Assembly: GCA_003212695.1 (NCBI GenBank)
Contig: QCPC01000003.1
Span: 65,141 to 121,559 of the forward strand
Source of the DNA: Prochlorococcus sp. AG-436-C13
GTDB taxonomy: Bacteria > Cyanobacteriota > Cyanobacteriia > PCC-6307 > Cyanobiaceae
Reading direction: 5' to 3'
Length of the DNA stretch: 56,419 bases
Shown here piece by piece: positions 1 through 56,419 of this stretch (positions within the stretch are counted from its first letter, which is position 1; each line of letters opens with the position of its first letter). Position numbers and translations under genes: made by a program. A model generated the notes under the pieces. That model made no database searches. It was not told where the DNA came from and saw only the letters and a list, made by a program, of their open reading frames with translations.

Positions 1-145
1 CATTACAATCAATATCCATAGGTGGATTTATATTATAAGCAGTATCGTTATTGCAGTCTTTTTTATAACTCGGATCTGAAAGTACAGGCGTGCCAAATGA
101 TAACAAACCAAAAGAGAGGCAAGTTGTCAAAATTGCTATTCTCAT
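1..145 (-). CDS. Small secreted protein, partial (3' end outside window)
   Basis: An open frame starts at an ATG (complement of 143-145) and runs off the left edge without a stop, giving at least 48 residues. The N-terminus MRIAILTTCLSFGLLSFG is a signal peptide ending near TPVLSD, and the visible mature part has two cysteines (KKDCNN, DIDCN) that could form a disulphide. No family is recognised. It is the first of a run of exported small proteins and lies 44 bp upstream of nothing else on its strand except the prepilin peptidase that ends at 189. Confidence 0.55.
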   Translation of the reverse strand, partial: MRIAILTTCLSFGLLSFGTPVLSDPSYKKDCNNDTAYNINPPMDIDCN

Positions 146-188
146 GATGATGGGAAATCTACCTTTTAATTATATACAAACTATACAA

Positions 189-986
189 CTAACTGTAGGG
201 ATATATCAATCTAATAATTCTTTCAGGTCCAAAAACCCATATCAAATAAGATGAGCAGCATAAAAAAGGAGCAAAGGGTATTCTCTGATTTTTACTAAGT
301 TTTTTGAAAGAAAATCTAATCAATACAAAAATACCAGCTATATAAAAAGAAGTTAGCAAAGAGAGTAAAGCACTTTTTATTCCTAACCACATAGACAAAG
401 AAGCAAGTAGTTTTGAATCACCACCTCCAAAAGCATCTTTAGCAAAGTAAATTCTAATCAAATTTCTTAAAGCCTCAAGAATTAAATATATAAATAAACA
501 AAATCCCAATCTAGGTAAGAACATATTAAATATCAATCTAAAGTCAAATATACATAAAGACAATGAGAAAAAGCATCCAGATACTAAAGTAACTATATTT
601 AGTAAATTCGGGATTTTGAATGTTTTAATATCTATAATAGAAATTATTAGTAGTAAAGAACAAAATATTAAACTGGCCAACAAATCACTATAGAAAGAAA
701 ATAGATAAATATTATCTTTAAAATAATATTCTATTAATAAAATAACTGGAAGCACTAATTCAACAGTTGGATATAGTAAAGATATTCTTTGACAACAATT
801 CCTGCATTTACCTCTTAGCAAAAGCCAAGATAATACAGGTATATTATCAAACCATAAGATAGGTTCCTCACACTTAGGGCATCTACTTCTAGGATGAACA
901 ATAGATTGCTTAAGAGGAAGCCTCGCTATAACAACATTTGAAAAACTTCCAAAGCAAAGACCTATAAGTAAAACTAAAATTACCAC
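189..986 (-). CDS. pilD: Type IV prepilin peptidase (A24 family)
   Basis: Bifunctional inner-membrane aspartic protease and N-methylase that processes type IV prepilins and related pseudopilins. The 265-residue protein has the family architecture: an N-terminal GSFSNVVIARLP segment, a zinc-binding cytoplasmic loop with CPKC (C36, C39) and CRNC (C61, C64), then the two catalytic aspartates in IIDI (D119) and GGGD (D190), embedded in about seven hydrophobic segments. The start is GTG at 986; no better ATG is seen. No prepilin gene is recognised nearby, so its substrates are probably encoded elsewhere (inference). Length is normal for the family. Confidence 0.9.
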   Translation of the reverse strand: MVILVLLIGLCFGSFSNVVIARLPLKQSIVHPRSRCPKCEEPILWFDNIPVLSWLLLRGKCRNCCQRISLLYPTVELVLPVILLIEYYFKDNIYLFSFYSDLLASLIFCSLLLIISIIDIKTFKIPNLLNIVTLVSGCFFSLSLCIFDFRLIFNMFLPRLGFCLFIYLILEALRNLIRIYFAKDAFGGGDSKLLASLSMWLGIKSALLSLLTSFYIAGIFVLIRFSFKKLSKNQRIPFAPFLCCSSYLIWVFGPERIIRLIYPYS

Positions 987-1445
987 CGAAATAATTACCT
1001 GATTTCTTAAATCTACTATTACTTGGTTAAAATTTTAAATATATTATTGCAATTTTTTAGATAGTACTTCCTTTTGAGAATAGTTCTGGTCTTTATAATT
1101 AATGAAGGGCATCAAAATAATTTCATAAAAACTTAATATAACTGGGTTAAAAAAATCTCATGTTTAACATTTCTCATTAAAAAAATTTAGTGTACCGTTT
1201 TTAAATAAAATTCGTCAGCCAAAGTTCGTGCTTAAACCATGTCCCAAAGAACCCTCACCCACTTCAGAAAAGCTCTGTTAAGGATTTTGGAAACCCAACA
1301 GCAATAAAAGAAAATTCCATAGCCAGAAGAAATAAGAGCATTCTAGAAACAAAGGTAGTATCATCATTTACATTAAAAATAATCATTTTAAATTCCAGTT
1401 CTGCCAATGTGCTTTAATATAAAAGCAGTAACTATTTAAATCCAA
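987..1445. other. Intergenic region, AT-rich, nothing recognised
   Basis: This 459-bp gap separates the divergently transcribed prepilin peptidase and the small secreted protein at 1446. Only very short open frames occur (the longest noticed is 22 codons from 1239), none with a convincing ribosome binding site. It presumably holds the two divergent promoters; no operator, tRNA or hairpin stands out. Confidence 0.4.
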
Positions 1446-1703
1446 ATGAAGTTAAATACCTCCACAGCATGTCTAATTGGTTTTATTTGTCCAGTAATTG
1501 CATCAGTAAGTGTAAATGCTACCCCAAACATTGCTGAGACTGAGCTTCCTCAAATTAATTCTTCCTTAATTGCTGGATGCGGTGGCGGCGGCGGAAATTC
1601 CCAAGGGAAAAGAGCTGAAAAGGAAGCTATGCAACAAGAACTTAAAAGAATGATTGAAGAAAGAAAGAATCAAGAAGCCTCAGAAGATAGCAGTGACGAC
1701 TAA
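1446..1703 (+). CDS. Small secreted protein with CGGGGG motif
   Basis: Unrecognised 85-residue protein. Residues 1-25 form a signal peptide (MKLNTSTACLIGFICPVIAS, likely cleaved after VNA). Residues 41-50 read LIAGCGGGGG, resembling a displaced lipobox followed by five glycines. The remainder is a highly charged helix (KRAEKEAMQQELKRMIEERK) with an acidic tail ending in DSSDD. The N-terminal layout faintly recalls leaders of Gly-rich radical-SAM-modified peptides, but the typical glycine-rich repeats and a maturase neighbour are absent, so no function is assigned. A strong hairpin terminator follows at 1759-1803. Confidence 0.6.
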   Translation: MKLNTSTACLIGFICPVIASVSVNATPNIAETELPQINSSLIAGCGGGGGNSQGKRAEKEAMQQELKRMIEERKNQEASEDSSDD

Positions 1704-1758
1704 TTAAAACAACCATAAAGAGAGTCTAAGAATGCCTAATAACAGATATTAATTTCTA

Positions 1759-1803
1759 CTAACCTAAGGTTAAATTAATAAATATTATTTAACCTTAGGT
1801 TAG
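1759..1803. terminator. Bidirectional hairpin terminator between convergent genes
   Basis: Two perfect 17-bp arms, CTAACCTAAGGTTAAAT at 1759-1775 and its exact reverse complement at 1787-1803, surround an 11-nt AT loop. It lies between the plus-strand gene ending at 1703 and the minus-strand gene ending at 1851, where a terminator shared by convergent genes is expected. The stem ends in AT-rich DNA rather than a clean T-tract. Confidence 0.7.
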
Positions 1804-1850
1804 AATGTATGGCTAAATAAGATTTCTTAATAGCACTAACCAATAAATTT

Positions 1851-2726
1851 CTATTCTTTAGCTTTTATAACTTCTTTATCAGCTAATTTAACTCCTTTAA
1901 ATAATAAATTTCCATCTTCCACCCAACTGTAATCTGGCAAAGTAAATCCATCTAATCTTCCATGAAAAACTAGCTGTGTTATGTTGCCGCATTCGTCTAC
2001 ATTAGATGAATCAATTACAGTTGTTTCCTTGTTATTAGCTCTATCTTTATCTAAAGGAATAATACTATCCTTTATCCAGAAATTATCCTTGTCTTCAAAT
2101 CTAAATCTAGCTTCATTTGACTTATTAGCTATTAAACTAATCATATTCTCGTTCTGAACTGCATTTAAGCAAGTAAGTTTAGTTTCTTTATCTTTTACCG
2201 GCTTTAATGCTATAGCAATCCTATAAAGCATTTTCTTTTCTCTCAATCTATATTTAATTTTACTGTTAACATTAAATTCTTTAAAATTACTATTCTTTTC
2301 GAATATTTTCTCAGATCGAACATCTTGTTTTTTCTTGCTTGCTCTTCTTAATTCTCTAAGTGCGGCTTTAGAAGCTCCTTCTATAGCTGCTAAAGCTTCT
2401 TCTTCTTGTCTTTTCTTCTCTTTAGCCTTTTTTTCTTCATCTTTCTCTCTTTCTCTGCGTACTTTGTTTTCGGAATTTCTATCCAATCTTACAAACCTTT
2501 GTTCTCCACCCTTACCAATAATATAACTATATATATTTCCATTATCTCTATCGACCATCATCCCATCAACAAGCTGCATTCTATCTTTCTCTTCCTCTGG
2601 TTGTTTAACCCTTTCCATTATTTTAGGCAAAGCATAGGCTGTTATTACAGCACCTCCCACAGCAACTGCTGCGAACCCCAAAGTAAGACCTACGACCTCT
2701 TTGCTTAGTTTTGGCAATTCAGACAT
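1851..2726 (-). CDS. Membrane-anchored coiled-coil protein, unknown
   Basis: Unrecognised 291-residue protein. A single N-terminal membrane segment lies at about residues 9-33 (VVGLTLGFAAVAVGGAV...), followed by a strongly charged region with a helical KKAKEKKRQEEEALAAIE stretch (about 95-120) predicted to be a coiled coil, and a C-terminal half rich in beta-type alternation with two cysteines. No catalytic motif is visible. It probably exposes its C-terminal domain on one side of a membrane; the side is unknown. It converges on the gene ending at 1703. Confidence 0.65.
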   Translation of the reverse strand: MSELPKLSKEVVGLTLGFAAVAVGGAVITAYALPKIMERVKQPEEEKDRMQLVDGMMVDRDNGNIYSYIIGKGGEQRFVRLDRNSENKVRREREKDEEKKAKEKKRQEEEALAAIEGASKAALRELRRASKKKQDVRSEKIFEKNSNFKEFNVNSKIKYRLREKKMLYRIAIALKPVKDKETKLTCLNAVQNENMISLIANKSNEARFRFEDKDNFWIKDSIIPLDKDRANNKETTVIDSSNVDECGNITQLVFHGRLDGFTLPDYSWVEDGNLLFKGVKLADKEVIKAKE

Positions 2727-2911
2727 AAAGTACTATGAGATATCTCATTTATAATAATAAGTAGAAACTTCAAGCATGCTCATCTAAATTATAAACTCTT
2801 TACTAATCTACAAATGATAAAGGAGATTATTTAAAAAAGTTACTAAGCTTTCGACCTGAAATTTATACTGTCTAACTACGCTAAATTTTCTACAAACGCT
2901 GTATATAAAGC

Positions 2912-3274
2912 ATGCAAAACTTTCAAAAAAGGTTGACTACTATTTTAGTTTTTGGTTTTGCCGCAGTTAGCAATTGCAATCCTGTTATGGCATCTCAAAC
3001 ATCTGTAATATGGTCCTCAGTACTTGCAAAAGGTGTAACTGGTTCCGCTCTATATGATTCAGCAAATGAAAATAGAAAAGCTAACTTACAAACTAATAAA
3101 GTTGCTATATCTAAAAAATGCAAAGGCAGTAATAAAGCGAATCGAGCCTTAATTGGCGCTGCGATAGGTGGATTTATGGGAAACCGAATGAGCAGAAACA
3201 AGCCTTTGGGTACATTAACTGGAGCTGCTGCAGGAGCTGCGTTGGCTTCTACTACTGAGGATTCATGTGATTAA
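2912..3274 (+). CDS. Secreted glycine-zipper protein
   Basis: A 120-residue protein with a signal peptide (residues 1-28, ending VMA-SQ) and a C-terminal glycine-zipper-like segment, ALIGAAIGGFMGNRMSRN...GTLTGAAAGAALAS at about 80-113. That pattern is typical of the Gly-zipper/17-kDa antigen-like superfamily of envelope proteins. Two cysteines, C109-like SKKC region and the C-terminal DSCD, might pair. The role is probably envelope-associated, which is inference from the motif only. It is transcribed alone from the gap after 2726. Confidence 0.65.
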   Translation: MQNFQKRLTTILVFGFAAVSNCNPVMASQTSVIWSSVLAKGVTGSALYDSANENRKANLQTNKVAISKKCKGSNKANRALIGAAIGGFMGNRMSRNKPLGTLTGAAAGAALASTTEDSCD

Positions 3275-3589
3275 ATCTATTTTTAATCTCATAAAGATCA
3301 GATGAGAGCTTAGATAATGACATTTTAAATATGTACTATCTTCTCAATGATTGTTTTATTTGAGCTTTATAGAAATAGGATTGATTTTCTTAAATTTTTC
3401 TTTGGTCTGTTAAATATACTTGCACAATTCCCGTAGGAAATTTATATGCCAACAACTACCAAATCATCTCTATTATTCAAACTGTCTTTATAAGGCTCCA
3501 CTATTATTTTGTAGCAGTCTAGATAGATTTGCCGAATAATAATTGTCATTATAAGCGTTCGTCTAACTAACTGAAAGATTCGATTGCTA

Positions 3590-3627
3590 CTTTTTAGAAA
3601 TAAAGAAGATTAATTATTTCTAAAAAG
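3590..3627 (-). terminator. Hairpin downstream of the 3647-4204 gene
   Basis: Perfect 14-bp arms (CTTTTTAGAAATAA at 3590-3603 and its complement at 3614-3627) around a 10-nt loop lie 19 bp past the stop codon of the minus-strand gene at 3647. Position suggests a terminator; there is no long T-tract outside the stem. The rest of 3275-3589 is AT-rich with nothing recognised. Confidence 0.55.
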
Positions 3628-3646
3628 AATAGAAAATAATAATAGC

Positions 3647-4204
3647 TTAATTCAGTAAATCATCTATAGAAATAGAAGGATCTAGCTTTGGAGGATATTT
3701 TCTTTCTTCTCGAGTTTTTGTTTCTTTTCTTTCTTTTCGAGTCTCTTTTTCTGTTTGTTCCGTTTTTTTAGTGTTATTAGATTCAGCAACTGGTGGTTTA
3801 AAACTCTTTTCTCCCTTTATTGCTGAATTTAAATCAAAGTAAATCCGATCAACATATTGAGACGATATTACTTTAGAGGAAGATGCCATAACAGTAACTT
3901 TCCCTTCTTTTTTTGAAAGTGTGCAATCAATAATCGCCGTAATATCTTGATTACTTGCCAATGCATATAAAGTATATCCTGACTGACCAGAAATAGGTTG
4001 TAATTCATAAGCTGATAGAACCGAGTATCCAAGAGAAACGCACTTTTGAGAACTTATCTTTTTTGCTATCCTTCCTGAGCCAAAATACAATCTAGGGCCA
4101 GCATTTACTGTTGAGGGAGTAATTATCGACACAACACTAACCAAAACAGCAGTCATAAAAGCAATCCCTACCTTCATAAAATCAACAAAATTAATTAACC
4201 TCAT
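3647..4204 (-). CDS. Secreted protein with charged C-terminal tail, unknown
   Basis: Unrecognised 185-residue protein. A signal peptide covers about residues 1-35 (ending VNA-GPRLY); a second possible start is M10 (MKVGIAF), which would give a more usual signal length. The mature domain (about 36-135) carries two cysteines (QKC, IDC) likely paired. Residues 140-175 are a lysine/glutamate-rich low-complexity tail before an SIDDLLN end. It could bind an acidic or basic surface in the periplasm, which is speculation. Confidence 0.6.
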   Translation of the reverse strand: MRLINFVDFMKVGIAFMTAVLVSVVSIITPSTVNAGPRLYFGSGRIAKKISSQKCVSLGYSVLSAYELQPISGQSGYTLYALASNQDITAIIDCTLSKKEGKVTVMASSSKVISSQYVDRIYFDLNSAIKGEKSFKPPVAESNNTKKTEQTEKETRKERKETKTREERKYPPKLDPSISIDDLLN

Positions 4205-4355
4205 CTTAATACAAGTATCGAAAAAACGCTCTTCCTGCGATATCTATTTGGAGAGTAACAGAAGCTAAAAATGCAAATTCACTTTGAAGTGTGGCATCTA
4301 CAAGCCTTACAACTCTTATGCTTTTAAACTTTAACAAGGCTAATAGCATGTACAC

Positions 4356-4394
4356 TATTAATCAATGTCTACTGACTGTAGACATTGATTAATA
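4356..4394. repeat. Long perfect inverted repeat, function unknown
   Basis: Perfect 17-bp arms at 4356-4372 and 4378-4394 enclose a 5-nt loop (TGACT); the arm reads TATTAATCAATGTCTAC. No gene ends nearby: the closest is the start of the minus-strand gene at 4204. There is no T-tract. It may be a relict terminator of a lost gene or a structured regulatory site in the island. The rest of 4205-4736 holds nothing recognisable. Confidence 0.6.
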
Positions 4395-4812
4395 CATTTC
4401 AAGTGATCTCAGCACCTTCCTGAACTCATTAACTACTTTCCCTTCCTAATCCATAACAATCTTTAAATTAGCAACTTTCTTCTATTTAATACATATAAAA
4501 GTTTCTATATAACTAAACTTGGGTGTTTTGTAATGTAGAGATATTAATTTTATACCCTCTCAAAAGGAGTGATCTTGCAATTTGGGCAATGCATATATTT
4601 CCTTGCCCGAAAAAACTCTTGAAAGTTCTTGGATACTGATCCCTAGGCTTCACCATTTAATAGCAGCACATAGTTCAGTCATCGGTCTTCCAAAAAACAC
4701 TCAAGACTAATTGGATCACTTAAGTCTGCTTTCTAAGCCAACTTAACCATAAAGTTCTAATTTTCAAGTAATTGCTTGTGGTTTTCTGAACTAGTTATGT
4801 AAAATTAAAAGT

Positions 4813-4855
4813 GGAGAGTTGGTCGAGTGGTTTATGGCTCTAGTCTTGAAAACTA
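4813..4855 (+). pseudogene. 5' half of the split host tRNA-Ser(UGA)
   Basis: Positions 4813-4840 match the 5' half of the complete tRNA-Ser at 13559, from the acceptor GGAGAGT through the D-arm; the match continues with two substitutions to 4855 and breaks just after the anticodon stem-loop (next bases CCGAC). Homology also extends roughly 75 bp upstream (about 4737-4812 against 13482-13558), so the original promoter region is still here. The half cannot make a functional tRNA. Joined to 13876-13919 it would give a fully paired tRNA-Ser(UGA). Confidence 0.85.
4841..4855 (+). repeat. Left attachment core (att)
   Basis: TAGTCTTGAAAACTA, identical to 13861-13875 and differing at two positions from the corresponding stretch of the intact tRNA (13587-13601). 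It covers the anticodon loop plus part of the stem, a classic tyrosine-recombinase crossover site within tRNA genes. Confidence 0.8.
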
Positions 4856-4993
4856 CCGACGAACTTCAAAAAGAATTTTAGAAAACGCCCAGAAACACTG
4901 ATACAGCTAATAAAATCAAGATATAACTAGGTTTGTAAGATTCTCAACTTCAACAGTTTACAAGCAATTTCTTATATGGTTTTATAAAAAAGT

Positions 4994-5040
4994 GGTCAAC
5001 CTTGGGTCATTTTACCGACAGTGGTCAATAGCGGTCAACC
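4994..5040 (+). repeat. Paired GGTCA repeats, left end
   Basis: Four GGTCA motifs start at 4994, 5005, 5023 and 5033, so they fall in two pairs spaced 11 and 10 bp, about one helical turn each. They overlap and precede the integrase GTG start at 5021. Similar pairs occur near the other end (13707-13811). The arrangement resembles arm-type binding sites for a tyrosine recombinase or its directionality factor, or an autoregulatory operator; the function is inferred. Confidence 0.6.
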
Positions 5041-6229
5041 AAACCATCGACGTTCTAAAAGCAGCTCTGGTTCTGAAGACCAGAGCCAAAGACCATTGAG
5101 TAGAACTCAAGAGCTAATAGATGTCACCAATAAAGACTTACGATTCCGTGGACATAAAGCCAGCCTAGAAATAGTTAAAGAATCTATTTTTATCCGAGGA
5201 ACTTTTCCTAATGGAGATGGAACTAAGACTAGAAAAAGAATATCTACAGGACTAAAAGCTGCTATTAAAAGTGTCGCAACAGCGGAGAATAGGCTCTTAG
5301 ATTTACTAACTTCAGTAAAAAATTTAGGAGTAATTCCAGAAACATTACCTTGGGAAAATAAGAAAACTCTTCAAAAGGGATATCCAAAAATAAAAGCTAA
5401 AGAAGCAATCAAACTTTTAAAAGATGATTTCTTCAAAGTTGAAACTGTAAATCCCAAATCAAGAAAGAACACTTGGAGCATTATGCAGAATTGCTTTAAT
5501 AAACTTGATTCTGGGGCTTACATAACCAGCGACTATTTAATTGCGATACTTCAAAAGGAAGTACCTCACCCTATAACTGGAGTAGAAAGACCCAATTTTC
5601 GAGTCAAACTACATCAGTATTACAAGAGGCTTGGGAAGCACATCGGCCTGCCAGACATAGACAAGATCGACAAAGTTAAAGCAGAAAATTACGAGCCAAA
5701 GAAAAGAGATATTCCAGTTCAAAAGGATCTCTTGGAATTAGCAGTCAAATTAAGATCAAACAAAAAATATGGCTGGCTTACTGCTGCAATGATCGTTTAT
5801 GGATGTAGACCCAGCGAGACACTCAGTCTCAACCCTAATAAAAATGGAACTGCCACCTGTTTTACATTAAAAAAGAAAAAAGCCTTACCTACTAAAAGGA
5901 CAGCATTAGCACTCCCTAGTGAATACGTTAAGAAACTTGATTTATACAATATTTCTAGGGAATTGGAATTTAAGAAACCAGAAGATTTCGACCCAGTAGT
6001 AGCAAAAAGACTTACCGAAGCTTGGGGGAAATGGTTGCAAAGGCAAAAACCCGACCTACAACTTTATGATTTAAGACATGCTTGGGCTACGAGATCAATT
6101 CAAGCTGGAGTGCCTTCGGCATTAGCAGCAAAATGTCTTGGTCATAGCATCAAGGTCTTCGAGGAAACTTATCTCCAATCTTTAAATGAGAATGACATTG
6201 CAATCTTTGCAGCAGAAGCAAAGATTTAA
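5021..6229 (+). CDS. int: Site-specific tyrosine recombinase (element integrase)
   Basis: Expected to catalyse integration and excision at the tRNA-Ser anticodon core. The 402-residue protein has an N-terminal arm/core-binding portion (about 30-225) and a C-terminal catalytic domain with R263 (YGCRPSE), a lysine in TLKKKK (284-287), YDLRH (R352; the usual first histidine of box II is Y349), H375 (LGHS) and nucleophile Y384 (EETYLQ). It begins at GTG 5021; the frame is open upstream to 4988 but without a better start. It reads inward from the left att core, as in elements where integrase abuts the attachment site. GGTCA repeats over its start suggest self-regulation. Confidence 0.92.
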   Translation: MVNSGQPNHRRSKSSSGSEDQSQRPLSRTQELIDVTNKDLRFRGHKASLEIVKESIFIRGTFPNGDGTKTRKRISTGLKAAIKSVATAENRLLDLLTSVKNLGVIPETLPWENKKTLQKGYPKIKAKEAIKLLKDDFFKVETVNPKSRKNTWSIMQNCFNKLDSGAYITSDYLIAILQKEVPHPITGVERPNFRVKLHQYYKRLGKHIGLPDIDKIDKVKAENYEPKKRDIPVQKDLLELAVKLRSNKKYGWLTAAMIVYGCRPSETLSLNPNKNGTATCFTLKKKKALPTKRTALALPSEYVKKLDLYNISRELEFKKPEDFDPVVAKRLTEAWGKWLQRQKPDLQLYDLRHAWATRSIQAGVPSALAAKCLGHSIKVFEETYLQSLNENDIAIFAAEAKI

Positions 6230-6237
6230 CTGATCAT

Positions 6238-6522
6238 TTATCTAAGTCTTTTATTGTTGTACCATTCAACCCATTCATTATATTTTTCACCACTAAGACC
6301 TTTGCGTCTTAATTCTTCACCTATACACCAACTTTGGTTTGTATATGTATTCATAATACTTTCCCTTAAACAATCGCTATTTATTTTACTAAAAGTTGAT
6401 CTGTCCGGATTGTTTTTCCAATAGTAATTTTCATATTCTTTTATCCCATATTTTGCGCCTACTGCGATTACTCCGATTGCAATTATCCAAACCCCTATAG
6501 CAGTTATTTTATTCGTATTCAT
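6238..6522 (-). CDS. Small single-pass membrane protein of the element
   Basis: Unrecognised 94-residue protein with one N-terminal membrane segment (residues 6-25, ITAIGVWIIAIGVIAVGAKY) and a polar tail carrying two cysteines and a WVEWYNNKRLR end. It converges on the integrase with only 8 bp between stops. No function can be inferred beyond membrane location; cargo or superinfection roles are possible but unsupported. Confidence 0.55.
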   Translation of the reverse strand: MNTNKITAIGVWIIAIGVIAVGAKYGIKEYENYYWKNNPDRSTFSKINSDCLRESIMNTYTNQSWCIGEELRRKGLSGEKYNEWVEWYNNKRLR

Positions 6523-6686
6523 AAAAGATGAGCTAATTGCCCTTTATTTTAAATCGATAGTAAGAAGACTAGGTAACTTTTTTAATCCATCTGGAAAGAA
6601 CATCATTTTTCTTCTGGCCTTTTAGAACTGGCTTGAGCAAATTAGAGTTCCTTTTTCGTGGATATTCCTCGTCTTGATATCGGTCT

Positions 6687-7142
6687 TCAGCCAGGTTGAA
6701 CATCAATTACCTCTGGTGCTTTTCCTCCTTCAAGAGCATCAAGAGCTTCACGAATTTTTGCCATTTCTTTTCTATTCTCACGATCAACAATTCCTTGTTG
6801 AAGAATTTTGAAGGCTGTATCAATCGCCTGGACTTTTGCGTAAGACCGAGTGTTTTTGTCTAAAGCAATATCAATTAACTCTTGTGCAAGTGCAGGAGCA
6901 GAATCTGCAAATTTCTGATGAGAATCAGAAAGATTCAGATTAATTGCTTGTTGTATGAAATTGTCCGCATCTCGATGCCTCCGCCACTCCCGAAGATTTT
7001 GTGTTGTTGTTTCTCCAATGGCAGCAGCTTCAATCCAATTAGCCCCATTTGCTCTAGCAATAAAGGCTTTTTGGATATTCGGGGGGAGATCCATTTTCTC
7101 CCGCCTCGGTTTACCTCTTCTTCTTGGCATTAATGTAGTCAT
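6687..7142 (-). CDS. Terminase small subunit-like DNA-binding protein
   Basis: A 151-residue protein with the layout of phage small terminases: a basic N-terminus (MPRRRGKPRREK), a helix-turn-helix segment (about 22-55: IQKAFIARANGANWIEAAAIGETTTQNLREWRRH), a helical oligomerisation segment (ALAQELIDIALDKNTRSYAKVQAIDTAFKILQQG) and an acidic C-terminal tail that would contact a large subunit. No large terminase is present, so, as in PICI-type satellites, it may redirect a helper phage's packaging motor to the element. Its ATG directly follows the stop of the upstream gene (TAAATG), indicating translational coupling. Another HTH protein of similar shape cannot be excluded. Confidence 0.65.
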   Translation of the reverse strand: MTTLMPRRRGKPRREKMDLPPNIQKAFIARANGANWIEAAAIGETTTQNLREWRRHRDADNFIQQAINLNLSDSHQKFADSAPALAQELIDIALDKNTRSYAKVQAIDTAFKILQQGIVDRENRKEMAKIREALDALEGGKAPEVIDVQPG

Positions 7143-7631
7143 TTACTTTTGCCATTCAGCTAGGCCACTAACGCCCCATTGCTGCCTGGCAAAAATAACT
7201 TGTTCTTGAGGCAGGTTTGGCAGTTGGCCTTGAAGTGCTTCAAAAGCTTTCTTCTCTTCTAGAAATCTTTTGCGGCCTTGCTCTGCTTCAACAGCAAGCC
7301 GTGCATCATCCTGTTCTGCGCCTAAGGTTTCACATTGTTGGGCAAGATGCTCCAGATTGGCAGCCCGTAATGCAGGAGCATCACCCGCTTCTAAAGTTCC
7401 AGCTCGTCGTCTCATTTCTACGGCAACAGGTAGAGGTGTAGAACCTAAACCGCTATTCCCAAAGTGATTCTGGTACTCTTTGCCGCCATTGTAATTTTCA
7501 TAAGCTAAGCGAACTGTTAATGGTAGATCGTCAGGTTTCTTTGGTGTAACTATTTCGTTTGCTAGATCAGGAAATTCACTTTGGATGAATTTGTGAAATC
7601 CTGCGGTGTTATCAAAAACTGGAAGTTCCAT
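7143..7631 (-). CDS. Element protein with alanine/glutamate-rich coiled coil, unknown
   Basis: Unrecognised 162-residue protein. Residues 1-70 are mixed, and about 75-140 form a long helical, Ala/Glu/Gln-rich stretch (MRRRAGTLEAGDAPALRAANLEHLAQQCETL...), probably a coiled coil. It sits in an operon between the zinc-ribbon-like 69-aa protein and the terminase-like gene and abuts the latter. Its GC content is visibly higher than the host's. A role with packaging or helper interference is possible only by neighbourhood. Confidence 0.6.
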   Translation of the reverse strand: MELPVFDNTAGFHKFIQSEFPDLANEIVTPKKPDDLPLTVRLAYENYNGGKEYQNHFGNSGLGSTPLPVAVEMRRRAGTLEAGDAPALRAANLEHLAQQCETLGAEQDDARLAVEAEQGRKRFLEEKKAFEALQGQLPNLPQEQVIFARQQWGVSGLAEWQK

Positions 7632-7658
7632 GAAGTAAGTAATAAATAGAATTTGTTT

Positions 7659-7868
7659 TTATAGAGATTTAGTTGGCCTATAATGACCTAATCTTTTATC
7701 CCTAAGTGTTTCTGGACTTGTCCCCCCTTGCTGAGCTTTGTGATAAGCCATTTCTGCCCATTGATATGCTGCTTTAGTATTAGTTCCAAAGAGTTGTAGG
7801 CCACATTTGGTACATCTCTGCATCAAATTAGAAGGATGCATGTATGCTTCCCAAGTTGGATCGCTCAT
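7659..7868 (-). CDS. Small CxxC protein of the element, unknown
   Basis: Unrecognised 69-residue protein with a single CTKC knuckle at residues 19-22, perhaps half of a zinc ribbon that dimerises. It starts the three-gene minus-strand operon leading to the terminase-like gene (28 bp to the next gene). A 9-bp direct repeat (ATGCAAACT) at the start codon and again about 20 bp upstream may be regulatory. Confidence 0.5.
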   Translation of the reverse strand: MSDPTWEAYMHPSNLMQRCTKCGLQLFGTNTKAAYQWAEMAYHKAQQGGTSPETLRDKRLGHYRPTKSL

Positions 7869-8040
7869 GCAAACTTTTAGGGGGACTATGCAAACTATAG
7901 CTTACTTTTCTATGTTCTATCTTAATAAATATCTTCTAAAGATTATTGTAGTTAGTAATTAATAATTAAGGTCTTTATTTTCTTTAATTAAGTAATAGGC
8001 AGGCCGCTAATAACTGTGTAAAAGTGTTACCCTCCCCCCT

Positions 8041-8140
8041 TAATTAGATTCACTAAATGTTAAATAGATGGTATGATTATCCGTAAGGTTCACATACGTG
8101 TGTGAACTTATCAATTTAGGAAAACTTACGAAATAGTCCA
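8041..8140 (+). promoter_or_regulatory. Divergent control region with 20-bp operator-like palindrome
   Basis: Between the divergent operons starting at 7868 and 8141. The near-perfect palindrome GTTCACATACGTGTGTGAAC (8088-8107, one mismatched pair) lies 33 bp before the 8141 start, downstream of a -10-like TATGAT at about 8072. A second inverted pair, CGTAAG (8082-8087) and CTTACG (8125-8130), brackets it. This looks like a repressor operator controlling the plus-strand genes; the binding protein is unknown. The remainder of 7869-8040 is AT-rich without other features. Confidence 0.5.
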
Positions 8141-8536
8141 ATGACAATTTGCTCTATTCAAGAGCTGGAGACATCCAGCTTGCGGGAACTCCTGCGTAAA
8201 AATTGCCCTGACTTTGATCTTCAAGAATCTAACAGTTGCTTCCAAGCTGTTATAGAAAAATTTGAAGATTGCCCTGAAGGATTAGCTGACTTTGATACTT
8301 CAGATTGGCTCAATATGTGCGAGCCATACAACTATCAATTGTTGGATCGGTGGGAAGAAAATCAAGATGACATTATTCAAATGTTTGAAGAATTTAAAAT
8401 CGCCTACGGGTTCGAGACAACACTGGAAGCATTGCGATTTGAACTTATAGAACATCCACTTGACCTGGCTATGGCCATGACAAATGCAGCTATGACTTTT
8501 GCAGCCAGGACACTCTTAGCAGTCCTAGAGGAGTAG
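8141..8536 (+). CDS. Highly acidic element protein, unknown
   Basis: Unrecognised 131-residue protein with 28 Asp/Glu against 8 Lys/Arg (net about -20), three or more cysteines and a helical C-terminus (LDLAMAMTNAAMTFAARTLLAVLEE). Small, strongly acidic proteins of mobile elements are sometimes DNA mimics that block restriction or repressors, but no family motif is seen here and this is speculation. It is the first gene behind the operator-like palindrome, as expected for an early gene. Confidence 0.6.
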   Translation: MTICSIQELETSSLRELLRKNCPDFDLQESNSCFQAVIEKFEDCPEGLADFDTSDWLNMCEPYNYQLLDRWEENQDDIIQMFEEFKIAYGFETTLEALRFELIEHPLDLAMAMTNAAMTFAARTLLAVLEE

Positions 8537-8538
8537 GT

Positions 8539-8602
8539 CTGAGTTTACGTTTTTTGCTGTGGGTCGCTAGTTATTGCAGGAATTGCTGAGTTTACGTTTT
8601 TT
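8539..8602 (+). repeat. Two 17-bp direct repeats
   Basis: CTGAGTTTACGTTTTTT occurs at 8539-8555 and again at 8586-8602, 47 bp apart, in the gap between the acidic protein and the minimal recombinase. Possible roles are binding sites for the recombinase encoded just downstream, or an operator. Both copies are exact. Confidence 0.65.
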
Positions 8603-8665
8603 ATGCCAGTGATACCAGTTCAGTTGACCTTCTCTTTATTTCGTTAACTCAAGCCGTGATTAAAA

Positions 8666-9244
8666 ATGAAAATTGATGGACAAGGTCAGGCTGAAGTCTT
8701 AATGCCTGATGAACTAGAAAAACTTTTAGATAATGCTCCTTGCTCAAGAAGTAGGGCATTATTTGCTCTGATGATTTTCAGTGGTTCGAGAATTAGTGAG
8801 TCGCTCCAGCTTCGATGGGGAGCGATTCAAGAATCACAATTGATATTCAAAAGAGAAACAACAAAAACAAAAACTAGCCGTGAGATTCTTCTACATGATC
8901 GGGTAGTAACTGAATTAAAAAACTACAGGCAATATTGGATTTCTCGTTATAAGAAAGAGCCAACCTCCAGGGACTTTCTATTTGTGGGTCGCTTTGGTTT
9001 CTCAGAGCCATTAACTAGGCAATGGGCGCACAAGGTATGGAATAAATCAGTTAAGACAGCAGGTTTAAGGAAAGGAACAAGCTTACATACACCTCGACGA
9101 AGCCTTGCGACTCGAATGCACTCCAAAGGAATTGGCTTAAAAACTATTGCCAGCTTCACAGGGCATCAAAGCCTGGATCAATTATCTACTTACATCTCAG
9201 TTGACTTGAAGGAAAAGATGAAAGCTTTGGACGCTTTGACTTAA
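8666..9244 (+). CDS. Minimal tyrosine recombinase (catalytic domain only)
   Basis: A 192-residue protein consisting essentially of the catalytic domain: R42 (SGSRISESL), lysine in KTKTSRE (67-69), H141-TP-R144 box II, H167 (FTGHQS) and nucleophile Y176 (LSTYISV), so all active-site residues are present. It lacks the N-terminal core-binding domain of normal integrases. Compact recombinases of this type occur as XerD- or FimB-like resolvases and invertases. It may resolve element multimers, invert DNA or be a second integrase. It follows the acidic protein on the same strand with a repeat-bearing spacer. Confidence 0.88.
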   Translation: MKIDGQGQAEVLMPDELEKLLDNAPCSRSRALFALMIFSGSRISESLQLRWGAIQESQLIFKRETTKTKTSREILLHDRVVTELKNYRQYWISRYKKEPTSRDFLFVGRFGFSEPLTRQWAHKVWNKSVKTAGLRKGTSLHTPRRSLATRMHSKGIGLKTIASFTGHQSLDQLSTYISVDLKEKMKALDALT

Positions 9245-9245
9245 A

Positions 9246-9440
9246 GCTTCTGATCCTTCATAACCTTTGCTTCTGATCTTTCAGAAGCGAACATTCGCTT
9301 CACATCTTTGTGAAGCAAACTTATCTAACCTTCAAGGCCGAAAGGCACAACTGGTGAGGAACCACCAGTAACACCAACGGGTAATGACTTACTTGGGATG
9401 AAGGGGAAAGATGCCTGACCAAGTCCCCTCTTGGGTGGCG
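9246..9440. other. Hairpin cluster, candidate origin or structured RNA
   Basis: No gene, but stacked inverted repeats: GCTTCTGA-TCTT-TCAGAAGC at 9269-9288, GCGA-ACAT-TCGC at 9287-9298, and GCTTCACA-TCTT-TGTGAAGC at 9297-9316. The first and third are near copies sharing the TCTT loop. Further stems are ACTGGTG/CACCAGT (about 9351-9370) and AGGGGA/TCCCCT (about 9402-9430). It lies between the minimal recombinase and the replication genes, so a replication origin, a recombination site or a small RNA are candidates. Confidence 0.5.
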
Positions 9441-9455
9441 ACCCACTTCTTTCTT

Positions 9456-9677
9456 TTATGTATTAAAGGCGGGATTTCGATCTTCAACTTTGATAATCAA
9501 TTCCCATGGTGAAGTAGTTGGAATTGGATCATTAGCCCCAATAACATGAAGCTTCAACTCAGGTGGTTGAACTAGAGGAACGATCCGATTTAGTCGCTTT
9601 CTTAAATTTTCTAGCTCTCTTCTAGTAGACATGAATGGGCCGATACATTTCCTACAGTCTAAATGCAATTTTTTCAA
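9456..9677 (-). CDS. Small element protein with CxxC motif, unknown
   Basis: Unrecognised 73-residue reading frame beginning at TTG (9677); an ATG at 9632 would give a 58-residue protein lacking the CRKC motif. The sequence has a basic helical part (RRELENLRKRLNRIV) and a beta-like C-terminus. It lies downstream of the primase gene on the same strand, separated by the iteron-like repeats. Confidence 0.4.
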   Translation of the reverse strand: MKKLHLDCRKCIGPFMSTRRELENLRKRLNRIVPLVQPPELKLHVIGANDPIPTTSPWELIIKVEDRNPAFNT

Positions 9678-9800
9678 TGTGAAAATTCTATGGTGGTGAT
9701 TAGTTTTGCGCAGGGTAGTGTATGACTAAAGGATTTCAGGAAGTTCCACAAGGATAAATAAAATAAGTTAGTTATATCAGTTGTTTATAGATATTTAGTA

Positions 9801-9942
9801 TTTAGGATTTCACTGGGACTTTCTTGGGATTTCAGGATTTAGATAATCCCAATTTCCCAAATTAATCCCACCTAAATCCCGACTAAATTTCGTTAAAATC
9901 TATTGGTATCATTAACTCTTCTGGAGCTTTTTCCTAAATCCC
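9801..9942. repeat. Iteron-like GGGATTT/AAATCCC repeats
   Basis: A dense series of short related repeats: GGATTT at about 9805, GGGATTT at 9826-9832, GGATTT at 9835-9840, and on the other strand AATCCC at 9845-9850, 9864-9869, 9875-9880 and 9937-9942, plus variants GGGACT and TTTCCC. The two orientations face each other across about 9842. They lie directly downstream of the primase-helicase gene, where satellites and plasmids often keep their origin, so this is a candidate replication origin (inference). Confidence 0.5.
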
Positions 9943-12194
9943 TAGCGAATAGACTTACCCTGGCCTTCCAAATATTCTTTAATTTCATCCTGGTAAGTAG
10001 TCATATCAACTTGAAGTCTTTTGCAACCAGCTTTAGTTAAATACCACCTTTTCCGAGTGTTTTCAACGAGTTTTTGATTACGGATTGCGGTGAGGTTATT
10101 AGCGATAGTGTTTTTAACTCCACCATCAATACCCTCAGTAATTTCTTGAGTAGAAGCACCAGAGTCTTGTCTTATCCAAATTTGTTCAAGTATGAGAGTT
10201 GTTCTATCTTCTGCCTCTGCTGGAGGAACTAATTTATAAAGCCCATAGTTTTCATCCATGGTGATATTAAATTTCCTGGATTGTTCACCTCTTAGCTTTT
10301 GAATTTCTACCTCTGCATATTGGCCTAATTCCTTGTGTTCTTTTTTTCTCAGATTGATAATTGCATAAGGTATTTGAACAATATTTGAATTGCCTCCAGC
10401 AGCATCAATCCCCATATTTGCAACACTTGCACCAGGCTTAGGGTGATGTATCCAAATCAGGGCAACATTAAAGCGAGCTGCAATTGCTTGCATTAGTCGC
10501 ATTACAGTTCCTACGGGGCCAATACCAAAATCAATACCAGCAAGTTCCAGTATTTTTTTAAGTGAATCTAGAGCTAGTAGGCGGTAAGGAACACCAGTAG
10601 GATGACCACGCTCTAATTGATTCATTAGTTCATGGAGGTTGCTAATAGTGAAGCCCCAAGGTGGTTCACCTGTATCTTTATTTGCTCCCCAAAATGTAGT
10701 GTGCTTTTCCCATTCAGCTTGTTTAGGCGGTTTAAGTTTTTTGATATATGCCTGAGCCATACCTAGCGCCCCATCTTCACCATCAGAACCGCACCAAAGC
10801 GTTGCACCTTGATTCTCTATAGAAACACCATCTTCTTTATCAAAGAGGTTGTTATGGCCCGTAAAAACGGCATAAGAAAGAGCCAGGGCAAATGTAGTTT
10901 TACCTGCACCAGCAGGCCCATAAATAACATGATCTCTACCAGCAAGAGTGAAGCCTTTTAGCTGAGGTTTTAACTCTTCATTTGGTGCAAGTTGAGAACC
11001 TAATGTTCTATGTTTGCGCTCGCCTCCATGATTACCAAGAGGTAGACCATGCTCTTCAGCGAATAATTCAAATAATCTTTTATCAACTTCTTCTTTGGGG
11101 ATTCTACGGCCGTATAAACGAGATCTTAAATAATGCCTTTTGTTCCAAGAGCCATTTGATTTTTCTAATTGATAAAGCTCTTCAACAATCTCGGCAATTT
11201 CTTGAACAGGGTCTTTCTGCTCAACTTGTTCTTCTTTATCGGGGAAATCAATCAGTCCTTGAGGGGATTTTTTACAGTAGTGGCCAAAAAAGGTATCTAT
11301 TGTAATTCCATCATTTCTACCTTTAAAACTCGCCCAAGTTTTATAGCAATCATCATCACCTTTGAAGTTACTTTGCAAAGCACTCCAATCTCTCCAATGC
11401 TCATAGTGCATCCAGTCATCACCTAATTCCCAAGACAAGTGATGTAGAGCCATTCCAATATCAAGCCAAGCCTTTCTGGGATATTCAAAATCCTCATTGT
11501 TGTCCTGAGGCGTTAAGTATCTTTCAAGGTGTGATTCAACCCTTGAAGAGTCATTAACTCCTTTCTCGTAAGATCTTCTGAACTTAAATAAATTTGCTTT
11601 AGGTGGAACCTTAGGAGCAGATAATTCAGCCCATTTTTCAAGAAACCATTCTGGAGCTACTGCTATATCAACTTGAGCAGGAGAACGACCTGTTAGCCAT
11701 TGATATTGTCTTCCTGAGTCATGCAGTCCAGCTATCACACTTTGACCAGTCCATAGGATTTGGCACTTACTACAATTATCTTTTTGAAGATCAATCTGAT
11801 CAACGACACCCCACCATTGTTCTGGAACTCTTAGTACCAACTGATAACGACCAGGAGTACCAGAAGTCCAGGTAACAGTCTTAGGTAAGTCTTTTATGCT
11901 ACGGCCGATTTTATCTTCAAAACTTTCTGGAGCGTCTTCACCATCAGGATCAATAAAAACTAATCCATTACCTTTAACACCATGAAGACAACCAACACCA
12001 GTCTTCTTGATTTTGCAAACTTCTTCAAGGCTGTAGGGCCAATCTATCCATTTTTTACCATTTGGGGGTTTTAAAGGAGCTTTTGGATTTATCTCCCATT
12101 TTCCAGTGACTTCATCCTTTACCGATAATCCAAGAGGAACAAGCCGACAATATTCTGGGAGACCTTTTAAATGTTCTTTTAAATCAGCAGCCAT
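9942..12194 (-). CDS. Primase-polymerase / RepA-type helicase replication protein
   Basis: A 750-residue multidomain replication protein. Residues about 10-190 form a prim-pol (bifunctional primase/polymerase) domain with acidic metal ligands in FIDPDGED (D82, D84). About 225-305 match a PriCT-type domain (W..IGMALHH...CYKTWASFKG). About 400-650 form a RecA-like helicase with Walker A GPAGAGKT (426-433), Walker B LLALDS (D543) and WIHHPKPG (581-588). About 665-735 is a winged-helix end. It would prime and unwind the excised element, comparable in logic to the P4 alpha protein. The RHH gene upstream overlaps it by 11 bp. Confidence 0.9.
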   Translation of the reverse strand: MAADLKEHLKGLPEYCRLVPLGLSVKDEVTGKWEINPKAPLKPPNGKKWIDWPYSLEEVCKIKKTGVGCLHGVKGNGLVFIDPDGEDAPESFEDKIGRSIKDLPKTVTWTSGTPGRYQLVLRVPEQWWGVVDQIDLQKDNCSKCQILWTGQSVIAGLHDSGRQYQWLTGRSPAQVDIAVAPEWFLEKWAELSAPKVPPKANLFKFRRSYEKGVNDSSRVESHLERYLTPQDNNEDFEYPRKAWLDIGMALHHLSWELGDDWMHYEHWRDWSALQSNFKGDDDCYKTWASFKGRNDGITIDTFFGHYCKKSPQGLIDFPDKEEQVEQKDPVQEIAEIVEELYQLEKSNGSWNKRHYLRSRLYGRRIPKEEVDKRLFELFAEEHGLPLGNHGGERKHRTLGSQLAPNEELKPQLKGFTLAGRDHVIYGPAGAGKTTFALALSYAVFTGHNNLFDKEDGVSIENQGATLWCGSDGEDGALGMAQAYIKKLKPPKQAEWEKHTTFWGANKDTGEPPWGFTISNLHELMNQLERGHPTGVPYRLLALDSLKKILELAGIDFGIGPVGTVMRLMQAIAARFNVALIWIHHPKPGASVANMGIDAAGGNSNIVQIPYAIINLRKKEHKELGQYAEVEIQKLRGEQSRKFNITMDENYGLYKLVPPAEAEDRTTLILEQIWIRQDSGASTQEITEGIDGGVKNTIANNLTAIRNQKLVENTRKRWYLTKAGCKRLQVDMTTYQDEIKEYLEGQGKSIR

Positions 12195-12390
12195 CTCTTC
12201 TGAAGCCCTCCTGCTCTGCCGCCCAGGTCAAGAGCCTTCTTATAACTGCGCCATAATCTCTCTTTTCCATCAAAGCTTGAGTACGTAGCCACGTATTCAA
12301 AGGTTTACTACAACGGAAATTCATATGTTGATTAGTTGGCGCACCAAAAACCTCGGAGCGATAAAAATCTTCTTTTTCTTGTGCGTTCAC
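12184..12390 (-). CDS. Ribbon-helix-helix (CopG-like) small protein
   Basis: A 68-residue protein whose MNFRCSKPLNTWLRTQALMEKRDYGAVIRRLLTWAAEQEG portion has the strand-helix-helix spacing of RHH regulators. The start is GTG at 12390; an internal ATG at M23 is an alternative that leaves just the RHH fold. It overlaps the primase gene by 11 bp, implying translational coupling and probably copy-number or expression control of replication. A TTAAC-G-GTTAA palindrome just upstream (about 12408-12418) is a possible operator. Confidence 0.65.
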   Translation of the reverse strand: MNAQEKEDFYRSEVFGAPTNQHMNFRCSKPLNTWLRTQALMEKRDYGAVIRRLLTWAAEQEGFRRDGC

Positions 12391-12420
12391 AGTTTATTAA
12401 CGGTTAATATAGAAATAGTA

Positions 12421-12460
12421 AACAAAAAGTAGGGAGGTTAGTTAACATTTAACCTCCCTA
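12421..12460 (-). terminator. Rho-independent terminator of the excisionase operon
   Basis: Read on the minus strand, a perfect 11-bp stem (TAGGGAGGTTA, arms 12430-12440 and 12450-12460) with a 9-nt loop is followed by C-TTTTTGTTT. It lies 56 bp past the stop codon of the excisionase-like gene at 12516 and separates that operon from the RHH/primase operon. Confidence 0.85.
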
Positions 12461-12515
12461 ATCGTTAAACTAAAGATTACAAGAATTTATAAGAAATTAC
12501 TTGAACTAATAGACA

Positions 12516-12806
12516 CTAACTAAAGCCAATATTTTCTTCATAGTGACGTTTTACCTTTTCAGAATCGAACTTATAAATGTTGTACTTACCCCGTTTCTTA
12601 GCCTTGATCATTTCGTCTGGGAACTTGCCTTGATGCACCAGATTTAAAATGCTCCTTTGTGACATGCCAAGCATCTTGGCTAATTCAGCAGAGCTAACCC
12701 ACTTATGAACTGGAGGTTTTACTCCCCCATAACCATTAACTTTTTCAGTTAAATGTTGAACAACTCCAATAAGGAGATCCACTTTTTGTTCAAGATTGCT
12801 GGTCAT
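12516..12806 (-). CDS. xis: Excisionase-like helix-turn-helix protein
   Basis: A 96-residue protein from the ATG at 12806, which overlaps the upstream gene's TGA; a GTG two codons earlier (12812) is possible. Residues 1-30 form a leucine-rich helix (LEQKVDLLIGVVQHLTEKV). About 37-85 form a winged HTH of the MerR/excisionase class (SSAELAKMLGMSQRSILNLVHQGKFP...KYNIYKFDSEKVKRHY). Such proteins are recombination directionality factors or regulators. It is the last gene of a four-gene coupled operon and has its own terminator. Confidence 0.78.
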   Translation of the reverse strand: MTSNLEQKVDLLIGVVQHLTEKVNGYGGVKPPVHKWVSSAELAKMLGMSQRSILNLVHQGKFPDEMIKAKKRGKYNIYKFDSEKVKRHYEENIGFS

Positions 12807-13003
12807 CACCACTGCCCCTCCCCTATGTAGTTGTAGCTCTCAAAAAGGATTTTCTTGTAATTCTCAATTGCATCGAGATGGTGTTTCACCTCTTTTAGCT
12901 TTTCTTGTCGATAGAATTTTTCGGCATCTTTAATGCAGAAACGGTGCATCTCAATTGCTTCCAAACAAGATTTCTTGCTTGGGGTTGGATTCTTTCTAGC
13001 CAT
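12806..13003 (-). CDS. Small element protein in excisionase operon, unknown
   Basis: A 65-residue protein starting MARKNPTPSKK; the frame extends further upstream to 13057, but the preceding residues overlap another gene and the ATG at 13003 follows a purine-rich CGGGAGGG. It is helical and basic (RFCIKDAEKFYRQEKLKEVKHHLDAIENYKK). Its start overlaps the stop of the 53-aa gene and its stop overlaps the excisionase start. The MARKN N-terminus is shared with the 70-aa protein at 13163. Confidence 0.6.
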   Translation of the reverse strand: MARKNPTPSKKSCLEAIEMHRFCIKDAEKFYRQEKLKEVKHHLDAIENYKKILFESYNYIGEGQW

Positions 13004-13157
13004 CATCCCTCCCGAAATCAGTAGGACAGTCAGCCAGGATCCTCCAGCAATAATCACTGCCGAAATAACGCAGGTTCAGATAGTCCTGCGCATCTTGATA
13101 ATTTGGAAAGACACGCTCTCCAATCCTCCAAATAGGAGAAATTTTTAACTCTTCCAT
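12996..13157 (-). CDS. 53-residue element protein, unknown
   Basis: An unannounced short frame from ATG 13157 to TAG 12996, beginning MEELKISPIWRIGERVFPNY and ending DFGRDDG. Support comes from packing: it begins 5 bp after the stop of the 70-aa gene and its last codons overlap the start of the 65-aa gene. No strong ribosome binding site is seen, so translational coupling is likely. No family is recognised. Confidence 0.55.
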   Translation of the reverse strand: MEELKISPIWRIGERVFPNYQDAQDYLNLRYFGSDYCWRILADCPTDFGRDDG

Positions 13158-13162
13158 TACTG

Positions 13163-13375
13163 TTACGCAGATATTCCCTTTGCCTTGATGACTTCATTTA
13201 AAACAGGTACGTTTCCCTCTTCCCATTTGATGCCATTGTATTTTTCCTGAGAAACAAAAGCATCCCAAGCCTTAGGAGATTCTTCTGTATTAGGTGAATA
13301 CTTAACTTCTATTGGAGTTCCATCTCTTAAAAGAGATTGATTCTTTTGAGGATAACGATTGTTCTTACGAGCCAT
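13163..13375 (-). CDS. First gene of the excisionase operon, unknown
   Basis: Unrecognised 70-residue basic protein (MARKNNRYPQKNQSLL... ending IKAKGISA). It heads a compact operon of four small genes reading leftward to the excisionase-like gene. It resembles a small DNA- or RNA-associated protein only by charge. The promoter should lie in 13376-13436. Confidence 0.55.
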   Translation of the reverse strand: MARKNNRYPQKNQSLLRDGTPIEVKYSPNTEESPKAWDAFVSQEKYNGIKWEEGNVPVLNEVIKAKGISA

Positions 13376-13436
13376 ACATAGGTAGGGGTTGTCAGATATC
13401 GCCCGTCATCCCGTTGAGATAATTCTCGTCAGTAGG

Positions 13437-13488
13437 AAGAGTTTTAAAAAAAACTCTTTGAAGGTTCCAACCTTCGCTTGGTGCCAAG
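13437..13488. other. Three consecutive perfect hairpins before tRNA-Ser
   Basis: AAGAGTTTT-AAAA-AAAACTCTT (13437-13458), GAAGGTT-CC-AACCTTC (13460-13475) and CTTGG-TG-CCAAG (13477-13488) stand back to back about 70 bp upstream of the complete tRNA. The first ends in a short T run and may insulate the tRNA promoter. The split gene's upstream copy (4737-4812) lacks these hairpins, so they belong to the element. Confidence 0.55.
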
Positions 13489-13558
13489 TTAACCCGAAAA
13501 TTCTAAATTTCAAGTAATTGCTTGAAATTTGCTGAACCAAGCCTGTAATATCAAAAGT

Positions 13559-13645
13559 GGAGAGTTGGTCGAGTGGTTTATGGCTCTGGTCTTGAAAACC
13601 AGCAGGGATGCAAGTCCCTCGGGGGTTCGAATCCCCCACTCTCCG
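13559..13645 (+). tRNA. trnS-UGA: tRNA-Ser(UGA), complete, carried by the element
   Basis: An 87-nt class II tRNA. The acceptor GGAGAGT (13559-13565) pairs with ACTCTCC (13638-13644) before discriminator G13645. The anticodon stem CTGGT/ACCAG encloses loop CTTGAAA with anticodon TGA at 13593-13595. The long variable arm AGGGA-TGCAAG-TCCCT and the T arm GGGGG-TTCGAAT-CCCCC are intact; CCA is not encoded. It lies inside the two att cores, so it travels with the element and presumably supplies tRNA-Ser(UGA) while the host gene is split. Its upstream 75 bp are homologous to the host promoter region at 4737-4812. Confidence 0.95.
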
Positions 13646-13706
13646 TTCTATAACGGGGATACAGGCCATATTTGATTGTATTTAATATCCCTCTATTTAT
13701 TAATTA

Positions 13707-13811
13707 GTGACCAAAAGTTGACCGAATTGGATAATACTTTAGAAAATTTCCAAAAAAATAAGCAATTTTACGACAAATAATCACATGTAAATTTCGGTCA
13801 TCCTTCGGTCT
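13707..13811. repeat. Paired GGTCA repeats, right end
   Basis: Inverted copies (GTGACC at 13707-13712, TTGACC at 13718-13723) and direct copies (CGGTCA at 13795-13800, CGGTCT at 13806-13811) form two pairs, each 11 bp apart. They mirror the two pairs at the left end (4994-5040) and lie between the complete tRNA and the right att core, which supports 13861 as the element's true boundary. Confidence 0.6.
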
Positions 13812-13860
13812 TTTTACTTCAAAAGAATCCTATAATCCATTGGTATGACTAAAGCGTCTA

Positions 13861-13919
13861 TAGTCTTGAAAACTAGCAAGGGTGCAAGTCCTTCGGGGGT
13901 TCGAATCCCCCACTCTCCG
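13861..13919 (+). pseudogene. 3' half of the split host tRNA-Ser(UGA), with right att core
   Basis: Starts with the 15-bp core TAGTCTTGAAAACTA (13861-13875) and continues through variable arm, T arm and acceptor to the discriminator, close to but distinct from the intact copy (AAGGG-TGCAAG-TCCTT variable arm instead of AGGGA/TCCCT). Sequence 5' of the core is unrelated to a tRNA. Combined with 4813-4840 it gives perfectly paired acceptor and anticodon (CTAGT/ACTAG) stems, so this is the displaced host 3' half. Confidence 0.85.
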
Positions 13920-13981
13920 TTCTATTACGGAGTTGCTAGTCGTATTAGCTGAAAATAAAAAAAAGAAGAGGCGCACCACAT

Positions 13982-14224
13982 TTATGACAGCCGGTAGGGA
14001 TCTTTTTCATTTACTTTTTTTGACCAGTCGCATTGACTTGCATATCTTTCATAGATGATCGCTAAGCCTTCATCAACTAGATATTCTTGAATATTCGTCC
14101 CATCTATAGATAGTTCAGCGACTGTTCGTTGATAACACTCTTTAGTCATTCTTTTAATACACACTGCTTCTCCAGCAATTAATACATTGAGATAGTCTCT
14201 AGCTTCTTTGACTGGAAATAGGTG
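13982..14224 (-). pseudogene. Truncated staphylococcal nuclease-like gene (C-terminal part)
   Basis: The minus-strand frame reads F-P-V-K-E-A-R-D-Y-L-N-V-L-I then ECYQRTVAELSIDG, NIQEYLVDEGLAIIYERY and DPYRLS, matching the C-terminal half of thermonuclease-fold proteins (the arginine in YQRTVAEL corresponds to the family's YGR arginine). A stop at 14225 cuts the frame, and the first half with the other catalytic Arg and Glu is missing, so it is a 5'-truncated remnant. A start at GTG 14164 would give 60 residues. It sits 60 bp beyond the right end of the element, probably damaged by earlier island turnover. Confidence 0.65.
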
Positions 14225-14284
14225 TTATGACGTATTTAAAATAATAGCCGGAAAAGCTAATTTTACTTAATCACATTTCCTTCA

Positions 14285-14437
14285 ATGTACTCACAAGAAT
14301 TAAATGACTTCATTGACGATTGCTTTATAGCAAAAGATCCTATTTGTGAGTCCAGCTCGAAGGAAGTAGTCGAACTAGACCCTTTTACTCATGCTCTAAT
14401 TAAAAAAATCATAACGACTAACAACAAAAGCACCTAG
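14285..14437 (+). CDS. Small protein with DDCF motif
   Basis: A 50-residue frame beginning MYSQELNDFIDDCF. Its start resembles the protein at 14899-15099 (EFDPIVDDCFLEAG), suggesting a small paralogous pair. No ribosome binding site or known family is evident. Confidence 0.4.
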   Translation: MYSQELNDFIDDCFIAKDPICESSSKEVVELDPFTHALIKKIITTNNKST

Positions 14438-14508
14438 AATTGGGAATTTGAGAGATCTTTTTAAAAAACCACTTTAATTATCAAAGCAGTATTTTAAAAT
14501 AAATTGAC

Positions 14509-14661
14509 TTAAAAAAGGCCTTTTTTAGGAGTGTCTTTGTATGGCTGCTCTCCACTATCAGGGGGCTGATTTTTATTTTTCTCTGAAACAAGAGCATCTC
14601 CCATTGCTTTCATTGCTCCTTTTACCCAGCGTTTAATCTGGTTCATTAATGAATCTGACAT
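14509..14661 (-). CDS. Small basic amphipathic protein, unknown
   Basis: A 50-residue frame from ATG 14661 to TAA 14509, beginning MSDSLMNQIKRWVKGAMK and ending KKGLF. The N-terminal half looks like an amphipathic helix and the C-terminal half is polar and Pro/Lys-rich. A 16-bp palindrome of A6GGCCT6 type overlaps the stop (14511-14526) and may terminate transcription. Confidence 0.45.
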   Translation of the reverse strand: MSDSLMNQIKRWVKGAMKAMGDALVSEKNKNQPPDSGEQPYKDTPKKGLF

Positions 14662-14898
14662 TAGTGGCTAGTCCTAGGCATACTATTTGCAAGATAACAA
14701 GATCTATTAAAAACAGGCTCCAAAATTAGAAATATTTACTTATTATAAAAATCTAAAAATATTTAAATCATGAATTAAAATTTCGTAGAACTGAATCACC
14801 CTGAGAAAAACGCAATACATATAAATATCAATAAGAAAAAGTTCAATATAGGTTGACAAGAATTGCAGAAAATTAGGTGTTTTGACGGATATAAATAA

Positions 14899-15099
14899 AT
14901 GAAGACAAAGCTATATTTTGAAAATAATTATTATTTATTTATGCCTCATACAGAATTTGATCCAATAGTTGATGATTGTTTTCTTGAAGCTGGAGCTAAA
15001 GTCGTTGCAAGGAAATATGAAAATAAAATAAATATAAGAGCAGCACAAATAATCTCAGAAATTATGCGTGGGAAGGACTCAACAATAAAAGCTTTATAA
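14899..15099 (+). CDS. Small protein with DDCF motif, paralogue
   Basis: A 66-residue frame; alignment with the 14285 protein favours the internal ATG at 14941 (MPHTEFDPIVDDCF), giving 52 residues. The C-terminus is helical (IRAAQIISEIMRGKDSTIKAL). Unknown function; island gene. Confidence 0.45.
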   Translation: MKTKLYFENNYYLFMPHTEFDPIVDDCFLEAGAKVVARKYENKINIRAAQIISEIMRGKDSTIKAL

Positions 15100-15114
15100 A
15101 TACAATAGTAGAAT

Positions 15115-15315
15115 GTGAAACTTATTTTTTTTTATTTTTCTTCTGTAAATCCAACTATTATAGAATTATCTTTAGTAGTAGGAGTTATCATACTATTTAT
15201 ATTGATTAATATTTTTAGGAAAAGTATTAAAAAGCAAATTGATCACAATATACAAACAATCATACCTTTAAAAGTAATAAGAAAAAGAATTAAGGTAAAT
15301 ATTAAATGGAAGTGA
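15115..15315 (+). CDS. Small membrane protein, doubtful
   Basis: A 66-residue frame from GTG 15115 with a membrane segment (IIELSLVVGVIILFILINIF) followed by a very basic tail (RKSIKKQ...RKRIKVNIKWK), consistent with positive-inside orientation. It starts 15 bp after the previous stop. AT-rich DNA can produce such frames by chance. Confidence 0.35.
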   Translation: MKLIFFYFSSVNPTIIELSLVVGVIILFILINIFRKSIKKQIDHNIQTIIPLKVIRKRIKVNIKWK

Positions 15316-15364
15316 ATTCAAGGAATTTTCTCTAATAAGTAACATAAACAAAGTCAATATACTA

Positions 15365-15718
15365 CTACCACATATCTTCATTATTATCCTTCTCTTGCTT
15401 CCTTTTTTCTACTAGTTTGATTCTTCGCTCTTTTTCTATTTCTTCTGGTGAAATATTTTGATTTCCTTCTTGCTCCTTTCTTACACTTAAAACCTTTTCT
15501 TCAAAATCAGTTTGAAAATGATCCCTCATCTCCTTCCAAGCATCTCTTTCTTCTTCATTACCAACTGTTCCTTTAATTTGATCTTCAATTGTAATTTTCA
15601 CAAAAGACCTCATATCATCATTTGACATGCAATTCAAGCGGCTATCAACATAAACATCTTTTAGCTTGTCTAATTCATCCCTAGTAAGATCACTGAAATT
15701 CAATCTGTCGTTCGTCAC
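15365..15718 (-). CDS. Charged helical protein, unknown
   Basis: Unrecognised 117-residue protein, almost entirely polar and charged (about a third Asp/Glu), with a C-terminal helix (EEIEKERRIKLVEKRKQEKD) likely to be a coiled coil. It has no signal peptide or membrane segment and is probably cytoplasmic. Confidence 0.6.
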   Translation of the reverse strand: MTNDRLNFSDLTRDELDKLKDVYVDSRLNCMSNDDMRSFVKITIEDQIKGTVGNEEERDAWKEMRDHFQTDFEEKVLSVRKEQEGNQNISPEEIEKERRIKLVEKRKQEKDNNEDMW

Positions 15719-15948
15719 TTCTAAATTTTATTAAATTACATTCAGTAAATACTTATAAATATTTTTTTGCAAGTCTATGTCATCAATCCATACATGATCA
15801 GCAAATTTAGGAATCTAAAGTCATCTAATGCTGAGAAATACTACTGACCAGTTCAATATATACATTAAAAGCATACTAAAACTGTCTATCCAGCATTACT
15901 TACTCAACCGCTCCGGGGCCAAGCGACCTCCTAGACAAATCAACTCAC

Positions 15949-15981
15949 AATCTATATTGAATCTATATTCAGTCTATAGAC
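15949..15981 (+). promoter_or_regulatory. Three tandem 11-bp repeats upstream of an RHH gene
   Basis: AATCTATATTG (15949-15959), AATCTATATTC (15960-15970) and AGTCTATAGAC (15971-15981) are contiguous 11-bp units, so they repeat once per helical turn, 44 bp before the ATG at 16025. RHH repressors commonly bind such tandem sites, so autoregulation by the downstream protein is likely (inference). The remainder of 15719-15948 shows nothing recognisable. Confidence 0.55.
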
Positions 15982-16024
15982 ATACCATGTAGAGTATATT
16001 AGGATAGGTCTAATCTTTAGTTCT

Positions 16025-16531
16025 ATGGAAAATACTTGGGGCACAGCTAGAGATGAATGGGTTGGCAAAACCACTATTGCTGAAGAGACTTCTCTATGGG
16101 CAATTGATTGTTTGAATAGAAATGAACAGGCAATATACGAAATAGAGCAAATCGCAAAAAAAGGACCCAATAATGAACTTGATATAAAGTTGAAAGAATT
16201 AAAGCAACTAATTAAAACCGAAATAATTAAAAAAGAAAATAATCTAGACGACTTATCTCTAAACACCACAAATTCAGCGAAACTTCAAGTTTCTGTTCCT
16301 TCTAGCCTAAATTATCTAATGAAAGCATGGGCTGCAGCAGAAGGAAGAGATTTGTCAAGTGTGGCACTTCAGTGTCTTGAGATCGGCCTAAGGCTAATGA
16401 AGAGCAAAGGATCAATTCCATCAGTAGCTATTGAACGATACAACTCAACATGCAAAAAACGTATTGCCTTAGCTGAAGTAAATAATCTATGGGATAGATA
16501 TGAATCTAAAAATATTAAAGCAGGAGAATAG
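16025..16531 (+). CDS. RHH-domain-like protein, possible autoregulator
   Basis: A 168-residue protein with a helical N-terminal half (about 1-80) and a segment KLQVSVPSSLNYLMKAWAAAEGRDLSSVALQCLEIGLRLMKSKG (about 88-131) that has the strand-helix-helix spacing of ribbon-helix-helix domains. The C-terminus is helical and basic. No toxin partner is obvious, although a small overlapping or adjacent gene follows at 16536. Tandem 11-bp repeats upstream suggest it controls its own promoter. Confidence 0.6.
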   Translation: MENTWGTARDEWVGKTTIAEETSLWAIDCLNRNEQAIYEIEQIAKKGPNNELDIKLKELKQLIKTEIIKKENNLDDLSLNTTNSAKLQVSVPSSLNYLMKAWAAAEGRDLSSVALQCLEIGLRLMKSKGSIPSVAIERYNSTCKKRIALAEVNNLWDRYESKNIKAGE

Positions 16532-16535
16532 AGAA

Positions 16536-16904
16536 ATGAAATGCATATTAAATCAGAAAAAATATAAAATATCTAGAAATTATAAAACTCTAAATCTATT
16601 CAAGCCTAAGAGTAATAATATTATGTATATACTATTTAGAGCCCATGATAGTAAATTAAAGTTTTCGATGGAAGAATCCAAATCATCTTATATATCTAAA
16701 GGGTATGAAATAATCGGTAGCAAGGTAGCATCTCTGAGAGAGTTTAAATTATTAAGACTTAGTTTATCAGAGATTATAATGAATAAAAGAAATCAAGAAT
16801 CTAAAGAAGAATATTTACAGAATATTTTATCCTATTGTAGTCTTCTTGGATGCAAAATAAATACTAAAAAGAAATTTATGAAAAAGCTATCTCTAAGTTA
16901 TTGA
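16536..16904 (+). CDS. Basic protein of unknown function
   Basis: A 122-residue frame from the ATG at 16536, chosen because GGAGAATAGAGAA lies just upstream; the frame is open further up to 16500 inside the previous gene. Lysine-rich (pI clearly basic), it includes NIMYILFRAHDSKLKFSMEESKSSYISKGYEIIGS and no recognised motif. It follows the RHH protein by 4 bp and is probably cotranscribed; a toxin-antitoxin relation is conceivable but unsupported. Confidence 0.5.
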   Translation: MKCILNQKKYKISRNYKTLNLFKPKSNNIMYILFRAHDSKLKFSMEESKSSYISKGYEIIGSKVASLREFKLLRLSLSEIIMNKRNQESKEEYLQNILSYCSLLGCKINTKKKFMKKLSLSY

Positions 16905-16920
16905 ATTAAATACAAAATGA

Positions 16921-17412
16921 CTAATTACATCCTAAGGTATTTCTTGTTTCTCTACCTGTTAAAGGATTAATGCCCTCTGCTATTGAACAAAGATAATCCA
17001 AATCAACTCTACTTATTACAACATTTGTAAAATCAGTACCCTTTATTTTTACATCCTTAAAGCTTGCATTAAAAGCAAAGGCATCTTCTAAAGTAGTGTT
17101 TGTTAAATCAGTTCCTTCAAAAACAGCAGAATCGAGAGTTGCATTCCTTAAATTTGCATTTGAAAGATTTGTATTTAATAATTTAGCTCCAAACAAACTT
17201 GCACCTTCCAAATCGCTTGAAGATAAATTGGCATCTTGTAGATCTGTCAAATAAAATGTAGCTCCTTTTAAATCAGAATTGGAAAAGTCTTCCCCAACCA
17301 AAGTTTGCTTGCCATAATCAATAAATGCATTGACTTCTGATATTGGTAATAAAACAAGAAAAGAACAAACTAAAAAAACAAAAGTCCTAATAAAAATAGA
17401 TTTCGTTAACAT
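16921..17412 (-). CDS. Exported pentapeptide-repeat protein
   Basis: A 163-residue protein with an N-terminal signal peptide (about 1-29, ending VNA) and about 16 tandem pentapeptide repeats of A(D/N)LXX type (DLKGATFYLTDLQDANLSSSDLEGASLFGAKLLNTNLSNANLRNA...), which fold as a right-handed beta-helix. Two C-terminal cysteines (YLC, LGC) may form a disulphide. Such proteins in cyanobacteria are often in the thylakoid lumen or periplasm; the specific role is unknown. Confidence 0.85.
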   Translation of the reverse strand: MLTKSIFIRTFVFLVCSFLVLLPISEVNAFIDYGKQTLVGEDFSNSDLKGATFYLTDLQDANLSSSDLEGASLFGAKLLNTNLSNANLRNATLDSAVFEGTDLTNTTLEDAFAFNASFKDVKIKGTDFTNVVISRVDLDYLCSIAEGINPLTGRETRNTLGCN

Positions 17413-17550
17413 TTTAATTATTTTAATTAATAAAGCATGTCATTATTTTAATTGAATACACTTGGGGTGTAAATTTTAATAAAATATTTGTAATAGACGA
17501 TAGTCCTTTATAAGAAAATAAGCTAGAAATTAATTAACTAACGTCTATAA

Positions 17551-17859
17551 ATGCTTTCAAAAGAAAGAATTGAATATCTCAAGGATATCCTTGATCGACT
17601 TTCCAATGAAGAAGAAGTCAGCTTAAAGGAAAGACTTTATTTAAAAAAGATTGCAGACAAGGACCAAAAAGTGTCGGCTTGGTTAACTAAAGCCAGGAGA
17701 TTACAGCAAGAAAAGATGATGTTAAATACAGATCCCATTGACAAGCTGGTTGGTGATCTAGACTTAGGGTCACCTGACCCTAATTCTAATAATATTTCCA
17801 ATCCTGAGGAGCTAGGCAAATGGTTTTCTGGAGCTCCATCTTGGGTGGCTAGAAGTTAG
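17551..17859 (+). CDS. Conserved cyanobacterial-type small protein, unknown
   Basis: A 102-residue soluble protein with a helical N-terminus (KERIEYLKDILDRLSNEEEVSLKERLYLKKIADKD) and an acidic middle ending in WFSGAPSWVARS. No known domain is recognised. Its composition is host-like, so it probably marks the end of the island. Confidence 0.6.
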   Translation: MLSKERIEYLKDILDRLSNEEEVSLKERLYLKKIADKDQKVSAWLTKARRLQQEKMMLNTDPIDKLVGDLDLGSPDPNSNNISNPEELGKWFSGAPSWVARS

Positions 17860-17957
17860 AAATAGAGATCTTATATAAATTCATTGATAAATCTGCATAT
17901 TCGAAATCGGTTTAAAACCCTTTAAATTAAACTATTAAAAGATTACATATAAAACAA

Positions 17958-19616
17958 ATGATAAATAATAAAAATGTAATCCAAAAACCTTTTGAAGCAA
18001 TTGTAATAGGTTCAGGTGCAACCGGAGGCATTGCTGCACTTACCCTTGCTGAGCTAGGGATAAGAGTTCTAGTTATTGAAGCTGGCCCAGAATTAACAGC
18101 GAAGCAAGCTTTAGGAACAGAACCTTGCAATACTTTTAGAAGGATTAAAAGAATTGTTAGTGGTGAAAATAGAATTCAGTCTCAACACCCTGGCTTTTGG
18201 AAGTCAAATCCATTATTGTATATAAATGAAAAAGAGAATAGATACAAAACCCCCTCTGGAAAACCTTTTATATGGACTCAAGGCAGACAAGTTGGAGGCA
18301 GAAGCCTAACTTGGGGTGGTATAACTCTAAGACTTTCAGACTCAAATTTTAAAGCTAAAAGCTTTGATAATTATGGTCCTGATTGGCCTATTAATTATTC
18401 AGATTTAGTACCACATTATAATGCAATAGAAAAACTGTTAAATGTGAAAGGCAATAATGATGGATTAGATCAAATTCCTGATGGTATATTTTCGGAAGCA
18501 ATGCCTTTTACTCCTTCAGAGAAAATATTTAAAGAGGAAGTCGAGGAAAAATTAAAATATAAGGTTATTCATTCAAGAGGTTTTGGGACTCAAGATAAAG
18601 GCAAAACTGAAGATTGGCCAAAGTCAAGTAGTCTAGGTAGTACTCTAAAGAAGGCATTATTGACTGGAAAAGTTGAAATATTACCAAATCATATTGTTGA
18701 AAGATTAATATTAAGCAATGACCAAAGTGTGGCTGAAGGCTTAATAGGAATAAACAGTGTAACTAATAATAGAATAAAGATTTATTCTAAGTTAATTATA
18801 CTTTGTGCTTCAACAATACAAAGCATAAAAATACTACTTAATTCAAGTGAAAGTATTCACTCAAAAGGCCTAATTGAACCTTCAGGTAAATTAGGATCTT
18901 TTTTAATGGATCATATTTCAACCTGTAGATTCTTCTCATTACCTATTAAAAGTAAAGATAAAAGTAAAAGAAATGAACTTACAGGGGCAGGAAGCTTCTT
19001 TATACCTTTTGGAAATCATCCAGATAACACTACAGATATAAATTTCATTAGAGGCTATGGAATCTGGGGTGCAATTGATAGGTTTGATCCACCTACTATT
19101 CTTAAAACTATGCCCGATACAAAAACAGGATTCTTAATTGGTCATGGTGAGGTCTTAGCATACGAGGATAACAAGTTAAGTCTCTCTAAAGAACTAGATA
19201 AATGGGGTCTACCCATACCTCACATAGATTTCACATGGAAAGAAAATGAATTAAATATGGTAAGTCATATGAATAAAACTATAGAAAAATGTGTAAAAGC
19301 TTCTGGTGGGCAAATACATCCAATTCAAGAACTTATAAAAATTCCATTACTAAAAGAAATTGTCAACAACTCATTTGCTCTTAAATCAGATCCTCCACCT
19401 CCAGGTTATTACGTTCATGAAGTAGGCGGGGCAAGAATGTCTAATAACTCTTCACAAGGGGTGTTAGATAAATGGAATAGATTATGGCAATGTCAAAATG
19501 TACTTGTAGTTGATGGAGCATGTTGGCCTACATCAGCTTGGCAAAGCCCAACCCTTACGATGATGGCAATAGCAAGAAGAGCTTGTATAGAAGCAATTAA
19601 GAATCAGTCAACCTAA
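17958..19616 (+). CDS. GMC-type FAD oxidoreductase
   Basis: Flavin-dependent glucose-methanol-choline family oxidoreductase, 552 residues. It begins with the FAD dinucleotide-binding motif VIGSGATGG (about 16-24) and VLVIEAGPE. The middle carries the substrate domain, and near the C-terminus come YVHEVGGARM (catalytic-region histidine), VLVVDGACWPTSAWQSPTLTMMAIARRA, the family's closing FAD contact. The substrate is an alcohol or sugar that cannot be named from sequence. It overlaps the convergent DUF2811 gene by 20 bp. Confidence 0.85.
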   Translation: MINNKNVIQKPFEAIVIGSGATGGIAALTLAELGIRVLVIEAGPELTAKQALGTEPCNTFRRIKRIVSGENRIQSQHPGFWKSNPLLYINEKENRYKTPSGKPFIWTQGRQVGGRSLTWGGITLRLSDSNFKAKSFDNYGPDWPINYSDLVPHYNAIEKLLNVKGNNDGLDQIPDGIFSEAMPFTPSEKIFKEEVEEKLKYKVIHSRGFGTQDKGKTEDWPKSSSLGSTLKKALLTGKVEILPNHIVERLILSNDQSVAEGLIGINSVTNNRIKIYSKLIILCASTIQSIKILLNSSESIHSKGLIEPSGKLGSFLMDHISTCRFFSLPIKSKDKSKRNELTGAGSFFIPFGNHPDNTTDINFIRGYGIWGAIDRFDPPTILKTMPDTKTGFLIGHGEVLAYEDNKLSLSKELDKWGLPIPHIDFTWKENELNMVSHMNKTIEKCVKASGGQIHPIQELIKIPLLKEIVNNSFALKSDPPPPGYYVHEVGGARMSNNSSQGVLDKWNRLWQCQNVLVVDGACWPTSAWQSPTLTMMAIARRACIEAIKNQST

Positions 19617-19914
19617 ATAAGTCATTGAGATATTTCTCCGTAACAGCTCTATTTTCGCTTCCATTTTGAAAAAGGAAATTTGCCAAGGCGGAACTCATTA
19701 ATGTGTATTGATCCCATTGAGGATTGCTACTGATAAAATTTTTCATCCCTTTATAAAGCTCTTCTGGAATTTCAGCTTCAAGACTTACTGAAACTTCTTT
19801 CGAAAATTCTGTTTCTAATACATCTTTTATTCTTTCAGAAACCCCTTCTTCTTTTTTAAAGTTAGCTTCAACTGAACTTTCTTCTTTGCTGATCTTTAAT
19901 TGGGTTAAGTCCAT
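19597..19914 (-). CDS. DUF2811 family protein
   Basis: A 105-residue protein whose second half, VSVSLEAEIPEELYKGMKNFISSNPQWDQYTLMSSALANFLFQNGSENRAVTEKYLNDLF, has the pattern of the cyanobacterial DUF2811 family. The N-terminal 40 residues are acidic and low complexity. Function is unknown. It ends inside the last codons of the convergent GMC oxidoreductase. Confidence 0.75.
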   Translation of the reverse strand: MDLTQLKISKEESSVEANFKKEEGVSERIKDVLETEFSKEVSVSLEAEIPEELYKGMKNFISSNPQWDQYTLMSSALANFLFQNGSENRAVTEKYLNDLFRLTDS

Positions 19915-20297
19915 TACAACTTGAATCTTTTATTTAACAGATCCAATATCTACAAAAACCTCAAAATCGTCAAAGAGAAAAAAGGTTTTTCTCAAATTTA
20001 AGAGACAGCAGTAGACTCATTCCAGCAGAAGTAAAGGCAAGGAATATAAAAAGAATCTTTACAAAAAAGCGACTTTACGAAACTTTCATAAAAATACACT
20101 TACAAAAAAGTAAAAACCACAAAAGTAAGTATTTATACTGTCTTGGCGAAATCCCAGTGGAAAACCAAAGCAAAACTGTGGAAAGCGTCTGGGGAAAAAC
20201 AATAAAACTTCAAACATAAGTCCTGCTTATGTTTGAAGAGTCTATTGAGACGCGCTGAGAAAGAGACTGGTGAGGCAATGATTAATAAGTATTTTTT
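19915..20297. other. Intergenic region with one terminator, otherwise unassigned
   Basis: The 383-bp gap between the DUF2811 start and the CbiX stop holds the terminator at 20208-20238. The sequence from 20000 to 20200 is A-rich with several partial inverted repeats; a small RNA is possible but no known family was recognised. Confidence 0.35.
20208..20238 (-). terminator. Rho-independent terminator after cbiX
   Basis: A perfect 13-bp stem, CTTCAAACATAAG (20208-20220) and its complement (20226-20238), with loop TCCTG. On the minus strand it is followed by TTTTATTGTTTTT, so it terminates transcripts from the chelatase gene that ends at 20298. Confidence 0.75.
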
Positions 20298-21371
20298 TTA
20301 TATTTCATCTTCTTTTGAAGTGTGAAACGTGACAGGGCCTAATGGGTGTTGAGCATTTGGATAGAGGTTAAAGTCATGGCTATGGCTATGGCTATGGCTA
20401 TGGCTATGGTCAATTTGAGAAGATTTAGTCGCTGGATCACATTCACCAGTACATTCAAGCTCGCACAAATGACATGTTTTATCTATTCCTTCTACATGAT
20501 GATGATGGCTTGACTGAATCAAACCAACCTCTCTTTCAAAACCCAATAAATTAGATCTATATTTACATAGGGAGCAATTCATTGCATTGGCCCCTGTTAA
20601 TACCTCAATTATTCTTTCTGTAAATGTCTCTATAACCTTTGGATGATTTCCTAAATAACTAGCATTAATAAATTCAATCTCAGGATTATCTTGTGCTACT
20701 AATTTCACATAGTTTCTAATCCTAGTAACAAGTACTCCGGAAAAAAGAAAATAAGGAAAAACAATAATTTTAGGGAAACCTAATTGAAGTGAATGTCTTA
20801 ACCCTGGTTCGACAAGTGGAAAAGTTACTCCAGAAAAAACAGTCTCACCCCAACCAAAACCTAAAGACTCAACTAGCATTCTAGTTATCTTTGAAACATT
20901 AGAGTTTGCATCTGGATCAGAGGATCCTCGTCCAACTACAACTAAAAGCATGTCACTTGTCTTACAACCAGGAGAAGAAACAATGGCTTCTTTTATCCTT
21001 TCAGCTGCTGCAGTTATCATTAAATTGTTAATACCAAGTTCTCTCCCATAAAGTATTTCAAGGCCTGTTTTATTTGAATATCTATTAAGAACAGCAGGTA
21101 TATCGTTTTTCGCATGTCCTGCTGCAAAAAGCATTGCTGGTATAGCAATAACTTTACTGACTCCTTTTTTTCTCAGACGATCCAATGATTCAGATATAAT
21201 AGGTCTTGAAAATTCTAAATAGCCAAATTCAAAGGGATTTGAAGGAACTAATGATTGAATAGACTCAGCTAGTTCCGCAAATTCTTTTGTTGCATGAATA
21301 TTTCTACTGCCATGACCAATAATTAAAATTCCTATATTGGAATCAAGTGTATCTAATAGACCTGAAATCAA
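20298..21371 (-). CDS. cbiX: CbiX-type sirohydrochlorin chelatase with His-rich tail
   Basis: Inserts a metal into sirohydrochlorin for cobalamin or siroheme synthesis. The 357-residue long form has two CbiX domains: the first with IIGHGSRNIHA (about 16-26) and PAMLFAAGHAKNDIP, the second with VVGRGSSDPDANS (about 145-157) and PYFLFSGVL. The C-terminus adds CSLCKYR, SHHHHVEG, CHLCELECTGEC and an HSHSHSHSHSH run, a likely metal store or delivery segment. The His/Ser run is encoded by a perfect hexanucleotide tandem repeat that could vary in length. It is divergent from the FAD-linked oxidase gene. Confidence 0.88.
   Translation of the reverse strand: MISGLLDTLDSNIGILIIGHGSRNIHATKEFAELAESIQSLVPSNPFEFGYLEFSRPIISESLDRLRKKGVSKVIAIPAMLFAAGHAKNDIPAVLNRYSNKTGLEILYGRELGINNLMITAAAERIKEAIVSSPGCKTSDMLLVVVGRGSSDPDANSNVSKITRMLVESLGFGWGETVFSGVTFPLVEPGLRHSLQLGFPKIIVFPYFLFSGVLVTRIRNYVKLVAQDNPEIEFINASYLGNHPKVIETFTERIIEVLTGANAMNCSLCKYRSNLLGFEREVGLIQSSHHHHVEGIDKTCHLCELECTGECDPATKSSQIDHSHSHSHSHSHDFNLYPNAQHPLGPVTFHTSKEDEI
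20376..20410. repeat. Hexanucleotide tandem repeat (ATGGCT)5+
   Basis: Five complete ATGGCT units plus a partial one, within the cbiX C-terminus, encode alternating His-Ser on the minus strand. Because the unit is 6 nt, slippage would change metal-ligand number by His-Ser steps without shifting frame. Confidence 0.85.
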
Positions 21372-21464
21372 AATCTTATGGTGCTTTTAAAAAACCTTAT
21401 CGTGATTAGCTTCCAAAAGCTAAAAGTTCAGCTAATTAGCCTGATATAACAACAATTAGTAATC

Positions 21465-22745
21465 ATGCTTATAAAAAACTCAATATTTCCAAATAATCAA
21501 GCTCAGGAGAAAAAAATTGCTGGAATATATGAAGATATAAATCCAGGTTTTATAAATTTATTAAGAAATGATCTAGTAAATCCAAAGCCTTTAATGATAT
21601 GTGGTGGTGGAACATCAAGCATGTGTGCTGCTGATGGACATTGGACACTTGACCTTAGAAGAAACTTCCAAGAAATTAAATTTGACAATGTAAAAAAAGA
21701 AATTTCAATAGAAGGAGGTGTAAGTATGCAAAGATTAATTGAAAAGACCTCAGAATTTAATCGTTCATTTCCTATAGGTTTGTCAGCAGAAACAGGTATT
21801 GGTTATATTCTAACAGGAGGAATTAGTCCACTTAGTAGAAAATATGGCTTGGCAATAGATAATATTTTAGAAATAAGTGGTATATGGGGTAATGGAGAAA
21901 AGTTTAAATTATTTAAGCCTAATGAAAAAGGAAATAAAAACGAAAAATTAAAATGGAAGGGACTATGTGGTGCTGCTCCTTTCCTTGCAATTATTACAAG
22001 TCTAAGATTGCAAACACAACAGTTAAAACCTATTTGTGGATGGGAGACATCTCTATCTTCATCTCAATTAGCAGAAACTATAGCAATGGCAGAAGAGTGG
22101 CCAAATTCAGCAAGTCTTTACTGGATATGGGGAAATAACATCAAAGCATATGGTGTATACGAATTGGATACCCTGGAAGATTTTTATACTTATCAAGATC
22201 TTATCAATCAAATTCCTAAAACAAATGACTTTATAACATATAATATTGAGAATATAAGTAGAATAAGAAAGTTAAAAGACTCAGGTATTATAAACAAATC
22301 TCTAAATACTCAGCATTCAGAAGTACTTGGCTTACTTGGACCTAAAACAAATAATAAAATATCTATAATGGTAAAAGATATTGAAAAGTTAATAAAAAGT
22401 AGGCCTTCAGAAAGTTCATTTATTTCTTCACAACAACTTGGTGGACTAACTATGAATAAAGGAATAGATTCAACTTCATTTATACATAGAGATTCAATGT
22501 GGAAGCCTTGGATAACAGGTTCATGGGATTCCGGAGATATTCAAGGACGGCAAATAAGTCTAAATTGGATTGAAGATTCATGGGAAGCTCTTAAAAGTTT
22601 CTTTCCAGGAGTTCATCTAGCTCAAATGCATCCGCACTTGAAATGGCATAGGCAGGAAATTAATGCTGCATTTAAAAATTGGCTTCCTGAATTAAAAGTA
22701 TTAAAATCAAATTATGATCCAAAAGGAATTTTGCCACCTCTTTGA
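21465..22745 (+). CDS. FAD-linked oxidase (PCMH-type)
   Basis: A 426-residue flavoprotein. The N-terminal PCMH/FAD_binding_4 domain includes KPLMICGGGTSSM (about 42-54), ISIEGGVSMQRLIE and GYILTGGISPLSRKYGLAID. The C-terminus HPHLKWHRQEINAAFKNWLPELKVLKSNYDPKGILPPL resembles the BBE berberine-bridge segment. The family oxidises sugars, hydroxy acids or alcohols; the substrate here is not identifiable. The gene is divergent from cbiX and 30 bp before the SulP gene on the same strand. Confidence 0.8.
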   Translation: MLIKNSIFPNNQAQEKKIAGIYEDINPGFINLLRNDLVNPKPLMICGGGTSSMCAADGHWTLDLRRNFQEIKFDNVKKEISIEGGVSMQRLIEKTSEFNRSFPIGLSAETGIGYILTGGISPLSRKYGLAIDNILEISGIWGNGEKFKLFKPNEKGNKNEKLKWKGLCGAAPFLAIITSLRLQTQQLKPICGWETSLSSSQLAETIAMAEEWPNSASLYWIWGNNIKAYGVYELDTLEDFYTYQDLINQIPKTNDFITYNIENISRIRKLKDSGIINKSLNTQHSEVLGLLGPKTNNKISIMVKDIEKLIKSRPSESSFISSQQLGGLTMNKGIDSTSFIHRDSMWKPWITGSWDSGDIQGRQISLNWIEDSWEALKSFFPGVHLAQMHPHLKWHRQEINAAFKNWLPELKVLKSNYDPKGILPPL

Positions 22746-22775
22746 TATAGGTTTGCAGAGACAATAAATTAATCA

Positions 22776-24359
22776 ATGCTAAGTAAAGCAAAAACAAATT
22801 TTTTATCAGAGTGGTTCTCAAATCCTAGGCAAGATATTTTATCTGGTCTTGTTGTTGCCTTTGCAATGATTCCAGAAGCAATTGCATTCTCAGGGATAGC
22901 AGGAGTAGATCCACAAGTTGGTCTTTTTGGTGCTTTTTGTCTATCAATAACCATAGCCCTTGTAGGAGGGCGTATGGGCATGATTACCTCAGCCACTGGT
23001 TCTACAGCTCTTTTGATGACAGGACTTGTTGCAACAGGCAATGCTAAAGGAGAAGGGCTTGGGCTTTCTTATCTAATTGCTGCAGGATTATTGACAGGTG
23101 TATTCCAAATTATTTGGGGATATTTACGTCTTGCTTATCAAATGCGATTTGTTCCTACAGGTGTATTAAGTGGTTTTGTAAATGCATTGGCATTGCTGAT
23201 TTTTCAGGCCCAACTTCCTCAAATGGGAATAAATCTCCATTATGGAGAAGAAAGTATTTCAGGACATAGTGAACCAATACTGCAAGGATTACAATACCCA
23301 ATTGTTTGGCTATTAATAATTTTAGGGCTATTAATCATTTATGGATTGCCAAAAATAACTCGACTAATACCTTCACAACTAATTGCTATTTCAGTAATAA
23401 CAGCTATATCTATAGGATTAAATTTAGACATACCAACCGTAAAAGAATTAAGCGTTGGAGGTGGCTTGCCAGAGGGGTTACCTAATTTCTCAATTCCATT
23501 TGGTTCAACTTTAGATGGCAAAGTTCCCTTTAACTTAGAAACTTTTGGAATAGTACTTCCTACAGCTCTAGCAATATCCTTGGTCGGATTAATGGAAACC
23601 TTCCTTACTCAAGATATATTGGATGACATAACAGATACAAACTCAAATAAAAATCGTGAAGCAAGAGGACAAGGTATAGCAAATATTATTTCATCATTTT
23701 TTGGAGGCATGGCTGGATGTGCACTAGTTGGTCAATCAGTTATGAATACCGAAAATGGAGGTAGAACAAGACTCTCAACTTTTTCATCTGGAATAAGTCT
23801 TTTGGTAATAGTTCTTGTATGTAAACAATGGCTTGAACAAATCCCAATGGCAGCATTAGTTGCAGTCATGATATCAATTGCTATAAGCACTGCAGATATA
23901 AATGGTTTGAAAAATATAAAAAAAATACCCAAGAGTGATACTGCAGTTATGTTGATGACTTTTTCCGTGACAATGCTTACCACACCTCACAATCTTGCCT
24001 TGGGAGTCATCGCAGGAGTTGCACTAGCAGGTATATTATTTAGTAGAAAAGTAGCTAAAGTAATAGAAATTATCCCTAAAAATATATCAAATGAGGAAGT
24101 TATATATGAAGTAACGGGACAGCTATTTTTTGTTAGTAAGATATACTTTATGCAAGGATTTGATATTCATAATCACCCTAAAAATATAAAAATAGATATG
24201 TCTAAGGCTCACATTTGGGATCAGAGTGGGGTAGCTGCATTAGATCAGATTATAAGAAAGCTTACTCTGGGTGGATCTCAAGTAGAGGTTATTGGGCTCA
24301 ATGAAGAAAGCAATAACCTATTTGATAGACTTGGTGGTCAAGAACCTTCTCATGGTTGA
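22776..24359 (+). CDS. SulP family anion transporter with STAS domain
   Basis: A 527-residue inner-membrane transporter of the SulP/SLC26 family. The N-terminal signature [33 protein letters not shown] and [13 protein letters not shown] region are followed by 10-12 membrane segments, and the C-terminus (about 435-527) is a STAS domain ([20 protein letters not shown]). In marine cyanobacteria such proteins carry sulfate or, as BicA-type, Na-dependent bicarbonate; the sequence alone does not decide. It is probably cotranscribed with the oxidase upstream. Confidence 0.88.
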
Positions 24360-24503
24360 AAAAGCTGTTTTTGATCTAAATAACAAAGTATAAAAACACG
24401 TTTATATTAAGATTGACTCTAAAAAGCAATAAGACAATATATAAACGGCTGTTTAAATGAAGACATATAAATGTAAAAATAGACTACAGCTATATGTAAC
24501 CAA

Positions 24504-24770
24504 ATGGCATACAGTCAAGCAGTAGTTCTTGCTGGAGGAATTGCTCATGTTCCAGTCTTAATAACTGCACTCAAGTTTCTAGACTCAAAGACTCTTAAAC
24601 TTCACAATCAAAAAGCAGAAGTCATAGCTAAAGAAAAAGAAGCTGCTGCAAGGATTGCAGCGGCAGAGTTGGAAAAGGAGAAAGCTGCTCAAGCTCAAGC
24701 TCAAGCCCAAGCTCAAGCTAAAGCAGCAGCTGAATCGCAATCAGCAGAGAGTAGCACTAGCGATAGTTAA
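24504..24770 (+). CDS. Small membrane-anchored Ala/Gln-repeat protein
   Basis: An 88-residue protein with an N-terminal hydrophobic segment (AVVLAGGIAHVPVLITALKFL), a charged helix (KAEVIAKEKEAAARIAAAELEKEKAA), then a run of AQ dipeptides (residues about 63-71) and a Ser-rich end. The AQ run is a short DNA repeat and may vary. No family is recognised. Confidence 0.55.
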   Translation: MAYSQAVVLAGGIAHVPVLITALKFLDSKTLKLHNQKAEVIAKEKEAAARIAAAELEKEKAAQAQAQAQAQAKAAAESQSAESSTSDS

Positions 24771-24818
24771 GGCTATATAAATATAAAAAGATCAAACAAA
24801 AATCCTGTTTAATTATTA

Positions 24819-25385
24819 TTAAACAGGTAAGTATTTCCGGAAGGTTAAGTTTATCCTAACTTTATTAATATTTTTCCTTTTTGGAAGCGAATGTAACCAG
24901 TACAATTGACAATTTGGTTCCATAATTAGCAAATCTCCATCTCCGATCTGTAGATGCACTTTTTCTAAGTTAGAAGTTTTTTTAAAGAAAAAGTCTCTTT
25001 TTGCGCCTAAAGAAATGGATGCAATATTCATTGTCAAATCAAGTTCTTTTTCATTATCTGCATGCCATCCCATCGAGTCTTCTCCATCTCGATATAAATT
25101 TAATAAGCATCCATTAAAATCTACTTTACAAAATTTTTTAACTTTATCTAAAAATGGGAGCAAGAAATCAGGCCAACCTTTTCCTCTATGTGTAATCCCA
25201 CTATAACTATAAGATATTCCTTGATTAGCTATGAAAGATGAAAGCCTTGGTACAAGATAAGTTTTCCCATATATCTTAATACTTGGTTGTTCCCATTCTA
25301 TTCCCGTTAATAAGTTATTAAATAATTCCGTTGTATATGATTGATCAAGCCAATGACTTATTAAATAAAAAGGCTTTTTAGTCAA
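24819..25385 (-). CDS. AlkB-like 2-oxoglutarate/Fe(II) dioxygenase
   Basis: Repairs alkylated bases by oxidative demethylation, or a related reaction. The 188-residue protein has the complete facial triad, H108-x-D110 (GWHADNE) and H165 (WLHSLP), and the 2-oxoglutarate-binding arginines R177 and R183 (VRINLTFR). The spacing fits ALKBH2-type proteins with an N-terminal nucleotide-recognition portion. It lies 16 bp beyond the stop of metA on the same strand, so is probably cotranscribed. Confidence 0.85.
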   Translation of the reverse strand: MTKKPFYLISHWLDQSYTTELFNNLLTGIEWEQPSIKIYGKTYLVPRLSSFIANQGISYSYSGITHRGKGWPDFLLPFLDKVKKFCKVDFNGCLLNLYRDGEDSMGWHADNEKELDLTMNIASISLGAKRDFFFKKTSNLEKVHLQIGDGDLLIMEPNCQLYWLHSLPKRKNINKVRINLTFRKYLPV

Positions 25386-25400
25386 ATTATTATAAATAAA

Positions 25401-26294
25401 TTAATTTTTCAAACTTACTCTTTGATAGCAGAACCAAAGCCATTGCTGAAACATTAGGTTGCGATGTGATCTCCATAATGTTTGTGGATTATCATTATTG
25501 AAGTTTTCAGGAGGAAGAACATCTCCTCTAGCCTTATCTCTTTCCATTTCAGAAACTAATCTTGCAACATTATATTCTGGATGTCCAAGATGCATGAGTT
25601 GTCTTTGATCTGTTGTTTCAAAAATTGTATAGCCAACCTTATCTCCATAAGAAAGCAATCTCAATCTACCTTGTCTCTCGGCTTCTTCCATTGACTCATT
25701 AGGCAAGCCTGCATGTCTACTCTGTGGACAATAAAAATAATCATCTTGAGTACCCATTATAGGATGGGCAGGAACAAGACTCCTCATCGGAAATACACCA
25801 AAAAGTTTTTTATTAAAAACCGTCTTTTCTACTCCAGCCAAATATGCGAGTGCAAATCCAGCCCAACAGAGTCCTAATGTGCTAGCACAACTTTTGCGTG
25901 CCTCATTAATTAAATCCACTAATTCAGGCCAGTAATTAACTTCTTCAAAAGGCAAATGTTCAACAGGAGCTCCCGTTATAATTAATCCATCTAAAGGATT
26001 AGGAGACATAGCTTCTTCCCAACCTACATAATGTTGGGATAAGTGATCTAAGTCCCATGTTTTATAACTATGTGAATTCAACCTAATCCAAATAGGTTCT
26101 ATTTGAAGTGGAGACAGTCCAAGTGGATGAAGAAGGTTAAATTCATATTGTTTTCCTAAAGGCATAATATTTAATATGCCAATTCTTAAAGGGCGAATAT
26201 CTTGCCTCTTGGCAAGTTCAGGCTCAATCCAAGAAATATGGTTTCTCTCCACAGATGAAATTTTGTGGTAACCACGTGGAAGGATTAGAGCCAT
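25401..26294 (-). CDS. metA: Homoserine O-acyltransferase (MetA fold, probably acetyl-specific)
   Basis: First committed step of methionine synthesis, acylating homoserine. The 297-residue protein has catalytic C143 (LGLCWAG), H238 and E240 (GHPEY). The acyl-specificity position next to TGAPV is glutamate (E112, equivalent to E. coli 111); in characterised MetA enzymes Glu there favours acetyl-CoA and Gly succinyl-CoA. An acetyl product fits the MetY-type sulfhydrylase encoded 16 bp upstream in the same operon. The name MetA follows the fold; functionally it may be a homoserine O-acetyltransferase. Confidence 0.92.
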   Translation of the reverse strand: MALILPRGYHKISSVERNHISWIEPELAKRQDIRPLRIGILNIMPLGKQYEFNLLHPLGLSPLQIEPIWIRLNSHSYKTWDLDHLSQHYVGWEEAMSPNPLDGLIITGAPVEHLPFEEVNYWPELVDLINEARKSCASTLGLCWAGFALAYLAGVEKTVFNKKLFGVFPMRSLVPAHPIMGTQDDYFYCPQSRHAGLPNESMEEAERQGRLRLLSYGDKVGYTIFETTDQRQLMHLGHPEYNVARLVSEMERDKARGDVLPPENFNNDNPQTLWRSHRNLMFQQWLWFCYQRVSLKN

Positions 26295-26309
26295 AGAACT
26301 ACTCGTAAA

Positions 26310-27650
<1,341 letters not shown>

Positions 27651-27677
27651 TTATCTATCTTTATTTCTAGCTAAAGT

Positions 27678-28406
27678 TTAGGAATCTGGAATCCAATCGT
27701 CAGCAGGGGAAACTATATCTTTATCGACTAAAGAGGGAAAAGTATTGCGAATCATAGGAATAACTTCATTCCTAATTACTTTTCTACATTCAGGAACACA
27801 TTTAGAATCCAAAATTGGATAGGATTTTATAGATTCTGAAATACCTTCTCTCAAGGGCTTCCAAGTTTTACTTTGAGTTGATTTGGCGGATTTCAGTAAA
27901 TGATCAAAGTCAAGTTCGAACATCTGAATATTGTCACTAAACTGCTTAAGCAAAATAGAAATCAAGTTTTCTCTAAAAGGAATTAAAAGCTTTGATTTTA
28001 AAGCGTCGGGCAACCCTAAAACAGGCTGAAAGTAATCAATACTTCTTAATTCCTCCTCTAGCAAAATAATCCAAATGCCTTTTGCCCCTTCAGATAAATC
28101 AAAAGCAGATTCAGCTTTAATCATCTCCTGAAGGAAAAAAGAGAGTCGGCAATAATAGGATTTCTCCTTTAATGGTTTTTTAATGCTGGTTTTAGAAGAC
28201 TTAATCTCTGGTAGTGCAGATTCTGCCTTCCTTAAAAACTGGCGATCTTCTCTTTCTAAATTTATTGCTCCCCATCTTTGCCTGTAGTCCCATAAATCTA
28301 TATATCGAAAAACGTCTTGCTGAGACCATCCAAGCTGTCTTAATTCATCACCTCGATGAGTTAATTCTTTAGCCACTTTGAAACAAAACAGTATTAATAC
28401 AAACAT
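27678..28406 (-). CDS. Conserved hypothetical protein
   Basis: Unrecognised 242-residue soluble protein containing RGDELRQLGWSQQDVFRYIDLWDYRQRWGAINLEREDRQFLRKAE near the N-terminus and a helical remainder with no catalytic motif. A GTG at 28376 (VAKELTHRG) may be the true start, since the extra upstream residues (MFVLILFCFK) look unlike a soluble protein's beginning. It is upstream of metY on the same strand, 39 bp away. Confidence 0.6.
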   Translation of the reverse strand: MFVLILFCFKVAKELTHRGDELRQLGWSQQDVFRYIDLWDYRQRWGAINLEREDRQFLRKAESALPEIKSSKTSIKKPLKEKSYYCRLSFFLQEMIKAESAFDLSEGAKGIWIILLEEELRSIDYFQPVLGLPDALKSKLLIPFRENLISILLKQFSDNIQMFELDFDHLLKSAKSTQSKTWKPLREGISESIKSYPILDSKCVPECRKVIRNEVIPMIRNTFPSLVDKDIVSPADDWIPDS

Positions 28407-28460
28407 TAATATAAAAACACAGAAATTGCACTATTTGAGTTGAAATCTAGTTAAATAAAA

Positions 28461-29594
28461 CTAAAATGATGATTTACATATTTTATTAGTTAATATAATA
28501 ATTTCATCCCAATTCGACATTATACTTGCGTGCAACTTATATTGAGCAAATGCGCGTCTTAGGTTCTGATTTTCATCTTTTATATCAAAATATATATTTC
28601 CTTTAAAGTAATCAGTAATGAACCTTACGCTTAATTCAAAAGTAATTAACCTAATACTATATGGTAGATAAAATATATCTGATTTTGAAAGCAAGGTCTT
28701 AGGCAATGAGAAATATCCTAAAAGGAAATATTCATAAAAGTCTATGTTAAAAAGTACATTTTCATTATCAAGTGGGTCCTCTCCTATAGGGTTACAAGAA
28801 GATCTAATACAATCTGCTAAATCAAATAAAACTGGCCCTGGGTTGCATGTATCAAGATCTATCAATGCTACAACATCTTGATTAATATTATTAAATAAGA
28901 AATTCGAGACCTTAGGGTCTCCATGAATAGTTGTCTCTAATAAAATATTATTATCTATTGGTTTAGTTAAAAGCAATGCTTCTTCTCTATTATTCTCAAT
29001 AAAATCTATAATATTATTTATTTGGAAAGATTTATTTATATTATTTATAGAAATATAGTTTTCCAGTTCTTGATCATATTCTCTAAGATAATATGGTGTA
29101 TTATGAAAGTTGTGGATAGTTTTAGATAAATATTCTGACTTTATCTTATTGGTTAACTGATGAAAAATAGCCAAGGTTCTAGCTATTTTAAAAGTAATTA
29201 ATTTGCTTGATGCGACCTCATATGTAATTGTAGAATCTATATACTCAAACGATCTCCATTTTCCGTCTGGGAAAGTAACTAGAAAACTATTTGAACTGCT
29301 TTTTAATAGCTTAGGTATTTTTAGAAAATGTTCTCGACTTTGACCTATTCTCTGGGAGAATATAGATTTCTCTAGCAAAAGATAATTTGAGATTATATTC
29401 TCAGGTTCAGTAAATATAGTACTATTAATACGCTGTAAAACAAATGGAGCAAAATCTTTCTCTTTAAAAGGGGTGACTAAATATGTATTATTTATAAATC
29501 CAGTTTTAATTTCAATGATATCAATCTCTTGTTTAGATGTTAGAAATGCATGAGCTTTTTCATACAAATAGTCTTTATCCTTTATATTATTCAT
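28461..29594 (-). CDS. Aminoglycoside-phosphotransferase-fold sugar kinase-like protein
   Basis: A 377-residue APH-fold kinase with the Brenner motif THIHGDPKVSNFLF-like TIHGDPKVSNFLF (catalytic Asp) and LIDLDTCNPGPVLFDLADC (Mg-binding Asp), and an N-terminal ATP-binding beta region (IEIKTGFINNTYLVTP). The layout resembles N-acetylhexosamine 1-kinase (NahK) and homoserine/choline kinases. The neighbouring Rossmann-like protein and stpA suggest a sugar-phosphate substrate, but this is inference. Confidence 0.75.
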   Translation of the reverse strand: MNNIKDKDYLYEKAHAFLTSKQEIDIIEIKTGFINNTYLVTPFKEKDFAPFVLQRINSTIFTEPENIISNYLLLEKSIFSQRIGQSREHFLKIPKLLKSSSNSFLVTFPDGKWRSFEYIDSTITYEVASSKLITFKIARTLAIFHQLTNKIKSEYLSKTIHNFHNTPYYLREYDQELENYISINNINKSFQINNIIDFIENNREEALLLTKPIDNNILLETTIHGDPKVSNFLFNNINQDVVALIDLDTCNPGPVLFDLADCIRSSCNPIGEDPLDNENVLFNIDFYEYFLLGYFSLPKTLLSKSDIFYLPYSIRLITFELSVRFITDYFKGNIYFDIKDENQNLRRAFAQYKLHASIMSNWDEIIILTNKICKSSF

Positions 29595-29615
29595 TATTTA
29601 TTAAAAACTATAATT

Positions 29616-31136
29616 TCACATAAACATATTATCAAATGATATCTTTACTTGATAATAAATATTGCTTATTCCTAACTCTTTAGATTTAGGAACAGAGGTT
29701 ATAAGAGCATCTAGCTTGTTTGATTCAAAGCTTTTGTTTAAAACAGAGTGTGAAATAAATTCTACAACATCTTTTCTTTCTATATCATCTAAAATCATAT
29801 TTATTCTTGAAGAGGATTCAGGCATTACAGACTCCTGACAAAACCTTGTGAGGTTACGACTATTAGTAAGGATCTCAAAAATATTTTTCTTTACGTCAGC
29901 TGCTGAATATATGGACATATACAATAAATTTATCATTGAAGAATCTTGATAAGAAATTGAATACTTCTTTAGAATCTCAGGCCAGAATTGAAGAGAATTA
30001 ATTCCTTCAAGTGCTCCCTGACTTAGGCCTTCGTTCTTACACCAAGTAATCAATTCATCTAGATTAAGTGGACATCTTTGTAGAGAAAGTATATTGTTTG
30101 CAAGAATCTGACCTACTTGAAAATTTCGAGTTGGAAGTCCAGTTATAGGCAGCATCATACTTCCATTAACATCAGCAACAATAGGTGTCAATTGTATAAA
30201 TGTATGATCTCTAACCTTATGCATACTTCCTTCTTTAGAAAGAGCTGCTTCTATTTTTTGCACTCCATATCCTATTTCAGTTATAGGTAATGAGCTATCT
30301 ATATAACCTGAAATTGGCTTATCTTTTCTCATAGCAACAGTTGCTGCTTGATCTAGACATTGATTCAAAAGCAAAGTTAATAAAGTTGGCAATAGTCCAG
30401 GATTTTCCTTGTGAAAAGTATGAGCAAATCCAGCTAAAATTGATGACATATTCTTTGCAGCTTTGACATATTGAGCTTCGACATTATGTATTCCAGGAGA
30501 AACCTGAATATTAGGAGAGAGTTTATCCAAAAGACGAGCACCTAATAATGCATTTAGGGGATCAGGATGACAAAAATTTGCTGTAAAACTGTCTGCGGGG
30601 TTTCGCAAAGCACCATGACGGTGAAAGCCCGAAAAGAAAGCAAGATTTGAATACTTTTCACTTAAAAGTGAAGGTGAATTAGTTTCTTCATCATAAGTAA
30701 AAGATCCGACTAAACATGCTAACAATACATTGTTACGATTAAGCTCATTTCGTAAACTCAATGCTTGTCTAAGATCACTTTCTATATGGTTACTATTAGA
30801 ACTTAATATAACAATTTCACATTTCTCAATAAGGTCTCTCAATGAATAAAAAAACCTTTCTCCATCTCTAAGATAAGAAGCCATATTTATCATTTTATGA
30901 ATTAATTTAGGATCTAGTTCTTCAATTAATTCTTTAGAGAAGGCACCCAGCAGATCTCTTTTAGGACGAGGCGCTAGAAGTAAATCACTGTGCATGGAAT
31001 GCATTGCACAGTTATAGGCTAAAGATGCTGGGTAAAGACCCACACTATATAAACCAACCTTGCCTGCTTTAAGCTGATGTAATCTTTTAGTTATTGCGAT
31101 CTCTTCTGAAGCATCTGCAAAGAAATTATTTTCCAT
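29616..31136 (-). CDS. Rossmann-like protein, possibly dehydrogenase-related
   Basis: A 506-residue protein not confidently recognised. The N-terminus (KVGLYSVGLYPASLAYNCAMHS, about 26-47) and CEIVILSSNSNHIESDLRQAL, NVLLACLVGSF read like the nucleotide-binding half of a glycerol-3-phosphate or 6-phosphogluconate dehydrogenase superfamily member, but the glycine pattern is degenerate. It lies 21 bp upstream of the kinase-like gene in an operon and is divergent from stpA. A role in compatible-solute or glycosyl-phosphate metabolism is a guess from context. Confidence 0.5.
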   Translation of the reverse strand: MENNFFADASEEIAITKRLHQLKAGKVGLYSVGLYPASLAYNCAMHSMHSDLLLAPRPKRDLLGAFSKELIEELDPKLIHKMINMASYLRDGERFFYSLRDLIEKCEIVILSSNSNHIESDLRQALSLRNELNRNNVLLACLVGSFTYDEETNSPSLLSEKYSNLAFFSGFHRHGALRNPADSFTANFCHPDPLNALLGARLLDKLSPNIQVSPGIHNVEAQYVKAAKNMSSILAGFAHTFHKENPGLLPTLLTLLLNQCLDQAATVAMRKDKPISGYIDSSLPITEIGYGVQKIEAALSKEGSMHKVRDHTFIQLTPIVADVNGSMMLPITGLPTRNFQVGQILANNILSLQRCPLNLDELITWCKNEGLSQGALEGINSLQFWPEILKKYSISYQDSSMINLLYMSIYSAADVKKNIFEILTNSRNLTRFCQESVMPESSSRINMILDDIERKDVVEFISHSVLNKSFESNKLDALITSVPKSKELGISNIYYQVKISFDNMFM

Positions 31137-31296
31137 ATAAATTATTTACTATTGTATTAAGAGTAAATTTAACTATAATTTCTTTATAATAGGAAATATA
31201 AATTATTTCGCAAGCTTATTTTAAAAGCAATACAAGCAAAATATATTCTTTAAATTCCCTCTATAATAATAGTACTAATAATTATCTACTTGCTAC

Positions 31297-32544
31297 ATGA
31301 CGATTATTACCAATAATCAATATAGTGGTATGAAGCAAATAATTGATAGTGAGCATTTGTTGCTTGTTCAGGATATTGATGGGGTTTGTATACCTCTAGT
31401 TAAAGATCCTCTAGAAAGGGAAATTGATGCAGATTATGTACGTGCTGCATCAGAGCTTAAGGATGAGTTCTCAGTACTTACATGTGGCGAACATGAAGGG
31501 AGAAGGGGAGTTAATAGAATAATTGAAAGGTCACTTAATTCAGAGATAAAAGCTAAAAAAGAAGGCTTATATTTACCTGGACTTGCTGCCTGCGGGATAG
31601 AATACCAGGATAATTTTGGGAATATAGAGCTTCTTGGAGTGAATGAAAAAGAAATTAAGTTTCTAAAAGATGTTCCTAATATAATGAGAATTCTTTTAGA
31701 AGAACAATTAGAAATTATTCTTCCTGAACTTAATAAAAGTGAAAGAATTAACCAAGCAAAAATAGCTATCTGTGATACTAGATTCTCACCAGCTATAAAT
31801 TTAAATAGTCTTTTTTCAATAGTAGGAGATAATCTTGATAAAAAAATATCTCTTCAGCTAATGATGCAAAATATTATGCGTAAAATAATTGTAATAGCTT
31901 CCGAAAATGGATTAGATAATTCTTTTTATCTTCATATTTCTCCAAATATTGGCAAATCCAAAGATGATGAATTAATTAAACTTGCTACTAAGCATGATAT
32001 TGGTACGACAGATATTCAATTAATAATAAATGGTGCCCTAAAAGAAGCAGGACTATTAGTTCTAATTAATATATTCATTTCAAAAAAAACAGGCAAGAGT
32101 CCTTTTGGGGATAAATTTAATGTAAGGAATTCCCCCAAGACAATCAAAGAATTAATTGCCTTGTGCAAAGAAAAAATACCTTTTAAAGATATGCCTTTGC
32201 TAATAGGTGTAGGAGACACTGTTACTTCAAGTAGAATTAAAGATTCAAATAGCTGGTCAAGAGGTGGAAGCGATAGAGGTTTCTTAACTTTGATACAGCA
32301 ATTAGGAGAAGCATATTCAAAAGACAACTTAGTTATATTTGTTGATAGTAGTCATGGGGAGGTAAATAGACCTTCTGTTCGAGAAGGGAATCTAAACGGT
32401 ATTTCAGATCCTGATGATATATTAAAATTCAATCTAGTCATGGACAAAGGTGACAAAGAATACAAATTATGGTTAATTGACTTAGCAATGAAAAGAAGAA
32501 AAAAACTTGTCACTAATTCAGAAATTTTATCAAGTAATAATTAA
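31297..32544 (+). CDS. stpA: Glucosylglycerol-phosphate phosphatase-like protein (StpA family)
   Basis: StpA dephosphorylates glucosylglycerol-phosphate in the compatible-solute pathway of salt-tolerant cyanobacteria. The 415-residue protein keeps the family's N-terminal LLLVQDIDGVCIPLVKDPL (D26, D28, DxDGV type), ADYVRAA, GLYLPGLAACG, LIGVGDTVTS, RRGGSDRGFL-like RGGSDRGFLTLIQQLG and VDSSHGEVNRPS. The synthase partner ggpS is not in the window. The arsS gene follows almost immediately on the same strand. Confidence 0.85.
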   Translation: MTIITNNQYSGMKQIIDSEHLLLVQDIDGVCIPLVKDPLEREIDADYVRAASELKDEFSVLTCGEHEGRRGVNRIIERSLNSEIKAKKEGLYLPGLAACGIEYQDNFGNIELLGVNEKEIKFLKDVPNIMRILLEEQLEIILPELNKSERINQAKIAICDTRFSPAINLNSLFSIVGDNLDKKISLQLMMQNIMRKIIVIASENGLDNSFYLHISPNIGKSKDDELIKLATKHDIGTTDIQLIINGALKEAGLLVLINIFISKKTGKSPFGDKFNVRNSPKTIKELIALCKEKIPFKDMPLLIGVGDTVTSSRIKDSNSWSRGGSDRGFLTLIQQLGEAYSKDNLVIFVDSSHGEVNRPSVREGNLNGISDPDDILKFNLVMDKGDKEYKLWLIDLAMKRRKKLVTNSEILSSNN

Positions 32545-32554
32545 AAATAATCCA

Positions 32555-33484
32555 ATGAAATTTCCTGCAATAAAAAGAAGAGAGGCAACTACTTTACAAG
32601 TTAACCTTGGTTACAGATGTAACCAAGCATGTACACATTGTCATGTAGATGCAAGCCCATTAAGAAAAGAAATGATGGATGAATATAATATATCTCTCAT
32701 TCCTAAAGTCTTAAAGCGTTATGGTATTAAGAAACTAGACTTAACAGGAGGTGCTCCAGAAATGCACCCTCAGTTTAAGGATTTAATCTCGGAAGTAAAT
32801 AAACTAGATATTGATATTATAGATAGATGCAATCTTACTATATTAAATGAACCTGGATATGAAGATTTTGCTGCATATATGGCAAAAGAGAGAGTTATAA
32901 TTATCGCCTCATTGCCTTGCTATGAAAAAGATAATGTTGATAATCAAAGAGGTAATGATGTTTTTAGGAGAAGCATTAAGGTGCTAAAGTTATTAAATAC
33001 ATTAGGTTATGGCAAAGAAAGAACAGGATTAAAGTTAAACTTAGTTTATAATCCCATTGGAGCAAATTTACCTCCTCCTCAACGTTCTTTAGAGCTTAAA
33101 TATAAAGATGAGTTATATCAAAGATATTCTATTGAATTTAACAACTTATTTGTATTAACAAATATGCCAATAAAGAGATTTGCTTCATATCTAAATAATA
33201 AAGGCGATTTAGATGAATACAAATTACTATTAGAAAAAAATCACAGTTATAAAAACCTCGATTCAGTGATGTGTAAGGATACAATCAGTGTTGACTGGCA
33301 AGGCAACCTATACGATTGTGACTTTAATCAGCAATTAGGGTTGAAAGCTAACTTTTCACATATTAATCTTAGTGATTTGGCAAATCAAAATATTATAATT
33401 CAAGGTAATGATATTAATGTTGGGCAGCATTGTTTTGGATGTACAGCTGGAAATGGTTCTAGCTGTGGAGGTGCTTTGAGTTAA
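32555..33484 (+). CDS. arsS: Radical SAM protein, ArsS-like (arsenosugar biosynthesis)
   Basis: Radical SAM enzyme with the cluster motif CNQACTHC (about 21-28 from the MKFPAIKRRE start) and the C-terminal CFGCTAGNGSSCGGAL (DUF3641 region) typical of ArsS, which makes the 5'-deoxyadenosyl step toward arsenosugars. I chose the ATG at 32555 because the open frame upstream to 32507 overlaps stpA's end. At 309 residues it is of normal length. No other arsenic gene is adjacent. It is probably cotranscribed with stpA. Confidence 0.85.
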   Translation: MKFPAIKRREATTLQVNLGYRCNQACTHCHVDASPLRKEMMDEYNISLIPKVLKRYGIKKLDLTGGAPEMHPQFKDLISEVNKLDIDIIDRCNLTILNEPGYEDFAAYMAKERVIIIASLPCYEKDNVDNQRGNDVFRRSIKVLKLLNTLGYGKERTGLKLNLVYNPIGANLPPPQRSLELKYKDELYQRYSIEFNNLFVLTNMPIKRFASYLNNKGDLDEYKLLLEKNHSYKNLDSVMCKDTISVDWQGNLYDCDFNQQLGLKANFSHINLSDLANQNIIIQGNDINVGQHCFGCTAGNGSSCGGALS

Positions 33485-33504
33485 GAACAAAGCAAATTAA
33501 AGAA

Positions 33505-34053
33505 CTACATACAATCTGGGCACAATGCCCTTACATTTAAAGTGGATTCTAATAATTTAAAACCTTTATTTTCGGCCGCTTTACGACCGGCAAAAACAAC
33601 TTGCTCACTCTCAAATTCTTCAGTTCTACCGCAATTTATGCAAACTAAATGATGATGATCTGGATTATCAGTACTTAACAATTCAAATCTATGGCCTCCT
33701 TCGCTTAGTTCTAATTCATGTAGAAAGCCCATCCTCACTAAGAGCCTAAGAGTTCGATAAATCGTTGCAAGGGAAACGCGGGAATTTATCTGAATTAAAT
33801 GCCCATGTACCTCCTCAGCACTTAAATGATTTCCACTACCTATTCTTTGAAAAAGATCTAACACCTTCTTTCGCTGAGGTGTTAGTCTTCGGCCGCTTTT
33901 ATGCAGACCTTTTTCAAGAGGAGAAGATAAAGATGAATACCCAGAATTTAGGTTCAAATGAAATCTTACGATTTTCTCAATAATAATGCCTAATGAGAGA
34001 TGAGCAAATACTATTGAACTGAATCTAAATAGATCTATGCATGTCAATAGCAA
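33505..34053 (-). CDS. Fur family metal-dependent regulator
   Basis: Transcriptional repressor of the Fur/Zur/PerR family. The winged-helix domain (RLTPQRKKVLDLFQRIGSGNHLSAEEVHGHL...SLATIYRTLRLLVRMGFL) and the metal/dimerisation domain (HHHLVCINCGRTEEFE, with CINC and a terminal CPDCM zinc site) are complete. The first 45 residues are unusual for the family, so the real start may be an internal TTG or GTG before ...LHKSGRRLTPQR. The metal sensed cannot be assigned. It is convergent with arsS. Confidence 0.88.
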   Translation of the reverse strand: MLLTCIDLFRFSSIVFAHLSLGIIIEKIVRFHLNLNSGYSSLSSPLEKGLHKSGRRLTPQRKKVLDLFQRIGSGNHLSAEEVHGHLIQINSRVSLATIYRTLRLLVRMGFLHELELSEGGHRFELLSTDNPDHHHLVCINCGRTEEFESEQVVFAGRKAAENKGFKLLESTLNVRALCPDCM

Positions 34054-34103
34054 AGTATGCTATTGGTAAAATCCTAAAAGCTTCTATAAATTGAATTTAA
34101 ATT

Positions 34104-34715
34104 ATGATTGTCAATTGGATAACAGGTAAAAAAAGAAGGGAAAAAGTGCAATCTCAAATATCTCACAGGATACTTGATACGAATAGTACGGCAATATTAC
34201 TAATAGATCTTCAAGAAAAATTAGTAAACGTTATTCCCAATAATAAATCACTAGTTTCTAATGTAAAGAAAATAGTAGATACTTCTATATTGCTAAATTT
34301 AAGTATTTATATTACCGAGCAGAATCCGGAAAAACTGGGAAAAACTATACCAGTCATACCTTCGGAAGCTAATTATAAAAAATATTCTAAATCCAGTTTC
34401 TCATGTATTGAATGTTTAGATCTTATTAAAGATCTAAACAAGAAAAATATAAAAAATATTCTAATGTGTGGATTAGAAAGTCACATATGTATATTTCAAA
34501 GCGCTATGGACCTTTTAAGAAGTAATTTTAATATATACATTATTTCAGATGCCATAAGCAGTAGAAGCCAGAATAACCACCAAATTTCTATGGCAAGACT
34601 TAGAGATTTAGGTGCGATCATATCAACTGTTGAAATGGCTATATTTGAGTTATGCAGGTCATCAAAAAACAAGAATTTTAGAGAAATTAGTCAGATTATC
34701 AAAAGATCAGAGTAA
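34104..34715 (+). CDS. Isochorismatase-family cysteine hydrolase
   Basis: A 203-residue YcaC-type isochorismatase-like hydrolase. It has the catalytic triad: Asp in LLIDLQEKL, Lys in KYSKSSFSC and Cys in CGLESHIC, with the non-prolyl-cis-peptide region before them. Such proteins hydrolyse amide or N-carbamoyl bonds; the substrate is unknown. It is divergent from the Fur gene by about 50 bp. Confidence 0.8.
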   Translation: MIVNWITGKKRREKVQSQISHRILDTNSTAILLIDLQEKLVNVIPNNKSLVSNVKKIVDTSILLNLSIYITEQNPEKLGKTIPVIPSEANYKKYSKSSFSCIECLDLIKDLNKKNIKNILMCGLESHICIFQSAMDLLRSNFNIYIISDAISSRSQNNHQISMARLRDLGAIISTVEMAIFELCRSSKNKNFREISQIIKRSE

Positions 34716-34813
34716 ATAAGTAAATTTCATCTGATTGAATAACAATGAAAGAATAGCAAAATCAAAAAAAGCTGTCATACTATGTCAGTGGTTTAATTTG
34801 CTATTTTCCTTAT

Positions 34814-35830
34814 ATGTACAACAGATTAATTATCTCGGCTGGTGTATTAATTCTAGGTTTCATAATAACTATTATAGGTTCGAAAATATTAAAAAATATT
34901 CTAAATAAGATTTCAGTAAGGACTAATAGTCAAACAGATGACTATATATTCAAAGTAATATTAGAAACAATCAAACCACTAGGTTTATTAATAAGTACAT
35001 ACAGTTCTTGGAAGATTCTTTCATTAGAAACAAATATTACTGGTATAAATGAAACAATTCTAGGATTATTTAAATTTATCCTACTAATCCTAATAGTAAG
35101 ACTAACTAATAGGATAGTTTTAAGACTTATTAGTAGCTGGGCTCAGAAAATAAACGATAACGCCGTAAGTACAATGATCAAATCTTTAAGTCCAATGGTA
35201 AGAGCTGCTATATGGTCTATAGGAGTTGTATTTTATTTGAACAATATGGGAGTCCAGATGGCAGCATTATGGGCTCTTCTTAGCGCAGGTGGTATTGGAG
35301 CTGGTCTAGCTCTTAAAGAGCCAGTTCAGGAGTTTTTTGAATATATAACTATCCTACTAGATAAACCTTTCCAAAATGGTCAATTTATTCATATAAATGG
35401 TGTATGGGCAAAAGTTGAAAGAGTAGGTGTAAGGTCGACTAGAATGAGAAGCATTAATGGTGAGATTATAGTAATGAGTAATAGTAATCTTACAAATGGA
35501 GTTATATCTAATTACGCTGAAATGGAAACAAGGAGACTAGTACATAAGATAGGAGTTATTTATGATACTAAGCACTCTCAAATGAGAAAGATACCTGAAA
35601 TAATGCAAAAGATTGTAGAGAAAACTGATAACGCAATATTTGATCGTTGCCACTTTACAAACTTTGGAGAAAGCAGCCTTGATTTTGAATTAGTATACTA
35701 TATACCAACAAATGACTATTTATCTGCCATGAATGCTCAACAACAAATTAATCTAGAAATAATGATGGAGTTTGAAAAAGAAGGCATAGAATTTGCATTT
35801 CCAACTAGAACTATACAAATGCAAAATTAA
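34814..35830 (+). CDS. MscS-type mechanosensitive channel
   Basis: A 338-residue channel that releases solutes on hypo-osmotic shock. Four hydrophobic segments are followed by the pore helix and beta domain, GGIGAGLALKEPVQEFFEYITILLDKPFQNGQFIHINGVWAKVERVGVRSTRMRSINGEIIVMSNSNL (about 155-220), a diagnostic MscS stretch. The C-terminal vestibule region is intact. It follows the hydrolase on the same strand after 98 bp. Confidence 0.88.
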   Translation: MYNRLIISAGVLILGFIITIIGSKILKNILNKISVRTNSQTDDYIFKVILETIKPLGLLISTYSSWKILSLETNITGINETILGLFKFILLILIVRLTNRIVLRLISSWAQKINDNAVSTMIKSLSPMVRAAIWSIGVVFYLNNMGVQMAALWALLSAGGIGAGLALKEPVQEFFEYITILLDKPFQNGQFIHINGVWAKVERVGVRSTRMRSINGEIIVMSNSNLTNGVISNYAEMETRRLVHKIGVIYDTKHSQMRKIPEIMQKIVEKTDNAIFDRCHFTNFGESSLDFELVYYIPTNDYLSAMNAQQQINLEIMMEFEKEGIEFAFPTRTIQMQN

Positions 35831-35846
35831 ATTATTAAGCTTACAT

Positions 35847-36863
35847 TTAAAATAAACTATTATCTAAGAAATTTTCTATAGTTATATTGGATAAATCCCA
35901 AAGTTTCTTTGCCTTAGATTGATCTTTAGCCTCTTCACTTATATTCCCTTTTTCTAATATAATTTCACCTGGACTTTTTATACTATTAGACATAAAGATA
36001 AATTCCTCACTAATATATCTATCGGACAAAACTAAATCCAACAAATCTTGACCAGCACTCTCTGGAGTTGAGGTAATACGCAATATGTCTCTTGCTAGAA
36101 AAGCAAAAGCTATCTGACCAATTTCATTATATTTTCTACTATATCTGAAGAATCCACCGCTACTTCTAGGTATAACTAATCCTGGCGCCCAAGAAATGAT
36201 TGGTATATTAATTTTATTTTTTCTCAACCTTTTACTCAACTCTTTAGCAAAAAGAATGTTGCATAATTTACTATCTTTATAGGCCTTATCAGCGTCAAAA
36301 ACATTAGAACCATCTATCATTAAAAAATCAAAAGAGCTTTCTAAGCCTTTTAACTCACCCAAATCAGCTTTTCCACCGACTTTACCTCCAGGTGACTCAG
36401 GGTTGTGCACTTCTGAAGAAGTAATTACCACTCTTGGTGATTTGGATTTTAATAGTTTTGGTAATAGTCTTTGCATCAGAAGATGATGACTCAGATGATT
36501 AACAGCAAACGTTAACTCTATATTTTGAGTAGATCTTCTTGCAATCTTAGAACCAGTATATTGCAATCCTGCATTAAACACAAAAGTATCTACATCATAA
36601 TCTTGATTTAAGAAATTCTCTGCAAATGAATCTATACTATTTAAATCAGAGAGATCTACTATAGGTAAAGTTAATAAATCATTTATTTTAAAAGAAGATA
36701 TCTCATCATTTTCCAACAACTTCTTAAGATCTTCAGCTCTTGATTGATTCCTACAAAGGACAATAACTCTGCAACCATTCTTAATAAGTTTTAATGTTGC
36801 TTGATAGCCTATCCCAGAAGTGCCACCTGTGATTAGAACAGAATTTTTATTATATATTTCCAT
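35847..36863 (-). CDS. SDR resembling light-dependent protochlorophyllide reductase
   Basis: A 338-residue short-chain dehydrogenase with TGGTSGIGYQ (about 12-21), NAGL, and the active site YKDSK in ADKAYKDSKLCN. Several stretches (MIDGSNVFDADKAYKDSKLCN, the closing KAKKLWDLSN) mirror LPOR enzymes, but the LPOR active-site cysteine region (YPGC) is WAPGL here, so it is probably a paralogue with a different substrate rather than por itself. It is divergent from crtL-b. Confidence 0.7.
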   Translation of the reverse strand: MEIYNKNSVLITGGTSGIGYQATLKLIKNGCRVIVLCRNQSRAEDLKKLLENDEISSFKINDLLTLPIVDLSDLNSIDSFAENFLNQDYDVDTFVFNAGLQYTGSKIARRSTQNIELTFAVNHLSHHLLMQRLLPKLLKSKSPRVVITSSEVHNPESPGGKVGGKADLGELKGLESSFDFLMIDGSNVFDADKAYKDSKLCNILFAKELSKRLRKNKINIPIISWAPGLVIPRSSGGFFRYSRKYNEIGQIAFAFLARDILRITSTPESAGQDLLDLVLSDRYISEEFIFMSNSIKSPGEIILEKGNISEEAKDQSKAKKLWDLSNITIENFLDNSLF

Positions 36864-36945
36864 ATTACTAAAAAATATAAATATATTTTCTAGCTACATT
36901 CTCTAATTTACACTTAAAATATATGTCCATATAAATAAAAGAATA

Positions 36946-37006
36946 AATAGATTATATTAATAATATAATCTATTATCAGGCGACGTTAAAGCTGCTGGCC
37001 TTAACG
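36946..37006. other. Two adjacent inverted repeats in the crtL-b upstream region
   Basis: AATAGATTATAT (36946-36957) and its perfect complement (36963-36974) with a 5-nt loop, followed by CGTTAA (36984-36989) and TTAACG (37001-37006) around an 11-nt centre. They lie between the divergent SDR and crtL-b genes. The AT-only first stem is weak as RNA; protein binding or transcript structure are both possible. Confidence 0.45.
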
Positions 37007-37119
37007 ATATTTAATTTTAATAAACTTATAACTACATCTAGTGAAAATAAGTATTTCAAATAAAATATGTTGTACCTAAGCAGGTTATCCTAATGCATAC
37101 AAGTCAAGGAGGTAACTAA

Positions 37120-37194
37120 GTGACTATAGAAGAAGATAATCACTTATGTATAAGCAATTTCAATCTGTCTATACACTTAGAGCTAAATGAATAA
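37120..37194 (+). CDS. Leader peptide overlapping crtL-b
   Basis: A 24-codon frame from GTG 37120, preceded 6 nt earlier by a complete AAGGAGGT Shine-Dalgarno (37106-37113), far stronger than usual in this window. It begins MTIEEDNHL and ends at TAA 37194, overlapping crtL-b's ATG (37187) by 8 nt in another frame. Ribosomes finishing it could reinitiate at crtL-b, so it may set crtL-b expression by translational coupling. Confidence 0.5.
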   Translation: MTIEEDNHLCISNFNLSIHLELNE

Positions 37195-38473
37195 TACTAA
37201 TACGTCAATGGAAGTATTAGTAATTGGTGCAGGGCCAGGAGGTTTGGCAATTGCAGCGGCACTTGGACAAGAGCATCTTTCAGTAGGAGTACTCTCAGTA
37301 AATAACCATAATGAGCCTTGGCCATATACTTATGGCATCTGGGGAGAAGAAGTTGATGAACTTGGTTTTGAAAACTTATTGAAACACCGTTGGTCAAAAA
37401 CAGTTAGCTACCTAGGGGAAGGATCAAAAGATCTAATTTCCAAGGAGAATAAATCAATATCTCATGAACGAGACTATGGACTTTTTGATAAAAAGAAACT
37501 TCAGCAACATTGGATAGAACAATGCAATCAAGCCTCTGTTCAATGGTTTAGAGGCAAAGCAAGTAATTTTGAAGTAAACGATATCAATAGCATTGTAACT
37601 ACATCCTCTGGAAAGATATTAACTTCAAAAATAATCATCGACGCGACCGGTTATGAGCCTGTTTTCCTTGATATTCCTAATAAAGGGGAGGTAGCAGTAC
37701 AAACGTGTTATGGAATTGTTGGTGAATTTAGCAAGCCACCTGTTGAAAAAAACCAATTTGTGTTAATGGATTACAGGTGTAATCATTTAAGTAAAAGTGA
37801 AAAATCAGCCCCTCCTACTTTCTTATATGCAATGGATATGGGTGAAGGCAAATACTTCTTAGAAGAAACATCCTTAGGCTTAGCACCACCTGTCGAAATA
37901 GAAACACTCAAAGCTAGGCTTCATTCAAGACTAAAACATAGAGATATAAAAATATTAAAAGTTGACCATGAAGAAAATGGAGTGTTTCTTCCTATGAATA
38001 TACCTATTCCAGACTTAAATCAATCCATCCTTGGATTTGGAGGATCAGCAGGCATGGTACATCCAGCATCAGGCTATTTAGTAGGAGGAATACTTAGAAG
38101 AGCACCTTTACTAGCAAAAGAATTAGCAATCGCAATCAAGAATAAAAGCAATTCACCTTCTGAAATAGCAAAAAAAGGATGGGATAATTTATGGCCAAAA
38201 GAACTAAGAAGGAAACAAGCTTTATACCAATTTGGATTAGAAAAATTAATGCGTTTTAAAGAACTTCAGTTAAGACTATTTTTTAAAAGTTTCTTTAGCC
38301 TATCAAATAGACAATGGTACGGTTTTCTTACAAATACACTAACACTCTCGGAACTTGTAAATGCAATGTGGATAATGTTTAAGAAGGCTCCATTAAATGT
38401 AAAATGGGGACTAATGGAAATGAAAGGTAGAGAGATAAAATTACTATTAGAATTCCTAAAACCAAATATATAA
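37187..38473 (+). CDS. crtL-b: Lycopene beta-cyclase
   Basis: Flavin-dependent cyclase making beta-carotene, the precursor of zeaxanthin, in the thylakoid/plasma membrane. The 428-residue protein begins with the dinucleotide-binding VIGAGPGGLAIAAAL (about 11-25) and contains YTYGIWGEEVDELG, DYGLFDKKKLQQHW, FVLMDYR, FGGSAGMVHPASGYLVGGILRRAP and the C-terminal QFGLEKLMRF, matching cyanobacterial CrtL-b and not the epsilon form by overall pattern. A coupled leader frame precedes it; the SDR gene follows 4 bp after its stop. Confidence 0.93.
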   Translation: MNNTNTSMEVLVIGAGPGGLAIAAALGQEHLSVGVLSVNNHNEPWPYTYGIWGEEVDELGFENLLKHRWSKTVSYLGEGSKDLISKENKSISHERDYGLFDKKKLQQHWIEQCNQASVQWFRGKASNFEVNDINSIVTTSSGKILTSKIIIDATGYEPVFLDIPNKGEVAVQTCYGIVGEFSKPPVEKNQFVLMDYRCNHLSKSEKSAPPTFLYAMDMGEGKYFLEETSLGLAPPVEIETLKARLHSRLKHRDIKILKVDHEENGVFLPMNIPIPDLNQSILGFGGSAGMVHPASGYLVGGILRRAPLLAKELAIAIKNKSNSPSEIAKKGWDNLWPKELRRKQALYQFGLEKLMRFKELQLRLFFKSFFSLSNRQWYGFLTNTLTLSELVNAMWIMFKKAPLNVKWGLMEMKGREIKLLLEFLKPNI

Positions 38474-38477
38474 ACAA

Positions 38478-39185
38478 TTGAGAACAATACTTATTAGTGG
38501 AGCTTCAAGAGGTATAGGAAGAGCTATTGCAGAAAGAGCTATACTTGATGGTCATAGACTTAGTTTAGGAGTAAGAGATCTAAACAAAATAAATGGATCT
38601 ATACTTGACCCAAAAATATCAGGAAAAGAAAAACTTTTAATTAACAAATATGATGTAAATAACCCTGATGATGCAATTAAATGGGTTGAAAATTCAGTTA
38701 AATATTATTCAGAAATAAATACTATAGTCCATTGTGCTGGAATATTTAAGAAAACAAGTCTAAATTTCTCTTCAGGGGAAGAAAAAGATATCGATAATCT
38801 ATGGAAAATAAATGTAATGGGTCCATGGTTTCTAACAAAGGCAGCTTGGAAATACCTATGCAAAAGTAATAATCCAAGAATCATAGTCATGGTATCTATG
38901 AGTGGCAAAAGATCAAAAGGGAAGCTTGCTGGCTATAGCACTACAAAGTTTGCATTGATGGGCCTTTGTCAAACAATTAGAAATGAAGGCTGGAATGAAG
39001 GAATTAGAATAACAACCATCTGCCCAAGTTGGGTGAATACAGATATGGCTAAAGGTATAAGCACTATAAATAAAGAAGATATGACACAACCACAAGATAT
39101 TGCCTCAATAGTCTCTAATTTGCTAGAACTTCCAGATAGCTGTGTCCCCTATGATATACCTATTAACTGTAATCTGGAATATTAA
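38478..39185 (+). CDS. Short-chain dehydrogenase/reductase
   Basis: A 235-residue NAD(P)-dependent SDR with GASRGIGRAIA (about 7-17), NVMGPW, SMSGK and active-site YSTTK (Y156-like, K160-like). It starts at TTG 38478, 4 bp after crtL-b, with no closer ATG, and must be translated with it. The substrate is unknown; the operon position hints at carotenoid or lipid metabolism (inference). Confidence 0.8.
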   Translation: MRTILISGASRGIGRAIAERAILDGHRLSLGVRDLNKINGSILDPKISGKEKLLINKYDVNNPDDAIKWVENSVKYYSEINTIVHCAGIFKKTSLNFSSGEEKDIDNLWKINVMGPWFLTKAAWKYLCKSNNPRIIVMVSMSGKRSKGKLAGYSTTKFALMGLCQTIRNEGWNEGIRITTICPSWVNTDMAKGISTINKEDMTQPQDIASIVSNLLELPDSCVPYDIPINCNLEY

Positions 39186-39191
39186 TAATAC

Positions 39192-39449
39192 TCACGATAA
39201 AGCCTTGTTCTTTTTTGGAATTAGATTAAAGATACTGTAAATAAATATACGAATATACCTATGAATAAAGCTCCTATAAAAGCCCCCTACTGACTTACCA
39301 AAAGTATATATTTTAGATATAAAGCCTACTACAAAATTAATAACCCATAGCAAAAGTAAAATACTAATAACCAGGGTGGCTGTAGAATAAACCCCTGATA
39401 GCTGCTCCTGAAGTGGCTCTAATAATTTTAGATAAGATGTATAATTCAT
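39192..39449 (-). CDS. Small membrane protein, unknown
   Basis: An 85-residue protein from the ATG at 39449 (MNYTSYLKLLEPLQEQ); the frame extends to 39470 but the longer form has a poor start. One hydrophobic segment (TLVISILLLLWVINFVVGFI) precedes a basic, aromatic tail (FYRSFIHRYIRIF). Unrecognised. It converges on the SDR with 6 bp between stops. Confidence 0.55.
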   Translation of the reverse strand: MNYTSYLKLLEPLQEQLSGVYSTATLVISILLLLWVINFVVGFISKIYTFGKSVGGFYRSFIHRYIRIFIYSIFNLIPKKNKALS

Positions 39450-39551
39450 GACAATAAATAAATTGAACAAACAGGTTTATATAACTAATAAACATAAAGG
39501 CAAGGCAGAATGCAAGCCCAGACTAATTCATTTTATTAATTATTAACAAAG

Positions 39552-40103
39552 TTACTTTCTTATTATTAAAATCCAATTAATATAAGAAAGAAACAAGAGT
39601 AATATAGCCGAGGACAATGCTTTAAGCCTATTGAGCCAAGAGGAAAAGATATTTAAATCACTGCAATTATAGCCTCCAAAATCACCTAATAGAAACAATA
39701 AAAACATAGGCAAAGAAGACAATGCTAAAGCCACAGAGAGTGCAAAGGATATAATCACACCTAGCTTTATCAAACAGACCAAGGAAATAATAAATATCAA
39801 AATAGAAGCTGTTAATGCAATATAAAATTCTTCTCCTAGTGTTCTTGGCAAATTACCTTTTAAGCTAAATTGCTTTTTACAATCAACAATCTGATTTTCA
39901 CTAAAATCAAAATAACCTGAATCAGGAAGTCTTGCTTGCCTATATCTTCTTAAAAGTCTTGCCTCGAAAGCCAATGGATGATCAGTTTCTAATGTTGCAA
40001 TTATTTTATTAGGAGATATTTTTTTCATCTTTTTCTGAAGATTATTGGTTTTACCAATAAGATATAAATCATTTTTCTTTATCAAGTAAACATGACCTTT
40101 CAT
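39552..40103 (-). CDS. GIY-YIG-like domain fused to membrane segments
   Basis: A 183-residue protein. The N-terminal VYLIKKNDLYLIGKTNNLQKKMKKISPNKIIATLETDHPLAFEARLLRRYRQARLPDSGYF (about 4-65) follows the GIY-YIG/T5orf172 pattern, with the catalytic-type tyrosines and glutamate (FEARL), although the conserved arginine position is lysine-rich. Residues 95-180 contain about three membrane segments. A nuclease-like domain at a membrane is unusual; its substrate is unknown and it may be catalytically altered. Confidence 0.65.
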   Translation of the reverse strand: MKGHVYLIKKNDLYLIGKTNNLQKKMKKISPNKIIATLETDHPLAFEARLLRRYRQARLPDSGYFDFSENQIVDCKKQFSLKGNLPRTLGEEFYIALTASILIFIISLVCLIKLGVIISFALSVALALSSLPMFLLFLLGDFGGYNCSDLNIFSSWLNRLKALSSAILLLFLSYINWILIIRK

Positions 40104-40229
40104 AAGAACCGCCTCTAATAATTCCAGCCAGGTGTAATTATTGATTAATTTAATAAATTATAATTGCATATTTAGTAAAGTCAATTACGTTACAATAGCT
40201 AAAAATACTATTAGCGCAGTATAGGTAAG

Positions 40230-40901
40230 ATGAATAAATGTATCTTGTATTCATTCAGAAGATGTCCATACGCAATTAGAGCCAGATGGGCAATATTGAA
40301 TTGTGGAATAAACGTTTTAATAAGAGAAGTATCCTTAAAAGATAAGCCCATTGAACTAACTGATGCATCTCCTAAAGGTACAGTTCCAGTATTAATAACT
40401 AATACTGGTGAGGTTATAGATGAAAGTTTAGCTATAATAAAATGGTCTATTAAAAAAGTGTCAGCTGACAAAATACATCTTTTAGAAACCGAAGAAAATG
40501 ATAAAACCATAAAAGATTTAATCAATGAAAATGATCATATATTTAAATATCATTTAGATAGATACAAATACGCAAATAAATTTGAGGATATTAATCATAA
40601 GGAACATCAGCTAAAAGCAAAGGAAATTCTAAGAAGTTGGGATAGTTTAATAGCACAAACTCTTAGGAAGCATGAAGTCCCTTGGTTGACAGGTAAAAAG
40701 CAAAGTATTGCTGACTGGAGCTTATGGCCATTTGTTCGTCAATATAGACTTGTAGAACCTGATGAATTTGATAATGACTGTAATTTATATAACTTAAGAA
40801 AATGGTTAAACTATTACTTGGAGCATGAATTATATCCATGCTTAATGAATAAGTATTCCTATTGGCATAACTCAAAGGAAGAGTCACATTTCCCAAAATA
40901 A
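40230..40901 (+). CDS. Glutathione S-transferase family protein
   Basis: A 223-residue GST with an N-terminal thioredoxin-like domain (YSFRRCPYAIRARWAI; CPYA instead of Ser/Tyr catalytic residue, and SPKGTVPVLITNTGEVIDESLAI for the glutathione-binding cis-Pro and SLAI) and an all-helical C-terminal domain. The Cys-containing active site suggests omega- or beta-like thiol transfer or deglutathionylation. Substrate unknown. Confidence 0.82.
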   Translation: MNKCILYSFRRCPYAIRARWAILNCGINVLIREVSLKDKPIELTDASPKGTVPVLITNTGEVIDESLAIIKWSIKKVSADKIHLLETEENDKTIKDLINENDHIFKYHLDRYKYANKFEDINHKEHQLKAKEILRSWDSLIAQTLRKHEVPWLTGKKQSIADWSLWPFVRQYRLVEPDEFDNDCNLYNLRKWLNYYLEHELYPCLMNKYSYWHNSKEESHFPK

Positions 40902-40926
40902 TATATTTTAAATCTTTTATTTGCTC

Positions 40927-41196
40927 TCAACTCTCAATTCTTCTTCTATCAATAATTCTAGCAAGTTCTAAGAAATAACCTGCCGTACAATACTTACCTA
41001 TATTTCTTTCACGATTGCCAAAATCACTTCTTAATTCTGCTGTCTCTGCCATTAATAGATCTAATTCCTGTTGAGGCATTTCATATAACTCTTTAAGCTC
41101 AATTTCTCTTGCCAATAGATGGCTCTTAAACCATTTTTCTCTAGACTCCTGAAGTGGAATATCTTTAAAGTCAGATGATCTCATAAGAAATTTCAA
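40927..41196 (-). CDS. Conserved small helical protein, unknown
   Basis: An 89-residue soluble protein, highly charged and helical (ESREKWFKSHLLAREIELKELYEMPQQELDLLMAETAELRSDF). An internal ATG at M5 may be the start. It is convergent with the GST gene. The YCTAGYFLELARIIDRRRIES end has no recognised domain. Confidence 0.6.
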   Translation of the reverse strand: MKFLMRSSDFKDIPLQESREKWFKSHLLAREIELKELYEMPQQELDLLMAETAELRSDFGNRERNIGKYCTAGYFLELARIIDRRRIES

Positions 41197-41238
41197 GAAC
41201 TATATATTAGAAGATTATATTAACCTAAACTTACTAAC

Positions 41239-42621
41239 CTAAACAATATCCTTAGCAAGTATTGGTTGCATAAATAAAGCAATAATAACAAACAAAACTG
41301 TCATGCCTCCACAAATTTCTGTCCATCCTGCTAATCCGAATTTAACTATAAATACAGGTGCTATAACTGTTATCAAACCACCTGAAAGCAAAGGCTGTAA
41401 AAATAATTGCTTTATAGAAAATATTGGCAATGTATTTGTTATATCTCTTGGATCAGCAAGTCTTAAAAGCAATATTCCACTTGCAGCTACTCCATTTGCA
41501 TTACCAAATTCAATGATTGATCTCTCAAACCAATTATTTTTAAATAGTATCTTTGCAAATAAGAACATCCCAAGTAGGTTCCAGATTATTCCGCTTAAGG
41601 ACAGAATTGTTAAAGGGATCCAGTCCTTAATCAAGAGAGGTAAATCCAAGGAAGCCATAGCTGTTGTAATAAGTAAATCGGTCGAAATAACACCTATTTC
41701 TCTCTGCAAAATTTCCGAAACATATTCAGCCCTATCAAGTTTTTCTAATAAGAATCTAATTAAAAGCGATCCAAGCAAAGCCAATGGAAAAACTGGAAAG
41801 GTCGAAATAACCTCATAATAAATCCCTCCTAATGAAGTAGAAAAAGACCTCAATAAAAAAAGACTTGTAACACCAAAAAGAACAGCCAATCCAACAAAGG
41901 CAAGATTTACTGCTAATAGTTTTAATTGCTGAAGAATAGAAACTTGATTTTCTACAACTATTTTCTTTTCAGAATGAATTTCCTCTGATGATATCCAACC
42001 AGAAAATCGGCCAAAAACAACTAAACCGCTACCCAATAAAGTGGATGCCAATAAACCCACTGTTGCCATAGCCAATCCAAGATCAAGGCCCTCAGGGAAA
42101 CCTAAATGATTAAAGCTTTTTCCCATCACCGCTGCAGCACCATGTCCTCCTTCAAACCCCACTTCTATTAAGCAACCCATTAAAGGATCAACATTTAAAT
42201 ATGGAATTAAAACAACTAAAACTGCTATTCCTCCTATCAAATACTGACCGAAACCCAAAAGCAAACCCATTATTGCTTGTGATGTAACTGGTTTCCACAA
42301 AGCGCTTGCTTTGGGGAGTGGCCTGCCCAACATCAGAGTTGCAAAAACTAAAGTAAGTAAAGGCGTGGGCAATCTTATCCAGATATCGGTAATTGATTCG
42401 GGAAGAATTGGTTGTGGACCATAAGGTCCTATTAGAAGAGCAAATGTTCCAAAAAAGAGCGAAATAGGAATACCCAACCTCTCTAGGCTCAATGCAGAGT
42501 CAAGTCTTCTTCCAATTATCAATAATATTGCAAAAACAAAAAGGCATCCTAAAGAAATAAATAACTTTGGGAATGAGTCTATAAAAAATGAACTTTGAAT
42601 AAGATCTTGGAAGCTTTTCAT
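41239..42621 (-). CDS. gltS: GltS-type sodium:glutamate symporter
   Basis: A 460-residue inner-membrane transporter with about 10-12 hydrophobic segments. Motifs typical of the ESS/GltS family include GFEGGHGAAAVMGKSF (about 152-167) and the repeated GIL...LGF(G) segments, plus FGNANGVAASGILLLRLADP in the second half. It would import glutamate or a related dicarboxylate with sodium. A terminator sits downstream of the adjacent pcb gene, so the two are separate units. Confidence 0.85.
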   Translation of the reverse strand: MKSFQDLIQSSFFIDSFPKLFISLGCLFVFAILLIIGRRLDSALSLERLGIPISLFFGTFALLIGPYGPQPILPESITDIWIRLPTPLLTLVFATLMLGRPLPKASALWKPVTSQAIMGLLLGFGQYLIGGIAVLVVLIPYLNVDPLMGCLIEVGFEGGHGAAAVMGKSFNHLGFPEGLDLGLAMATVGLLASTLLGSGLVVFGRFSGWISSEEIHSEKKIVVENQVSILQQLKLLAVNLAFVGLAVLFGVTSLFLLRSFSTSLGGIYYEVISTFPVFPLALLGSLLIRFLLEKLDRAEYVSEILQREIGVISTDLLITTAMASLDLPLLIKDWIPLTILSLSGIIWNLLGMFLFAKILFKNNWFERSIIEFGNANGVAASGILLLRLADPRDITNTLPIFSIKQLFLQPLLSGGLITVIAPVFIVKFGLAGWTEICGGMTVLFVIIALFMQPILAKDIV

Positions 42622-42695
42622 ATAATTATTTCATAAATTTACCAATTAAATAGCACATCAAATCTTTTTAATAATCATCTTTAAAAGATAAATAT

Positions 42696-42727
42696 AAAAA
42701 AGGCCCGCCTAAATAGCGAGCCTTTTT
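42696..42727 (-). terminator. Rho-independent terminator of pcb
   Basis: AAAAAAGGC...GCCTTTTT flanks an inner CGC/GCG pairing; on the minus strand it ends in a T-tract, 50 bp past the pcb stop codon at 42778. The flanking A- and T-runs could let it work in both directions. Confidence 0.82.
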
Positions 42728-42777
42728 AATATTTAATCTAATTCTCTATGCAAATAAGCTAGAGATAAGAGCAAATA

Positions 42778-43833
42778 TTAATCATTCAACGTTACCGTTG
42801 CAGTATCAATATTGCTGATTGCTCCACTTACTCTCTTAAAGTCAAAGCCCATTGCACGAAGTGCATGCCATAAATGACCTTGGATGTAAAAGAAACCTAG
42901 GTAATAATGGACATTAGTAAGCCAAGCTCTAGAAGTGTGGACACCAATATCAAGATCAACAGTATCTACCCAATATGGAGAAATTCCAAATTTGAGATCT
43001 AATACCTCTCCAAAAAATTCAACTGGATAAACGGTTGTATTGGTTGCACACCAAAAGGCTGCAACAATAGCCATCCAGCCAATTCCAGCTAATGACCAAG
43101 AAAGAACTGCTTCAGCTGAAAGCAATCCAGATCCTTTGAATTTGGTATATTCTCCAACTTGCTTAGTTGCAATATGGAAAGCACCACCTGTGATCATAAA
43201 GAATGCCAAGAAAGCATGTCCACCCATGACATCTTCCAAATTATTTATGGAAAGAAAGTCAAATTGATGATTCCAAATAGAAGCAAGATTTAAATTGTAT
43301 TCAACTTGACGAATAGAGCCAGTTGCAGCATCCCATATGCCATGAATTCTTGCCCATTCAACAAACTGAATATTGGCAACACCCAAAAAGATAAGGTGAT
43401 GACCCAATATAAAGGTCTGGTTGTCAGGGTTATCCCATTCTAGTTTAAATTTTCTTGCCTGTTTTACCTCTGAATCCTGCATATCACCAGGGAAAAAGAG
43501 CGAATGCAAAAGGCCACCTGCTCCATAAACCATAGAGAGGATCAAATGAACAATAGCTATTGATGTAACTGCAGTTCCGCCAACAAATAATCCTGTTTCA
43601 TCAAAGCCAATACCAAGAGTAGCTAGATGAGGAAGAGCAATTAACGGTTGATGTCCCATAGGGACAGAAGGGTCAAAACGAGCTAATTCAAAAAGTGTGA
43701 AAGCACCAGCCCAGAAAGCAATCAAACCGGTATGAGCGGCATGAGCTGCAATAAATTTTCCTGAGCGATTGGTGACCCCAGAGTTACCAGCCCACCACCC
43801 GTAGGTGACGTCTGTATTTCCATAGGTCTGCAT
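42778..43833 (-). CDS. pcb: Pcb chlorophyll a/b-binding antenna protein
   Basis: Divinyl chlorophyll a/b-binding six-helix antenna protein of Prochlorococcus, of the CP43/IsiA superfamily, located in the thylakoid membrane around a photosystem. The 351-residue protein starts with the hallmark MQTYGNTDVTYGWWAGNSGVTNRSGKF and keeps chlorophyll-ligand histidines in HLILSMVYGAGGLLHSLFF, LGHHLIFLG, GGAFHIATKQVGEY and YYLGFFYIQGHLWHAL. Which Pcb paralogue (A-H) it is cannot be told from one gene. It is the firmest taxonomic marker in the window. Confidence 0.95.
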   Translation of the reverse strand: MQTYGNTDVTYGWWAGNSGVTNRSGKFIAAHAAHTGLIAFWAGAFTLFELARFDPSVPMGHQPLIALPHLATLGIGFDETGLFVGGTAVTSIAIVHLILSMVYGAGGLLHSLFFPGDMQDSEVKQARKFKLEWDNPDNQTFILGHHLIFLGVANIQFVEWARIHGIWDAATGSIRQVEYNLNLASIWNHQFDFLSINNLEDVMGGHAFLAFFMITGGAFHIATKQVGEYTKFKGSGLLSAEAVLSWSLAGIGWMAIVAAFWCATNTTVYPVEFFGEVLDLKFGISPYWVDTVDLDIGVHTSRAWLTNVHYYLGFFYIQGHLWHALRAMGFDFKRVSGAISNIDTATVTLND

Positions 43834-43879
43834 TAGGTTGCACGAAGGTGGGAAAGCGCAGTGACCCTAACGAAAAACG

Positions 43880-43931
43880 AGAATATAATGGGAGTAAAAC
43901 GAATACCTTTTACATTGTGTAAGCCTTTTAC
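43880..43931 (-). promoter_or_regulatory. pcb promoter region with repeats
   Basis: On the minus strand a -10-like TATATT (about 43884) is preceded by direct repeats GTAAAAGG (43906-43913 and 43924-43931, 18 bp apart), and TTACA-CAA-TGTAA forms a small palindrome at 43910-43922. The spacing is that of an activator-dependent promoter; the regulator is unknown. The pcb ATG itself lacks an evident ribosome binding site. Confidence 0.4.
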
Positions 43932-44108
43932 CCTAAGTAAATAGGCCAAGAAGTCCCTAATCATAGGATTTTTCAACAATTTTCTAAAACTAATAGAAAA
44001 ATTATTTTCTTTTTAAATCAGTGAAATCGAGGTAAAGCTTCTATAAAAAAGCCATCTTTAAAAGTTTTAAATGGTTTAATATAGAGATCAAATCATCATA
44101 AGAAAGAA

Positions 44109-44264
44109 ATGTTTTTGAAATTATGGGAAATAATTCTTCCTTTAGTAAAAGATATGAGGCTTAGATTTGCTCTCGCGATGTTAGGCAACGTAGTAATTCT
44201 ATGGGTTTTAATAACCTATTTCAAGCAATTGATTCCAAACCTTCCTGATACCTTCCCTAACTAG
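44109..44264 (+). CDS. Small single-pass membrane protein
   Basis: A 51-residue frame beginning MFLKLWEIILPLVKDMRLRF, with a hydrophobic segment FALAMLGNVVILWVLITYF and a polar end (PNLPDTFPN). An AGAAAG purine stretch precedes the ATG. It is divergent from pcb. Small one-helix proteins like this occur as photosystem or complex subunits, but no known subunit was recognised. Confidence 0.55.
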   Translation: MFLKLWEIILPLVKDMRLRFALAMLGNVVILWVLITYFKQLIPNLPDTFPN

Positions 44265-44393
44265 TTTGACAATGTTAAATAAAAAAAACAAGGGCAAGTC
44301 AAAACTATGACTATAATTTTAATGAAAAGAAAAAACCATATATAAATATCGAAAGAAATATTTATCCCTAAACAATATTAAAACCATTTAATC

Positions 44394-44633
44394 TTAAGCA
44401 GCCAAATCAGAAAGAGGGGCATCCCTATTCCGCCAATATTCAATTATTTCCTTACACCAACTCAGGTGATAAATAACTTCTGGCTTCCATGGCATGGAGC
44501 TCTCACTTTCTGCACTTCTCCAATGTGTACCAGGCTTTAAATAACCGACTTCTCTCCAGTGCTGCAAAGTTCTAGAACTAACTCCAAGACGCCTACTTGC
44601 ATCTTCCTCTAATAACCATTGATTAGAAGACAT
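44394..44633 (-). CDS. MerR-like helix-turn-helix protein
   Basis: A 79-residue DNA-binding protein with an HTH (LLEEDASRRLGVSSRTLQHWREVGYLKPGTHW, about 7-38) of the MerR/excisionase type and a short helical tail (VIYHLSWCKEIIEYWRNRD). No effector domain is present. Target unknown; it could be a stand-alone regulator or island relic. Confidence 0.7.
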   Translation of the reverse strand: MSSNQWLLEEDASRRLGVSSRTLQHWREVGYLKPGTHWRSAESESSMPWKPEVIYHLSWCKEIIEYWRNRDAPLSDLAA

Positions 44634-44737
44634 TTAAAAAATAAAAACCAATATTTCTTTTTAACGTAAACCTTCAGTTAAAGGAAGGGGTAATTGACGA
44701 TAAATAGGTAAAAATACATGCCTATAAAGAAGTGGTT

Positions 44738-45082
44738 TCACTCAGGGAACCAAGGCCTATATTCCTTTGAAGAAGAGCCGATAGAAAGCCCCGAATCATT
44801 AGAAGGGTGGAGACAGCCAATACTAAAACTACTCTGATTGCAAATAGAAGCATTTATTAAATGGTCGTCCCCCTTTGGTATATCTATCCATCCAGGAATC
44901 CAAAGTGTCTTATCATTAAGTTCACTTAAATTCAATCCAAAACAAACCTCTCCATCAAGAACAGAAACCATATTTACCAAATACGAATTATCGATCACAG
45001 CATAATTAATAACAACAAAGTGATATTGGCCTTTTATATTGAATTTACTTGTCCAGGCTTTGATTGGAGGCCAGTTTATCAT
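44738..45082 (-). CDS. Conserved hypothetical protein
   Basis: Unrecognised 114-residue soluble protein, beta-rich by pattern (YHFVVINYAVIDNSYLVNMVSVLDGEVCFGLNLSEL), with a polar, Ser-rich C-terminus ending YRPWFPE. No membrane segment or motif. It shares strand with the small membrane protein upstream (16 bp gap). Confidence 0.55.
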   Translation of the reverse strand: MINWPPIKAWTSKFNIKGQYHFVVINYAVIDNSYLVNMVSVLDGEVCFGLNLSELNDKTLWIPGWIDIPKGDDHLINASICNQSSFSIGCLHPSNDSGLSIGSSSKEYRPWFPE

Positions 45083-45098
45083 TATGAATTAACTAATC

Positions 45099-45332
45099 TT
45101 ATTTCTTATAAAGATTTAAATATTCACTTCTTGTCTTATTAATTAGCCTAGTTTTTCTTTCTAAAACCTTAATTTTATAGTTATAATCAAGGTCAGTTCT
45201 GCTATCTTTACCTATTTTCATCCATTCATATATTGTAAGACTTTTTCTCATTAAGCTCTTTCTTGATACACGAGAAAAATATAAAAAGATTACAAATAAG
45301 CAAATAAAAACTACTATGAAATATATATACAT
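45099..45332 (-). CDS. Small membrane protein, unknown
   Basis: A 77-residue protein with an N-terminal membrane segment (MYIYFIVVFICLFVIFLYFSRV) and a strongly basic tail (RKSLMRKSLTIYEWMKIGKDS...). It follows hisS on the same strand by 31 bp and could be cotranscribed with it. Function unknown. Confidence 0.5.
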   Translation of the reverse strand: MYIYFIVVFICLFVIFLYFSRVSRKSLMRKSLTIYEWMKIGKDSRTDLDYNYKIKVLERKTRLINKTRSEYLNLYKK

Positions 45333-45363
45333 AGCAATACAAAGACTATTTAAGAAAAGGATA

Positions 45364-46629
45364 TCATGCCTTAAGAACTCTTGTTAGGTTTTCGAACTCA
45401 TCTAATTTCATTGAAATTTCATTTAGATTCATAGACGATTTAGAAAGATCTTTAATTTTAAATTCACCTTTATTTAGTTCCTCTTCTCCAATCACAATTG
45501 CCCACTTAGCGCATGATCTATTTGCTCTTTTAAATTGCTTTGCAAAGGTTGAGCCTGAATTGTCCAGTTCAACCTTAAAATTTGCTTCTCTTAGAGCTCT
45601 TGCTAGGCATAATGCTTCCATTTCTGCTTTTTCACCTCTATTAACCAAATAAACATCTGGATAACTAGAATTAGCTATCTTTTCACCTAAAAGAATAAAT
45701 AATCTTTCCATTCCAATAGCCCAACCAACTGAGGGAGTTGGAGGGCCTCCAAGCTGTTCAACAAGTCCATCATATCTTCCACCACCGCAAACAGTAGCTT
45801 GAGCACCTAATTGATTACTAGTTATTTCGAATGCTGTATGGCAATAATAATCCAATCCGCGTACAAGGCAATTATTAAGAGTAAAAGGGATTTTTAATGA
45901 ATTTAATATGTCTTGTAATTTCACGAATCTTTCTTTGCTATTAATACTTATTGAAGAATCAATTATAGGTGCATCTCTAATAAGCTCTTTAATCTTAGGA
46001 TTTTTACTATCTAAAATACGTAAAGGATTATTTCTTAGTTGATTTCTCAAACTATCATCTAATAAATCAATATATTTTTCGAACCAATCAGTTAGTTTTT
46101 TACGATATATTTTTCTGTCTTCAAATGTACCTAAAGTATTAATTTCAAGCTCTAAACCATCAATTCCAATATCTTTAAGAAAATCCCAAGCAATACTTAT
46201 AAGTTCTGCGTCACTTCTAACCGAAGACAATCCAAAGAATTCAGCTCCTATTTGATGAAATTGTCTTTGTCTTCCAGCCTGAGGTCTCTCATACCTAAAC
46301 ATCGGTCCTCCATACCAAAGGCGCTGAGGGCCTTGATTAAGAAGTCCATTTTGAATAAGTGATCTAACAACAGAAGCAGTTCCTTCAGGTCTCAAAGTGC
46401 AAGATCTATTCCCACGATCAATAAATGAATACATTTCCTTCCCCACAACATCAGTTGTTTCTCCAATTCCTCTAGAAAAAAGCTCCGTAACTTCTAAAAG
46501 CGGTGTCCTTATTTCACGAAGTCCTGATCGAGTAAAATGATCCCTGGCTAAAGCTTCGATTCTTTGCCATCGCTCTGTTTGAGATGGCAAAATATCTATC
46601 ATTCCCCGAAGTGTTTGAAGATTAGTCAA
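45364..46629 (-). CDS. hisS: Histidyl-tRNA synthetase
   Basis: Class II aminoacyl-tRNA synthetase charging tRNA-His. The 421-residue protein has motif 1, motif 2 ([19 protein letters not shown]), histidine motifs [11 protein letters not shown] and [12 protein letters not shown], motif 3 GWAIGMERL and an anticodon-binding domain. The beginning [15 protein letters not shown] fits the family start. Normal length. Confidence 0.96.
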
Positions 46630-46676
46630 TCCTGAAAGCTGTTATACATTATTCGATTCTATTATATTAGAATAAA

Positions 46677-46754
46677 TTATTTAATACAATACATTTCCTT
46701 TAAAATATAGACTGATAAAATCAATGCCAATAATACTATAAACAATAACTTCAT
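46677..46754 (-). CDS. Possible 25-residue membrane peptide
   Basis: A frame from ATG 46754 to TAA 46677 reading MKLLFIVLLALILSVYIL then KEMYCIK, a single hydrophobic helix with a basic end. The Shine-Dalgarno is weak and the frame is short, so chance is possible. Confidence 0.25.
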   Translation of the reverse strand: MKLLFIVLLALILSVYILKEMYCIK

Positions 46755-47032
46755 AATATCAATCCAATAAATAGTGATGCCAATAAAATAGGGTTAGGGA
46801 GAATATTTCTATAAACTTGGTATACAATATAATTACTTGTTAATTTTAATATAGATTTCCACTTATTTACTTAATACATGCAACATCTAATTATAATTAC
46901 TGCAAGCAAAAGACTATTGTAGAAGTATTAATCAATAATGACTATAGGACAGGTTTCAAAAATAAATTTGGCAATCTAATAAAAGAAAAAATATATTCAC
47001 TAATCTTAAGCTAAATATATGCAATAATTTTC
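46755..47032. other. Intergenic region, nothing recognised
   Basis: AT-rich spacer between hisS and the 82-aa gene; no RNA gene, hairpin or operator was recognised. Confidence 0.35.
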
Positions 47033-47281
47033 TTAATCTTCTGATTTCTTACAGACTAATCTTGTACCAACAGAATATTTAATAAGCCAAAGGTTAATTC
47101 TTCTAGTGTATGCAGGAGGAATTTCTTTTATTAGCTGAGTTAATTCTAATGCGCCAAGTCGTTTTAGTTCCTTTTGTTCGTCATGCCAAAGCATCTCAGC
47201 CTCCCTAATCAATCTGGCCCAACTCCTTACTTGCTGCCAATGATGCAAACTTCTTCTTATGTGTTGTCTCTCCAAATGCAT
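47033..47281 (-). CDS. Conserved small basic protein, unknown
   Basis: An 82-residue helical protein rich in Arg, Trp and His (MHLERQHIRRSLHHWQQVRSWARLIREAEMLWHDEQKELKRLG), probably nucleic-acid or membrane-surface associated. No domain recognised. Confidence 0.6.
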   Translation of the reverse strand: MHLERQHIRRSLHHWQQVRSWARLIREAEMLWHDEQKELKRLGALELTQLIKEIPPAYTRRINLWLIKYSVGTRLVCKKSED

Positions 47282-47409
47282 ATGGCCTTTATTAAAAAAA
47301 GACTAGTATTTTTAGGTTGACACAAAAAATACAATATGGAAAAAAACAACCTAGTGATTTCCAAGATCTAAAGGAAATATATGAATTAAGCAACTACTCC
47401 ATTTAGTCT

Positions 47410-48156
47410 TTATAGTCCTACCTCTTTAACTTCAAATGGAAGTGTAGTTATTTCTCTATCACTTATACGCCTTGTCCATGCTCCCCGAACAGGATCATTC
47501 CATCGAAAGCCTGCTTGTTTAGCAAGGTTCCTTTCATCGTAAGAAACTTCAGCTCTCATTAATCGTTTTGGTTCAAGACCTTGTTCTAAAAAGATCTCTA
47601 AATCAGAGCATCTTCGAAAAACCTCAGCCAGATAAATGCAATCAGTTAAAGCACGATGAGCTGTCCATACAGGAACTTCATAAGCAAGCGCAAGATCTCT
47701 TACAGAAGGCCTAGATTTGAGATGCAATTCTTTTGGCCAAGAGATATCTTCCATGGAACAAATCCAAGGTTTTGTAATAGCAGGTAGAGGGTTAATGCCA
47801 AACCACTGTCGATCAAAAGCTGCATTATGTGCCAATACAACATCAGCACGATCTAACATGAAATTAAAATATCTTAGTCCTTCTTCCCATGGTTGAGATA
47901 AACGTGAAATTTTGGCAGGTATTTTATTGATAACCTCTGCGGAATTACTCTCAGAAGGAATTAAAAAAGAATTTTGAGCAAGAATAGATCTACTTTCAAC
48001 ATGAAATAAAATTGATCCAACTTCAATACAATTATCAATACCTGGTTCTAGTCCTGTTGTTTCCGTATCAATTATCAACAAGAATTTAGGAGACAGAGAG
48101 TCTTCATTAAAAACTGATCCATTAAAAAGTTCAAGTTCCTTTTGCATCTTTATCAA
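47410..48156 (-). CDS. DEDDh 3'-5' exonuclease (DnaQ-like)
   Basis: A 248-residue exonuclease with the complete active site: D30 and E32 (IIDTETTG), D115 (HNAAFD) and the DEDDh pair H167/D172 (HRALTD). The C-terminus adds a short domain, YDERNLAKQAGFRWNDPVRGAWTR, resembling DUF5710. It probably trims DNA or RNA 3' ends in repair or processing; DNA polymerase III epsilon identity is not shown. Confidence 0.88.
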   Translation of the reverse strand: MIKMQKELELFNGSVFNEDSLSPKFLLIIDTETTGLEPGIDNCIEVGSILFHVESRSILAQNSFLIPSESNSAEVINKIPAKISRLSQPWEEGLRYFNFMLDRADVVLAHNAAFDRQWFGINPLPAITKPWICSMEDISWPKELHLKSRPSVRDLALAYEVPVWTAHRALTDCIYLAEVFRRCSDLEIFLEQGLEPKRLMRAEVSYDERNLAKQAGFRWNDPVRGAWTRRISDREITTLPFEVKEVGL

Positions 48157-48287
48157 AATTAAAGGTGTTTTTAGCTAAGCAGTAGAATAGATATCTAAAT
48201 AAACACCTATTTATATCATCATATTGATTTTATTAACAACCTATATAAAAATGTCTCTTATTATCTTAATTCTGACTTCCTTGTCAA

Positions 48288-49022
48288 ATGGCTAAATGGA
48301 GAAAGATAGGCCAAACATGGTGCAATTGGCCATCCAAACCAACTGCCTTAATAGAATTGATTGGGGGTAGCTATCTATCTGCAACGCCACATATAAGTTA
48401 TAAAATACTTCTCAATGCTCTTATTAGAAAAAATATAGCAATTCATGCTTGGAGTTATATCCCTAGTTTAGACCATCAAACTCAAGCAAATGAAGCATGG
48501 AAAGATTTAAGGAAATGTAGACTTAAACTAGAATCTAGGATCGGAGATATTTCTTATGAGCCTGTAAGGCTAGGCCATAGCCTTGGGTGCAAGTTACATC
48601 TAATTGCTCCAGATGGAGGCAGAAAAAGCAAATCATTTATTGGTTTAAGTTTTAATAATTATAAGATAGAAAAATCAATACCGTTAATAAGTAAAGTAAA
48701 AAAGAAACTAAGAATTCAAACTGAATTTAGCCCTAGTCCATCAGAAACAATGAATATTATTTCGAATAATTATATACAATCAAATAATTTATTAATTAGA
48801 TTTTCAAATGACAATCTTGATCAAACTAATACTTTATATAAATATCTTAAAGATAGGAACAATGACCAAACAAAGTTTATTGAGCTTTCAGGGAACCATC
48901 TTACTCCTGCGAATACAGGCTTAAAGGAAATATTTTCAGAGCAAGAAGATTGCAATCATTATGAAATCTCTCAATTGGTTGATAAAATTTATACCTTCTT
49001 ATCAGAGCAGAATCATGGTTGA
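48288..49022 (+). CDS. DUF1350 alpha/beta-hydrolase-like protein
   Basis: A 244-residue protein of the cyanobacterial/plant DUF1350 family, with the nucleophile elbow GHSLGCKLH (about 97-105) typical of alpha/beta hydrolases and ALIELIGGSYLSATPHISYK near the N-terminus. The catalytic role is unproven. The following gene overlaps its end by 8 bp. Confidence 0.8.
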   Translation: MAKWRKIGQTWCNWPSKPTALIELIGGSYLSATPHISYKILLNALIRKNIAIHAWSYIPSLDHQTQANEAWKDLRKCRLKLESRIGDISYEPVRLGHSLGCKLHLIAPDGGRKSKSFIGLSFNNYKIEKSIPLISKVKKKLRIQTEFSPSPSETMNIISNNYIQSNNLLIRFSNDNLDQTNTLYKYLKDRNNDQTKFIELSGNHLTPANTGLKEIFSEQEDCNHYEISQLVDKIYTFLSEQNHG

Positions 49023-49269
49023 AAGAAACTCTCTATGGACAACCCAAGCAGAAATTCTTGTCAAGTCGCTTCATAGCGAATTAGTTTTAAATAATCATAA
49101 CTGGCACAAACTTAAATCCAATAAATACCGACGGACTGCTGAACTAATTGTTAGTGCTTTATCTCAAATAATTAATGGTGGCAAAGATAAAGATATTGAA
49201 GATCTTATTGAGCAATCTCTAAAATGGATCAAAGGAGACGCAAAAGATCCTGGATGTCCATCACACTAA
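49015..49269 (+). CDS. Conserved small protein (DUF6439-like)
   Basis: An 84-residue protein from ATG 49015 (MVERNSLWTTQAEILV), chosen because it overlaps the DUF1350 stop by 8 bp; an open frame upstream to 48961 lies inside that gene. The C-terminus ends KGDAKDPGCPSH, a tail I associate with a small cyanobacterial family. Function unknown; translationally coupled to the upstream hydrolase. Confidence 0.7.
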   Translation: MVERNSLWTTQAEILVKSLHSELVLNNHNWHKLKSNKYRRTAELIVSALSQIINGGKDKDIEDLIEQSLKWIKGDAKDPGCPSH

Positions 49270-49270
49270 G

Positions 49271-49681
49271 TTACTTTTTACGGCGCAAAGCAAGTTGTAG
49301 ACGGTTACCTTTTCTGCTCCATCGAACATCATCAAAACACTCATGAATCAAGAATAAGCCCCTTCCATTTTCTGCCTCTATTTCTGAAGGTAACGTAAAA
49401 ATTCTTTGAGATTTCTTAACCCCTTTGCCATCATCCTGAATCTGCCAAACAAACCAATTAGGAGTAATGATTCTCCGTACCCTTATAAATTTGTTTTTTT
49501 GGCTTGAATTTCCATGCACCACTGCATTAACAAGAGATTCGTGCAATCCCAGTTGAATGAGTTCTCTAGTCTTCTCACCTTTAATAGGTTCCATGAGAAG
49601 CATCACATGAGATTTCAGCTGAAGAGTTGAAGGAAAAACAAAATCAGTCCATTGAAATAATTGCAATAGCAAGAAAAGCAA
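49271..49681 (-). CDS. RsbW-like ATP-binding regulator
   Basis: A 136-residue GHKL-fold protein resembling anti-sigma serine kinases: N-box HESLVNAVVHGN (about 48-59), DDGKG (G1 box) and ENGRGLFLIHECFDDV (G2 box). Such proteins bind and sequester sigma or anti-sigma antagonists. No partner is adjacent. It lies between small gene 49015 and gun4 and is on the opposite strand from the former. Confidence 0.82.
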   Translation of the reverse strand: MLFLLLQLFQWTDFVFPSTLQLKSHVMLLMEPIKGEKTRELIQLGLHESLVNAVVHGNSSQKNKFIRVRRIITPNWFVWQIQDDGKGVKKSQRIFTLPSEIEAENGRGLFLIHECFDDVRWSRKGNRLQLALRRKK

Positions 49682-49758
49682 AAGGTTTGAAAATGACTAT
49701 TAAGCTAATTAAAAAATACTTGCAAATAACGAACAACTTTAATCTAACTTTTTTTAAA

Positions 49759-50493
49759 TCAATTTTGTTTTCGTCGAGAAAGTAAAAATGGATGATTCAA
49801 ATAAGCGTCCATCAATCGAACACCCCTTAACTGATTAACTAACGGCATGTGACCTTCTGGAGCCTCAAGAGACCATGTAAACGCACTTGGGTATCTTGTC
49901 CAAACCCCATCAGTTTTCCAGCCAATCCTTGGCCATAATTTTTCATAACTTCCTCCTAAAGAATCTAAAAGGCGCGCTTGAGTTGAAAAGCCAAACTTCT
50001 CTTGAGAATAAACAAGCCATAAACTATCAATAGTAAGCAAGTCTTCAATATCAATTCCCTCAACCTCACTAAAATAAACGTATCCTCGCTCAACGGAACT
50101 ATCTCCAGCTAATTTTCTTAAAATTGAACTTGTGATTCGATCAGCTTCTTCAAATTGCTCTTCAAGAAGAAATTTTTGCAAGGGGCCGTAATCTATTCCC
50201 ATAGAAGAAGGAGTACTAAATAATACTGATTGATCAGCAGCTAAAAGCTCAGATAAGAACTTGTTTTCATGTCTATTTAATACTTGAAGAATCCAACCAA
50301 AAGACCAATCTTTAAACTCTGGTTTAAAGTTGCCAAAGAATTTTGAACCAAGTCCTACCAAGTCCTTAGACCTTGACTCAATTTCGCCTACAAGACGACG
50401 TCTTTGTCTTAACGAGCCACTTGAAAAGTTTTCAAGTAGCTCTTCAATAGGAACACGGTTTGATTCAGATGTGTCAGATGGCATAACTAACAA
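49759..50493 (-). CDS. gun4: GUN4-like tetrapyrrole-binding protein
   Basis: Activates Mg-chelatase in chlorophyll synthesis. The 244-residue protein has an N-terminal helical repeat domain (about 1-85) and the GUN4 domain (about 95-235: DYGPLQKFLLEEQFEEADRITSSILRKLAG, FSEVEGIDIEDLLTIDSLWLVYSQEKFGFSTQARLLDSLGG, ...AFTWSLEAPEGHMP). It is divergent from mnmH, whose start is 29 bp away, so the two share a promoter region. Confidence 0.88.
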   Translation of the reverse strand: MLVMPSDTSESNRVPIEELLENFSSGSLRQRRRLVGEIESRSKDLVGLGSKFFGNFKPEFKDWSFGWILQVLNRHENKFLSELLAADQSVLFSTPSSMGIDYGPLQKFLLEEQFEEADRITSSILRKLAGDSSVERGYVYFSEVEGIDIEDLLTIDSLWLVYSQEKFGFSTQARLLDSLGGSYEKLWPRIGWKTDGVWTRYPSAFTWSLEAPEGHMPLVNQLRGVRLMDAYLNHPFLLSRRKQN

Positions 50494-50521
50494 CCGATCT
50501 CAAAGTCATCTTTATTACACT

Positions 50522-51565
50522 ATGTCAGGTGTAGGCATACTTTCTTCATATTCGCTAAATACTTTCAGGAATATAGACGGAGTGTTAATAGATGTTCGCA
50601 GTCCAAAAGAATATCTTCAAGGCCATTGGCCAGGAGCTAAAAATCTACCTTTGTTTAATAACGAAGAGAGATCATTAGTTGGTACTGCATATAAAAAGAA
50701 AGGGAGGAAAAAGGCAATCCTGATAGGGCTTGAAATTATTACTCCTAAGCTTAGGGTACTCAAAGAACAATTAAAATTAGAAGCATCAAAATCAAAAAAT
50801 AAAACTCTAAAGATATATTGCTGGAGGGGCGGATTACGATCAAGAAGTATTGCTAATTTTGCTAAGTTACTTGGATTAAATGCTGTTTTATTAAATGGTG
50901 GATACAAAACATATAGGTCATGGTCATTAGATCAATTTGAAAAGAAATGGCCATTAAGACTTATTGGGGGAAAGACAGGAACAGGTAAGACTTCTGTACT
51001 ACATGAACTAAATAAAATGGAAATATTCATAATAGATTTAGAAGGAATTGCGAATCATAAAGGTAGCAGCTTTGGAGGCATTGGATTACCTCCTCAACCA
51101 AGCTGTGAACAATATGAAAACCTATTAGCAGAGGAACTATTTAAATCAGAAAAGTCATTAGCAAAGAATATTTGGCTAGAAGCTGAAAGTGCAAGCTTAG
51201 GCAAATGCAGAATTCCAAACAAGCTGTTTTTTCAAATGAAGTTAGCTCCTTTAATTGTTATCGAGAGGAGCAAAGAAGAAAGGGTTCATATCCTAGTAAA
51301 AGAATACAGCCTTCATAGTAAAGAAGAATTAATAGAAGCCACATTAAGGATAAGCAAACGTTTGGGGCCACAAAGAACAACCAAAGCAATTGAATCAATA
51401 CAGAATGGCTTATGGGAAGAAGCATGTATTGCCATGCTTGACTATTACGATAAATGCTACGAATACGAACTTGAAAAGATTACTTCTAAAGAAACATTAG
51501 ACCTTACGGGACTAAGTACTGAGTCCTCTGCAAAGCAAATAATCAAACTTGCGCATGTTTACTAA
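50522..51565 (+). CDS. mnmH: tRNA 2-selenouridine synthase (MnmH)
   Basis: Modifies the wobble 2-thiouridine of certain tRNAs to selenouridine (and geranylates it). The 347-residue form from ATG 50522 has a rhodanese domain (VLIDVRSPKEYLQGHWPGAKNLPL and catalytic IYCWRGGLRSRS) and a P-loop domain (IGGKTGTGKTS) with the ANHKGSSFGG motif. An open frame extends 64 codons further upstream but overlaps gun4 and is not used. No selenium gene is adjacent. Confidence 0.9.
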   Translation: MSGVGILSSYSLNTFRNIDGVLIDVRSPKEYLQGHWPGAKNLPLFNNEERSLVGTAYKKKGRKKAILIGLEIITPKLRVLKEQLKLEASKSKNKTLKIYCWRGGLRSRSIANFAKLLGLNAVLLNGGYKTYRSWSLDQFEKKWPLRLIGGKTGTGKTSVLHELNKMEIFIIDLEGIANHKGSSFGGIGLPPQPSCEQYENLLAEELFKSEKSLAKNIWLEAESASLGKCRIPNKLFFQMKLAPLIVIERSKEERVHILVKEYSLHSKEELIEATLRISKRLGPQRTTKAIESIQNGLWEEACIAMLDYYDKCYEYELEKITSKETLDLTGLSTESSAKQIIKLAHVY

Positions 51566-51628
51566 CAGTTCATTTCTCACATTTTGAATAGGCTTTTCAG
51601 TACTATCTTATAGAAGTCGCAAAAAGAC

Positions 51629-51983
51629 ATGTCTGAATCAAAGAAAAAAGCGACTATAAGTTTTTTGGCTGGAATAGATGAACCATCTATTCCAGAAATC
51701 CGTTTAACAAGAAGTAAAGATGGAAGAACAGGGCAAGCTTTTTTTTACTTTTGAAGAACCTCAAGCCTTGTCTTCAGTAAAAGATGGTTCTATCAAGGGA
51801 ATGACAATGATTGATGAGGAGGGCACTATAAATACAAGAGAAGTAAAAGCTCGTTTCCTAAATGGGATACCAAGTGCTATTGAAGCAACTTATGTTTGGA
51901 AAAGTGAATCAGATTTTCAACGTTTCATGAGATTTGCCAAGCGTTATGCTTCAAGCCATGGAATGGGATATTCAGAGAAATAA
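51629..51983 (+). pseudogene. psb28: psb28 (photosystem II assembly), frameshifted in a T8 run
   Basis: Psb28 is a cytoplasmic-side assembly factor of photosystem II. From ATG 51629 the frame reads [20 protein letters not shown] and continues to TGA at 51752. The remainder ([54 protein letters not shown]) lies in the +1 frame to 51983. The two join at T8 (51739-51746); seven Ts would give an uninterrupted 117-residue Psb28. It may be a sequencing error, a true mutation or slippage during expression. Confidence 0.8.
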
Positions 51984-51988
51984 ATCAA

Positions 51989-53062
51989 TTGAAATTCTCA
52001 AATTGGCTAGGTTTGGCTGGGTTAATAGCTTCATTTCTTCTGGTTTGGAGTCTAAAAGAACTAATAATATTGATTTTTGCAGGTGTAATAATTGCGATGG
52101 CTCTATGTACCCTTACAGGTAAAATCAAAAATTTACTTCCTTTACCTAGACAAATTTGCTTATTAATAACGCTTGCCAGTGTTCTATTAATACTAAGTGT
52201 TTCTATGCTCATAGTAATACCACAATTCAATCAAGAGTTAAAGCAATTAATAAGTCAACTACCTTATTCTGCCAAGGCCTTATGGGATATAATGAACTCA
52301 ACTATAGAAAGAATTTCTACTATTTTAGATAACAAGGATTCACAATTAATTGAAAATATTAGTCTTACATTTAAACAATTTGAAGCCATGCCAGACGGTG
52401 TCGTTCTTGCAAATGGAATAACTGATAGTCTAAATAGCTTATTAAATTTTGCTGGCAACCTTGGAGCAGGAATAATACAAGTTATATTTGTACTATCTAT
52501 TAGTTTAATGATCTCAGTACAACCAGAAGCTTATAGGGAGATAATAATAAGACTTACCCCCTCATTCTATCGAAGAAGAGCAATGTACATCCTTCTAGAA
52601 TGTGGAGAAGCTCTTAGCAATTGGATGACGGGAGTAATTATAAGCTCTACATTTGTTGCTTTGTTAGCAGGTTTAACCCTTTATTTATTAGGTGTAAAGC
52701 TTGTAGTAGCAAATGCTTTACTAGCAGGGGCCTTAAATATTATTCCAAATATTGGTCCCACAATAAGCACAATTTTCCCTATATCAGTAGCTCTTCTTGA
52801 TGCTCCTTGGAAGTCAATTGCAATTATTATTTCTTATATAACAATTCAAAATATTGAAAGCTATATCATTACTCCCTCAGTAATGCAGCACAAAGTAAAG
52901 TTACTTCCTGGACTAACTCTGACTGCTCAATTTATTTTTACCGTAATGTTTGGTCCAATAGGTTTATTAATTTCCCTACCTTTAGCAGTGGTAATTCAAG
53001 TTTTAACAAAAGAAATAATCATACATGACATTTTAGACAAAAGTAACGCACAAGTAATTTAG
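51989..53062 (+). CDS. AI-2E/PerM family membrane protein
   Basis: A 357-residue permease-like protein with about eight hydrophobic segments. The family signature lies in AGALNIIPNIGPTISTIFPISVALLDAPWKSIAIIISYITIQNIESYIITP and PLAVVIQVLTKEII. Substrate is unknown; some relatives export peptides or auxins. It starts at TTG 51989, 5 bp after psb28, and is probably cotranscribed with it. Confidence 0.8.
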   Translation: MKFSNWLGLAGLIASFLLVWSLKELIILIFAGVIIAMALCTLTGKIKNLLPLPRQICLLITLASVLLILSVSMLIVIPQFNQELKQLISQLPYSAKALWDIMNSTIERISTILDNKDSQLIENISLTFKQFEAMPDGVVLANGITDSLNSLLNFAGNLGAGIIQVIFVLSISLMISVQPEAYREIIIRLTPSFYRRRAMYILLECGEALSNWMTGVIISSTFVALLAGLTLYLLGVKLVVANALLAGALNIIPNIGPTISTIFPISVALLDAPWKSIAIIISYITIQNIESYIITPSVMQHKVKLLPGLTLTAQFIFTVMFGPIGLLISLPLAVVIQVLTKEIIIHDILDKSNAQVI

Positions 53063-53096
53063 ACTGGAAAACATTATCTTTCAGCAAAAAAATTAA

Positions 53097-53348
53097 TTAA
53101 TTCGTATTATTATTACCGATTTTAGGTATAAATATCAAAACCAAAATTGCAAGAGGATGATTATAAATAGCAAAGAAAAGTCCTATAAAAGTAAAGTTTT
53201 CAATTAACAGCCTTATTTCAAAACGAATATCCCATAAGGCTATAAAAACAAGAAGCAATGATATCCAATTTGATTTTAAATATATATATATTTGCCTAAA
53301 ATCAAATTTCTTTAATCTTACACTATTAAAGCAAGATCTAAGCATCAA
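53097..53348 (-). CDS. Small membrane protein coupled to secF
   Basis: An 83-residue protein with two hydrophobic segments (WISLLLVFIALWDIRFEIRLLI and FTFIGLFFAIYNHPLAILVLIFI). Its ATG overlaps secF's TGA (ATGA-type junction), so it is translated from the secDF transcript. This two-helix small protein has no recognised family; the linkage suggests a Sec accessory, which is inference. Confidence 0.65.
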   Translation of the reverse strand: MMLRSCFNSVRLKKFDFRQIYIYLKSNWISLLLVFIALWDIRFEIRLLIENFTFIGLFFAIYNHPLAILVLIFIPKIGNNNTN

Positions 53349-54310
53349 TTGTCATTTGTGAGAGTAAGTAAAGAAGGAACTAAAGCAATACTAGACCAAC
53401 TACCTATCACAACTCCCATTGCCAATGCTATAGAGAACCAGTATAAAGAATATCCTCCAAAGAATATTAATGCCAAAAGTGGTAGCAATGTAGTTCCACT
53501 CGTATAAAGAGTTCTAGTAAGAGTTGCAGAAACTGCTATATCAATTTTTTGTTTATAAGGTAATGAAATATCTTGATTATCTATCTCTCTAATTCTGTCA
53601 TAAACCACAACGGTATCATTTACCGAATAACCAGCGATTGTAAGTAGTGCAACTGCAAAAAGACTATTTACTTCAACATCCAGAAATACACCTAACCAAG
53701 AGAAAATACCCGCAATGATAAATATGTCATGAAAAAGAGCCAATAAAGCAAAAAACGAGAATTTCCTATCGAACCTTATTGATATATATATTGCAACACA
53801 AGAAAAAGCTACAAGTAGTGATACTAAAGTGGTTTTTAATAATTTACTTCCCAATGTTGGTCCTATAGTTTCTATTGACAATCCTCCATCTTCAAAGGGT
53901 CCTATATCATTAACAATTGATTCAACAATCGCCTTACTTTCTGAAGCCGCAATTGACGGTACTCTAATCAATATTGATTTATATCCGTCAAGGAATTGGA
54001 CTCTTGCTGAAGCCATTTTTTGATTAGTCTCTTTATTTGAAAAATCAATGTTAATTAACTTATCTGAAACATCTAAGGCGCTTATTTGAGTACATTTATC
54101 AATACATTTTCTTTCTAACTTTATTTGAGTTCCCCCAGTAAAATCCAAACCAGGACGTAATGGAAGTCCTATAGTTGGCGTTAAAAAAGATGTAACAAAA
54201 CCCAAAAAACTTACAAGCACTGCAAAAGCAGATATCAACCAAACCTTGGATCTATTTCTGGATAAACTGATATATGTTTTTCCAGTAAAAGTCTTAGGAG
54301 AAAATGTCAC
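53345..54310 (-). CDS. secF: Protein export membrane protein SecF
   Basis: A 321-residue SecF: an N-terminal helix, DFTGGTQIKLERK, a periplasmic domain and five further membrane segments with the RND-like IAGYSVNDTVVVYDRIRE motif. With SecD it drives the late steps of Sec translocation using the proton motive force. It follows secD by 9 bp. Confidence 0.95.
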   Translation of the reverse strand: MTFSPKTFTGKTYISLSRNRSKVWLISAFAVLVSFLGFVTSFLTPTIGLPLRPGLDFTGGTQIKLERKCIDKCTQISALDVSDKLINIDFSNKETNQKMASARVQFLDGYKSILIRVPSIAASESKAIVESIVNDIGPFEDGGLSIETIGPTLGSKLLKTTLVSLLVAFSCVAIYISIRFDRKFSFFALLALFHDIFIIAGIFSWLGVFLDVEVNSLFAVALLTIAGYSVNDTVVVYDRIREIDNQDISLPYKQKIDIAVSATLTRTLYTSGTTLLPLLALIFFGGYSLYWFSIALAMGVVIGSWSSIALVPSLLTLTNDN

Positions 54311-54319
54311 AAGCTTAAT

Positions 54320-55804
54320 CTAACTAATTTGTTTAGGGAGTTGTTTTAAAGGTAAGAAATTGGAAGGTCTTCTTAAATATTTATAGCTCATAAAGAATCT
54401 CAAGAGAACACGTGTACAGCTCAATGCTGTAAATAAACTAATAACTACACCTAAGCCAAGAGTAGCTGCAAAACCCTTAACAAAGCCAGTCCCTAAATAA
54501 AAAAGTGATATGCAACTAATCAAGGTAGTTATATGTCCATCAATTATTGAAGAGAAAGCTTGAGAGAATCCAGTATCTATAGATCTAATCAATGTATTAC
54601 CTCTTCTAAGCTCATCCTTAACTCTTTCAAATATGAGCACGTTGGCATCAACTGCCATTCCAATACTCAAAATAAAACCAGCTATACCAGGAAGTGTAAG
54701 AGTAACTGGAATAAGTGTATAAACAGCAAAGTTAAACAGAGCGTAAAAAGAAAGTGCCAATATGGCAACAATGCCTGCAATTCTATAAAAAATGACCATG
54801 AAAATTGCAACCATTGCCAAGCCTAGAAGAGCTGCTGTCAAACTTCTCTGAATATTTTCTTCACCTAAAGTGGGGCCAATAGTTCTTATCTGAATTATCT
54901 CCACCGGCAATGGCAATGATCCGCCTCTAAGTTGAACTTCAAGTTCTCTAGCTGAATCCGCTGTAAAATTTCCACTTATTGTTGCAGAGCCACCAGTTAT
55001 ACCTGCTAATTTAAATTGTTCTCCAACACTTGCTTCGCTAATTGATTCACCGTCTAGAATAATTCCCAATAATCTATCTTTACCAGCTATTGATTTAGTT
55101 AATTTAGCAAATTTATCACCGCCATCTTTGTTAAAAGTAAGTGTAACCTCCCAAGAAGATAAATTTTGTTCTTGTCGTCTACCTGCGCTTAATAAATCAC
55201 TTCCAGTTAAGTAAGAAGGTTCAAAAAGTTTTACGATCTCACTATTAATTTTTTGCTTAATTGCTTCTAGATCCTCTTCTTTATTTGATGAAGTTTGGTT
55301 TAAATTCAAGGCAAGTTTTAAATTTTCAATCGTTTTCTGTTGACCCTCTATTTCTTCAATATCAGTTTTCTTATTTCCAGAATTTTCTGCAAGAAGAGCA
55401 ATATTTCTATATTGATTTCTTAGCCTTTGATATTTCTGCATTTCCATTCTTGTACCTGGCTTTTGAGATCTGAACTCCAATAATGCCGTTTTACCTAAAA
55501 CCCTTGCTGCTTTTGATGGCTCCTGTTCACCAGGTAATTCCAAAATAAGTTGATTTGTACCTATAGTTCTTAAAGAAGATTCTGCAACTCCTAGTCCATT
55601 TACACGTCTATCCAAGACTGATTGAACAGCCTCAAGGTCTTGTGAACTTACCTTTGCTGAAGGATTAACCGATTGAACCTCAAGTGTTAATTGACTACCT
55701 CCTCTAAGATCTAAACCCAGCTGAAAAGGCAACCTAATGCAAAGTAAAAAAGAAGAAATTACCAACGCCAATAAAAGAGCAAGCCAACCTTGTTGTCGAG
55801 CCAT
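54320..55804 (-). CDS. secD: Protein export membrane protein SecD
   Basis: A 494-residue SecD from ATG 55804 (a TTG one codon earlier, at 55807, would add a residue). Features: DLRGGSQLTLE, the large periplasmic P1 region, and a C-terminal membrane part with GIAGFILSIGMAVDANVLIFERVKDELR. It lies directly after pdhB (3 bp) and before secF, forming pdhB-secD-secF-small gene. Confidence 0.95.
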   Translation of the reverse strand: MARQQGWLALLLALVISSFLLCIRLPFQLGLDLRGGSQLTLEVQSVNPSAKVSSQDLEAVQSVLDRRVNGLGVAESSLRTIGTNQLILELPGEQEPSKAARVLGKTALLEFRSQKPGTRMEMQKYQRLRNQYRNIALLAENSGNKKTDIEEIEGQQKTIENLKLALNLNQTSSNKEEDLEAIKQKINSEIVKLFEPSYLTGSDLLSAGRRQEQNLSSWEVTLTFNKDGGDKFAKLTKSIAGKDRLLGIILDGESISEASVGEQFKLAGITGGSATISGNFTADSARELEVQLRGGSLPLPVEIIQIRTIGPTLGEENIQRSLTAALLGLAMVAIFMVIFYRIAGIVAILALSFYALFNFAVYTLIPVTLTLPGIAGFILSIGMAVDANVLIFERVKDELRRGNTLIRSIDTGFSQAFSSIIDGHITTLISCISLFYLGTGFVKGFAATLGLGVVISLFTALSCTRVLLRFFMSYKYLRRPSNFLPLKQLPKQIS

Positions 55805-55807
55805 CAA

Positions 55808-56419
55808 TTAAACCCCTAAATTAATAATCTTTTCTGCCGTTTCAACAATCTGATGCGGTTGAATAATAGTTAAATTCTCGAGCTTACCATTATAAGGAGT
55901 GGGAATATCCTGACTGGAAAGCCTTATAGGTCGGCAATCTAGATAATCAAAACAGTTTTCATTAATAAGAGCAATCAATTCAGCACCTATACCACCTGTT
56001 TTCATGCATTCTTCAACAATGATTACTCGATTTGTTTTTTTTATTGAACGAGAAATAGTTTCCATATCAAATGGCTTAAGACTAATTAAGTCAATCAATT
56101 CAACATCAATATTTTTCTTTTCCAATAGTTCAACTGCCTTTAAACAATGATGGCGCATTCGAGAATAAGTAAGTATGGTCACATCTTTCCCTTCTTTAAC
56201 TAAATCTGCCTGATCAAGAGCACATAAATAGTCACCTTCAGGTAATTCTTCAGTCAGGTTATAAAGCAGCACATGCTCAAAAAACAAAACAGGGTTATTG
56301 TCTCTTATTGCAGCTTTCATTAAACCCTTTGCATTAGTAGGCGTACTACAGGCAACTATTTTAATTCCAGGAACAGCATGAAAGTAAGCTTCAAGTCTCT
56401 GACTATGTTCAGCACCAAG
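55808..56419 (-). CDS. pdhB: Pyruvate dehydrogenase E1 component beta subunit, partial
   Basis: The C-terminal 203 residues of PdhB; the 5' part is beyond the window. The frame starts at the window edge with [21 protein letters not shown] and contains [27 protein letters not shown], typical of cyanobacterial E1 beta. It makes acetyl-CoA with the E1 alpha and E2/E3 subunits. It precedes secD by only a few bases. Confidence 0.93.

Follow-up and report, generated by a model that had tools for sequence, protein, structure and literature searches.

A complete tRNA-Ser(UGA) gene inside an integrative element that splits the host copy in Prochlorococcus sp. AG-436-C13

Introduction

What becomes of a tRNA gene that an integrating element has cut in two? 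In the Islander scheme, attP holds a tRNA fragment, and integration leaves a complete tRNA and one displaced fragment (PMC4383910). The Islander database holds 3' fragments in 3760 islands and 5' fragments in 159, and places 2083 of 3919 islands at "A" (anticodon loop) sites (PMC4383910). Here we consider a locus of Prochlorococcus sp. AG-436-C13, in a 56,419-nt stretch of contig QCPC01000003.1 (hereafter the window), where tRNA-Ser(UGA) occurs as a host 5' half, an element with a complete copy inside, and a host 3' half. Neither element junction restores the tRNA, as opposed to the usual arrangement of a complete tRNA with one fragment.

Architecture of the element and its site

The element measures 9,020 bp from core to core and lies in the anticodon loop of tRNA-Ser(UGA) (Table 1). 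In the assembled genome, the two element junctions are the only places with the 15-mer TAGTCTTGAAAACTA. The first-pass annotation, which had described a tRNA gene split at the anticodon loop into halves sharing an exact 15-bp core, with an intact tRNA in between, is confirmed.

Table 1. Features of the element and its integration site (window coordinates)
Feature	Position	Strand	Evidence
Host upstream (promoter) region of tRNA-Ser(UGA), left outside the element	4737..4812	+	4745-4855 matches the intact G010 gene (upstream region and 5' half) at 93.75%
Host tRNA-Ser(UGA) 5' half, attL side, core at its end	4813..4855	+	28 nt + 15-bp core; identical to nt 1-43 of the 87-nt gene in G002/G010
Core TAGTCTTGAAAACTA, left copy; anticodon loop and inner stem	4841..4855	+	Exact repeat elsewhere only at 13861-13875
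Left element end, four GGTC-containing repeats, possible integrase arm sites	4856..5060	+	Function inferred; 4820-5246 is 83-85% identical in G003, G011
Tyrosine recombinase (integrase), 402 aa, full length	5021..6229	+	PF00589 26.1 bits (cutoff 27.1); phrog_1 integrase 3.6e-13
151-aa protein; terminase-small-subunit-like by eye only	6687..7142	-	No Pfam or PHROG match
Second tyrosine recombinase, catalytic domain only, 192 aa	8666..9244	+	PF00589 90.9 bits
Primase-polymerase / PriCT_2 / AAA ATPase replication protein, 750 aa	9942..12194	-	PF09250, PF08707, PF13481
Arc-like repressor	12184..12390	-	phrog_6506 8.5e-5
HTH_17 protein, excisionase/Cox-like	12516..12812	-	PF12728, phrog_57, phrog_66, phrog_575
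Element-borne promoter region of inner tRNA	13483..13558	+	TTGAAA-18-TAATAT at 13522-13551; conserved with G003 and G011 inner copies
Complete element-borne tRNA-Ser(UGA)	13559..13645	+	ARAGORN tRNA-Ser(tga); identical to G011 inner tRNA
Right element end: ~60 bp host-downstream-like DNA, then arm with GACC/GGTC sites	13646..13857	+	Conserved in G003, partly in G011
Core, right copy (attR)	13861..13875	+	Exact repeat of 4841-4855
Host tRNA-Ser(UGA) 3' half outside the element, core + 44 nt	13861..13919	+	13858-13919 is 98% identical to positions 26-87 of the rebuilt gene

Joined, the outer halves give a fully paired tRNA-Ser(UGA) fold, as had been proposed, and match intact genes of relatives G002, G010 and G100, as well as the inner copy of G003, at 87/87 nt, so that the match is not due to chance. 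The inner tRNA is another allele (CTGGT...ACCAG, AGCAGGGATG) with a TGG/CCA stem. The earlier expectation that either mixture of halves would mismatch held, when read by eye, for one of them: the host 5' half with the inner 3' half gives A29.C41, while the inner 5' half with the host 3' half gives a tolerated G.U wobble.

The duplication extends upstream of the tRNA, since 117 bp of the element (13483-13599) are 85% identical to host sequence at 4737-4853, which reaches into the 5' half; about 76 bp of this stretch precede the tRNA, in agreement with the roughly 75 bp first reported. At the right end, homology to G010 extends to 13706. Four GGTC/GACC sites occur at the left end (mean 0.71 in mononucleotide shuffles) and four at the right (mean 0.47), for a motif picked after the sequence was seen. 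GTCTTGAAAAC occurs at two other places in the genome (C11, C21), both outside tRNA genes.

Empty sites were sought in relatives, as the first-pass annotation had proposed, and one was found in G010, where the joined window flanks align continuously (93.75% over 176 bp). Together with the direct-repeat core at both ends and the integrase gene inside, this identifies a tRNA-targeted integrative element, which carries, in place of the Islander signature of a complete tRNA at one end and a displaced fragment at the other, two fragments outside and the complete tRNA inside. The relatives G002 and G004, both 99% complete, have one tRNA-Ser(UGA) gene each, and the assembled part of the AG-436-C13 genome holds no second copy; this genome is a draft of 38 contigs with an estimated completeness of 79%, so a second gene could be missing from the assembly.

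Genes of the element

A phage satellite would be expected to have replication genes, to lack structural genes and to be packaged by a helper. The element has primase-polymerase and Cox/HTH genes, and none of the 10 larger proteins scanned against Pfam and PHROG is a capsid protein. The 750-aa replication protein shows partial, weak similarity to two Synechococcus phage primases. For the HTH_17 protein, the best PHROG match is a terminase-small-subunit family, which matches the same HTH stretch. A defence scan of 8 element proteins gave no convincing defence gene; the two matches obtained, mads_1 to the HTH protein (7e-7) and mads_8 (0.0034), covered short stretches.

Sequence searches with the integrase found no matching solved structure and no match in phage records, and its scan of the named genomes gave 35 pattern matches, of which 0 were confirmed. 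In IMG/VR, where records near the window's genome may be missing, neither the exact end pattern nor the primase was found, and 0 of 8 integrase pattern matches were confirmed.

Two further copies

The same three-part layout occurs at the same locus in AG-412-P08 (G003) and AG-436-M02 (G011), in units of 2.5 kb, and a scan of the named genomes for the 22-bp end pattern gave these two; the layout is thus known from three instances, all in draft assemblies. A further end-pattern match, in G006, with 3 mismatches and 79.5% identity over 44 bp (E 0.004), was rejected as chance, as it looks coding-like by eye and lies on a contig without tRNA-Ser. Relative to the window, G003 and G011 are 83-85% identical at the left end and 78-81% at the right end; in both, the integrase is reduced to an N-terminal remnant and the same cargo ORF is present. 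The arm sites at the right end of G011 are nearly gone, with one GGTC/GACC site left.

The outer halves of G011 are of the type found in G004, G009 and G012, including the last upstream bases, and yet its inner tRNA is identical to that of the window (87/87), which indicates that the whole tRNA travels with the element. The first-pass annotation had claimed just this for the tRNA and its upstream region, and both further genomes bear it out. In G011, attL consists of host TGG and element CTA, and attR of element TAG and host CA, so that the crossover must lie within GTCTTGAAAAC. Since this element entered a TGG-type host gene, the idea that the TGG/CCA stem of the inner tRNA confers immunity to the integrase is weakened. 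The inner tRNA of G003 is of the host type, for which conversion or a different donor would be needed.

The outer halves of the three copies differ in their state. Those of the window carry no changes, and those of G003 carry five, all in the 3' half. In G011 both halves are damaged: the acceptor stem has mismatches, the anticodon stem pairs poorly and the anticodon loop is one base short (six bases), and ARAGORN reports the joined halves as an undetermined tRNA. Excision from G003 or G011 would therefore no longer rebuild a normal tRNA.

Alternative explanations

The strongest rival, which we nevertheless consider improbable, is that a 5'-half- and promoter-supplying element and a 3'-half-supplying element integrated side by side at the same anticodon loop, that only the 212-bp right end is left of the second, and that the inner tRNA is the joint product of two ordinary half-restoring events. 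Among 18 family genomes with related integrases, one tRNA-Ser fragment is found in 8, none in 9 and both in 1. Of 29 retrieved regions that encode a related integrase, 16 also contain an intact tRNA-Ser(UGA). Members with a 5' fragment only (G031, G293, G307, G310) and with a 3' fragment only (G080, G097, G217, G317) both exist, as the rival requires, and G087 is a real composite: a 5' half at 584989 is followed by an integrase, an intact tRNA at 604636, a second integrase and a 3' remnant at 622816-622848. G087 thus resembles the element in its succession of 5' half, intact tRNA-Ser(UGA) and 3' remnant, but integrases flank its intact tRNA, about 38 kb separate the fragments, and it looks like two half-restoring elements. 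G307 has a 5' half, an integrase and an intact tRNA, with no 3' half found in its 6.8-kb contig, and may be a further two-fragment case or an ordinary 5'-half supplier. In the window, however, the full-length integrase lies at the far left end and not beside the intact tRNA, and the inner tRNA together with roughly 60 bp on each side resembles a single unbroken piece of host DNA (13497-13706 against G010, 83%). Moreover, both ends recur together in three genomes, once between halves of the other allele, so the unit now acts as one whatever its origin. The layout may have arisen by gene capture or by fusion of two tandem elements.

It is still less probable that the copies are relics of one ancient insertion, no longer mobile and inherited by three lineages. 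The single locus, the truncated integrase and cargo ORF common to G003 and G011, and the like range of their element (87.5%) and flank (84.6% and 78%) identities are in its favor. This similarity means that divergence alone is no proof of separate insertions, and we argue instead from the outer alleles and the condition they are in: the window halves still form an exact gene while those of G011 belong to another allele, and these differing states argue against a single shared ancestral insertion. In addition, G010, with a close flank, is empty.

Two other readings can practically be discarded. One takes the split gene for a functional tRNA, trans-spliced or intron-like, with the inner copy as a spare: the halves do rejoin to a perfect tRNA, but in G003 and G011 it is they that have suffered damage and not the inner copy, and we know of no such processing of halves 9 kb apart in cyanobacteria. 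The other is an assembly or amplification artefact, which a draft of 38 contigs could suggest but which the same layout with different sequences in two other assemblies contradicts.

Discussion

Very probably, the core-only attP of the element destroys the host tRNA-Ser(UGA), and the element-borne complete tRNA replaces it. According to this model, the tyrosine recombinase of a satellite-like integrative element would cross over in the anticodon loop, inside the 11-15 bp core. As attP would consist of the core alone and hold neither tRNA half, the host gene would be destroyed at both junctions, for which the complete tRNA-Ser(UGA) with its upstream region, about 215 bp inside the right end of the element, would compensate. 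The promoter-like site and the conserved inner upstream region favor such a replacement, as far as can be predicted from sequence; the small number of instances, the host-type inner tRNA of G003, the near loss of right-end arm sites in G011 and the incomplete genome count against the model. The inner tRNA would then be transcribed and serve as the only tRNA-Ser(UGA) of the cell; excision would rebuild the gene in the window host, and loss of the element would probably be lethal elsewhere. The damage to the outer halves of G003 and G011 is what a dependence of the host on the tRNA of the element predicts, and such addiction is thus supported, though short of proof. Carrying a whole gene may further admit the element to hosts with tRNA halves unable to pair with its own.

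Tycheposons, which Hackl and colleagues reportedly described in Cell in 2023, are Prochlorococcus elements at tRNA sites with a tyrosine recombinase and a small, satellite-like gene set. They are defined by a deep-branching tyrosine recombinase clade, with which the weak PF00589 score of the 402-aa integrase would be compatible, although this is only suggestive; integration at a tRNA gene in Prochlorococcus, a further feature of tycheposons, is found here at tRNA-Ser(UGA).

With classical tRNA islands the element shares the tyrosine integrase, the direct-repeat core and the anticodon-loop crossover; unlike them, its attP lacks either half, and one complete tRNA and two fragments remain (PMC4383910). 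A review on archaeal recombinases, including pTN3-like integrases, states tRNA gene patching for all integration events (PMC8371274). In the disruption of a tRNA-Thr in Caldiarchaeum, a mobile element carries a recombinase and a tRNA fragment alongside a tRNA, and this was put forward as a way in which tRNA genes become altered; the case differs in having a single 5' fragment and a reconstituted tRNA that gained an intron, and the passages available mention no element-borne whole tRNA (PMC3293823). The passages covered contain no description of the two-fragment layout with the tRNA inside (PMC10872708, PMC11389934, PMC9897764, PMC4383910, PMC8371274, PMC3293823); the paper defining tycheposons is outside this scope, and we do not claim the layout as unpublished.

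On balance, we lean towards whole-gene replacement as a distinct integration strategy, in which an element carries the core but no tRNA half, destroys an essential tRNA and supplies a complete, self-promoted one. The element would then no longer need to match the tRNA halves of its host; this would open hosts with divergent alleles and make loss harmful, while the host halves decay until the tRNA is permanently handed to a (now dead) element. The three copies resemble stages on the way from an intact to a locked-in element. An element in a tRNA gene is normally expected to repair that gene, whereas here the gene is destroyed and, on the proposed model, replaced. Searches for islands would consequently need another pattern, namely two fragments with a tRNA inside. 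Such a unit would also open a way for an essential tRNA to be replaced by horizontal transfer, and would represent toxin-free addiction in a form that can be tested.

A complete tRNA between two host halves

The sole tRNA called by ARAGORN in the window is a complete tRNA-Ser(UGA), borne by the element and lying between the outer halves of a host gene for the same tRNA. The three pieces claimed by the first-pass annotation, namely the two halves with their shared core and the intact inner copy, were recovered at the expected positions by ARAGORN and a core search. Across the draft genome (1.55 Mb, 38 contigs, 79.4% complete), TAGTCTTGAAAACTA occurs in two places only, one per host half. When joined, the host halves give a fully paired tRNA, as had been proposed. 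Judged by eye, the proposal that mixing either half with the inner copy causes a mismatch holds for the host 5' and inner 3' halves, where A opposes C in the anticodon stem, but not for the inner 5' and host 3' halves, which yield only a G.U wobble in that stem.

Features of the split tRNA-Ser(UGA) locus and its surroundings in the window
Feature	Position	Remark
Host tRNA-Ser(UGA) 5' half	4813-4855	contains core TAGTCTTGAAAACTA
Core TAGTCTTGAAAACTA, first copy	4841-4855	
Second tyrosine recombinase, within the element	8666-9244	catalytic domain only
Stretch aligned to G010	13497-13706	83% over 210 bp
Inner tRNA-Ser(UGA), body	13559-13645	
Core TAGTCTTGAAAACTA, second copy	13861-13875	
Host tRNA-Ser(UGA) 3' half	end at 13919	contains core TAGTCTTGAAAACTA
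Small protein, downstream of tRNA-Ser(UGA)	16025-16531	no Pfam match

Empty sites and gene copy number

With the rebuilt gene (the joined host halves) as query, 14 same-genus genomes were searched. An intact tRNA-Ser(UGA) is present in nine (G000, G002, G003, G004, G007, G009, G010, G011 and G012), three of which (G000, G003 and G011) also hold the halves, these being absent from the other six. The remaining five genomes (54-89% complete) gave weaker matches or none, and one weaker match from each of four was identified by ARAGORN as tRNA-Ser(GGA) or (GCU). The rebuilt sequence is intact (87/87) in G002, G010, the inner copy of G003 and G100, a genome of another genus. An empty site carrying the rebuilt gene, sought among relatives, was found in G010, to which the joined window flanks align unbroken (93.75% over 176 bp), with another 233 bp farther downstream at 77%. 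G007 has a plain tRNA at this place, with the prepilin-peptidase gene retained on its upstream side and the downstream genes retained as well. In G002 the matches are three serine tRNAs, a single one each with the anticodons UGA, GGA and GCU, and this search found no CGA tRNA there; therefore, tRNA-Ser(UGA) is probably needed for both UCA and UCG codons.

Two further copies and the fate of the outer halves

The same layout recurs in shorter units in G003 (AG-412-P08; 2,516 bp) and G011 (AG-436-M02; 2,490 bp), which we take from this style of name to be single-cell genomes. Their left ends are 83% and 85% identical to that of the window's element, and their right ends 81% and 78%, respectively. 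Only an N-terminal remnant of the integrase persists, as a 79-aa ORF in G003 and as frame-broken pieces in G011. It is followed by an outer-membrane beta-barrel-like ORF (366 and 362 aa) which makes up much of the interior and whose Pfam scores in G003 fall slightly below cutoffs; in both elements (loci L044 and L045) this ORF is possible surface or phage-receptor cargo. The outer 5' half of G011, its adjoining upstream bases and its outer 3' half are of the type found in G004, G009 and G012, whereas the tRNA inside its element matches the window's inner tRNA exactly. Its junctions confine the exchange to within GTCTTGAAAAC. Among 20 tRNA-Ser(UGA) strings from the compared loci, the window's inner allele occurs at 12 loci, all in G000 or G011.

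The window halves show zero changes relative to the G002/G010 gene. Those of G003 differ from it at five sites, each within the 3' half: positions 70, 71, 79, 83 and 87. These changes leave one mismatch in the acceptor and another in the T-stem, and alter the T-loop; the joined halves are still called tRNA-Ser(tga) by ARAGORN. In the joined halves of G011, the acceptor contains mismatches, the anticodon stem pairs poorly and the loop has six bases; ARAGORN reports an undetermined tRNA. On our reading of these sequences, the damaged outer halves would be non-functional. A simple picture of decay is opposed by two observations. The inner tRNA of G003 carries host sequence and was thus either converted or separately captured. 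Furthermore, the G003 and G011 elements are 87.5% identical and their flanks 84.6% (upstream) and 78% (downstream); since element and flank identities are similar, these figures are compatible with shared descent of the two insertions.

Element ends and origin of the inner tRNA

GGTC/GACC sites cluster at both ends of the window's element (4 and 4, versus 0.7 and 0.5 in mononucleotide shuffles), the motif having been chosen post hoc from the sequence under test; G003 has 3 and 3, G011 4 and only 1. These clusters are possibly arm sites. Upstream of the inner tRNA, a promoter-like TTGAAA-18-TAATAT site ends 7 nt short of the gene and occupies the position of TGTAAAAT or TGTATAAT in host copies; the 601-bp region holds 4 promoter-like sites against 1.2 expected, a signal that is weak alone. 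Because about 60 bp on each side of the inner tRNA resemble a host locus, the comparison with G010 favours whole-gene capture as its origin.

The integrase family

Integrase matches (E<=1e-10) occur in 135 of 300 family genomes, many at only 23-28% identity, which probably represent a chromosomal recombinase. Thirty regions were compared, 29 at chosen integrase matches and one at an end-pattern match in G006. The 29 hold an intact tRNA-Ser(UGA) in 16 cases, a fragment of it only in two, tRNA-Arg(CCU) in four, and tRNA-Arg(UCU) and tRNA-Pro in one each; five lack both an intact tRNA and a tRNA-Ser fragment. Across 18 chosen genomes, four have a 3' fragment only, four a 5' fragment only, nine none and one (G087) both, although some fragments may be masked by contig ends or decay. 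In the midpoint-rooted integrase tree, read for topology only, elements supplying the 3' half and those supplying the 5' half stand mostly apart; the window integrase groups loosely with the latter, and G310, also a 5'-half supplier, is placed elsewhere. The window layout therefore looks derived.

In G087 (C1:583579-622848; L110, L098, L128), an intact tRNA-Ser(UGA) lies between two integrases; a 5' half stands 20 kb upstream of it and a 3' remnant 18 kb downstream, making a tandem of one element that supplies a 5' half and one that supplies a 3' half. A third integrase is found upstream of the 5' half. At L107 (G307:C86), a 5' half with an altered anticodon loop directly adjoins an integrase, and an intact tRNA-Ser(UGA) follows 3.4 kb farther on; the 3' half was not found there, and the locus may be an older form related to the layout in the window. 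The small protein downstream of tRNA-Ser(UGA) has a counterpart, likewise downstream of tRNA-Ser(UGA), at L107 (6282-6518, reverse complement); by eye the two share a stretch (VSVPSSL..GRDLSSVALQC in the window), and the protein can serve as a locus marker. L102 (G172:C1:787001-807000) holds one intact tRNA-Arg(UCU) and several partial copies, chiefly 3' parts, which suggest a tandem array of islands.

Relation to known tRNA-targeted integration

Under the Islander rule, a fragment carried in attP leaves one tRNA and one fragment after integration (PMC4383910), and a review on archaeal recombinases has the uninterrupted copy restored, as in all integration events (PMC8371274). The window, with a complete tRNA and two fragments, departs from the Islander signature. 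Its integrase, site and gene set are already known in kind. What sets this variant of tRNA-targeted integration apart, a variant that is both real and recurrent, is that it replaces its target gene instead of patching it.
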